From: Paludibacteraceae bacterium
Lineage (GTDB): Bacteria; Bacteroidota; Bacteroidia; Bacteroidales; Paludibacteraceae
Length of the DNA: 35,054 nt
Direction: 5' to 3'
Assembly: GCA_024401455.1 (NCBI GenBank)
Contig: JAKSLA010000031.1
Span: 1 to 35,054 of the forward strand
This document shows, piece after piece, positions 1 to 35,054 of this stretch. How positions within the stretch are numbered: the first letter of the stretch is position 1; the number at the start of each line of letters is the position of its first letter. Made by a program: the position numbers and the translations under genes. The notes under the pieces are model-generated. The model was not told where the DNA came from. It ran no database searches and worked only from the letters and a program-made list of their open reading frames with translations.

Positions 1-32
1 AAAAAACAAAAGGACCTTATTTAGTATAAAAT

Positions 33-54
33 AAAAAAAAAAAAAAAAAAAAAA
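33..54. repeat. 22-nt poly-A tract
   Basis: An uninterrupted run of 22 A lies in the AT-rich region upstream of the metal ATPase. It could be an upstream promoter element or simply a length-variable homopolymer. A weak promoter-like pair (TTTTG near 71-75 and an imperfect -7 box near 98-106) follows it, but the -7 is off consensus, so no promoter is called. I see no gene in 1-180. Confidence 0.5.
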
Positions 55-180
55 CTCCAAACTTCTATCATTTTGTCCGTTTTTTTTTCAAAAACGCTAA
101 AATTTCTTGCCCTTCAAACTTTGCAACCGCGTTGCAAACGAACACCTATAAATTTGCAGTATCAAAAAAAGGATAATTAT

Positions 181-2181
181 ATGGGTAACGATTTGGAATG
201 TGCTTGTCACAAGCACGAACACAAGCATGAACATCATCATGAGCATGAACATCATCACGAGCACGAGCATGAGCATGAGCACGAACACCATCACGGAGAA
301 GAAGAGGGCGATCTCCGCTACGCGGCAATTTCCTTCGTCCTACTGGCTTCTGGTTTACTCCTTGGGCACTTTGAATTCGATTGGTTCCAAAACAACTGGG
401 TCCAACTCATTTGGTTCATCGTGGCCTTTCTTCCCGTCGGCGTTCCTGTCGCTCACGAAGCTTTAGAGGCCATCACAGAAAAAGACTACTTCAACGAATT
501 CACCCTTATGCTTCTGGCCAGCATCGGAGCCTTCTGCATCGGCGAATATCCGGAAGCCGTAGCCGTGATGCTTTTCTACACGGTCGGAGAATTTCTCCAA
601 GACAAAGCCGTTGGCCGAGCCACGAGCGACATCAACAAACTGCTCGACGTTAGGCCGGCGCAAGCACTGGTGTTCCGAAACGGCGAACTCTGCAAGGTGG
701 CCCCCAAAGACGTGAAAGTCGGTGAAATCATCGAAGTGAAGGCTGGCGAACGCGTACCGTTGGACGGTGTCATTGCCGAGAGCGAAGCCCTTTTTGACAC
801 CTCAGCCCTTACGGGAGAGAGTAATCCGCGCAACATACTTCCAGGCGAAACCGTGTTGGCTGGCATGATCTGCACCAACAAACCGACGCGCATCAACGTA
901 ACTAAACCCTTCGACCAAAGCGAATTGAGCCGCATCCTCGAATTGGTACGCGATTCGGCCGAGAAGAAGGCCCCTACGGAACTCTTCATCCGCAAGTTCG
1001 CACGAATCTACACGCCTTGCGTCATTCTGTTGGCCGCCCTTATCGTGGCAATACCGGCTATCATCGGAATGGTGCTGCCGTCATTCGACTATCAATTCGC
1101 CGACTGGCTGCACCGAGGGTTGGTATTTCTTGTCATCTCCTGCCCTTGCGCCCTCGTCATCAGCGTGCCATTGGGTTACTACGGAGGCATCGGAGCAGCC
1201 TCCCGTTTAGGAATCCTATTTAAAGGAAGTAACTATCTTGATACGATCGCAAAGGTCAACACCATCGCCTTCGACAAGACAGGAACCCTCACCTCCGGAC
1301 AATTCTGCGTCAGCGAAATACACACAGAGGGGATTGAAAGAGAAAAGTTACTCGCTCTCCTACTTGCTACGGAGCAAAAAAGTACACACCCGATTGCACA
1401 AGCCATCGTCAATTTTGCCGTAAAAGAAGGCATCGTAGGAGAACAACTCAGCGATATCCAGGAGATTGCCGGCAACGGAATCGAAGCAAAGCAAGGAGAC
1501 CAACACATCCTCGTAGGCAATCTTCGCCTAATGAACAAACACGGAATAGACGTACCAGCCGAATTGAACGAATGCATTTCAACGCTTATCATCTGTGCCA
1601 TAGACGGAAAATATGTAGGAAACGCTCAACTTTCAGACACGCTCAAAGAGGACGCCAAGGAAGCCATTGACCGCCTCCACCAGCAAGGCATAAACGACTT
1701 GCGCCTCCTATCGGGCGACAAACGTGAAATCGTAGAATTCTTTGCCCAGAAATTAGGCATTGACCAAGCGTATGGCGATTTGCTTCCTCAAGACAAAGCA
1801 GCGCACATTGAATCCATCACCCAAGAGGCCGACCGCACCGTCGCTTTCGTGGGAGACGGCATGAACGACGCACCCGTGCTTGCTCTGAGCCACGTAGGAA
1901 TTGCCATGGGCGGATTAGGATCGGATGCGGCCATTGAAAGTGCCGACATCATCATACAAACAGACCAACCTTCGAAATTGGCGACAGCCATTGAAATCGG
2001 AAAGGCGACAAGAGGCGTCGTGAAGCAGAACATCATAGGCTCCATCGGCATCAAGATTGCCGTGATGCTATTAGGTGCATTAGGTTTCGCCTCCCTTTGG
2101 GCGGCTGTCTTTGCCGATGTGGGCGTAGCGTTATTGGCCGTTCTCAACTCCATCCGCATTTCACGCATGAAATTTAAATAA
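181..2181 (+). CDS. P1B-type heavy-metal (Zn/Cd/Pb) efflux ATPase with His/Glu-rich N-terminus
   Basis: A 666-aa P-type ATPase expected to pump Zn2+, Cd2+ or Pb2+ out across the inner membrane. Visible motifs are the actuator TGES (211-214), the intramembrane CPC metal site (321-323), the phosphorylated aspartate in DKTGT (D365), the HP motif of P1B ATPases (THPIAQA) and the hinge GDGMND (558-563). The last two membrane helices carry the N...K and DxG residues typical of the Zn/Cd/Pb subgroup (P1B-2). No CxxC heavy-metal-associated domain is present; residues 10-40 are instead a His/Glu-rich stretch that probably binds metal in the cytoplasm. I chose the ATG at 181 because an A/G-rich stretch precedes it and it leads directly into that segment; an in-frame upstream extension to position 73 looks non-coding. 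The gene stands alone and ends at a strong hairpin. The metal assignment is by family resemblance. Confidence 0.95.
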   Translation: MGNDLECACHKHEHKHEHHHEHEHHHEHEHEHEHEHHHGEEEGDLRYAAISFVLLASGLLLGHFEFDWFQNNWVQLIWFIVAFLPVGVPVAHEALEAITEKDYFNEFTLMLLASIGAFCIGEYPEAVAVMLFYTVGEFLQDKAVGRATSDINKLLDVRPAQALVFRNGELCKVAPKDVKVGEIIEVKAGERVPLDGVIAESEALFDTSALTGESNPRNILPGETVLAGMICTNKPTRINVTKPFDQSELSRILELVRDSAEKKAPTELFIRKFARIYTPCVILLAALIVAIPAIIGMVLPSFDYQFADWLHRGLVFLVISCPCALVISVPLGYYGGIGAASRLGILFKGSNYLDTIAKVNTIAFDKTGTLTSGQFCVSEIHTEGIEREKLLALLLATEQKSTHPIAQAIVNFAVKEGIVGEQLSDIQEIAGNGIEAKQGDQHILVGNLRLMNKHGIDVPAELNECISTLIICAIDGKYVGNAQLSDTLKEDAKEAIDRLHQQGINDLRLLSGDKREIVEFFAQKLGIDQAYGDLLPQDKAAHIESITQEADRTVAFVGDGMNDAPVLALSHVGIAMGGLGSDAAIESADIIIQTDQPSKLATAIEIGKATRGVVKQNIIGSIGIKIAVMLLGALGFASLWAAVFADVGVALLAVLNSIRISRMKFK

Positions 2182-2218
2182 GGGGCAAGACGGCAAGCAA
2201 AAAGGACTTTTGATTACA

Positions 2219-2255
2219 AAGAATTATAGGGTGAACGCTTCACTCTATAATTCTT
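2219..2255. terminator. Long hairpin terminator between convergent genes
   Basis: Two 17-nt arms (2219-2235 and 2239-2255) pair fully, with one G-U, around a 3-nt loop. It lies between the converging stop codons of the metal ATPase and the lipoprotein gene, so it probably serves both strands. Confidence 0.8.
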
Positions 2256-2283
2256 AGATTTTGTCTCATTAGGAGCCATCGAC

Positions 2284-3285
2284 TCATTCCACCGAATAAA
2301 CCGTAAAAGATTTCAAAATCACTCTATCGTTGGCAGGCAAACAAAGGCCTAATTTATCACAAGCACCAAACGGGAAATCGTTCCAATAGAAACGCAAACC
2401 GTTCACATAGTAACTTATCTCATCGCCCTGTCTCAAAATGCCCAACTTCAACATTCCTTGGAGCGAAACCGACTCGGGAAGGAACACCTCGCCAAACGGT
2501 TCATAACAGGTCGTATTCACCATAATGGCACGCCCAGACGACAAAAGGTCAAAATAATTGTAGGCATCTGCCGAGCCTGCAAACAACCCTATCCGACGCG
2601 TGACGGACGAATCCATTGAAGCCTCAACCTCTAAATAAAAATCGGTTCCGAAATCAGCAGACATCATCACATTCAGCAAGTTGGACGACGAGCGATTATG
2701 AACATAACTGGCAGCAGGGATATCCAACTGCCCCACAACGGCTTTTTTCTTCACCTCTTGATAAATCATTTTCATATAATCGGGGGCTTCCGTTGCCGGG
2801 TTGAACAACTCATCCAAATAATACTGTTTGCGTGCACCCGTGAAATTCACGAACCAACCGCGATCGCCCACCTGCTCGCCTCCGCACATAATGCTCTTCC
2901 ACTCCGTATCAGGCAATGTTGTATTGACGTGCTGCCGTCTCAACAATCCATGTCCCAACTCATGAAACACAGTATTCTCCCTTTGCGTCTCCTGATCGGC
3001 CTTTCCTTTGGTTCCAGCCCAAAAAGCCCGGTCTATTTGCACTTTAATCGGATCCGTCAAATGGCACAACCCAATCTTCGGAGAAGGCAAATCGGCGAAT
3101 TCCATGATAATACCCTCCTTCTCCAAATCAAAATTCTTCCCATGTTGCTTTGCTGCCGTCAAGAAACGTTGCAGATAACTATCCAATTCAGGTTCAACCG
3201 AATAGGTCTTCAATGCCTCATCCTCACTACAGGAGAGCGAGAACAAAAAGCAAGGCAGTAGCAAATAAAGTAATATACGATTCAT
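2284..3285 (-). CDS. Putative zinc metallopeptidase lipoprotein (HExxH, Met-turn-like SIM)
   Basis: A 333-aa predicted lipoprotein: a hydrophobic leader ends in FSLSC, a good lipobox with the lipidated cysteine at residue 19. Residues 108-119 read HELGHGLLRRQH, giving zinc ligands H108 and H112, catalytic E109 and a possible third ligand H119. A nearby SIM (about 20 residues on) resembles a Met-turn. The third histidine is one position later than in classical metzincins, so the clan is uncertain. Roughly the last 150 residues look like a beta-sandwich, possibly lectin-like, but I cannot name a family. It is transcribed divergently from a second HExxH protein and shares the 3286-3593 region with it, and converges on the metal ATPase. 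Peptidase activity is inferred from the motif only. Confidence 0.75.
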   Translation of the reverse strand: MNRILLYLLLPCFLFSLSCSEDEALKTYSVEPELDSYLQRFLTAAKQHGKNFDLEKEGIIMEFADLPSPKIGLCHLTDPIKVQIDRAFWAGTKGKADQETQRENTVFHELGHGLLRRQHVNTTLPDTEWKSIMCGGEQVGDRGWFVNFTGARKQYYLDELFNPATEAPDYMKMIYQEVKKKAVVGQLDIPAASYVHNRSSSNLLNVMMSADFGTDFYLEVEASMDSSVTRRIGLFAGSADAYNYFDLLSSGRAIMVNTTCYEPFGEVFLPESVSLQGMLKLGILRQGDEISYYVNGLRFYWNDFPFGACDKLGLCLPANDRVILKSFTVYSVE

Positions 3286-3326
3286 ATTTTCTCTAATTCT
3301 TCTTGTATTTCAGCTTACAAAGTTTG

Positions 3327-3334
3327 CAAATATA
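3327..3334 (-). promoter_or_regulatory. -7 box of the lipoprotein gene
   Basis: On the minus strand this reads TATATTTG, an exact match to the Bacteroidetes TAnnTTTG box, about 40 nt before the lipoprotein start. A TTG about 21 nt upstream could be the -33 element. Confidence 0.6.
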
Positions 3335-3436
3335 TTTGGAAACACAATACTTTTCCAATGAATCAACGATTAACATTGAAATCTAACATTACATAAGAAA
3401 TATGCATTTTTTACCAAAGGTACTCTTATTCAACCC

Positions 3437-3465
3437 AATTTTATGTTGTACAACATAAAAATATG
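3437..3465. promoter_or_regulatory. Operator-like palindrome, copy 1
   Basis: A perfect 22-nt palindrome occupies 3439-3460; its core reads TTATGTTGTACAACATAA. The wider element, AATTTTATGTT then 4 nt then AACATAAA then 1 nt then ATATG, recurs at 5917-5945 upstream of the DEAD-box helicase. The centre lies about 46 nt upstream of the -7 box at 3496. It looks like a site for a dimeric regulator; I cannot name the regulator. Confidence 0.6.
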
Positions 3466-3476
3466 GGGGGGGGGGG
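3465..3476. repeat. 12-G homopolymer in the promoter
   Basis: Twelve consecutive G sit between the palindrome and the -7 box, ending 19 nt before it, where a -33 element would normally lie. Slipped-strand changes would alter promoter spacing, as in known phase-variable promoters. Homopolymers this long are also prone to sequencing error. Confidence 0.85.
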
Positions 3477-3495
3477 AATTTTAAACTATAAATAT

Positions 3496-3503
3496 TATTT
3501 TTG
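3496..3503 (+). promoter_or_regulatory. -7 box of the secreted metallopeptidase-like gene
   Basis: TATTTTTG matches TAnnTTTG about 90 nt before the chosen ATG. No TTTG-type -33 element is present at the usual distance; the G tract occupies that place. Confidence 0.55.
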
Positions 3504-3593
3504 CGACATAGAATTGCTTAGGCTGTAAAAATGGGACCTCTACGGTCTACCCAATTCAAAAAAAACGAATTTATAGAGATCCCATTGTATGTT

Positions 3594-5738
3594 ATGAAAA
3601 AGCGACTATTACTACTATTCGCATTATTGTATTGCTTTGGAGCCATGGCGCAGGATATCAGCATATCGCCCAATGGCCAATATGCAGTAATGAAACTTGA
3701 CCAATCAGAGTATGAGGATTGGACCATCAACTGTAATTTCAATCCAGAAAAGTACACTCCGATAATCTACGAAAAGTTCAAGGATGATTTTGATTTTGTA
3801 GTTTACGTCTTGAATGAGCTGCTTGAAAATAAAAAATACAGTTATGACGGAAGAAGCTACCCAGTAGCCAGTAATGAAGAGGGTATCGGGACCTCGATTT
3901 ATTCAATGTCAAAACGCTACGGATCGGATGGAAAGCTTAGCCGAATTCTGCACATGCCGTATCGTTATGCTATCAAAAATGGTCCATTAGTTCATGAGAT
4001 TGCCCATCGATGGGCCAACTATGCCATTCCTACCATCGATTTCAGAGGAAACGATTATGCTGGCCACTGGGGCGTTACAGGAGGAAGCACACCAGGCCAG
4101 TTAGGAGGTTTTTTGCAGAGTTCTCTCACTAAAGAGGGCAACCGCTATACGGTGGCTTACTGTGGCCCGAATGCTAATGGCGGAAATGTGCCTTACAATC
4201 AGTTGGAACTCTACCTTATGGGTATGATTCCTGTAGAGGAGGTGGAGCCGTTCAGTGTTTTCCGTAATGTCAGCGATGTGGAATGCGACTACGCAACCTA
4301 CTACGCGTTTACATCCACACAAGAGGAGATTTATACCCCGCAGCGTCTTGTGGAGGAGTTGGGAGAACGAAAACCCGACTACAAAGAATCGCAGAAAGAT
4401 TTCAAGGCATTGTTCGTAGTGGTCACCAACGAAGATCTTACAGCAGAGGAGGTGAAGTTATACAATGACCAGATCAGCGAATTCTGTGCCAATGAAAAGC
4501 CTGAAGACGGACATAATTTTTATAGTGCCACAGGAGGACGTGGAACTTTCACTACCGGAGATATCACCCAGTCGCTTCGTAAACCTAATGTTGGCTTAAC
4601 AGTTACTGCTCCTGAGGCATCGACTGCTCCATATAACCTAAGTTCTCCACTTACTATCCAATGGAGTTCAGAAATTACTGGCAAGGTATCCATCGAACTC
4701 TATAAGAATGGCGTTTGGTTTAAGAATATAGTCCAACATGTGGATGCTTCGGCAGAAGAATACAGTTGGTTGCCAACGTTATCGGATTACCAAAGCCAAG
4801 CGTCCTATTTAGTGAAGATTGTTAGTGAAGAGGATAACGACATATACTCGTATGGATCTGAATTCAATTTCTATGTTCATAACTATACGGTGTCTGGCAA
4901 GGTATTGGACCAAAATGGCGCTGGCATTCCTAACGCGGTCGTTACCGCAGGAGGATCAGCACTTCAAATCTCAACGGAACGCACAGAGACCGACGGTTTC
5001 TCTCAATTCATTAATAATCTATGTAGTTACAATATCATATTTACACCCACCACTAAGTATCTTTCATCCTTCAGCTTTAAAACGACCCATCACGGAAATC
5101 CTACTCCAATGGTAATTCTATCGATTATCGACGAACTGGAAACAGTGATTTGGGAAGGCGAGGGTGAGATTGACATGACTCAAGATTGGACCGAAATCAG
5201 ATTCAGCCAATCGATAGAGGTGATACCAAACAAGACGTACACTTTCCGCCTATTTAAACCTGACACAAATCCTGAAGACGATGATTATATCCGTATGGTA
5301 TGGTTGTTGAACGAATACAATTTTGTCCATAAGGTTATGGGCTCGGATGCTCCGACGACCTACTGCGACGCCGACGGCAACTATTCGATTTCTTTGCCTC
5401 AAAAGTGGAGCAGCAAACTTACCGCAATAAGCGAATCATTGATATTCGAGGCAATTGACATCACCATTGGTGATCAGGATCTTGTAGATCAAAATATCAA
5501 AGAGCGCAATTCGTCTGATTACGACGAAATTGACAACAATCCTTCGGTAAATATATGGACTTACAAAAAGAAGATTGTCGTGGAAAATTACACTGGCAAT
5601 CTCTACATTGTTGACGTTTTAGGTCGTACCGTAAAGTCTGTAAATGTTGATGCCTCGCATACTGAAATTGTGATACCTAACAATGGATCGTATCAAGTGA
5701 TTGCTGGTTCAAAGATTGAAAAAGTAGTCATAAGATAA
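3594..5738 (+). CDS. Secreted HExxH protein with type IX secretion-like C-terminal domain
   Basis: A 714-aa exported protein. The ATG at 3594 begins a clear signal peptide ending near GAMAQ; an in-frame upstream extension to 3531 is unlikely. Residues 134-138 read HEIAH, a zinc-metallopeptidase motif, within a domain covering about residues 20-330. A beta-rich region follows. Near residue 432 a carboxypeptidase-regulatory-like fold begins (SGKVLDQNGAGIPNA), but its closing strand (DADGNYSI) appears only near residue 592, so about 125 residues of another beta-sandwich seem inserted. The last 70 or so residues (VDVLGRTVK through the VVIR end) look like a type A sorting domain of the type IX secretion system, which predicts export through the outer membrane and possible surface attachment. 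Its promoter carries a 12-G tract and a palindrome. The substrate is unknown and peptidase activity is inferred. Confidence 0.75.
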   Translation: MKKRLLLLFALLYCFGAMAQDISISPNGQYAVMKLDQSEYEDWTINCNFNPEKYTPIIYEKFKDDFDFVVYVLNELLENKKYSYDGRSYPVASNEEGIGTSIYSMSKRYGSDGKLSRILHMPYRYAIKNGPLVHEIAHRWANYAIPTIDFRGNDYAGHWGVTGGSTPGQLGGFLQSSLTKEGNRYTVAYCGPNANGGNVPYNQLELYLMGMIPVEEVEPFSVFRNVSDVECDYATYYAFTSTQEEIYTPQRLVEELGERKPDYKESQKDFKALFVVVTNEDLTAEEVKLYNDQISEFCANEKPEDGHNFYSATGGRGTFTTGDITQSLRKPNVGLTVTAPEASTAPYNLSSPLTIQWSSEITGKVSIELYKNGVWFKNIVQHVDASAEEYSWLPTLSDYQSQASYLVKIVSEEDNDIYSYGSEFNFYVHNYTVSGKVLDQNGAGIPNAVVTAGGSALQISTERTETDGFSQFINNLCSYNIIFTPTTKYLSSFSFKTTHHGNPTPMVILSIIDELETVIWEGEGEIDMTQDWTEIRFSQSIEVIPNKTYTFRLFKPDTNPEDDDYIRMVWLLNEYNFVHKVMGSDAPTTYCDADGNYSISLPQKWSSKLTAISESLIFEAIDITIGDQDLVDQNIKERNSSDYDEIDNNPSVNIWTYKKKIVVENYTGNLYIVDVLGRTVKSVNVDASHTEIVIPNNGSYQVIAGSKIEKVVIR

Positions 5739-5815
5739 CTTTTTCACACCTTTGTTGCAAGGGAAAAACATGAGGCAACAGGGAGTTTTCATTTATCCCA
5801 ATAAAAACATGACAT

Positions 5816-5853
5816 AAGTCCCCTACCCCCACTATGAGGTACGGGGACTTTTG
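5816..5853 (+). terminator. Intrinsic terminator of the secreted metallopeptidase-like gene
   Basis: AAGTCCCC...TACC pairs with GGTAC...GGGGACTT (arms near 5816-5827 and 5838-5850, one bulged base), followed by a T-rich stretch. It lies about 80 nt after the stop. Confidence 0.75.
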
Positions 5854-5916
5854 TTTGCAGGCATTCATAACCATCCTTAAACGATTCGAAATCCAAGAGT
5901 CGTGCGTTGTCCTTTG

Positions 5917-5945
5917 AATTTTATGTTATTTAACATAAATATATG
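5917..5945. promoter_or_regulatory. Operator-like palindrome, copy 2
   Basis: TTTATGTTA and TAACATAAA form 9-nt inverted arms around TT. Outside the central spacer this matches copy 1 (3437-3465) at every base but one across 29 nt, including the asymmetric ATATG tail. Its centre is about 28 nt upstream of the -7 box at 5958, so it overlaps the -33 region of the helicase promoter. Confidence 0.6.
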
Positions 5946-5957
5946 AATAAATAAGTC

Positions 5958-5965
5958 TATCTTTG
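5958..5965 (+). promoter_or_regulatory. -7 box of the DEAD-box helicase gene
   Basis: TATCTTTG is an exact TAnnTTTG match. It implies a start near 5972 and a leader of about 280 nt before the helicase ATG. Confidence 0.65.
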
Positions 5966-5996
5966 CAAAAGCAAAAAAACGCAAGGTGCCAAAATC

Positions 5997-6032
5997 GCCA
6001 TATCCGTTTATCGGATAAACATGGGGCTTTTT
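5997..6032 (+). promoter_or_regulatory. Attenuator-like hairpin in the helicase leader
   Basis: GCCAT-ATCCG pairs with CGGAT...ATGG (loop TTTAT, bulge AAAC, outer GCC/GGC pairs) and is followed at once by five T. It would lie roughly 25-60 nt into the transcript, so it has the form of a leader terminator. Function is inferred. Confidence 0.45.
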
Positions 6033-6195
6033 AAATTTTGTTTTCACGATTGAAAATTTAGCGTTAGTTCCAAAAGAAATGAGGCTCGGCTGAGAGTCAT
6101 GGATGGAGTTAAAGTTCAGAATAGGAAAGACTTGCAAGCAAAAACAAAAGATGTGCGAGCGATTAAGGGTACCTAATTCATCTTTTTACAGGTTC

Positions 6196-6238
6196 TTCGG
6201 ACACCGTCTGGCGAGGCGGACAGTTCGTTGGAGCCGAA
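6196..6238 (+). promoter_or_regulatory. Second hairpin in the helicase leader, just before the start codon
   Basis: CCGTCT (6204-6209) pairs with AGGCGG (6214-6219) around GGCG. TTCGG (6196-6200) can close with CCGAA (6234-6238). It ends 16 nt before the ATG, so it could affect ribosome access. Confidence 0.35.
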
Positions 6239-6254
6239 TTACATTATTTATATT

Positions 6255-8123
6255 ATGACATTTCAAGAGTTAGGATTAAAGGAAGAAATCCTCAAGGGTA
6301 TTGAAGAGTTAGGCTTTGTAGAGCCCATGCCCATCCAAGAAAAAGTAACCCCTTTCCTTTTAGGCGAAGACACATCAGACCTGGTTGCTTTGGCACAAAC
6401 AGGAACAGGTAAGACCGCAGGTTTCGGTCTCCCGCTGCTCCACCTCATCGACAGTTCAGTCAACACCATCCAAGCATTGGTGCTCTCCCCTACACGCGAA
6501 CTTTGTATTCAGATTGCCAACGATTTGAAGAATTACTCAAAGTATGTAAAGGGCTTCAAAGTAGTGCCTGTCTATGGTGGTGAAAGCATCATCAAGCAAT
6601 ACAAGCAGTTGGACGTAACTCCTCAAATTTTGGTGGCTACGCCTGGTCGCCTCATCGACCTTATCGAACGTGGCAAGGTGAACCTTTCCACTATCAAATA
6701 TTTGGTGCTCGACGAGGCGGACGAAATGCTTAACATGGGATTCCAAGACGACATCGAACGCATCTTGGAGGAGACTCCAGAAGAGAGACGTACGCTCCTC
6801 TTCTCTGCTACCATGCCAAACGAGATTGCCAACATCGCAAAGAAATACATGAAGAACAGTGTGGAGATTGCCATCGGAAGAAAGAACTCCGGTTCGGACA
6901 ACGTAAGGCACATCTACTACATGGTTCCTGCAAAACTCAGATACGAAGCCCTAAAGAGAGTGGTGGATATCAATCCGGACATCTACGGTATCATCTTCTG
7001 TCGCACCCGTCAAGAGACGAAAGACATCGCAGACAAGTTGATGCAAGACGGATATAACGCAGATGCCCTTCACGGCGACCTTTCTCAGGTGCAACGTGAC
7101 ACGGTGATGCAAAAGTTCCGTATCAAGAACCTTCAATTGCTCGTGGCTACAGACGTGGCAGCCAGAGGCTTGGACGTAAGCGATTTGACACACGTCATCA
7201 ACTACAACTTGCCAGACGACATCGAGAGTTACACCCACCGAAGCGGTCGTACAGGTCGTGCCAACAAGTCGGGAATCTCCATCTCCATCGTCCACACGAA
7301 GGAGGCAGGCAGAATCCGTAGCATCGAGAAAATCATCAACAAGAAGTTTGAGCGTGGCGTTGTGCCTACCGGTTTGGAAGTCTGCAAGAGCCAGTTGTTC
7401 TCACTCATCAACCGCCTCAAAAACGCCGAGGTGGATGAACAACAAATCGAATCCTACCTTCCACTCGTTATGGATGAGTTGGAGGGCATGGACCGCGAAC
7501 AGATCATCAAGAACTTCGTTTCGTTGGAGTTCAACCGCTTCCTCACTTATTACAAGGATGCAGACGACATCAACGTAGAGGTTGGCGAGAAGAGAGAAAG
7601 AAAGAAGAGAGGCAACCGCGAAATGGTGCGCCTCAAAATCAACTTGGGCCAAAGAGACGGATTCACCCCTAAGCGTGTATTGGGTATCATCAACGATACG
7701 ACTGGCGACAAGGACATCGACGTCCGCGACATCGAAATCACACCTCGCTACTCGTTCTTCGACGTGGATAGCGAAGAGGTTCAACGAATGTTGCAAGCCT
7801 TCACCGTTCACGAGGCAGAAGGAATCACGCTTGCCGAGGCCAAGGAGAGCCGCTCACGCAGTTTCGACCGCAGCAGCCGCGAAGGCGACCGTTCTGAGCG
7901 CCGCCGTGACAGAGACCGTGGTGGACGCGACCGTAGCGAAAGACGTGAGCGCCGCGACCGCGAAGAGAGAGGTGGCCGTGGAGGCAGAGGCGAAAGAGGT
8001 GGTTTTGGCCGCGACAGAAGATTGCCTGACAGCGAAAACGAATGGAAGCGTTCACGCGAAGAAAACGCATTCAGCAAGAAATCGAAGAAGAGAAACAAAG
8101 ACAGTTTCAGCAGACACAAATAA
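6255..8123 (+). CDS. deaD: DEAD-box ATP-dependent RNA helicase (DeaD/CsdA type)
   Basis: A 622-aa RNA helicase that unwinds structured RNA in cold adaptation, ribosome assembly and mRNA turnover. Seen in order: the Q motif region (FQELGLKEEIL...PMPIQ), Walker A AQTGTGKT (47-54), PTREL, TPGRLID, DEAD (153-156), SAT (184-186), TDVAARGLD and HRSGRTGR (328-335). After the core, about residues 470-520 (GFTPKRVLGIIN...ITPRYSFFDV) resemble the DbpA-type RNA-binding domain. The last 100 residues are an Arg/Gly/Asp/Glu-rich disordered tail ending in lysines, typical of RNA chaperone helicases. The ATG at 6255 is preferred because it starts at the canonical TFQEL; an ATG at 6228 adds nine unconserved residues. 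The long structured leader suggests post-transcriptional control. The symbol is by resemblance. Confidence 0.93.
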   Translation: MTFQELGLKEEILKGIEELGFVEPMPIQEKVTPFLLGEDTSDLVALAQTGTGKTAGFGLPLLHLIDSSVNTIQALVLSPTRELCIQIANDLKNYSKYVKGFKVVPVYGGESIIKQYKQLDVTPQILVATPGRLIDLIERGKVNLSTIKYLVLDEADEMLNMGFQDDIERILEETPEERRTLLFSATMPNEIANIAKKYMKNSVEIAIGRKNSGSDNVRHIYYMVPAKLRYEALKRVVDINPDIYGIIFCRTRQETKDIADKLMQDGYNADALHGDLSQVQRDTVMQKFRIKNLQLLVATDVAARGLDVSDLTHVINYNLPDDIESYTHRSGRTGRANKSGISISIVHTKEAGRIRSIEKIINKKFERGVVPTGLEVCKSQLFSLINRLKNAEVDEQQIESYLPLVMDELEGMDREQIIKNFVSLEFNRFLTYYKDADDINVEVGEKRERKKRGNREMVRLKINLGQRDGFTPKRVLGIINDTTGDKDIDVRDIEITPRYSFFDVDSEEVQRMLQAFTVHEAEGITLAEAKESRSRSFDRSSREGDRSERRRDRDRGGRDRSERRERRDREERGGRGGRGERGGFGRDRRLPDSENEWKRSREENAFSKKSKKRNKDSFSRHK

Positions 8124-8144
8124 TCGGCTGACTGACAAGCAACC

Positions 8145-8183
8145 AAGGCGGAGAACAGGAGAGAATCTTTTGCTCTCCGCCTT
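8145..8183 (+). terminator. Hairpin after the helicase gene
   Basis: Perfect 10-nt arms AAGGCGGAGA (8145-8154) and TCTCCGCCTT (8174-8183). No strong T run follows and no promoter box is visible before the next ATG at 8217, so it may be a partial terminator that allows read-through. Confidence 0.5.
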
Positions 8184-8216
8184 CTATATTATTCCCAAAC
8201 GAAAACAAACGTACGC

Positions 8217-8834
8217 ATGGCAGACACCTATCTAACAATCGGCAAAACCTCGGAAGGACTCTACAAGGAGAAAGGAAGCAAATTTCTCGCCTTCGCCATC
8301 CCGGTCCGCACCGTTGACGAGATAAAGGAGATACTCGAAGAAAAACGAAAGGCATTTCACGATGCCCGCCATGTCTGCTACGCCTACATTTTAGGTCCGG
8401 ACGGGAAAGAGTTCCGATCTAACGACGACGGCGAGCCGTCAGGCACTGCGGGGCGCCCCATGTTCGGCATTCTGCAATCCAACAACTTGACAGACACTCT
8501 GATGGTGGTCGTCCGCTATTTTGGCGGCACCAAGTTAGGAACAAGCGGACTCATAAATGCCTACAAGGAGAGTTCGGCCGACGCTATCAACAACAATGAA
8601 ATCATCGAAAAGACGATAGACAAAGTATTGACCGTAAAGTTCGAATATCCGTTCCTCAACGAAATAATGAAAATCGTCAAAGAGGAAGAGCCGACCATCC
8701 TCAACCAACAATTCGACTTGGAATGCGCGATGACACTAAGCATCCGCCAACGCGATTACGACCGACTGAAGAACAAATTGGAGCAAGCCTCCATCAGCCA
8801 GAAATGCGGCGTTTTCAAGATTGAGGAACAATAA
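8217..8834 (+). CDS. YigZ/IMPACT family protein (UPF0029)
   Basis: A 205-aa cytoplasmic protein of the IMPACT/YigZ family, whose eukaryotic relatives modulate translation through GCN1; the bacterial role is poorly defined. The N-terminal domain shows the family core: KGSKFLAF near residue 20, then DDGEPSGTAGRPM and VVVRYFGGTKLGTSGLINAY in the middle. The C-terminal 75 residues form the small ferredoxin-like domain usual in bacterial members. Length is typical. It starts 93 nt after the helicase stop with a hairpin between them and no obvious promoter, so partial co-transcription is plausible. Confidence 0.9.
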   Translation: MADTYLTIGKTSEGLYKEKGSKFLAFAIPVRTVDEIKEILEEKRKAFHDARHVCYAYILGPDGKEFRSNDDGEPSGTAGRPMFGILQSNNLTDTLMVVVRYFGGTKLGTSGLINAYKESSADAINNNEIIEKTIDKVLTVKFEYPFLNEIMKIVKEEEPTILNQQFDLECAMTLSIRQRDYDRLKNKLEQASISQKCGVFKIEEQ

Positions 8835-8912
8835 AGGCTTTCCATAGTCCGATTTTTTCAAAGTTCTTCAGAAAAAAAAGCCGAAAATATTTTATTAATT
8901 GAGATTTTGAAG

Positions 8913-8920
8913 TACATTTG
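8913..8920 (+). promoter_or_regulatory. -7 box of tRNA-Thr
   Basis: TACATTTG matches TAnnTTTG and lies 11 nt before the mature tRNA 5' end, so the 5' leader would be only a few nucleotides. Confidence 0.65.
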
Positions 8921-8931
8921 CACCCGCAAAC

Positions 8932-9004
<73 letters not shown>

Positions 9005-9007
9005 CAG

Positions 9008-9035
9008 AAGGCAGTCTTTCACGACTGCCTTTTTT
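9008..9035 (+). terminator. Intrinsic terminator of tRNA-Thr
   Basis: Perfect 9-nt arms AAGGCAGTC and GACTGCCTT around a 6-nt loop, ending in six T, four nucleotides after the tRNA. Confidence 0.9.
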
Positions 9036-9141
9036 ATTTTCCTCTTTTCGTAAATGCGTATATTTATGCAACTCTCTGACTCATAGTCAAAGAAGAACTT
9101 ATTTTTTTCCTTCGGAGAATTTCATTTCAAAGAATATTATA

Positions 9142-9149
9142 TATTTTTG
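9142..9149 (+). promoter_or_regulatory. -7 box of the alpha-2-macroglobulin gene
   Basis: TATTTTTG matches TAnnTTTG 28 nt before the chosen ATG. It supports the start at 9178, since anything upstream would lie outside the transcript. Confidence 0.6.
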
Positions 9150-9177
9150 CAAAAACAACTTAATGCTAACTTATATT

Positions 9178-12100
9178 ATGTACAAAACTCGATTATTTGG
9201 ATGGTTATTTCTTATTATGGCTATCCTAACGTCTTGTGGTGGAGGGGATGAAATTTCCAACGAAACGGAATACCTTCAATACATCAATGAATTTACGGCG
9301 GGAACGATTTCCAAGCACTCGTCAATCATTGTAAAACTGGCCAATCCTTCGCCAAAATACAACGACGAGAACAGAGAAAAAGCTATCAAAGCAATCTTCG
9401 AATTTTCGCCTAAGATTGCGGGTGAAGCCCACTGGATTGACCAATACACCGTAGAGTTCAAGCCAAGCGAACTTCTAAAGAACGGCCAAGAGTATGTCGC
9501 AACATTCCACTTGTCTGACATTCAAGATGTAGCAGACAAGAAGAACAACGATTTCAAGTTCCCATTCAAAGTCATAGAGCAACGCATCTCGCTCCACACC
9601 GATATGCCTATCTATAAAGAAGACGGAACAGTTGAGTTGACAGGATCTCTCCTCTTGGCGGACAGAGAGAGCCATGAGAACTTGCCTAAACTAATGACGG
9701 CTAAGATGAACGGCAAATCATACGACATCGAATGGGGTGCCATCATTCCTCGCTCAATGGGCTGCCTCGCCAATTTCAAGGTGAGCAACATTCCAAGCGG
9801 TCAGAGCAACGACGACATAGATTTGACCTATGACGGAAGCGCCATCGGCTGCGACTCCAAGGGAAGCGAAAGCGTCGTTATTTTCCAAAACAAAATATTC
9901 CAAATTGTTGGTCAAAAGGTAATTAACGGTGAAGACGCCCACGTTGAAATCTATTTCAACCAAGCATTGCCTAACCAAGACCTCAAAAGCAAGATTTTCT
10001 TCCGCGACGGCCTCTCTTGCAACATAAGCAAGGAGAACAGCGTAGTCAAAATCTTCCCAAGCAAGAACTTTACCAACAGCAAGGTTTTGACAATCAGCAA
10101 TAGCATCATGGGTGCTAACCGCTCCACGCTCGGCACGGACATTTCCTACACGATAGAGTTCGAGAGCATTAAGCCTGCTGTCAAACTTGACACGAAAGGT
10201 TCCATCCTTCCGACTACCAACGACGTAACGCTTCCATTCCAAGCCGTAAACTTGAAATCGGTGGACGTTACCGTATTGAAAATCAGAAACGAAAACGTGC
10301 TTCAATACCTTCAAGTAAACAATCTCGGAGGAGATAGAGAATTGAAGCGCGTGGCGAAGCCTGTCCTTACCAAGACCATCAATCTCGAAGAGGCCGGTTT
10401 AGACCTCACTCAATGGCAATACTACTTCCTCAATTTGAAGGAACTTGTAAACAAGGATCCAGGAGCCATCTACTCCGTCATCCTCTCGTTCAAGAAAAGC
10501 TATTCCAACTATCCTTGCGGCAGCAATGATGAGGAGGAGTGCGACGACGACTACGACTACAGCGGCGTAAAATCCGAATGGGGAAGCGACCCAGACAACT
10601 ACGGTTACTATTACGACAACGACTATTACTACAGTTACTACGACGAGAACGACAACTACATTGGAGACGACCCATGCCACAATGTTTACTACATGTCATC
10701 TTACCGTAGAGGCCGCGCCACCATCTTAGTTTCCGACTTGGGTATCATTGCCAAACTCGGAACCAACAACAACATTCACGTTGTCGTCACCAACATGAAG
10801 ACCACCGAGCCTGAAAGCGGTGCGAAAGTGAAATTCTACAATTACCAACAAGAACTAATCGGCGAAACCTCTACGAACGGAGACGGTTTTGCAGACTTCA
10901 CCTACGAGAAGGAGAAGCCAATCTTCATTGCGGTAGAGCAAGGCAACCAAATGGGCTATTTGAAAATCAATGATGCCAACGCGCTTTCCCTCTCTACATT
11001 CGACGTTTCCGGCGCTCGCTACGAAAAGGGAATGAAGGGCTTCATCTACGGCGAACGTGGCGTTTGGAGACCAGGAGACACATTGAACATCTCCCTTATG
11101 CTTCAAGACCAAGACGGCAACATTCCTGACAACCACCCTATCGTGATGAACCTCGTCACTCCAAGGGGGCAGAAATATGCTAAATCGGCGCAAAAGTACC
11201 ATACAGGTTCTTCCATCTATTCTTTCCGCATTCCTACGGACATGGAAGCACCTACGGGTATGTGGAACATCTCCTTCAAGGTGGGTGGTTCTACATTCAG
11301 CAAATCACTGAACATCGAGACGGTAAAACCTAACCGATTGAAGATAAAGTTCGACGCCAACGACCCTGTACTCCACGGCAACAAGAGCAACAGTTTCCAC
11401 CTCTACTCAGAGTGGTTGCACGGCGGAAAGGCATCCAACATGAAGGCAGATGTAACCGTCAAGATGAAGAAGGCAAAAACTGCATTCTCCAAATTCAGCG
11501 ACTACACCTTCGAAAGCCCTGCTGCTAACGAGTTCAGAGACAACGAGCGTATGCTCCATGAAGGCAGATTGAACGACAATGGCGATTTGTATTTCAGCGC
11601 CTACATGCCTAAAATAAGCGACGCTCCTGGTATGTTGGAAGCCACATTCTCGACCCGCGTACACGAGGGCGAAGGAGACTTCAGCATCAACTCCACCAGC
11701 ATTCCATACTCTCCTTACGCTTCTTACGTCGGAATAAAAGCACCAGAAGCGCCTAACAAGAGAGATATTTACTACACTGGAAAAGACTATACATTCAATG
11801 TCGTAGCCGTTGACGAAAACGGAAACCTTGAAAACTTCACTCAAACCTTGACCTACAAGGTTTACAAGTTATCTTGGCGTTGGTGGTGGGACTCTCGCAG
11901 CGACGATAATCTCGCCTACTACATCAACAACAGCTACGCATCCGTCCACACGACAGGTGAATTCTTCGCTAAAAACGGCAAAGGAAGTTTCAATCTCAAT
12001 ATCACTGACGACGATTGGGGTCGCTACCTCATCTTAGTCCGCAACAAAGATGGCCACACCACGGGTTGCATTGCTTTATTCGACTGGGAAAATTGCGTAG

Positions 12101-14763
12101 GAAAGTCAAAGAAGGACAATCCAAGCGGTGCTACAATGCTCACATTCTCAACCGAGAAAGGCACTTACAACGTAGGTGAAAAGATCAAGATAAACATCCC
12201 TACTTCCAACGGCGGACGTGCATTGGTTTCTGTAGAGAACCGTTCCCGCATCATCTCTTCCCAATGGGTAATGGCCAAGGGCGGCGACAGCGAAACAACG
12301 GTCGAAATCACGGCTACACCAGAGATGGTCCCTAATGCATACATCAACATCACGTTGATTCAACCGCATAAGACGACCGCCAACGACCTTCCTATCCGCC
12401 TCTACGGTGTACAAAACATCAACGTACAGGACAAAGAGACCATTCTTGAGCCTAAGATTGACATGAGCGACCAAGTGACTTCAGGCAAACCTTTCGAGGT
12501 GAAAATCAGCGAAGGCAACAAGAAGGAGATGGATTATACATTGGCAATCGTCGATGAAGGTCTGCTCGACATCACCAACTTCAAAACGCCAAACCCTCAT
12601 AAAGAGTTCTTCAAGCGTGAAGCTTTGGGTGTAAACACTTGGGACTTATACGACCAAGTAATCGGAGCATTCGGCGGAAGAATCGAGAAATTGTTCGGCA
12701 TCGGTGGTGACAACGCAATCAAAGCTCAAGAGGAAGAGGCTCAAAAGCGTTTCAAGGCTATCGTCAAGTTCATCGGCCCATGCAAATTGGCGGCTGGCAA
12801 GAAAGCAAGCCACACCATTGACCTTCCTAACTACTACGGTTCTGTCAGAGTAATGGTGGTAGCGGGAAACGGCAAGGCTTACGGTAACGCTGAGAAGGCA
12901 GTCAAAGTGACAAGCCCGCTCATGGTTTTGGCTACGTTGCCTCGTGTGGCAGGTCCTAACGAAGAACTTACGCTTCCTGTCAACGTATTCAATAATAGCG
13001 GAAGCAGCAAAAATGTAAAAATCACCGTTAATGCAGGAAATGTCATCGCACTCAACGACGACAAAGTCAAAGAGGCAAGCATTGAGGGCAACGGCGACAA
13101 GATTACGACATTCAAATTAAAGGCTGCCAATACAATCGGCAAGCAAAAGATCGACGTTAAGGTATCAGACGGTTCTAACGAGGCCTCAACTGAAATCTGG
13201 TTGGAGGTTCGCAATCCTAACCCTCGTGTCATCAATTGCCAGTCCATCACCGTTGCTCCAGGAAGCACCGCCAACTTGGATTACAACTTGACAGGTATGG
13301 AGGGCACCAACACGCTCGCCATCGAATTGGGTACGGCTCCTTCCATCAACCTCGACAACCGCTTGGAATACCTCATCGGCTACCCTCACGGTTGTGCCGA
13401 GCAGACAACTTCAAAGGGCTTCCCTCAACTGTTCTTGCCTTCGTTGTGTAACCTCACAACTCAAGAGACTACAGACTGTGAGACAAATGTAAAGAACACC
13501 ATCAAGAAGTTGGAACAAATGCAAATGAGCGACGGTTCCGTCAGCTACTGGATGGGTGGAAATTACACCTACGACTGGGTAAACAACTATGTCGGCGACT
13601 TCATGATCACGGCTCAAAGCAAGGGTTACAACGTCAGTTCATTCCTTTCTGCTTGGAATAAATACCAAACAAAGAAGGCTACGGAGTGGGTATGGAAAAC
13701 ATACAACAACGCCAATGGAAAGAAAAAGATCAGCGGCGAAGACTTCATCCAAGCCTACCGCCTCTACACCTTGGCCGCTTATGGCAAACCAGCCAAGGGT
13801 GCGATGAACCGCTTGAAAGAAGAGAAGGAATTGAGCATCCGCGCTAAATGGAGATTGGCGGGCGCTTACGCCCTTATCGGCGACAAGAAGACGGCCAAGA
13901 AGATTGTTGACGGCATTGCCGCCACCAACGCTTCTGACTACAGCCAACGCGACTACGAGACCTTCGGTTCTCAACTTCGTGACGAGGCTATGGTTATGGA
14001 GGTCATGCTTCTATTGGGAGAAAAGGACGATGCCTTCAAGTTGGCTCAATCCGTTGCCAAGGAACTCAACTCCAACAGATGGCTCAGCACGCAAGAAACC
14101 GCTTACGGTTTGATTGCCATGAGCAAATTCGCTGGTGACCAAAAGGGCGAAGGCATCAATGCCACTTACAGTCAAAACGGCAAGGAGGTCAGCGTAAACA
14201 GCAGCAAGAACCTCTCAAAAGAGAACTTGGATGCTTCTAAGAGTGGAGCAGGAAAGATTACAGTCACCAACAAGGGCAACGGCACTTTGTTCGTCTCATT
14301 GTCCCAATCTGGCATTCCGATGGAAGACCTAAGCCCAGCCAAGTCTGAAGGCCTACAACTCACCGTCAACTACTATGACGCAAGCGGTTCTTCCATCGAT
14401 GTAAGCGACTTGACCCAAGGTACCGACTTCACTGCCAAAGTGACCGTCAAGAACCTCTCGCCTTACGAAGACTACAACGAGTTGTCACTCATCCAAATCT
14501 TCCCTTCTGGATGGGAAATCATCAATAAGAGACTCAACGGAGACGAAGACAAGCGCAACTCCAGTTTCTCTTACCAAGACATCCGTGACGACCGCGTTAT
14601 GACGTACTTCAATTTGCCGTACGGAAACACAAAGACATTCTACGTTGATTTGCACGCAGCCTATACAGGCCGATTCTTCATGCCTGCAAGCTCTTGCGAG
14701 TACATGTACGACAACACCATTTCCGCCAGAACAAAAGGTCAGTGGGTCAATGTGAAGAAATAA
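9178..14763 (+). CDS. Alpha-2-macroglobulin family lipoprotein
   Basis: A 1861-aa bacterial alpha-2-macroglobulin, a periplasmic protease trap that acts as a defence after envelope damage. The start at 9178 gives a short leader with lipobox LTSC (lipidated C20); the open frame continues upstream through the tRNA gene, which is an artefact. Macroglobulin-type beta domains fill the N-terminal half. Residues about 447-500 form a very Asp/Tyr-rich segment between cysteines, before SDLGIIAKLG, where family members often carry an acidic linker. The bait and mid region lies near 1120-1180. The thioester motif GCAEQ is intact (C1406 to Q1409), followed by the helical thioester domain and a C-terminal beta domain ending near ISARTKGQWVNV. 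In many bacteria the gene pairs with penicillin-binding protein 1C; none is adjacent here. It has its own promoter and terminator. Confidence 0.95.
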   Translation: MYKTRLFGWLFLIMAILTSCGGGDEISNETEYLQYINEFTAGTISKHSSIIVKLANPSPKYNDENREKAIKAIFEFSPKIAGEAHWIDQYTVEFKPSELLKNGQEYVATFHLSDIQDVADKKNNDFKFPFKVIEQRISLHTDMPIYKEDGTVELTGSLLLADRESHENLPKLMTAKMNGKSYDIEWGAIIPRSMGCLANFKVSNIPSGQSNDDIDLTYDGSAIGCDSKGSESVVIFQNKIFQIVGQKVINGEDAHVEIYFNQALPNQDLKSKIFFRDGLSCNISKENSVVKIFPSKNFTNSKVLTISNSIMGANRSTLGTDISYTIEFESIKPAVKLDTKGSILPTTNDVTLPFQAVNLKSVDVTVLKIRNENVLQYLQVNNLGGDRELKRVAKPVLTKTINLEEAGLDLTQWQYYFLNLKELVNKDPGAIYSVILSFKKSYSNYPCGSNDEEECDDDYDYSGVKSEWGSDPDNYGYYYDNDYYYSYYDENDNYIGDDPCHNVYYMSSYRRGRATILVSDLGIIAKLGTNNNIHVVVTNMKTTEPESGAKVKFYNYQQELIGETSTNGDGFADFTYEKEKPIFIAVEQGNQMGYLKINDANALSLSTFDVSGARYEKGMKGFIYGERGVWRPGDTLNISLMLQDQDGNIPDNHPIVMNLVTPRGQKYAKSAQKYHTGSSIYSFRIPTDMEAPTGMWNISFKVGGSTFSKSLNIETVKPNRLKIKFDANDPVLHGNKSNSFHLYSEWLHGGKASNMKADVTVKMKKAKTAFSKFSDYTFESPAANEFRDNERMLHEGRLNDNGDLYFSAYMPKISDAPGMLEATFSTRVHEGEGDFSINSTSIPYSPYASYVGIKAPEAPNKRDIYYTGKDYTFNVVAVDENGNLENFTQTLTYKVYKLSWRWWWDSRSDDNLAYYINNSYASVHTTGEFFAKNGKGSFNLNITDDDWGRYLILVRNKDGHTTGCIALFDWENCVGKSKKDNPSGATMLTFSTEKGTYNVGEKIKINIPTSNGGRALVSVENRSRIISSQWVMAKGGDSETTVEITATPEMVPNAYINITLIQPHKTTANDLPIRLYGVQNINVQDKETILEPKIDMSDQVTSGKPFEVKISEGNKKEMDYTLAIVDEGLLDITNFKTPNPHKEFFKREALGVNTWDLYDQVIGAFGGRIEKLFGIGGDNAIKAQEEEAQKRFKAIVKFIGPCKLAAGKKASHTIDLPNYYGSVRVMVVAGNGKAYGNAEKAVKVTSPLMVLATLPRVAGPNEELTLPVNVFNNSGSSKNVKITVNAGNVIALNDDKVKEASIEGNGDKITTFKLKAANTIGKQKIDVKVSDGSNEASTEIWLEVRNPNPRVINCQSITVAPGSTANLDYNLTGMEGTNTLAIELGTAPSINLDNRLEYLIGYPHGCAEQTTSKGFPQLFLPSLCNLTTQETTDCETNVKNTIKKLEQMQMSDGSVSYWMGGNYTYDWVNNYVGDFMITAQSKGYNVSSFLSAWNKYQTKKATEWVWKTYNNANGKKKISGEDFIQAYRLYTLAAYGKPAKGAMNRLKEEKELSIRAKWRLAGAYALIGDKKTAKKIVDGIAATNASDYSQRDYETFGSQLRDEAMVMEVMLLLGEKDDAFKLAQSVAKELNSNRWLSTQETAYGLIAMSKFAGDQKGEGINATYSQNGKEVSVNSSKNLSKENLDASKSGAGKITVTNKGNGTLFVSLSQSGIPMEDLSPAKSEGLQLTVNYYDASGSSIDVSDLTQGTDFTAKVTVKNLSPYEDYNELSLIQIFPSGWEIINKRLNGDEDKRNSSFSYQDIRDDRVMTYFNLPYGNTKTFYVDLHAAYTGRFFMPASSCEYMYDNTISARTKGQWVNVKK

Positions 14764-14784
14764 CAAACGATTCACAGTAATTTC

Positions 14785-14822
14785 AGAGAGCCTCCTTCCC
14801 TCAGGAAAGAGGCTCTCTTTTT
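14785..14822 (+). terminator. Intrinsic terminator of the alpha-2-macroglobulin gene
   Basis: AGAGAGCCTC (14785-14794) pairs with GAGGCTCTCT (14809-14818) and a run of T follows, 22 nt after the stop. Confidence 0.9.
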
Positions 14823-14833
14823 CTATCAAAAGC

Positions 14834-14849
14834 ACGCCATTTATGGCGT
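14834..14849. promoter_or_regulatory. Inverted repeat upstream of lrgA
   Basis: ACGCCAT and ATGGCGT form perfect 7-nt arms around TT and end 8 nt before the lrgA -7 box. This is a plausible operator place; the regulator is unknown. Confidence 0.4.
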
Positions 14850-14857
14850 TTTATTAC

Positions 14858-14865
14858 TACCTTTG
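14858..14865 (+). promoter_or_regulatory. -7 box of lrgAB
   Basis: TACCTTTG matches TAnnTTTG 17 nt before the lrgA ATG, giving a very short leader. Confidence 0.65.
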
Positions 14866-14882
14866 CACAAAAAAAATAGACA

Positions 14883-15245
14883 ATGAAAAATATGATACTC
14901 CAATGTGCCATCATCTTCGGATGCCTCACATTTGGTGAATTAATAGTCCATCTCACCGGCATCCAACTGCCCTCCAGCATCATCGGAATGCTGACGCTAA
15001 CGCTATTGCTTCAATTAGGCATCGTAAAATTAGATTGGGTGAAAGGAATCGCAGAATTTCTATCTGCCTACTTGGCTTTCTTCTTCATTCCGCCAGGCGT
15101 AGGTCTGATGCTGCATTTCGACCTTATCAAGGCACAATTCGTTCCTATCGTCGGAGCCACTATTCTTAGCACAATTCTCGTCCTCGTTGTCACAGGATGG
15201 GTTCACCAATTAACAAGAAAGAACAATGGAGTTTCTAAGAAATGA
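14883..15245 (+). CDS. lrgA: CidA/LrgA family holin-like membrane protein
   Basis: A 120-aa inner-membrane protein with four hydrophobic segments and the LrgA/CidA signature (LPSSIIGMLTLTLLL near residue 30, then FFIPPGVGLM near 65). In Gram-positives LrgA/CidA proteins modulate murein hydrolase release and cell death, and some LrgAB pairs act in pyruvate or glycolate transport. The role here is not established. It overlaps lrgB by 20 nt, so the two are translationally linked. The short promoter region carries an inverted repeat. Confidence 0.9.
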   Translation: MKNMILQCAIIFGCLTFGELIVHLTGIQLPSSIIGMLTLTLLLQLGIVKLDWVKGIAEFLSAYLAFFFIPPGVGLMLHFDLIKAQFVPIVGATILSTILVLVVTGWVHQLTRKNNGVSKK

Positions 15246-15921
15246 GACATTTCTCATCGCCATCACATTCGGCACTTATCATATTTCCAAACTTTTACAA
15301 AAGCGAACTGGATGGATTTTGCTCAACCCCATCCTACTCACCATTGCCCTCATCATTATCATTCTTGAAGTGTTAGGCATTGATTACCCTACCTACAGCG
15401 AGGGGGGTAAATACATCGAATTCTGGTTGAAACCTGCAGTCGTAGCTTTAGGCGTGCCTCTTTACACACAATTACAAGCAATAAAAAAACAAGCAATGCC
15501 CATCCTACTGTCCCAAATAGCAGGATGCATCGTAGGAATACTATCCGTAGTATTCATAGCCAAAGCATTAGGCGCCAGCAAAGAGGTCATTTTGTCCTTG
15601 GCGTCCAAATCCGTGACCACCCCAATCGCCATGGAAACAACCCGTGCCTTAGGGGGAATACCGGCACTCACCTCCGCAGTGGTTGTCTGCACAGGCATTT
15701 TAGGAGGAATATTAGGTTTCAAAGTTCTCCAATTAGGGAAAGTGAAAAGTCCGATAGCGCAAGGTCTCTCCATGGGAACCGCCTCTCATGCCGTAGGTGC
15801 ATCTGCCGCCATGGAGGTCAGCAACAAATACGGAGCCTATGCCAGCCTCGGACTCACCATCAACGGAATTTTGACGGCTATCATAACCCCCTACTTGATT
15901 GAACTTTTAAACATAAACTAA
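15226..15921 (+). CDS. lrgB: LrgB/CidB family membrane protein
   Basis: A 231-aa polytopic membrane protein, the partner of LrgA. It shows the family core KSVTTPIAMETTRALGG near residue 130 and GTASHAVGASAA near 185, with hydrophobic segments throughout. Length is normal. The start lies inside the end of lrgA in another frame, the usual arrangement for this pair. No intrinsic terminator is obvious after the stop. Confidence 0.92.
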   Translation: MEFLRNETFLIAITFGTYHISKLLQKRTGWILLNPILLTIALIIIILEVLGIDYPTYSEGGKYIEFWLKPAVVALGVPLYTQLQAIKKQAMPILLSQIAGCIVGILSVVFIAKALGASKEVILSLASKSVTTPIAMETTRALGGIPALTSAVVVCTGILGGILGFKVLQLGKVKSPIAQGLSMGTASHAVGASAAMEVSNKYGAYASLGLTINGILTAIITPYLIELLNIN

Positions 15922-16002
15922 ATACTCAATCATGCCGCTTGTCCAAATTACCATATATTTTCTGCACTCACTGACCACAAACCTCCCCAAACAAGCGTAA
16001 AA

Positions 16003-16019
16003 ATGCTTTACAACATAAA
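16003..16019. promoter_or_regulatory. Possible third, degenerate copy of the operator-like element
   Basis: ATGCTTTACAACATAAA matches copy 1 (ATGTTGTACAACATAAA) at 15 of 17 positions, but its left outer arm has decayed. It lies about 40 nt upstream of the -7 box at 16050. The rest of 15922-16377 holds two promoter-like boxes and no gene. Confidence 0.35.
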
Positions 16020-16049
16020 TAAGATTTGGCGTATTCGGAAAAAGATAAC

Positions 16050-16057
16050 TAAATTTG
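16050..16057 (+). promoter_or_regulatory. Candidate -7 box, distal promoter of the M23 peptidase gene
   Basis: TAAATTTG matches TAnnTTTG. It would give a leader of about 315 nt. Confidence 0.45.
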
Positions 16058-16095
16058 CAATCGTTTTTCAAACAAACGCAGATTGGATATCTGCA

Positions 16096-16103
16096 TATAT
16101 TTG
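16096..16103 (+). promoter_or_regulatory. Candidate -7 box, proximal promoter of the M23 peptidase gene
   Basis: TATATTTG matches TAnnTTTG about 275 nt before the ATG. I cannot tell which of the two boxes is used. Confidence 0.35.
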
Positions 16104-16366
16104 AACCGGACAAAGGAGTTTTGAGGAAACTTTGACTGCTGATCGTGAATTGCTATTGTGTAGCTGATGTGATGATGAAAAAGAACTTTGGTGTCGATTT
16201 TTATATAACTTGTCCTCAAACACATCCATTTCAATAAAATCCGTTCATTCGGAAACAACAGAAAAGAAACACACAATAATCTGTTGTCCGCCAACAATTA
16301 ATCAAGGGGGATATACGTTATTCCCTTACAGTCATTCGTCCCTATCTTTTGTATATGGACTCAAAA

Positions 16367-16372
16367 AGGAGG
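16367..16372 (+). promoter_or_regulatory. Strong Shine-Dalgarno site of the M23 peptidase gene
   Basis: A perfect AGGAGG sits 5 nt before the ATG at 16378. Such sites are uncommon in Bacteroidetes, where most genes rely on AT-rich leaders, and it fixes this start over an in-frame ATG at 16210. Confidence 0.75.
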
Positions 16373-16377
16373 TAAAA

Positions 16378-17283
16378 ATGAAACGTAATATTAGTTCTTT
16401 AATCATGTCCATCTGGGCAATGTTTTCGGCTTCGACCGCATTCGCCCAAGAATCAACATCGACCGATGTTGCCACCGACATTCCGATGATGGCCTCGTCC
16501 ATCGCTCTGGAAGAACAAAAGAGCGTCATCGACTCTCTGATGACCGAAGAGTTCGAAAACGAGGAAGACGATTATATGCCGTCCGACTCCCTCTACGGAC
16601 TTTGGGACAACACAATGGTCAACCCCTACAAAGTAAGCATCGATTCTCTCGTTGACTCGTTCGTAGTCAACTGCACCGAATACGTCCACCCTAACGAAAA
16701 TGTAGTGACCTCTGATTTCGGTCCGCGTTGGGGACATTTCCATGCTGGCATTGACCTCCGCCTCAACACGGGCGACTCCGTCAAGTGCGCTTTCAGCGGA
16801 AAGGTTCGTATCGCACGTGCCAACAAGAATTTCCGCCGCAAAGGGTATGGATATTTTGTCGTCGTAAGACACGAAAACGGATTGGAGACCCTTTACGGAC
16901 ACCTTTCAAAGGTGCTTGTCAAACCAGACCAAATCGTACGCGCTGGAGAAATCATCGGTTTGGGCGGAAACACAGGCCGCTCTACAGGACCGCACCTCCA
17001 TTTCGAGACCCGCTACTTGGGCAATCCGATCAATCCTCGCAAACTTATCGACTTTGACAACTACGTCATACTCAACGATTGTTACGTCATCTCTAAGAAA
17101 GAGTCGTTCAAGGAGTTCAACGATTATCTTCACTCCCCTGCAAGATATTACACTATCCGCAAAGGAGACAATTTGGGTAAAATCGCAAGAAAGAACCACA
17201 CCTCTGTATCTCGACTCTGCAAACTCAACGGAATCAAATCTACGACAACGCTTCGCGTAGGCAGAAAGATCAGAGTTTCGTAA
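16378..17283 (+). CDS. M23 family peptidoglycan endopeptidase with C-terminal LysM
   Basis: A 301-aa exported murein peptidase. A signal peptide ends near ASTAFAQ, followed by an acidic linker to about residue 95. The M23 (LytM) domain contains HAGID (H122, D126) and HLHFE (H206, H208), the zinc ligands and catalytic histidine of active members, so it should cleave peptide cross-links. A LysM domain from about residue 257 to the end (YTIRKGDNLGKIARKN...LRVGRKIRV) binds glycan strands. Having the zinc ligands, it looks like an active enzyme rather than a degenerate EnvC/NlpD-type activator. It lies alone between lrgB and tRNA-Lys with a long upstream region. Confidence 0.93.
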   Translation: MKRNISSLIMSIWAMFSASTAFAQESTSTDVATDIPMMASSIALEEQKSVIDSLMTEEFENEEDDYMPSDSLYGLWDNTMVNPYKVSIDSLVDSFVVNCTEYVHPNENVVTSDFGPRWGHFHAGIDLRLNTGDSVKCAFSGKVRIARANKNFRRKGYGYFVVVRHENGLETLYGHLSKVLVKPDQIVRAGEIIGLGGNTGRSTGPHLHFETRYLGNPINPRKLIDFDNYVILNDCYVISKKESFKEFNDYLHSPARYYTIRKGDNLGKIARKNHTSVSRLCKLNGIKSTTTLRVGRKIRVS

Positions 17284-17309
17284 TTCTTATAAAAAATTTA
17301 GCAAACGAC

Positions 17310-17339
17310 TTGCATTTTCAAAAAATAGCAGTATCTTTG
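17310..17339 (+). promoter_or_regulatory. Promoter of tRNA-Lys
   Basis: A TTG (17310-17312) and TATCTTTG (17332-17339) are separated by 19 nt, close to the Bacteroidetes -33/-7 consensus. Confidence 0.65.
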
Positions 17340-17371
17340 CACTGCCTTTGAAAAACAAGGCAATTGAGGGA

Positions 17372-17447
17372 GAGCTAGTAGCTCAGCAGGTAGAGCACAT
17401 CCCTTTTAAGGATGGGGTCTTGGGTTCGAGCCCCAACTGGCTCACCA
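17372..17447 (+). tRNA. tRNA-Lys (anticodon UUU)
   Basis: Acceptor GAGCTAG pairs with CTGGCTC (one G-U), D-stem GCTC/GAGC, anticodon stem CATCC/GGATG with loop CTTTTAA (anticodon 17405-17407), T-stem TTGGG/CCCAA with TTCGAGC, discriminator A at 17444. CCA is encoded at 17445-17447, unlike the tRNA-Thr in this window. Confidence 0.96.
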
Positions 17448-17478
17448 AAGCGGTTCGATTTTTCGGACCGCTTTTTTT
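17448..17478 (+). terminator. Intrinsic terminator of tRNA-Lys
   Basis: AAGCGGTTCG pairs with CGGACCGCTT (one G-U) and a seven-T run follows, directly after the tRNA. Confidence 0.9.
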
Positions 17479-17587
17479 ATTGTAGCAACGAGATTCTTTC
17501 GTTTTCACAGAAAATCTTTGGCCAAGCAAATTTCAATAGTTCCCATACATATTTTCCAATTCCATTTCGTATTTCGGAACAAATCAT

Positions 17588-17595
17588 TATCTTTG
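17588..17595 (+). promoter_or_regulatory. -7 box of the PepSY-like gene
   Basis: TATCTTTG matches TAnnTTTG 27 nt before the ATG at 17623, which supports that start. Confidence 0.6.
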
Positions 17596-17622
17596 GCTCA
17601 TAAACAAACACTTAATAGCAAT

Positions 17623-18081
17623 ATGAAACAGGTAAAATTATATCTCACGATGATTCTGATGGCGTTGATGACTCAAACCATGTATCAATACGCACAAGCA
17701 GAAAACATACAAAAGATCACTGCAGACAGACTTCCTGCCAAGGCAAAAAAATTCATAGCCGACAACTTTCCAGGCAAGAAAGCCACTGCAGCCGAAGCTG
17801 TCAAAAACGGAAACGTCATAACCCTCAGAGCCAATCTATCGGACAACGACACGAAAATCGAATTCACCAAGATGGGCGATTGGATGTCGGTTCAATGTGA
17901 AAAAGGAACCGTACCTAACAAGGTGATTCCTGAAAAAATCCTCAAACGCACAAAGGAACTTTACAACGAGGGAAAAATCGGTAAAATTTCCAAAAATCAA
18001 GCTGGCTATGAGGTTAAACTCACCATGGGCACAACCATAAAGTACAACGCCAACTGCACTTTGACAGAAATCATCTTCTAA
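17623..18081 (+). CDS. Exported PepSY-like domain protein
   Basis: A 152-aa exported protein. A signal peptide ends near QYAQA (about residue 25). The mature part resembles the PepSY-like, beta-lactamase-inhibitor-like domain common in Bacteroidetes periplasmic proteins: two alpha/beta repeats, each with a helix around LPAKAKKFIADNFPGK or VIPEKILKRTKELYNEGK followed by strands ending in a polar face (KIEFTKMGDW, YEVKLTMG, TIKYNANCTL). No catalytic residues are apparent, and the biological role of this family is unknown. The start is set by the promoter box and signal peptide. The gene is monocistronic, with its own promoter and a strong terminator. Confidence 0.8.
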   Translation: MKQVKLYLTMILMALMTQTMYQYAQAENIQKITADRLPAKAKKFIADNFPGKKATAAEAVKNGNVITLRANLSDNDTKIEFTKMGDWMSVQCEKGTVPNKVIPEKILKRTKELYNEGKIGKISKNQAGYEVKLTMGTTIKYNANCTLTEIIF

Positions 18082-18103
18082 AAAAAGATAACAACACATT
18101 CAT

Positions 18104-18148
18104 AAAGGGCAAAAATTAGCCACAACGGCTACTTTTTGCCCTTTTCTC
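18104..18148 (+). terminator. Intrinsic terminator of the PepSY-like gene
   Basis: Arms of 18 nt (18104-18121 and 18127-18144) pair with one mismatch around a 5-nt loop and end in a T run. Confidence 0.9.
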
Positions 18149-18161
18149 GTTCATCCATATC

Positions 18162-18189
18162 GTAGAGACGGTGTGCACACCGTCTCTAC
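18162..18189. repeat. Perfect 28-nt palindrome (REP-like)
   Basis: A perfect inverted repeat with arms GTAGAGACGGTGTG and CACACCGTCTCTAC. Palindromes of the GTAGAGACG...CGTCTCTAC form are dispersed intergenic repeats in many bacterial genomes. It sits just after the PepSY terminator and is not needed for termination. Confidence 0.75.
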
Positions 18190-18281
18190 ATTTCACAATT
18201 CCAAACAATGAAATTGTGATTTTTATGAGAGACAAGGCTCATTTTCTTCGTTCTCCCTACCCCTTTTTTGTTCATAAATAT

Positions 18282-18289
18282 TAACTTTG
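18282..18289 (+). promoter_or_regulatory. -7 box of the HTCS gene
   Basis: TAACTTTG matches TAnnTTTG about 104 nt before the HTCS ATG. Confidence 0.55.
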
Positions 18290-18309
18290 CTTTTGATATT
18301 CAAACAACA

Positions 18310-18327
18310 CCTTGAAATTTTTCAAGG
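18310..18327. promoter_or_regulatory. Inverted repeat in the HTCS leader
   Basis: CCTTGAAA and TTTCAAGG flank TT. Lying downstream of the likely start, it could form a leader hairpin or bind a regulator. The remaining leader up to 18392 shows nothing else. Confidence 0.35.
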
Positions 18328-18392
18328 AATAATACCAAGAAAACCGAAGCCCTTTGGATTGCATTCTTGGGGCGACTTAGAACTTATTAGAC

Positions 18393-21300
18393 ATGTCATC
18401 TATAAAAAAACTTACAAACATACTACTATGGCTATTCCTATTCACGCTGAATGCTTTTTCGGCTGAAGAGTATGGAATATTTGACCACTATACGGCCAAC
18501 GACGGCCTCATATCCAACCGGGTATTCTCCATAACGACAGATAAAAACGGGTTCGTGTGGGCCTCAACCGACTTCGGATTGGAACTATTCGACGGCACCA
18601 AGTTCACCCACCACCGCAAAGCAGACTATCCCAACTTGGACAGAGAGGACTATATCTTCATTCACACACTCCCCAACGGGAACATCACGGCTGGCGGCTA
18701 CAACGGACTACTCTTAGAGTATGACCCGGTAAAAGATGAATTCCGCAATGTCATGCCTAAACAATTCAACGAAACTTTTTACAAAGAGACACTGCACATC
18801 TTCTACTCGCCACAAGGTGACCAATACGTAGTGACCAGCGCTGGCGTTTACACCTACGACCGCAAGAAAGAAGAATACACATGCGACAATCCTCTATACG
18901 AAATGACCAAGGACATCTATGTCCGTTCGCTATACGTTGACGCCAAAGGCCGTTACTGGATCGGCTCCATCGACTCGCTAATGGTGATTGAAAACGACGG
19001 AACCCACGTATTGACCTATGTTCCTAAAGGCGAGGCATGCAGTTTCATTCGTACCATACTTCCTCTCAACAACAACAAAATTGCCATAGCCGGGCAAAAC
19101 AACGAGATTTGGATTTTTGACGAAAGCACGGACTCTATCGCCGCCCCTACCGTCATCCCTACCCCGTTCAACTGCATCACGGACATCATCAGAGACAGAA
19201 GAGGCAGATTTTGGCTTCCTACGGACGGAAATGGACTTTGGTACACGGACGACAACCTCGCTAACCCAAAATCGTTCACCAAACTAATTCCTTATAACGC
19301 ATACATTGACGAAGCCAACAAAATATACTCCATCAAAGAGGATAAATATGGAGAAATTTGGTTCAGCACCCAGAACTCCGGTATATGGAGATACCGACAA
19401 AACAGTTCGTCGGGCATCTACACTTCAACCGACTTCGGATTTCCGCCTGCAGTCTGCACATCCTTCATCGAAGACGACGACCACAACCTTATCGTCAGCG
19501 TGGACGGCGGCGGTCTATACCGAATTGACACTCAAAAAAAATTCTCCAAGTTGACAAGTTTGCCTAACAACAACATTGCCAACATCACCCGCACGCAAAA
19601 CGACTACTGCATGGTGGCCACATGGGGCGGCGGTGTCATGCGATATTTTCCAAAGACGAACTCCATTGTCAAAGAACCATTCGAAGGCATAAACAATCCA
19701 AACAATAGTTTCTTCGGCATAAATGCAATGGCAAACGGCGACATCTACGCTTGCACAACAGGCGACGGATTTTACCTTAAAAAGAGCAATAAGAGCAAAT
19801 GGGAAAAACACATTCTCTACGACTCCTTGGCCAACGTACATCACAAATGGATTCAGTTCATCTACTCCGACACGCCGAATGAAATCTGGGTGAATTCATC
19901 CAGTACCCTTTGGCTCATCAAAGACAACAAGCAGATGATTGTCACCAAAGAGGAAGACCTCGACAAGAAACTCACCCCCCTCCAATTCTTCGACATTAAG
20001 GGCGATGGCGACGGATATGTCTTCGTAGCCACCAACAAGGGTATCAAGCGAATCTCCGCCAATAGAGAAATCGAGGATTTGAACTACGTTCCCGAATCTC
20101 TTTTCCGCATCCTATTAAAGGACGACAACGGAAAGTATTGGGCTGCTGGCGACAAGGGCATTTATTGTTTCGACCCAAAGACAAAGACTTGTACGAAACT
20201 ACCGGGAAACTTCACAGACGTTGCCACCAACTACTTCTATTTCAGAGCAGGGTTCAAGGCTTCCGACGGAAAACTCTATTTCGGTACAAACGTGGGATTC
20301 ATCTGTGTCGATCCAAAGCAACTCTCATTTGAAACTACCATCGAGCAAATTTCTCTCGCTGCCCTCTCCATCAACAATAAAAAAGTCAGACTGGACGAGG
20401 CACCGCTCAACGGAACACCGATCTCTAAAAAGGAGAGCATCAGATTGCCATACGGACAGACGGACATCTCTCTCAATATTCATATGGCAGACTTTGCCCA
20501 AGTGGACAAAGCGATATGCCAATACCGTTTAGTCGGATTGCAAGACCAATGGCAGAACGTAGCGCCTGACCGCACCATCCGATTCTCCTACATTCCAACG
20601 GGAAACTTCACTTTGGAGGTGAAAGCCTTTCGTACCAACGAAGAGTGCGAAGAGAAATTTTCTTCACTGAAAATCACGGTGCTACCTCCTTGGTGGGCTA
20701 CTTGGTGGTTCATCTCCCTTATGGTTATCCTTCTCGTTTTGGTAGCCATTCTCATCTACAAACGTAGAGTGCGCAATCTCATCGAAATGAAAAACCGACT
20801 AAACAAGGAGGTGGCTTCGCGCACGTCTGAACTTCAAATCGCCTTGAAAGACAAGGACAACCTCATATCCGTCATCGGACACGACCTCAGAAATCCGATG
20901 TTTGCCATCGTTGTGGCATTGGAAAACTGGCTCAACAAAGAGTACACCATGAACGACGAGACCAAACACCACCTCATCGAAGAGGTGCTCAATTCGGCCA
21001 AGACGCTCCAAGGGGAGATGCTGAAACTACTCAACTGGGCACGTTCCAAACAAAGCGACGTGGTATGCAAGCCACAGGAGATTGACATTGAGCCAATCAT
21101 CAACGACGCCGCCCTTCTTAGCGACGCCTTGCTGAAAAACAAAAAGATTGAAGTAGAGAAGAACATCGCGTTGACGCATAAGGCATATGCCGACGATAGA
21201 ATGATCAGCACTGTCATCCGCAACCTTTTGGGCAATGCCATAAAATATACGAACGAAGGCGGAAAGATTTGCATCAATGCTTGGGAAGACGACCATAACA

Positions 21301-22400
21301 TCCATATCGCCATCAAAGATTCCGGCGTAGGCATCTCGGAGGATGTCTTGGCAAAAATCAATGAAGCCGAGCAACAGGAGATGAGTAGTACGGTCGGCAC
21401 GAAACAAGAACAGGGAACTGGATTAGGCCTCAACATCTGCAAAAAGTACATACAACGCAACAACGGCGTCTTGAAAGCAGAGAGCCAGCCTGGCGAAGGA
21501 ACAACCATCACCATCACCATTCCTATCTCCGTAGCGAAGACCTCCGCCTGCCAAAAAGAAGAGGCGGAAGCTGTTGAAAAGAAAGTCTCCCAAGAGATGA
21601 TCTCCGGCAACATGATTCTGATTGTAGATGATAATCCGCTCATCTGCGAAAACATGAAGACGCTTCTCTCTGACCTCTGCGACGTCATTGTTGCCCACAA
21701 CGGACAAGAAGCGTTGGAGATTGCTACGGAAAACGAGATTGACCTCATATTGAGCGATGTGGACATGCCTGTCATGGACGGTATCGAACTTTGCACCCAA
21801 TTGCAGAAAGACGCCACAACCGCCTGCATCCCATTCCTATTCGTCTCCGGACGCGTAGAAGAGGACGACAAGTTGAAAGGCCTTTCCAAGGGCGCCATCG
21901 ACTACATCACCAAACCGTTCAATCAGGATGAACTTTTGGCTAAAATATGTAGCCTATTCCATTATCGTTCCTTGGCACAAAAGCATATTTTGGAGAACCT
22001 CATGCACAACCAAGGGGATAAAGAGGAAAATGTGAATGAAAATAATGAAACGACAGAAGAGGCAGACGTCACAATCAACAATCCGTTCCTCAATCAGTTT
22101 ATGGAACTCATCCGTCTGCACCACGCCAACCCTGAGTTATCGGTAGATGACTTGGCCGACGATCTATGCGTCAGCCGATCAACAATGTTCCGACGTATTA
22201 AGACAATCGTCGGAAAATCGCCAGTCGAACTCTTAGGCGAATATCGTTTGAACGAGGCCATGCGCCAACTTAAGCAGAACGACACGACCTCAGTCAATGA
22301 AGTGGCTTATGCTGTCGGTTTCTCTGACGCCTCCTACTTCAGCAAGAAGTTCAAGGCTCACTTCGGCATCAACCCGACGCAAGCAAGGGAAAAACAATGA
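18393..22400 (+). CDS. Hybrid two-component system regulator (HTCS), single-chain sensor and AraC-type regulator
   Basis: A 1335-aa inner-membrane protein joining sensor and transcription factor, as in Bacteroidetes glycan-sensing HTCS proteins. In order: signal peptide (to about 24); a periplasmic sensor of two-component regulator propeller repeats with WxSTDxGLxxFDG-type motifs (about 30-690); a Y_Y_Y-like immunoglobulin domain; one membrane helix rich in Trp/Leu (about 769-790); histidine kinase with H830 in the H-box (GHDLRNP); ATPase with N-box NLLGNAIKYTNEGG near 947 and GTGLGLNIC near 1008; receiver with IVDDN and phospho-acceptor D1122; and a C-terminal AraC-type DNA-binding domain (about 1230-1335) with two helix-turn-helix units. 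All catalytic residues appear present. HTCS genes usually adjoin the polysaccharide locus they control; no SusC/SusD or glycoside hydrolase is in this window, so the ligand is unknown. Confidence 0.95.
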   Translation: MSSIKKLTNILLWLFLFTLNAFSAEEYGIFDHYTANDGLISNRVFSITTDKNGFVWASTDFGLELFDGTKFTHHRKADYPNLDREDYIFIHTLPNGNITAGGYNGLLLEYDPVKDEFRNVMPKQFNETFYKETLHIFYSPQGDQYVVTSAGVYTYDRKKEEYTCDNPLYEMTKDIYVRSLYVDAKGRYWIGSIDSLMVIENDGTHVLTYVPKGEACSFIRTILPLNNNKIAIAGQNNEIWIFDESTDSIAAPTVIPTPFNCITDIIRDRRGRFWLPTDGNGLWYTDDNLANPKSFTKLIPYNAYIDEANKIYSIKEDKYGEIWFSTQNSGIWRYRQNSSSGIYTSTDFGFPPAVCTSFIEDDDHNLIVSVDGGGLYRIDTQKKFSKLTSLPNNNIANITRTQNDYCMVATWGGGVMRYFPKTNSIVKEPFEGINNPNNSFFGINAMANGDIYACTTGDGFYLKKSNKSKWEKHILYDSLANVHHKWIQFIYSDTPNEIWVNSSSTLWLIKDNKQMIVTKEEDLDKKLTPLQFFDIKGDGDGYVFVATNKGIKRISANREIEDLNYVPESLFRILLKDDNGKYWAAGDKGIYCFDPKTKTCTKLPGNFTDVATNYFYFRAGFKASDGKLYFGTNVGFICVDPKQLSFETTIEQISLAALSINNKKVRLDEAPLNGTPISKKESIRLPYGQTDISLNIHMADFAQVDKAICQYRLVGLQDQWQNVAPDRTIRFSYIPTGNFTLEVKAFRTNEECEEKFSSLKITVLPPWWATWWFISLMVILLVLVAILIYKRRVRNLIEMKNRLNKEVASRTSELQIALKDKDNLISVIGHDLRNPMFAIVVALENWLNKEYTMNDETKHHLIEEVLNSAKTLQGEMLKLLNWARSKQSDVVCKPQEIDIEPIINDAALLSDALLKNKKIEVEKNIALTHKAYADDRMISTVIRNLLGNAIKYTNEGGKICINAWEDDHNIHIAIKDSGVGISEDVLAKINEAEQQEMSSTVGTKQEQGTGLGLNICKKYIQRNNGVLKAESQPGEGTTITITIPISVAKTSACQKEEAEAVEKKVSQEMISGNMILIVDDNPLICENMKTLLSDLCDVIVAHNGQEALEIATENEIDLILSDVDMPVMDGIELCTQLQKDATTACIPFLFVSGRVEEDDKLKGLSKGAIDYITKPFNQDELLAKICSLFHYRSLAQKHILENLMHNQGDKEENVNENNETTEEADVTINNPFLNQFMELIRLHHANPELSVDDLADDLCVSRSTMFRRIKTIVGKSPVELLGEYRLNEAMRQLKQNDTTSVNEVAYAVGFSDASYFSKKFKAHFGINPTQAREKQ

Positions 22401-22459
22401 AAATCATTATGTTAGCGACGGAGGTAGAAGAGTGTAACCTATAAGGATGAGCAGATTTT

Positions 22460-22489
22460 TAGAAGCACCGACAAGGCTCGGGGCTTCTA
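22460..22489 (+). terminator. Terminator of the HTCS gene
   Basis: TAGAAGCaCCGA pairs with TCGGgGCTTCTA (arms 22460-22471 and 22478-22489, one A-G mismatch). A short T run follows at about 22496. The 3' arm overlaps the stop codon of the convergent kinase gene. Confidence 0.65.
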
Positions 22490-25012
22490 CTTCACGTTTT
22501 TCTTTATCCGCTCCAACTCCGCATCGCCCTGCAAAACAATCTCGGCAATCTTTTTGCCATTTGCTTCAAAGCGTTGGGTGTCAGCCATCACTTCCGGCTT
22601 TTCCAACTCCAATTCGGTGAGCCAAGTCACCAACGTATTATCACCCAAAAGTTTGAAAATGGCAAGCATTTTATGCGCCAACCGTCCAACGGCATGCGCA
22701 TCACCCTCCTTATGCAAACGCGCCAATTCAACCACATTCTTCTTCGTCTCCACCAAGAACGACGAGAGAATTTCATATTCAGCGTTCACATCACCACCCG
22801 CATACGAGAGGATGCTTGCAAAACCTTGAAGAGGCGCAGACTGGTCCGTCTCTTTCTGAGACCGCATCGGGAAGTCCTCTTTTATTCCCGTATATTTCAC
22901 AATCTCACTCACCAACTTATCGCCCGTAAACGGCTTGTTCAAGAAGGAGGTAAAGCCATGTTTCTTAAATTTCGATAGAGAAATATCCGCCCGCGCAGAA
23001 AGGGCGATCACAGGTATAGTCTTCGCATTCGGGAAGTTTCCGTTACGCACACGCTTTACAATCTCAAATCCATTGAATCCAGGCATCTGAATATCGGACA
23101 AGATAATATCAAAAGTATTTTTCTCTATCACATCCAACGCCGCATAAGGATCAACGCAGGCTGTACAAGTGATGCCTCTGCTTTTCAGCAACTCCGACAC
23201 CATTGTCAGTTGCGAAGGATCATCGTCGATGACCAAAACCCGAAGTTCTATCTTCTTTTCCGGCTCTTTAGGCTTGACTACCTGCATTTCGTTTGAATAG
23301 GCCAATGGGAGAACAATGGTAAAGGTTGAACCTTTGCCCTCTTCGCTTTCGACCGCCAACGAACCGTTATGTATATCCACCAATTTCTTCATTATGGACA
23401 ATCCCAAGCCAAAGCCTTCCACAGCAACCTCATCCGACTCGATACGCACATACTCATTGAAGATGACCTTCTGATTCTCTTCCGAAATTCCAACACCCGT
23501 ATCGGCTACGACAATCTGCAGAGCGCAAGTGGCATCCTCCTTTTTCGCCAAAGAGACATAGAGGGTCACTCCCCCCTTTTGCGTGAACTTTACGGCATTA
23601 GAAACAAGATTATCCACAATTTGACGAATACGAAGCGGGTCACCCAACAGCATCTCCTGCTCCGTGTCTGAGGTATAATTGAAATTCAACTGCAGATTCT
23701 TCTTCTCCGCCTGAGGACGGAATGTATTGGCTACACCTTCAAACAAACTGCGACTATTAAAAGGCAATGGATTGAGTTCCACTACCCCCGCATCCAAACG
23801 GTTGAAATCCAAAATGTCGGTAACAAGTCGCAGGATATGCTCTGAAGAGGTCTTCATATTCCCTAAATAATAACTCTGCTTTACATTCAGTTTATTATCA
23901 TCCAACAACTCTATATAACCAATGATGGAACTCAACGGAGCCTTAATGTCGTGCGCCACGCTCAACATCAGTTTCTCACGGTTGTCCATCAGTTTCAACG
24001 TCTGCTGATTCGCCCTCTCCAATTGACGGCTGTAGCGCTTGCTCCTATTCACGTCACGCCACACCATCATGATAAGCACGAAAAGCAGCACCATCGCAAA
24101 TCCCACAAAATAGCGAAGGTAAACCATCAATTTATCAAGGCTTGCCTCTCGCTCATCAACGGAGTTGACGGCATTGTTCCAATCCTCCTCCTGCAATTCA
24201 TGAATGATGACATTCATCTTGGTATTGATGGACTTATTCATCCTTTGAATCTCCATCATCCTGCTCATTATCGTTCGGTCAAGTATCACTTTCTGCTCCC
24301 GTACTTGTGACTTCAGCGATTCAAAAATGCGATTGATCGTGTCGGCAGGATTATAGGAAGACAATAACGAATCCGTAACGGAATACTCCCTCTTTCTAAC
24401 CTCCACCATCGTGTCTTCCGGCTCGGAAGAGGAGAATATACGACGGAAAAAGGAGCGTTTTTTGGAGGAAGGACGCTTATAGGTAAAAGTATCGCTCACA
24501 ACTGTAACCGTCTGTTCTACAATTCGGTTCGTGAGCAAAGAGTCGTTCTCCTCGATAGCCTTCAGCAACTGCTTTCGGTAGAGTTCGTCAATCGTCGAAT
24601 TGGCCGCAAGAAAGACCAAATTCTGAACATTACGACGTTTCTGCGACAACAACACCGTCAGCGAATCCAAAAGGGCAAGTTGTTCCTCTTCCTCAAAGAG
24701 TTCCTTCATCTCCGAAATCTGTTTCGTAATAGAATCTGAGAGTGTGGCATATTCCTTAAATTTCGAAGGGGTGATCAATGCCTCCCCAATAAGGCATTCT
24801 GCTTCATAGAGATTAAAAAAGGTACTGTTGAGCGAATACATCTTCTCCTTCGTCACCTGACGGGAGGTGTCAAAAATCGAAAACGAACGTAGATTATTGA
24901 TGACAAAAAAGACGGAAACCACCGCCACTAATACGATCAGCAGATAGCCTGCCAAGACCTTCGTCTTCAGGAATTGAAATCCCGCGGGCAACTGTTTCTC
25001 TCTTTTTTCCAT
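22487..25012 (-). CDS. Hybrid sensor histidine kinase with receiver and Hpt domains
   Basis: An 841-aa inner-membrane phosphorelay kinase. TM1 lies at about 19-40 and TM2 at 302-318, enclosing a mostly helical periplasmic sensor region (about 260 residues) with no named fold. Then come a HisKA domain with H354 (SVAHDIKAPLSS), an ATPase domain (DNLVSNAVKF, ADTGVGIS, GFGLGLSIMKK), a receiver with VIDDD and acceptor D640 (LSDIQMPG), and a C-terminal Hpt domain with H780 (GRLAHKML). It therefore carries His-Asp-His, and the final phosphate should pass to a separate receiver. The gene follows the NtrC-like regulator by 12 nt in one operon, so D52 of that protein is the obvious target. Start ATG at 25012 fits the spacing. 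Confidence 0.93.
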   Translation of the reverse strand: MEKREKQLPAGFQFLKTKVLAGYLLIVLVAVVSVFFVINNLRSFSIFDTSRQVTKEKMYSLNSTFFNLYEAECLIGEALITPSKFKEYATLSDSITKQISEMKELFEEEEQLALLDSLTVLLSQKRRNVQNLVFLAANSTIDELYRKQLLKAIEENDSLLTNRIVEQTVTVVSDTFTYKRPSSKKRSFFRRIFSSSEPEDTMVEVRKREYSVTDSLLSSYNPADTINRIFESLKSQVREQKVILDRTIMSRMMEIQRMNKSINTKMNVIIHELQEEDWNNAVNSVDEREASLDKLMVYLRYFVGFAMVLLFVLIMMVWRDVNRSKRYSRQLERANQQTLKLMDNREKLMLSVAHDIKAPLSSIIGYIELLDDNKLNVKQSYYLGNMKTSSEHILRLVTDILDFNRLDAGVVELNPLPFNSRSLFEGVANTFRPQAEKKNLQLNFNYTSDTEQEMLLGDPLRIRQIVDNLVSNAVKFTQKGGVTLYVSLAKKEDATCALQIVVADTGVGISEENQKVIFNEYVRIESDEVAVEGFGLGLSIMKKLVDIHNGSLAVESEEGKGSTFTIVLPLAYSNEMQVVKPKEPEKKIELRVLVIDDDPSQLTMVSELLKSRGITCTACVDPYAALDVIEKNTFDIILSDIQMPGFNGFEIVKRVRNGNFPNAKTIPVIALSARADISLSKFKKHGFTSFLNKPFTGDKLVSEIVKYTGIKEDFPMRSQKETDQSAPLQGFASILSYAGGDVNAEYEILSSFLVETKKNVVELARLHKEGDAHAVGRLAHKMLAIFKLLGDNTLVTWLTELELEKPEVMADTQRFEANGKKIAEIVLQGDAELERIKKNVK

Positions 25013-25024
25013 CGTTCATCATTA

Positions 25025-26317
25025 TTAGAGGATACCTAAACTCCTCAACTTATTATAGAGTGTCTTACGGTCTATTTGCAACATAGCAGCCGCTTGCGAC
25101 TTATTGTTGTTGCAGTCCTTCAACGCCTTCATGATTTTTCGCTTCTCCGAGTTGGCATCACGCAGCGCCAATCCGTCTTCCTCCTCATTTACCGCAAACC
25201 TACTATTCAACATCTCAGTCGGCAGAAGGGTAACGGAGACAAACGGGGATTTTGAGAGCAGGACAACTCGCTTGATGACATTGCGCAACTCACGCATATT
25301 GCCGGGCCACGCGTAATCCAGCAAGGCCGCTATCGCCTCTTTGTCAAAGCCGACAACATCTTTTCCCATCTCCTCATTCGCCTCGTTTACAAAATGGTCG
25401 GCATAGAGCAGAATATCACCCTTTCGTTCTCTAAGACTCGGCACACAAATGGAAAACTCGTTCACCAAATGGTAAAGTTCGCCCAACGAAGAGAGTTCGG
25501 CCGTGTCTAAAGAAGTGGAGGCTATCAAGCGGACATCCATAGGGAACTCCTCTTTATCCAACGGACGGACTACGCCATCGCGTAATGTCTGCGTCAAGAG
25601 TGCGCGAACATTCTCCGGCAGGTTCTCCAACCCCTGCAAAAAAAGCGTTCCTCCGGCTGCTTGGCGGAAGAATCCCTCCTTCCCCTCATTGCCAAAGAGT
25701 TCGGACGCGGCATTTTCTTGGCTCAAAGTGGCACAATCGACCACCACAAATCCTTCACGCCTACCGCTCTCGATATGTATTTGACGAGCCACGACGCCTT
25801 TGCCTGAACCAGGCTCGCCTGAAAGCAAGACGGACATAGCCGTAGGAGCCACCAAACGAATATATTCATGCAATTTTTGAGAAGCCTCGCTCCTGCCTGG
25901 CATATAATCGGCAAAAGTGGCCACCTGATTTTGAGAAATTCTGCGTTGCTGCGTTTTCTTCTGCGCCAACGCCTCCTTTATCTTGTTATGAAGTTCTTCC
26001 GGATTGATCGGTTTGGCAATAAAGTCAAAGGCACCCAATTTCATGCTATTGACGGCAGACTGAACTTCGGCATAACTCGTCATCACCACAAACGGCACAT
26101 CAATCCCCTGCCCCTTCATCCATGCAAGCAAAACAATACCATCCTCGTCTGGAAGACGCAAATCAGACAATACTATATCATAAGCCCCGTCCGTCATACA
26201 ACGCTTGGCCTCGGCTACAGTGCTGGCACAATCGACGGAAAACCCTCGCTTGCCCAACCATGTGCGCAACATTACACTGAATGTTATATCATCTTCCAAC
26301 ATTAATATACGCTTCAT
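25025..26317 (-). CDS. NtrC-like response regulator with degenerate AAA+ domain
   Basis: A 430-aa response regulator: receiver (1-120; E8, D9, D10, acceptor D52, T80, K102), AAA+ domain (about 140-370) and a Fis-type helix-turn-helix (about 390-430, SQAAAMLQIDRKTLYNKL). It has the layout of sigma-54 activators but lacks their working parts. Walker A survives as GEPGSGKG (167-174). The GAFTGA loop that contacts sigma-54 is missing: ELFGNEGKEGFFRQA (206-220) replaces the longer canonical stretch. The Walker B acidic pair is QG (228-229) instead of DE. The segment that normally reads FREDLYYRLN has lost both arginines (SLGELYHLVN). It probably regulates without sigma-54 or ATP hydrolysis, by phosphorylation-dependent DNA binding. 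It is the first gene of the operon with the hybrid kinase. Confidence 0.92.
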   Translation of the reverse strand: MKRILMLEDDITFSVMLRTWLGKRGFSVDCASTVAEAKRCMTDGAYDIVLSDLRLPDEDGIVLLAWMKGQGIDVPFVVMTSYAEVQSAVNSMKLGAFDFIAKPINPEELHNKIKEALAQKKTQQRRISQNQVATFADYMPGRSEASQKLHEYIRLVAPTAMSVLLSGEPGSGKGVVARQIHIESGRREGFVVVDCATLSQENAASELFGNEGKEGFFRQAAGGTLFLQGLENLPENVRALLTQTLRDGVVRPLDKEEFPMDVRLIASTSLDTAELSSLGELYHLVNEFSICVPSLRERKGDILLYADHFVNEANEEMGKDVVGFDKEAIAALLDYAWPGNMRELRNVIKRVVLLSKSPFVSVTLLPTEMLNSRFAVNEEEDGLALRDANSEKRKIMKALKDCNNNKSQAAAMLQIDRKTLYNKLRSLGIL

Positions 26318-26361
26318 AAAATAAGATTATGAGGTTAGTACTTTCCAATGCATTCTCTTCA

Positions 26362-26369
26362 CAAAAATA
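26362..26369 (-). promoter_or_regulatory. -7 box of the regulator/kinase operon
   Basis: On the minus strand TATTTTTG matches TAnnTTTG, 45 nt before the regulator ATG. I see no -24/-12 sigma-54 promoter in the 26318-26519 gap. Confidence 0.55.
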
Positions 26370-26461
26370 GTGTTAATAAAGGAAGGAAAAAAAATTTAAA
26401 CGGAAATAACAGCAAGGATACTGCCTTTTTATAGTGGATAGGACAACCACCCCCCTATAAC

Positions 26462-26494
26462 AAAAAACGAGGTGGGCATTTCTGCTCAACCTCG
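26462..26494 (-). terminator. Intrinsic terminator of mltD
   Basis: On the minus strand CGAGGTTGAGCA pairs with TGCCCACCTCG and a six-T run follows, 25 nt after the mltD stop. Confidence 0.85.
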
Positions 26495-26519
26495 CCTTGT
26501 ATTTCCTTTTTTCACCTTT

Positions 26520-27869
26520 TTATCTCACACGCAATTGTTGACCTTGGTTTATACGGTCAGAACGCAGGTTGTTCAAACGTTTGAGCGTCGCCACATTGAT
26601 GCCGTGTCTGCGGGCTATGCTTGAAAGCGTATCGCCCGGACGAACTACATAATAGCCACTGGCCGATGGACGCGCATTTCGAACAGGTGCTTTAGTCCCT
26701 TTCGCCCCTTTCGCTCCGCCCCTCACTCGACCATAATATGGATCATGGGCAGCCGGCACCACCACAATGCGGTTGGTATTCAACGAATCGGCCTTATAGG
26801 CTACGATGGAGTCTTTGTTTTCGATAAAACTGTTTACATACTTTTGAGGCAAGCACAACGTATAAGGCACGCCGTTGCCCGGCAAAATCTGCTGACGGTA
26901 TTGAGGATTCAATGCCTCCAACTCACACATATCAACGCCCAACACTTCGGAAATCTGTACGAAATGCAATCGGTCGCTCACCACCAATGTATCGCAAGTA
27001 ATCGGCATATCTATGGCCTGAGGACAGAAATTGTGCTCCTTATAGTACGTCATCGTGTAGGTGGCTGCGATGAAAGCAGGCACATAGCCTCTCGTCTCCT
27101 TAGGCAAGTAAGGATAAATGCCCCAATAGTCACGCTTACCGCCAGAACGCTTGATGGCTTTGTTCACATTACCAGGACCGCAGTTGTAGGCGGCGATCAC
27201 CAATGCCCAATCATTATAAATACCGTACAAATCTTTCAAATAGCGGACAGCCGCATTGGTTGCCTTGATAGGATCACGGCGCTCGTCTATCAAACTATTT
27301 CCCTCCAAACCGTAAATCTTACCCGTTGAGTACATGAACTGCCAAAGACCAGAAGCTCCGGCTCGGGAAAATGCCCTCGGATTGAGAGCCGACTCTATGA
27401 CGGGCAGATACTTCAACTCGATAGGAAGCCCTGCCGCATCGAGCGATTGCTCAAAAATCGGGAAGTAATATTTACCAGCCCCCAACATATATTCCACCTG
27501 CTTACGCTTGCGGACGGTATATAATTCGATAAAACGCTTTACTATATCATTGTAGGCCAACTCCATAATGGCAGGTATCTGACTGAGACGACGCATATAG
27601 ACACTATCGCTCAACACATGACCAACACTGTCCGACTTACAATCGCCCGTAGCCACCGACTTAAACTTGAAAACATGAAGAAGGCTATCGAGATTCATAT
27701 CGATATCTGTGACTTCGTCCACCGAATCATTTTCATAAAGAGAATCAACCACGGCAATCGTAGATTCCACACTCTCCACAGTTTCTACTTCTACAGCCTT
27801 CGCCCTTGCCGCAAATGATAATGAAAAACACGAAACCCATAATAGAATGGGTAAACACAAATACTTCAT
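26520..27869 (-). CDS. mltD: Membrane-bound lytic murein transglycosylase D (SLT domain plus LysM)
   Basis: A 449-aa exported lytic transglycosylase that cleaves the glycan backbone of peptidoglycan. A signal peptide ends near SLSFAARA; there is no lipobox, so it is probably periplasmic despite the family name. The SLT domain has catalytic E159 (PVIESALNP), then GASGLWQFM, DERRDP, AAVRYLKDLY and AAYNCGPGNV. A spacer follows, then one C-terminal LysM (YYVVRPGDTLSSIARRHG...GQQLRVR) that binds glycan. E. coli MltD has two LysM modules; only one clear module is seen here. It is the last gene of the par cluster, after DUF5683. A conserved hairpin element lies 5-40 nt before its start. Confidence 0.94.
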   Translation of the reverse strand: MKYLCLPILLWVSCFSLSFAARAKAVEVETVESVESTIAVVDSLYENDSVDEVTDIDMNLDSLLHVFKFKSVATGDCKSDSVGHVLSDSVYMRRLSQIPAIMELAYNDIVKRFIELYTVRKRKQVEYMLGAGKYYFPIFEQSLDAAGLPIELKYLPVIESALNPRAFSRAGASGLWQFMYSTGKIYGLEGNSLIDERRDPIKATNAAVRYLKDLYGIYNDWALVIAAYNCGPGNVNKAIKRSGGKRDYWGIYPYLPKETRGYVPAFIAATYTMTYYKEHNFCPQAIDMPITCDTLVVSDRLHFVQISEVLGVDMCELEALNPQYRQQILPGNGVPYTLCLPQKYVNSFIENKDSIVAYKADSLNTNRIVVVPAAHDPYYGRVRGGAKGAKGTKAPVRNARPSASGYYVVRPGDTLSSIARRHGINVATLKRLNNLRSDRINQGQQLRVR

Positions 27870-27874
27870 AACTA

Positions 27875-27906
27875 TAAAAGGGACTCTACAAATTCCCCGA
27901 TTTTTA
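27875..27906. repeat. Hairpin element A of the par cluster (mltD leader)
   Basis: Read on the minus strand: outer stem TAAAA/TTTTA, bulge ATC, inner stem GGGA/TCCC with one extra G, loop ATTTGTAGAG. It lies just before the mltD ATG and matches element B (28818-28854) over 23 nt with one mismatch and one gap, in opposite orientation. The rest of 27907-28067 shows no gene. Confidence 0.55.
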
Positions 27907-28067
27907 ATGTTTAACCTTTAGGCGGCCTATAAACCCTTGATGCCTGACAAATCCGTCAAAAAAACACAAAGCAATTTTTTTAGAAGCCCCCTAAAATAAA
28001 TCATCTATTCAACAACTGCCTTTTTCCTTAGACAGCCACTAAGTAAGTTGAGATAGAGATACTAACC

Positions 28068-28754
28068 TCAAAAACTAATCGAACATTGAAATCCATAAAC
28101 GGAAGAACCCATCTCCATACCGTCTTTGTTTGAACCATAAGGATTTACATAAGGCTCAACACGCAAAGAAAGGTCGTCCGAAACAGAAAAATCATATAAA
28201 TGGGCGTCCACAAACGCATCCACAACGCTCACCACATAAAGGGCAGCCATACCGAAAATACTCAAATCACGGTATCGACGGTACATATCACGACGCTTCT
28301 TCAATGCGCTCTTCATCCACTCATCGCCATAGTCGGCACGATTGGGCACCAAACTCATATAACTGTTCGTCGTAGGGTCCGTATCCATTATATCGTGATA
28401 GGCATTCTTATAATCATTATACATCCTACCGTTCCACACAATCAAATAACTAAGTGTGGCAATGCCTCCGTAAAGCACCGGAACCTTCCAATAACTGCGG
28501 TTATAAATCTGGCCTAAACCAGGACAGACCAAAGCATACCAAGTAGCCTTGGCTGGATCTGGCCTAAAATCTGAAGCCGCCAATGGCGGAAGGGATGAGG
28601 GCACCAGCCCCGTCGTCGTATCAATGACGACAAAGACATCTCCGTTCGCCGTCGTAATGACCGAGTCTTGCATCTCTGCAGCCACAGCCGAACGCATGCC
28701 CCAACCGAGCAGCGAAACCAATACGAATAAATATGTATAAACTACCTTTTTCAA
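28068..28754 (-). CDS. DUF5683 family membrane protein
   Basis: A 228-aa protein of the DUF5683 family, a Bacteroidetes envelope protein of unknown function usually found with parA, parB and mltD. A signal-like segment (YTYLFVLVSLLGWGM) is followed by the core KATWYALVCPGLGQIYNRSYWKVP near residue 60, two hydrophobic segments (GGIATLSYLIVWN and IFGMAALYVVSVVDAFVDAHL) and a C-terminal beta tail ending in FQCSISF, possibly porin-like. No ATG gives a full signal peptide. I prefer a TTG at 28754; a TTG at 28865 overlapping the parB stop would add 37 atypical residues. The start is therefore uncertain. Confidence 0.8.
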   Translation of the reverse strand: MKKVVYTYLFVLVSLLGWGMRSAVAAEMQDSVITTANGDVFVVIDTTTGLVPSSLPPLAASDFRPDPAKATWYALVCPGLGQIYNRSYWKVPVLYGGIATLSYLIVWNGRMYNDYKNAYHDIMDTDPTTNSYMSLVPNRADYGDEWMKSALKKRRDMYRRYRDLSIFGMAALYVVSVVDAFVDAHLYDFSVSDDLSLRVEPYVNPYGSNKDGMEMGSSVYGFQCSISF

Positions 28755-28817
28755 CTTTATATCTATCTTTTTAAGGTGGCTCTGAAAAGAGTTCCGAGTG
28801 TCACAATCACATTTATT

Positions 28818-28854
28818 TCTTAAAATCGGTGAATTTGTAGAGGTCACCTTAAGA
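28818..28854. repeat. Hairpin element B of the par cluster (between parB and DUF5683)
   Basis: On the plus strand: outer stem TCTTAA/TTAAGA, bulge AATC, inner stem GGTGA/TCACC, loop ATTTGTAGAGG. It has the same design and nearly the same loop as element A with compensating stem changes, but opposite orientation. It lies in the presumed DUF5683 leader. Confidence 0.55.
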
Positions 28855-28861
28855 TTTCGGG

Positions 28862-29767
28862 TCAATGCTTGATGGAGTCGAATATTTCCATCAACTTCTC
28901 CAACTCTTCGTCACTGCCGAACGAGATGACCACCTTGCCTTTGCCTTTTGCATTACGCGTGAGCGCCACTTTATTGGATGGGAAGAGATCGGTCAACATA
29001 TCCCTCAACAAGAGGTATTCGTCCGAAGCGTTTTCGTCGCTTGCCGGCTTTTCGCCACTATTCTCGTCCTCATCCACCGATTGCTCCGCCATTTTGCGGA
29101 CCAACTCCTCCACCTTGCGAACGGAGAGATTATTCTTCAGAATCTGAGAATAGATATCCATCTGGTCGGCCTCGCTTACCACACTAATGAGGGCACGCGC
29201 ATGACCCATATCGATCTTCTTCTCCTTCAGGCCCATCTGGATCTCTGCCGGCAAAGTCAAAAGTCGCAAATAGTTGGAAATAGTGGCACGTTTCTTACCG
29301 ATACGCTCACTCAACTTCTCCTGCGTATAGTTACATACCTCCATCAAACTTTTGTAGGAAAGTGCAACCTCGACGGCATTCAAGTCCTCGCGTTGGATAT
29401 TCTCCACAAGGGCCATCTCCATCATCTGCTCATCCGTCGTATCACGGACATAAGCGGGAATCGTAGTCAACTCGGCTAATTTGGCCGCACGATAACGACG
29501 CTCTCCTGCAATGATAATATATTTATTATCAGCCACCTTACGCAACGTAATTGGCTGAATAACACCCAACTGACGTATAGATTCGGATAATTCGAGCAAA
29601 GCCTCCGCCTCGAAATTTTTTCTGGGCTGATCAGGATTAGGCTCAATTTCCGACAATGGAATCTCATTCAAAGAGGAGGCACCTGCCGCTACGACCTCTG
29701 ATTTCGCATCTGCACCATCTATCAAGGCGTCGAGCCCTCTACCTAAACCACTAAACTTCTTTGCCAT
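28862..29767 (-). CDS. parB: Chromosome partitioning protein ParB
   Basis: A 301-aa ParB/Spo0J protein, a CTP-dependent clamp that loads on parS sites and spreads to organise and segregate the origin region. Seen: the N-terminal ParA-activating tail (KKFSGLGRGLDALI), box with QPRKNF, the CTP-binding motif GERRYRAA (88-95), NIQREDLNAVEVA, the helix-turn-helix (YTQEKLSERIGKKRATISNYLRLL, trimmed here), and a C-terminal dimerisation domain. The start at 29767 is chosen because family members begin MAKK..GLGRGLDALI; an in-frame TTG or GTG-type extension upstream is not conserved. It is downstream of parA. I found no convincing parS site in the window. Confidence 0.96.
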   Translation of the reverse strand: MAKKFSGLGRGLDALIDGADAKSEVVAAGASSLNEIPLSEIEPNPDQPRKNFEAEALLELSESIRQLGVIQPITLRKVADNKYIIIAGERRYRAAKLAELTTIPAYVRDTTDEQMMEMALVENIQREDLNAVEVALSYKSLMEVCNYTQEKLSERIGKKRATISNYLRLLTLPAEIQMGLKEKKIDMGHARALISVVSEADQMDIYSQILKNNLSVRKVEELVRKMAEQSVDEDENSGEKPASDENASDEYLLLRDMLTDLFPSNKVALTRNAKGKGKVVISFGSDEELEKLMEIFDSIKH

Positions 29768-29781
29768 ATATCTATCTTCTA

Positions 29782-29815
29782 TCTTATGGGGCCTTTGCAA
29801 TTCCCCGTTTTTCTA
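29782..29815. repeat. Hairpin element C of the par cluster (parB leader)
   Basis: On the minus strand GGGG (29803-29806) pairs with CCCC (29788-29791) around AATTGCAAAGG, preceded by AAAAAC. It resembles elements A and B in the loop and upstream A-rich part but lacks a clear outer stem. It lies about 15-20 nt before the parB ATG. Confidence 0.4.
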
Positions 29816-29859
29816 ATTCTACATTTTTGGGATTCCTTGAGCAAGCAATCAGAAGTCCC

Positions 29860-30639
29860 TTATTTTTGACTCTCCGCTGCTGACTTCTCCACCAACTCTT
29901 TAGCCAACTGCATATAGTTTTGCGCACCTCTCGACTCTGCATCGTAAGAGATGACCGATTGACCGAAACTTGGAGCCTCACCCAACTTCACATTTCGTTG
30001 GATAATCGTCTTGAACACCATATCGCCAAAGTGACGCTGCACCTCATCTACCACTTGGTTGTTAAGACGGGTACGAGGGTCATACATGGTCAACAAGAAA
30101 CCTTCGATCTCCAACGACGTATTCAACTTGTTCTTCACGATTTTGATGGTGTTGAGCAACTTGGAGATTCCCTCCAACGCGTAATACTCACACTGCACTG
30201 GGATGATGACCGAATCACTTGACGTCAAGGCATTCAATGTTATCAAACCCAAAGAAGGAGAACAATCTATCAAGATGTAGTCGAATTCATCGCGGACGCT
30301 TGACAAAATCTTCCTCAAAAGCATCTCACGCTCCGGCATGTCCACCATCTCCAACTCTGCACCCACCAAATCAATATGGGAAGGAACAATCTTCAAGGTT
30401 TCAATCTCCGTATCGCAAATGGCTTCTCTGACATCCACATTATCCACCAAGCACTCATATATAGTGCTCTTCAGGTTCTTGACATCAAGACCTAAGCCAG
30501 ATGAGGCATTCGCTTGAGGATCGGCATCCACAATCAAGACTTTCTTTTCCATTACAGCCAAAGCAGCCGCAAGGTTAACTGTTGAAGTGGTCTTGCCTAC
30601 TCCACCCTTCTGATTTGCCAATGATATAATTTTTCCCAT
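29860..30639 (-). CDS. parA: Chromosome partitioning ATPase ParA (Soj)
   Basis: A 259-aa ParA-type ATPase that binds nucleoid DNA in its ATP form and drives origin segregation with ParB. The deviant Walker A motif KGGVGKTT is at 11-18, Walker A' is in VDADPQANASSG, and Walker B lies in YILIDCSPSLG. The length is that of chromosomal Soj proteins without an extra N-terminal regulatory domain. It is the first gene of the parA-parB-DUF5683-mltD cluster, 92 nt before parB, and has its own promoter box. Confidence 0.96.
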   Translation of the reverse strand: MGKIISLANQKGGVGKTTSTVNLAAALAVMEKKVLIVDADPQANASSGLGLDVKNLKSTIYECLVDNVDVREAICDTEIETLKIVPSHIDLVGAELEMVDMPEREMLLRKILSSVRDEFDYILIDCSPSLGLITLNALTSSDSVIIPVQCEYYALEGISKLLNTIKIVKNKLNTSLEIEGFLLTMYDPRTRLNNQVVDEVQRHFGDMVFKTIIQRNVKLGEAPSFGQSVISYDAESRGAQNYMQLAKELVEKSAAESQK

Positions 30640-30664
30640 ATCGTAAATTTTACATTCTAGATTG

Positions 30665-30672
30665 CAAATATA
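30665..30672 (-). promoter_or_regulatory. -7 box of parA
   Basis: On the minus strand TATATTTG matches TAnnTTTG, 26 nt before the parA ATG. Confidence 0.6.
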
Positions 30673-30799
30673 GCAATTTTTCCGTTACAACACTGCAAAT
30701 GTCCAATAGATTTATTTCGGAGCAGACTTTATATATACCATTGATTTTTAACCAATTAAACCAACCTCTTTTATATAATAATTTGTCATCCAAAACGTT

Positions 30800-30819
30800 A
30801 AGGGATGTGCATTTCCCTT
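30800..30819 (-). terminator. Candidate terminator of the pqqD-like/NTP/ABC operon
   Basis: On the minus strand AAGGGA pairs with TCCCTT around an 8-nt loop, then AACGTTTT. The stem is short and the T run weak, but the place (115 nt after the ABC stop, before the parA promoter) is right. A T run on the other side would make it work better on the plus strand. Confidence 0.35.
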
Positions 30820-30822
30820 TTT

Positions 30823-30909
30823 TCATACAACCAATTTGCTTCGCGATTTGAGCTTAGCCTTTTCTCCGCACAGAGGGTTTTCGCCCGCCTGAAACGTGCA
30901 TTCCTCCAT
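30823..30909 (-). CDS. Possible 28-aa peptide after the ABC exporter gene
   Basis: An ATG at 30909 opens a 28-codon frame ending at 30823, 24 nt after the ABC transporter stop and just before the candidate terminator, in the direction of the operon. It would encode a small Cys- and Lys-containing peptide (MEECTFQAGENPLCGEKAKL, then eight more residues). No clear ribosome site is seen. It is reported because it lies in the operon of a possible peptide maturation system; a chance frame of this size is common. Confidence 0.15.
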   Translation of the reverse strand: MEECTFQAGENPLCGEKAKLKSRSKLVV

Positions 30910-30933
30910 TCCCGTCCGTGGCAGGGATTATAA

Positions 30934-32574
30934 TCACCGCTCTATCTTCACCTCGGCTCCGCAAAGCTTTGCTGCCGCCTCACGATGGGTGATAAGGATC
31001 ACCGTACGGCCATTCAAATTGTCGGAAAGACGTTGCAGAAGGAGCATTTCGGTTTCGGAATCGAGCGAAGCGGTCGGCTCGTCAAGCAAAAGCAAGCCTC
31101 CTTCACGGAGCAATCCTCGGGCTACGGCTATACGCTGCGCCTGCCCTTCGCTCAACCCTGCGCCTCGCTCTCCGCAAAGCGTATTTAACCCATCGGGCAG
31201 GTCAAAGACGAAATCGGCCGCCGCCACATGCAAGGCTTCCCGCATCTCCTCTTCGGTGGCTTTCGGCTTGCCCATCAACAGGTTATCTCGGATGGTGCCA
31301 CTCATCAGCGTATTGCCCTGCGGCACATAGACCACATTGCAGCGCGTCTGCGGCGAAGCGACAACCTTCGCCTCTCCATCGTAGAATGAAACGGCTCCTT
31401 CGTCAGGTGTCAATAGGGCCAAGATCAATCGCATAAGCGTACTCTTCCCGGCTCCCGTCTCGCCCAAGACGGCGGTCAACGATCCTGGCTGAAAATCATA
31501 GGAGAATGAATCCAACACGCGGCGCGTGCCATCGGGATAGGCAAAGGAGACATTCTCCACCGCAACGCCCACACCCCCCTTCAAACGGATAGGGTCTCCT
31601 TGCGGCTCTCGTTCCATAGCGAGAAGTTCCTCCAACCGTTCGGCTGCCGTGAGGGCCTTGATGAACCCGGGCACCTCCTGACTAAGTTGCACCACAGGGC
31701 GTTGCACCTGCGCCACCAACTGCAGGAAGGCGGTCATCATGCCAAACGTCACCACCCCCTCGCGTATGCCGTAAACACCCCAGACAAAGGTGGTGACATA
31801 GCCCGCCATAAACCCGAATTGCAACGAAGCGCGCGAAAAAATGGATATATAGGAACGTGTAGATTCTAATTTGAAAAGGGAACTTTGAAGGGAACCCATC
31901 ATACCCACCACGTCGGCCGTTCGCTCCATCGTGCGGACCAACAAACGGTTTTGCAGGCTCTCTTGAACATGCGACTGTATCTTCGAATCCATCTCACGGA
32001 TGGAACGGGTCAACTCTCTTCCTCGCTTCAGATAGATTTTTCCGACAACAATGGCCAACGGCATAATGAAAAGCAGAACACCGGCCAAACGGGAATCGAG
32101 GCGAAGCAAGAAGACGAACGCCGCCACCAACTGCACCAACGTAACCAAGACCATCGGGATGGACTTGCATATCAATGTCGCCACCACCTGCGCATCCGCC
32201 TCCATACGATTGACCACGTCTCCCGTGTGCAACGTCTCACGCCCTTGCCAGCGGCTGCACAAGACTTGCTCAAATATGCGGTAACGCACATTGTTCTGGA
32301 AGCGCACCATGGTCATCGTCTCCAAACGAAGCGAGAGGTTGGAAAAAAACAACTCGGCCACGACACACGCCACCAACACCCACACCATGGAAAAAAGGTC
32401 GCCCTCTTCTACACCCGTCGCTATATCGACCAAGCGTTTGCAGATCCAGACGAAAGACAAGACCGCACCGATGTAAAGCACGCCCACCAACGCGAGCCAT
32501 GCCGAACGCCAACGGACGCCCTTGGAGGCATTCCACAGCCATTTGAGGCTTGTCATCAATTTCATTCTATTCAT
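30934..32574 (-). CDS. ABC exporter, fused permease and ATPase
   Basis: A 546-aa half-transporter of the exporter (ABCB-like) type: a six-helix permease (about 20-310), then the ATPase with Walker A GETGAGKST (371-379), signature LSEGQ (474-478, a variant of LSGGQ), Walker B LLLLDEP (D498, E499) and the switch histidine in ILITHRE. Two copies should form the working pump. There is no N-terminal C39 peptidase domain, so it would not itself trim a leader peptide. It is the third gene of an operon with a nucleotidyltransferase (21 nt gap) and a PqqD-like protein, which suggests export of a small modified product. The substrate is unknown. Confidence 0.9.
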   Translation of the reverse strand: MNRMKLMTSLKWLWNASKGVRWRSAWLALVGVLYIGAVLSFVWICKRLVDIATGVEEGDLFSMVWVLVACVVAELFFSNLSLRLETMTMVRFQNNVRYRIFEQVLCSRWQGRETLHTGDVVNRMEADAQVVATLICKSIPMVLVTLVQLVAAFVFLLRLDSRLAGVLLFIMPLAIVVGKIYLKRGRELTRSIREMDSKIQSHVQESLQNRLLVRTMERTADVVGMMGSLQSSLFKLESTRSYISIFSRASLQFGFMAGYVTTFVWGVYGIREGVVTFGMMTAFLQLVAQVQRPVVQLSQEVPGFIKALTAAERLEELLAMEREPQGDPIRLKGGVGVAVENVSFAYPDGTRRVLDSFSYDFQPGSLTAVLGETGAGKSTLMRLILALLTPDEGAVSFYDGEAKVVASPQTRCNVVYVPQGNTLMSGTIRDNLLMGKPKATEEEMREALHVAAADFVFDLPDGLNTLCGERGAGLSEGQAQRIAVARGLLREGGLLLLDEPTASLDSETEMLLLQRLSDNLNGRTVILITHREAAAKLCGAEVKIER

Positions 32575-32595
32575 CTAAAAGAGTTTTGAAAGAGG

Positions 32596-33705
32596 TCATC
32601 TCATATGACGCCAGTCCAAAAAGAAATGCTTGACACCTAATTTCAAGAAAAAGAAATAGTAGAGTATCACCTCACGAGGATAAAAGGGCACGATGTCGCT
32701 AATCATTTTAGTGACACGCCAATACATGTTCACCTTACCGATGATGTAGCCCTTCGGACGTGGTTTCCTACGGCCGAAATTGCCCTCCATCAATATGATA
32801 TTCAGTAATTTATTAGTATAAGAAAGGGGAACTTCCTGTGCGTGAGGGAAATCCGTCCACGACATGTTCAAACAGCGGACCGCTAAAGAGGCGAAGAGGT
32901 TCCAAACCGGAGCAAAGCCGAACGCTTCCAAATTTTGGCGCAACTTCTCCTCATCCAACTGAGAGGCGAAACGATGCATATAGAGAGCCCAGTCGCTCAC
33001 ATGGCGCAGGCCGATGCCCGTGGAGATGAAATGGTCCCAAAGGTGAAGAAGAATGTAGATAGCATCATACTCCACAGGAGGAAGGAGGACCTTTACGCCG
33101 CACACTTCCATCGTGCGGAAGTCGCCATGTTCCAACTGCTGGACGATCCAATTCTGTAGGCGCTTATCGTTGAAAGGGGTATAGACATGTTCCGTCTCAT
33201 AGTGCAGTTCGATATTGACACCTTCGTATTCGAAGGAGAAGTGTTTCTCCGACTGATGGAATCTGGTGGCACCCGTCAACTGAAGGACAACCGAGTCGAG
33301 GCGCGACTGGCAATCCTTCGGGATGTAGATATCGATGTCGCCGCACTGGCGCATGAAAGGATTCGGGTAATTGGAGACCAAGCCCTGCCCTTTTAGCAAT
33401 ACGCCATTGATTCCTTCACGTTGCAGAATCGTATAGACCTCGGCCAACACTTCATTCAAGCGTGCATGGTTCCTGACATTAAAAGACAAATCCCGGTGAA
33501 GTCTTCCCATTATGTCCTGAGAGGGCTGCAATTCGCTTGGAAGGGCGGCAACGGCTTCCGCCACGACACCGACCACCGTTTGGTGATGGGCCATAGCAAC
33601 CACTTTGTTCCAATCGATAGGGGCACGCAAAAGGCTACCATCGGCAGGAGATTGCCAAAGGCCACAACGGAGCAGTTCGAAGAAGGCTGTAAGTTCGGGC
33701 GTCAT
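32596..33705 (-). CDS. Nucleotidyltransferase family protein (NTP_transf_5-like)
   Basis: A 369-aa cytoplasmic protein resembling the NTP_transf_5 group (PF14907). It carries the characteristic block VLLKGQGLVSNYPNP, then MRQCGDIDIYIP; the GDID at 122-125 supplies the two metal-binding aspartates of the nucleotidyltransferase fold. Helical regions flank the fold. Homologues occur beside PqqD-like proteins and ABC exporters, including in some lasso-peptide and other peptide clusters, where such proteins are thought to modify the product or serve as kinases. The actual reaction is not known here. Its ATG overlaps the pqqD-like stop by 4 nt (ATGA), so translation is coupled. Confidence 0.82.
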   Translation of the reverse strand: MTPELTAFFELLRCGLWQSPADGSLLRAPIDWNKVVAMAHHQTVVGVVAEAVAALPSELQPSQDIMGRLHRDLSFNVRNHARLNEVLAEVYTILQREGINGVLLKGQGLVSNYPNPFMRQCGDIDIYIPKDCQSRLDSVVLQLTGATRFHQSEKHFSFEYEGVNIELHYETEHVYTPFNDKRLQNWIVQQLEHGDFRTMEVCGVKVLLPPVEYDAIYILLHLWDHFISTGIGLRHVSDWALYMHRFASQLDEEKLRQNLEAFGFAPVWNLFASLAVRCLNMSWTDFPHAQEVPLSYTNKLLNIILMEGNFGRRKPRPKGYIIGKVNMYWRVTKMISDIVPFYPREVILYYFFFLKLGVKHFFLDWRHMR

Positions 33706-33971
33706 TGCTGAATAAAACCTACCTTAACCCAACCCTCCAAAATTTCGGCCGCATCGGCCTTGGCGATCTCTTCATCTATCTGGTAGCGAGAGACGAGCGA
33801 AGCGGTAAGATCATCGAGCGAAAAGTCCCGCCCCTCCACCGCACGCCAAAGATAGGCGGCCGACTCGTTTAACGTCACCAACTTATTGAAATCGACAAGA
33901 CTTGCCGACTCTCCTATCACTGTAGGTCGCCCCATTACATTGCGGAGGCAAAAACCATCTATAATCTTCAT
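33702..33971 (-). CDS. PqqD-like peptide-binding protein (RiPP recognition element)
   Basis: An 89-aa protein of the PqqD family, a small winged-helix fold that binds leader peptides of ribosomally made, modified peptides (RiPPs) and presents them to enzymes. Seen: MKIIDGFCLRNVMGRPTVIG, a central block around NKLVTLNESAAYLW and a helical end (LVSRYQIDEEIAKADAAEIL...VGFIQQ), matching the family in order and length. The ATG at 33971 is chosen from family length; an in-frame extension upstream would run through the promoter box. It is the first gene of the three-gene operon. Stand-alone PqqD-like proteins also occur outside RiPP loci, so the RiPP role is an inference. Confidence 0.8.
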   Translation of the reverse strand: MKIIDGFCLRNVMGRPTVIGESASLVDFNKLVTLNESAAYLWRAVEGRDFSLDDLTASLVSRYQIDEEIAKADAAEILEGWVKVGFIQQ

Positions 33972-34027
33972 ATTCTCTTTATTTAGAGATGCAGCCCTCC
34001 CAAATGAAGACGCTGCATACATTTTGG

Positions 34028-34035
34028 CAAAGATA
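34028..34035 (-). promoter_or_regulatory. -7 box of the pqqD-like operon
   Basis: On the minus strand TATCTTTG matches TAnnTTTG, 57 nt before the pqqD-like ATG. It separates this operon from the transposase gene upstream. Confidence 0.6.
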
Positions 34036-34087
34036 GAAAATTTATCTTTTTCCCCATTGGTATTTCGATTTTTATATCGTGGCATTG

Positions 34088-34158
34088 TATGGGCGCACCT
34101 TGTGGGTGACCTTCTCGCATTTCGCCCAACGGCGGGGAATGCAATATTCATTCGAACG
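34088..34158. repeat. REP-like repeat, left copy, overlapping the transposase 3' end
   Basis: A hairpin-forming segment (GGGCGCACC, TTGT, GGGTGACC at 34091-34111), then a stretch containing CGCATTTCGC, ACGGCGGGGAA and TATTCATT. It is roughly 80% identical by eye to 34782-34852 on the other side of the RAYT gene, in direct orientation about 694 nt away. It runs into the last codons of the transposase gene. Confidence 0.7.
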
Positions 34159-34666
34159 GGATTTCCTTTTCAAATTCTTTGGCACACCAACGAACAGGAT
34201 TATTTTGGATGTATTTTATAATCCGACAATAATCCATCAAACCGCGGACAATATGTTCATAATAATTTCTTTGCCACAATCTTTTCTCGAAAGGCATCCA
34301 CAAGCCCCTCCTTACACCCGATATATATTCATTCGTTGAAATGGATTTGAACGCACCAATTACAGATGGCATAGAGATTGTCCCATCAGAAGAGGAAAGG
34401 TCAACAATGGCATGAAAATGATTGGGCATAACAACATATTGATTGATAGATAAAGATGGGTACCGTTGATGGATTTGTTCCCAACATGATTTTACCATTT
34501 CACCCGCATCGTTGAGCACCATTTTCCCATCGCATACATTGCCAAACAATGGTTGTCGGCTTTGCACACAAATGGTCACAAAATAGAGCCTCGGCTTTGC
34601 ATAATCGAACCCTTTCAATCGTATTGAATGTCGATTATAATTTCTTAATTCATTATTTATTATCAT
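34148..34666 (-). CDS. REP-associated tyrosine transposase (RAYT, IS200-like Y1 domain)
   Basis: A 172-aa member of the Y1 transposase (HUH nuclease) superfamily of the RAYT type, which cuts single-stranded REP hairpins and is linked to their spread. Seen: an N-terminal RLYFVTICVQSRQPLFG, the metal-binding HUH motif in MPNHFHAIV (H83, H85), and NYYEHIVRG with the likely nucleophile Tyr135 or Tyr136, then CRIIKYIQNNP. Length fits full RAYTs, so it appears intact. It stands alone with its own well-formed promoter and is flanked by similar repeats, which are probably its substrates. RAYTs are usually single-copy domesticated genes rather than mobile IS elements. Confidence 0.92.
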   Translation of the reverse strand: MIINNELRNYNRHSIRLKGFDYAKPRLYFVTICVQSRQPLFGNVCDGKMVLNDAGEMVKSCWEQIHQRYPSLSINQYVVMPNHFHAIVDLSSSDGTISMPSVIGAFKSISTNEYISGVRRGLWMPFEKRLWQRNYYEHIVRGLMDYCRIIKYIQNNPVRWCAKEFEKEIPFE

Positions 34667-34695
34667 CCAAAACAGAATTTAAATTTTCAAACGCA

Positions 34696-34726
34696 CAAAT
34701 TTAATCATATATTTTTGATAAACAAA
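34696..34726 (-). promoter_or_regulatory. Promoter of the RAYT gene
   Basis: On the minus strand a TTTG (-33, 34723-34726) and TAAATTTG (-7, 34696-34703) are 19 nt apart, the best full match to the Bacteroidetes consensus in the window, 30 nt before the ATG. Confidence 0.7.
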
Positions 34727-34739
34727 CGAAAATGGAAGG

Positions 34740-34811
34740 GCATCGCCTCCCTTCGGAAATGCGCATCGCCTCAGCCCCGTGTACGGGCGCCCCTTGTGGG
34801 TGCCCTCTTCG
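34740..34811. repeat. 72-nt REP-bearing direct repeat, copy 1
   Basis: It contains AAATGCGCATCGCCTC, CCCGTGTAC and the hairpin GGGCGCCC-CTTGT-GGGTGCCC (34785-34805). The same 72-nt unit recurs 243 nt later with few changes. The region 34667-35054 has no gene; it holds the RAYT promoter and these repeats. Confidence 0.85.
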
Positions 34812-34845
34812 CATTTCGCAAAACGGCGGGGAAAAATATTCATTT

Positions 34846-34959
34846 GGGCGGGCGCAGGGCATAAACAACGGCGCATTATTCACCAGGGCGGGCACAAGGC
34901 ACGGGCGGGCACAAGGCATAAACAACGGCACAATATTCACCAGGGCGGGCACAAGGCAC
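34846..34959. repeat. Two tandem 57-nt repeat units
   Basis: Units 34846-34902 and 34903-34959 each start GGGCGGGC, contain ATAAACAACGGC and ATTCACCAGGGCGGGCACAA, and differ at only a few positions. The second also provides a hairpin, GGGCGG (34943-34948) with CCGCCC (34959-34964). Confidence 0.85.
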
Positions 34960-34982
34960 CGCCCCTACGCCCAACCCGACGG

Positions 34983-35054
34983 GCATCGCATCCCTTCAGA
35001 AATGCGCATCGCCTCGGACCCGTGTACGGGCGCCCCTTGTGGGTGCCCTCTTCG
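34983..35054. repeat. 72-nt REP-bearing direct repeat, copy 2, at the window end
   Basis: A near-identical copy of 34740-34811, with the hairpin at 35028-35048. The window ends inside the repeat, so the array probably continues. Confidence 0.85.

Follow-up and report, generated by a model that had tools for sequence, protein, structure and literature searches.

A phosphorelay-linked response regulator of Paludibacteraceae that lacks the sigma-54 activator motifs of its AAA+ domain

Introduction

Several relatives of the NtrC-type sigma-54 activators (bEBPs) lack the GAFTGA loop. The accessible part of a 2011 survey lists VpsR, TyrR, DhaR, HupR and YplP among the relatives with a defective GAFTGA and puts the number of such homologues at about 110; it states sigma-70 dependence for TyrR, DhaR and HupR and proposes sigma-54 independence for YplP (PMC3162934). 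According to the available text of a 2023 preprint, VpsR and the NtrC proteins of Rhodobacter capsulatus and Caulobacter all act at sigma-70 promoters (PMC10274813). In the same text, VpsR is reported to be a c-di-GMP sensor for which phosphorylation and ATP are dispensable, and R. capsulatus NtrC, in which a loop deletion removes GAFTGA, is reported to be phosphorylation-dependent, to work with sigma-70 and to require ATP binding but not hydrolysis (PMC10274813).

Caulobacter NtrC lost GAFTGA by an eight-residue deletion; it is described, in the portions available, as both an activator and a repressor at sigma-70 promoters, and its phospho-site matters (PMC10274813, PMC12421884). Its authors infer that ATP hydrolysis is retained (PMC10274813, in part). 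Excerpts of a 2025 mBio paper report that some Caulobacter NtrC alleles can raise certain sigma-54-dependent genes despite having no GAFTGA (PMC12421884), so loss of the loop does not by itself exclude all sigma-54 effects. The literature searched, which lay outside subscription papers and was available in part, gave no GAFTGA-less case in Bacteroidales, a weak negative. Here we describe a regulator from this order in which the loop has been lost together with other key motifs of the AAA+ motor.

Results

The window is a stretch of 35,054 nucleotides (positions 1 to 35,054 of contig JAKSLA010000031.1) from a Paludibacteraceae genome, GCA_024401455.1 (G000; 119 contigs, 90.3% complete, 5.28% contamination). 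It contains an open reading frame for a response regulator of 430 residues at 25025..26317 on the reverse strand, as are all features of the regulator given below. Pfam places a receiver at residues 4-114 (25976..26308; PF00072, E=1.1e-22), with the phospho-acceptor D52 at 26162-26164, followed by Sigma54_activat at 141-279, the AAA lid at 296-374 and a Fis-type HTH (HTH_8) at 390-425 (25043..25150; PF02954, E=5.3e-12). This is the receiver, AAA+ and Fis-type HTH layout that a first-pass annotation had read from the letters of the DNA. Together with the full-length orthologues described below, the Pfam domains show the layout of, and descent from, an NtrC-type sigma-54 activator. In the PDB, the full-length protein best matches 4l4u, a chain of the NtrC family, and residues 138-372 best match VpsR of Vibrio cholerae (7v2b, E 1.5e-41, HMMER).

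Aligning the regulator with 39 intact orthologues revealed losses at four motifs. Most of the orthologues read S(E/D)(L/F)FGHxKG(S/A)FT in loop 1, and the regulator has SELFGN, nine gapped columns and then EGKEGFF (loop 1 region, residues 205-221; 25655..25705), which means that GAFTGA has been deleted. In the Walker B region, GGTLFLQGLE (residues 222-231; 25625..25654), QG occupies positions 228-229 where the orthologues have LDE. The sensor I region (residues 261-271; 25505..25537) has ASTS for AATN. In the arginine-finger region (residues 276-290; 25448..25492), FREDLYHR of the orthologues is reduced to ELYHL behind a four-residue gap, and both arginines are gone. Walker A, GEPGSGKG (residues 167-174; 25796..25819), is retained with K173, and so is the arginine of sensor II, WPGNMRELRN (residues 337-346; 25280..25309). 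Thus the regulator has neither GAFTGA or a functional variant of it, nor the Walker B DE, nor either finger arginine.

These alignments agree with the first-pass annotation, which had described a missing GAFTGA loop (206-220), a QG pair at 228-229 and a FREDLYYRLN segment without its two arginines, next to an intact Walker A lysine, receiver and HTH. It had also named the discovery of a misplaced GAFTGA loop or Walker B DE as grounds for withdrawing its reading. Misplacement can be rejected, as the alignments with the 39 intact orthologues and with the PDB chains are concordant and confirm the losses. An AlphaFold model of the AAA+ part, made from a two-row alignment, had a mean pLDDT of 43 and was not used. 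The case calls for some caution in annotation: in a domain scan, the Pfam Sigma54_activat model accepts the regulator at 89.8 bits (cut-off 20.2), and the protein stays below the cut-off in each of the 25 NCBIfam models listed.

To place these losses among relatives, we use g1 for the genus of the window, g27 for a second genus of the same family and G codes for genomes. The orthologue set has 52 members, 46 from 300 genomes (family search, E <= 1e-63) and six matches from five other Bacteroidales genomes; 13 are degenerate and 39 intact, and all were aligned with two paralogues from the window genome. Degenerate copies occur in each of the four g1 species that make up the sample of that genus and in nine of the 11 sampled g27 species, the other two g27 copies being intact. 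All 39 intact orthologues have GxFTxA (one as GSYTGA), the Walker B DE and both arginines. Those of G007, G170, G143 and G057, for example, share the layout of the window copy and an adjoining hybrid kinase with an Hpt-type histidine, but differ from it in having these three motifs. In many intact orthologues the loop motif reads GSFTSA or GxFTDA instead of GAFTGA, and their other motifs are unimpaired.

A wider search of 393 genomes sampled across the order listed 111 matches, comprising 87 newly read copies, some of them second matches from one genome, seven already in the set and 17 low-scoring ones left unread. By motif count, the loop motif, LDE and the finger RxDL(Y/F)xR are present in 39/39 intact orthologues and in 87/87 further copies, and in none of the 13 degenerate copies. 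This makes 126 family members read outside the degenerate set, all of them intact. A contig scan yielded one true orthologue, L039 from g1, which is 78% identical in the regulator protein.

The lesions differ between the two genera. The Walker B pair is QG in the window copy, GG in the other three g1 species and EN or ED in the nine g27 species, and both arginine-finger columns are lost in all 13 degenerate copies. In g1, three species retain the length of the loop but not its letters, and the finger region is gapped. The degenerate g27 copies have a loop shortened by five residues and a finger of FSEDFHRF or a similar sequence, in which one arginine stands one residue ahead of the old second position and may represent a shifted arginine finger. 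Receiver residues D9, D10, D52, T80 and K102 and sensor II R342 are retained in 13/13 degenerate copies, each of which is an open frame of 430-442 residues.

We then compared constraint across the domains, defining a conserved column as one that is at least 95% identical in the 39 intact copies. All 13 such columns of the receiver are retained throughout the degenerate copies. The AAA+ core retains 27 of 57 in g1 and 25 of 57 in g27, and the AAA lid 7/7 and 6/7; the Walker A residues and the sensor II arginine are among those kept. No column of the C-terminal region reached 95% in the intact set, so the case for the HTH rests on pN/pS and on the stretch DRKTLYNK, which is found in 13/13 degenerate copies and in 27/39 and 80/87 intact copies. 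In the two degenerate groups, pN/pS is 0.07 and 0.04 for the HTH, 0.14 and 0.08 for the receiver and 0.24 and 0.18 for the AAA+ core, values that overstate dN/dS, as pS is near saturation. The HTH has the lowest value of the four domains in both groups, and every domain lies far below 1. The first-pass annotation had proposed checking whether the losses are shared by close homologues and under purifying selection. They are shared, in different forms, by the four g1 and by the nine g27 species, and strong purifying selection is seen on the receiver and HTH, with constraint kept on part of the AAA+ shell.

The degenerate groups have a higher pN in the AAA+ core than in the receiver (ratios of 2.05 [1.37-3.37] and 2.11 [1.43-3.35]). 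In three hand-chosen intact groups of 8, 7 and 6 copies (21 of the 39) the order is reversed, with ratios of 0.57, 0.65 and 0.74 and intervals that lie below 1. As judged by these substitution patterns, the motor is freed from its old constraint, and input and output are still constrained.

Immediately downstream of the regulator on the same strand, with 12 bases between its stop codon and the next start codon, lies the gene for a hybrid histidine kinase of 841 residues (22487..25012). Pfam finds HisKA, HATPase_c and REC in this protein and no match for its Hpt part; with the alignment, these assign HisKA H354, REC D640 and an Hpt-type H780. The three residues and the other marks tested are invariant in 48/48 neighbouring kinases aligned, which upholds the earlier pairing of the regulator with a hybrid kinase of phosphorelay type. 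With an acceptor site in its receiver and a partner carrying both REC and an Hpt histidine, the regulator has the sequence features expected of the output of a two-component phosphorelay.

A match to TAnnTTTG, which we take to be the housekeeping -7 element of Bacteroidales, lies 52 bases upstream of the regulator start codon (TATTTTTG; 26362..26369, reverse strand). The 300 bases preceding the regulator contain the same motif in 4/4 g1 species, 11/11 g27 species and G007, but not in G057. Its distance to the gene varies from 9 to 246 bases. As no -33 part matched, TATTTTTG is a weak promoter candidate. Upstream of the operon in the four g1 species we found no shared operator; the regions have one 7-mer in common, and their inverted repeats differ.

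Other genes of the window were read alongside. A hybrid two-component protein of 1335 residues (18393-22400, forward strand), with Reg_prop, Y_Y_Y, HisKA, HATPase, REC and an AraC-type HTH, is convergent with the regulator-kinase pair, and 86 bases separate the ends of its gene and the kinase gene; nothing matching it was found next to the pair in the other three g1 stretches. The regulator is directly preceded by mltD-like, DUF5683, parB and parA genes (26520-30639, reverse strand), in an order retained in G002 and G003. An ORF of 172 residues (34148-34666, reverse strand) resembles, by eye, a REP-associated transposase, and a similar ORF starts the G003 stretch.

We also looked at the sigma-54 system of these genomes. 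The window genome has rpoN, as do 18 of the 19 genomes examined. G001, a g1 genome, gave no rpoN match despite a listed completeness of 100% and two high-scoring sigma-54 activators, and this absence may be an assembly gap. The window genome encodes two other sigma-54 activators, which score 244 and 227 bits in a genome search with Sigma54_activat. Across 16 genomes searched in this way (E <= 1e-15), each has three activators; low scores are confined to the focal one, and there to g1 and the nine g27 species. Among the 16 focal copies, that of the window is lowest at 92 bits; the 12 remaining degenerate ones reach 108-143 bits and the three intact orthologues 217-228, and both paralogues score at least 225 in 16/16 genomes. 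Since rpoN and two high-scoring paralogues persist, the sigma-54 system has not been lost; rather, one activator appears to have left it. On the same counts we reject a loss of sigma-54 from the lineage.

We found no conserved -24/-12 site near the operon, a scan of 54 stretches giving scattered matches only. Over whole genomes, exact -24/-12 matches numbered 4-9 in each of 14 genomes, compared to 0-7 in a reversed control. The totals were 61 in the 11 degenerate genomes (control 45) and 18 in the three intact genomes (control 1), and matches were clearly above control only in G003, G007, G143, G158, G162 and G170. As the number per genome is similar in degenerate and intact genomes, no targets can be assigned.

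One sigma-54 type site, TGGCACAAGAATTGCA, is letter-identical in 4/4 g1 genomes (G000:C1, G001:C19, G002:C26, G003:C4). At the three loci read (L208, L206 and L209, all but that of G002), the site is followed after 214-255 bases by a gene for a lipoprotein that, as judged by eye, contains a rhodanese-like stretch. In four g27 species (L219, L225, L215, L231), similar secreted-looking proteins that share NAQCWW are preceded by TGGCAYRNNNNTTGCW sites at a distance of about 300-360 bases.

The degenerate copies thus fall in two genera of one family; the affected motifs coincide, and the lesions are distinct. The two intact g27 copies and the two degenerate ones with neighbours listed (G029, G162) are all located between IspF-like and LysE-like genes (named by eye), so exchange for a distant copy need not be invoked. 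A tree built from receiver, HTH and kinase, using 25 rows out of the 48 that have a neighbouring kinase, holds g27 together at 100/100 and rejects a single degenerate clade (AU p = 0.0005). A receiver and HTH tree of 54 rows, with long branches, accommodates one degenerate clade (AU p = 0.258) and leaves the number of losses unsettled. Both groups have lost the same 14 conserved AAA+ columns, compared to 9.6 expected (P = 0.017, with columns treated as equal and independent), indicating that the losses were partly parallel. Taken together, the alignments and trees make it very likely that this one orthologous family lost the motor on two occasions, and one of the two genera still has intact copies.

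Discussion

Missing the loop 1 motif in an AAA+ domain of apparent bEBP descent, the regulator would belong to the GAFTGA-less bEBPs. The first-pass annotation considered the joint loss of Walker B and arginine-finger positions to go beyond the known cases. This is not so, as the 7v2b alignment gives the same set for VpsR. VpsR too has no GAFTGA; ND replaces its Walker B DE, the finger arginines are changed to N and Y, sensor I reads AANS, and Walker A is retained. By this alignment, both proteins have lost the loop motif, the acidic pair of Walker B, the two finger arginines and the Asn of sensor I. Unlike VpsR, the regulator has intact phospho-sites in its receiver and an intact phosphorelay kinase as its partner. 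No GGDEF match was found in the window genome, which is 90.3% complete.

NtrB is not a hybrid kinase. It is the partner of R. capsulatus NtrC (PMC10274813, in part), which in this respect is unlike the regulator, although both have lost GAFTGA by deletion. Caulobacter NtrC shares the deletion as well, but differs in retaining the Walker B Asp, which is needed for growth in defined ammonium medium according to the available text (PMC10274813). The likeness to HupR, TyrR, DhaR and YplP, in which GAFTGA is substituted or deleted, is drawn from description in the accessible part of the survey (PMC3162934).

We consider it probable that the regulator is the output of a hybrid-kinase phosphorelay that was twice converted from a sigma-54 activator to a sigma-54-independent regulator, with an AAA+ domain that no longer hydrolyzes ATP. 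The lost residues, viewed in the light of established bEBP biochemistry, including the roles of sensor I and sensor II, predict a protein without ATP hydrolysis or sigma-54 contact. Phosphorelay input is well supported by the conserved residues and gene order, from which we infer that the hybrid kinase would relay phosphate along H354, D640 and H780 and on to D52 of the regulator. Phosphorylation would then rearrange or oligomerize the regulator through its AAA+ shell, perhaps with nucleotide bound and unhydrolyzed, as suggested by the retention of Walker A and sensor II alongside the loss of Walker B and the arginine fingers. Without the Walker B Asp, however, nucleotide may be bound less firmly. 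The constraint on the HTH supports DNA binding; this domain would bind its sites and act, as activator, repressor or both, at promoters of the housekeeping sigma factor, by analogy with VpsR, Rhodobacter NtrC and Caulobacter NtrC.

Other explanations share some of this evidence. The strong conservation of the HTH, with DRKTLYNK common to degenerate and intact copies, and the persistence of rpoN with two intact activators would also suit a brake on sigma-54, in which the regulator still binds ancestral enhancers or mixes with the intact paralogues without opening promoters, acting as a phosphorylation-controlled competitor. We regard this as unlikely, given that the operon has no conserved -24/-12 site nearby and that genome-wide matches are similar per genome with degenerate and intact copies and assign no targets. 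Slow decay, with the regulator on its way to becoming a pseudogene and its AAA+ part drifting freely, would account for a core that changes at about twice the rate of the receiver in both groups and for the window copy having the lowest domain score. It is harder to reconcile with 13 full-length open frames beside a kinase with its phospho-sites, with pN/pS far below 1 in every domain and with losses common to four and nine species, and we think it improbable.

The GAFTGA-less Caulobacter NtrC mutants reported to promote some sigma-54-dependent expression (PMC12421884, in part) raise the idea that the regulator is still a sigma-54 activator, working through another loop and ATP site. Yet Caulobacter NtrC keeps a Walker B whose Asp is needed in defined ammonium medium (PMC10274813, in part), and the regulator has lost GAFTGA, Walker B, the sensor I Asn and both arginine fingers, making this idea very improbable. 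An error of assembly, sequencing or alignment might be suspected in a genome as fragmented as G000, but the corresponding losses are present in three other g1 assemblies, with other lesions in nine g27 copies. Recurrence in 13 copies shows that the losses are not a local error, and this reading is refuted.

Within the preferred reading, conversion of a phosphorelay output away from sigma-54, the fate of the motor can be described more closely, if tentatively. It is possible, at somewhat short of an even chance, that the AAA+ motor was dismantled twice at partly parallel positions, with input and output fixed, and reused as a nucleotide-held, non-hydrolyzing oligomer switch for the housekeeping polymerase. 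Here, both the nucleotide-held oligomerization and the action at housekeeping promoters are inferred.

GAFTGA-less bEBPs have so far been described mostly singly. The family reported here has intact and dismantled copies within one genus and between the same neighbours, so that a switch of sigma factor may be traced stepwise. With two apparent conversions inside one family, intact sisters and rpoN retained, the departure of an activator from sigma-54 would become comparable among close relatives.
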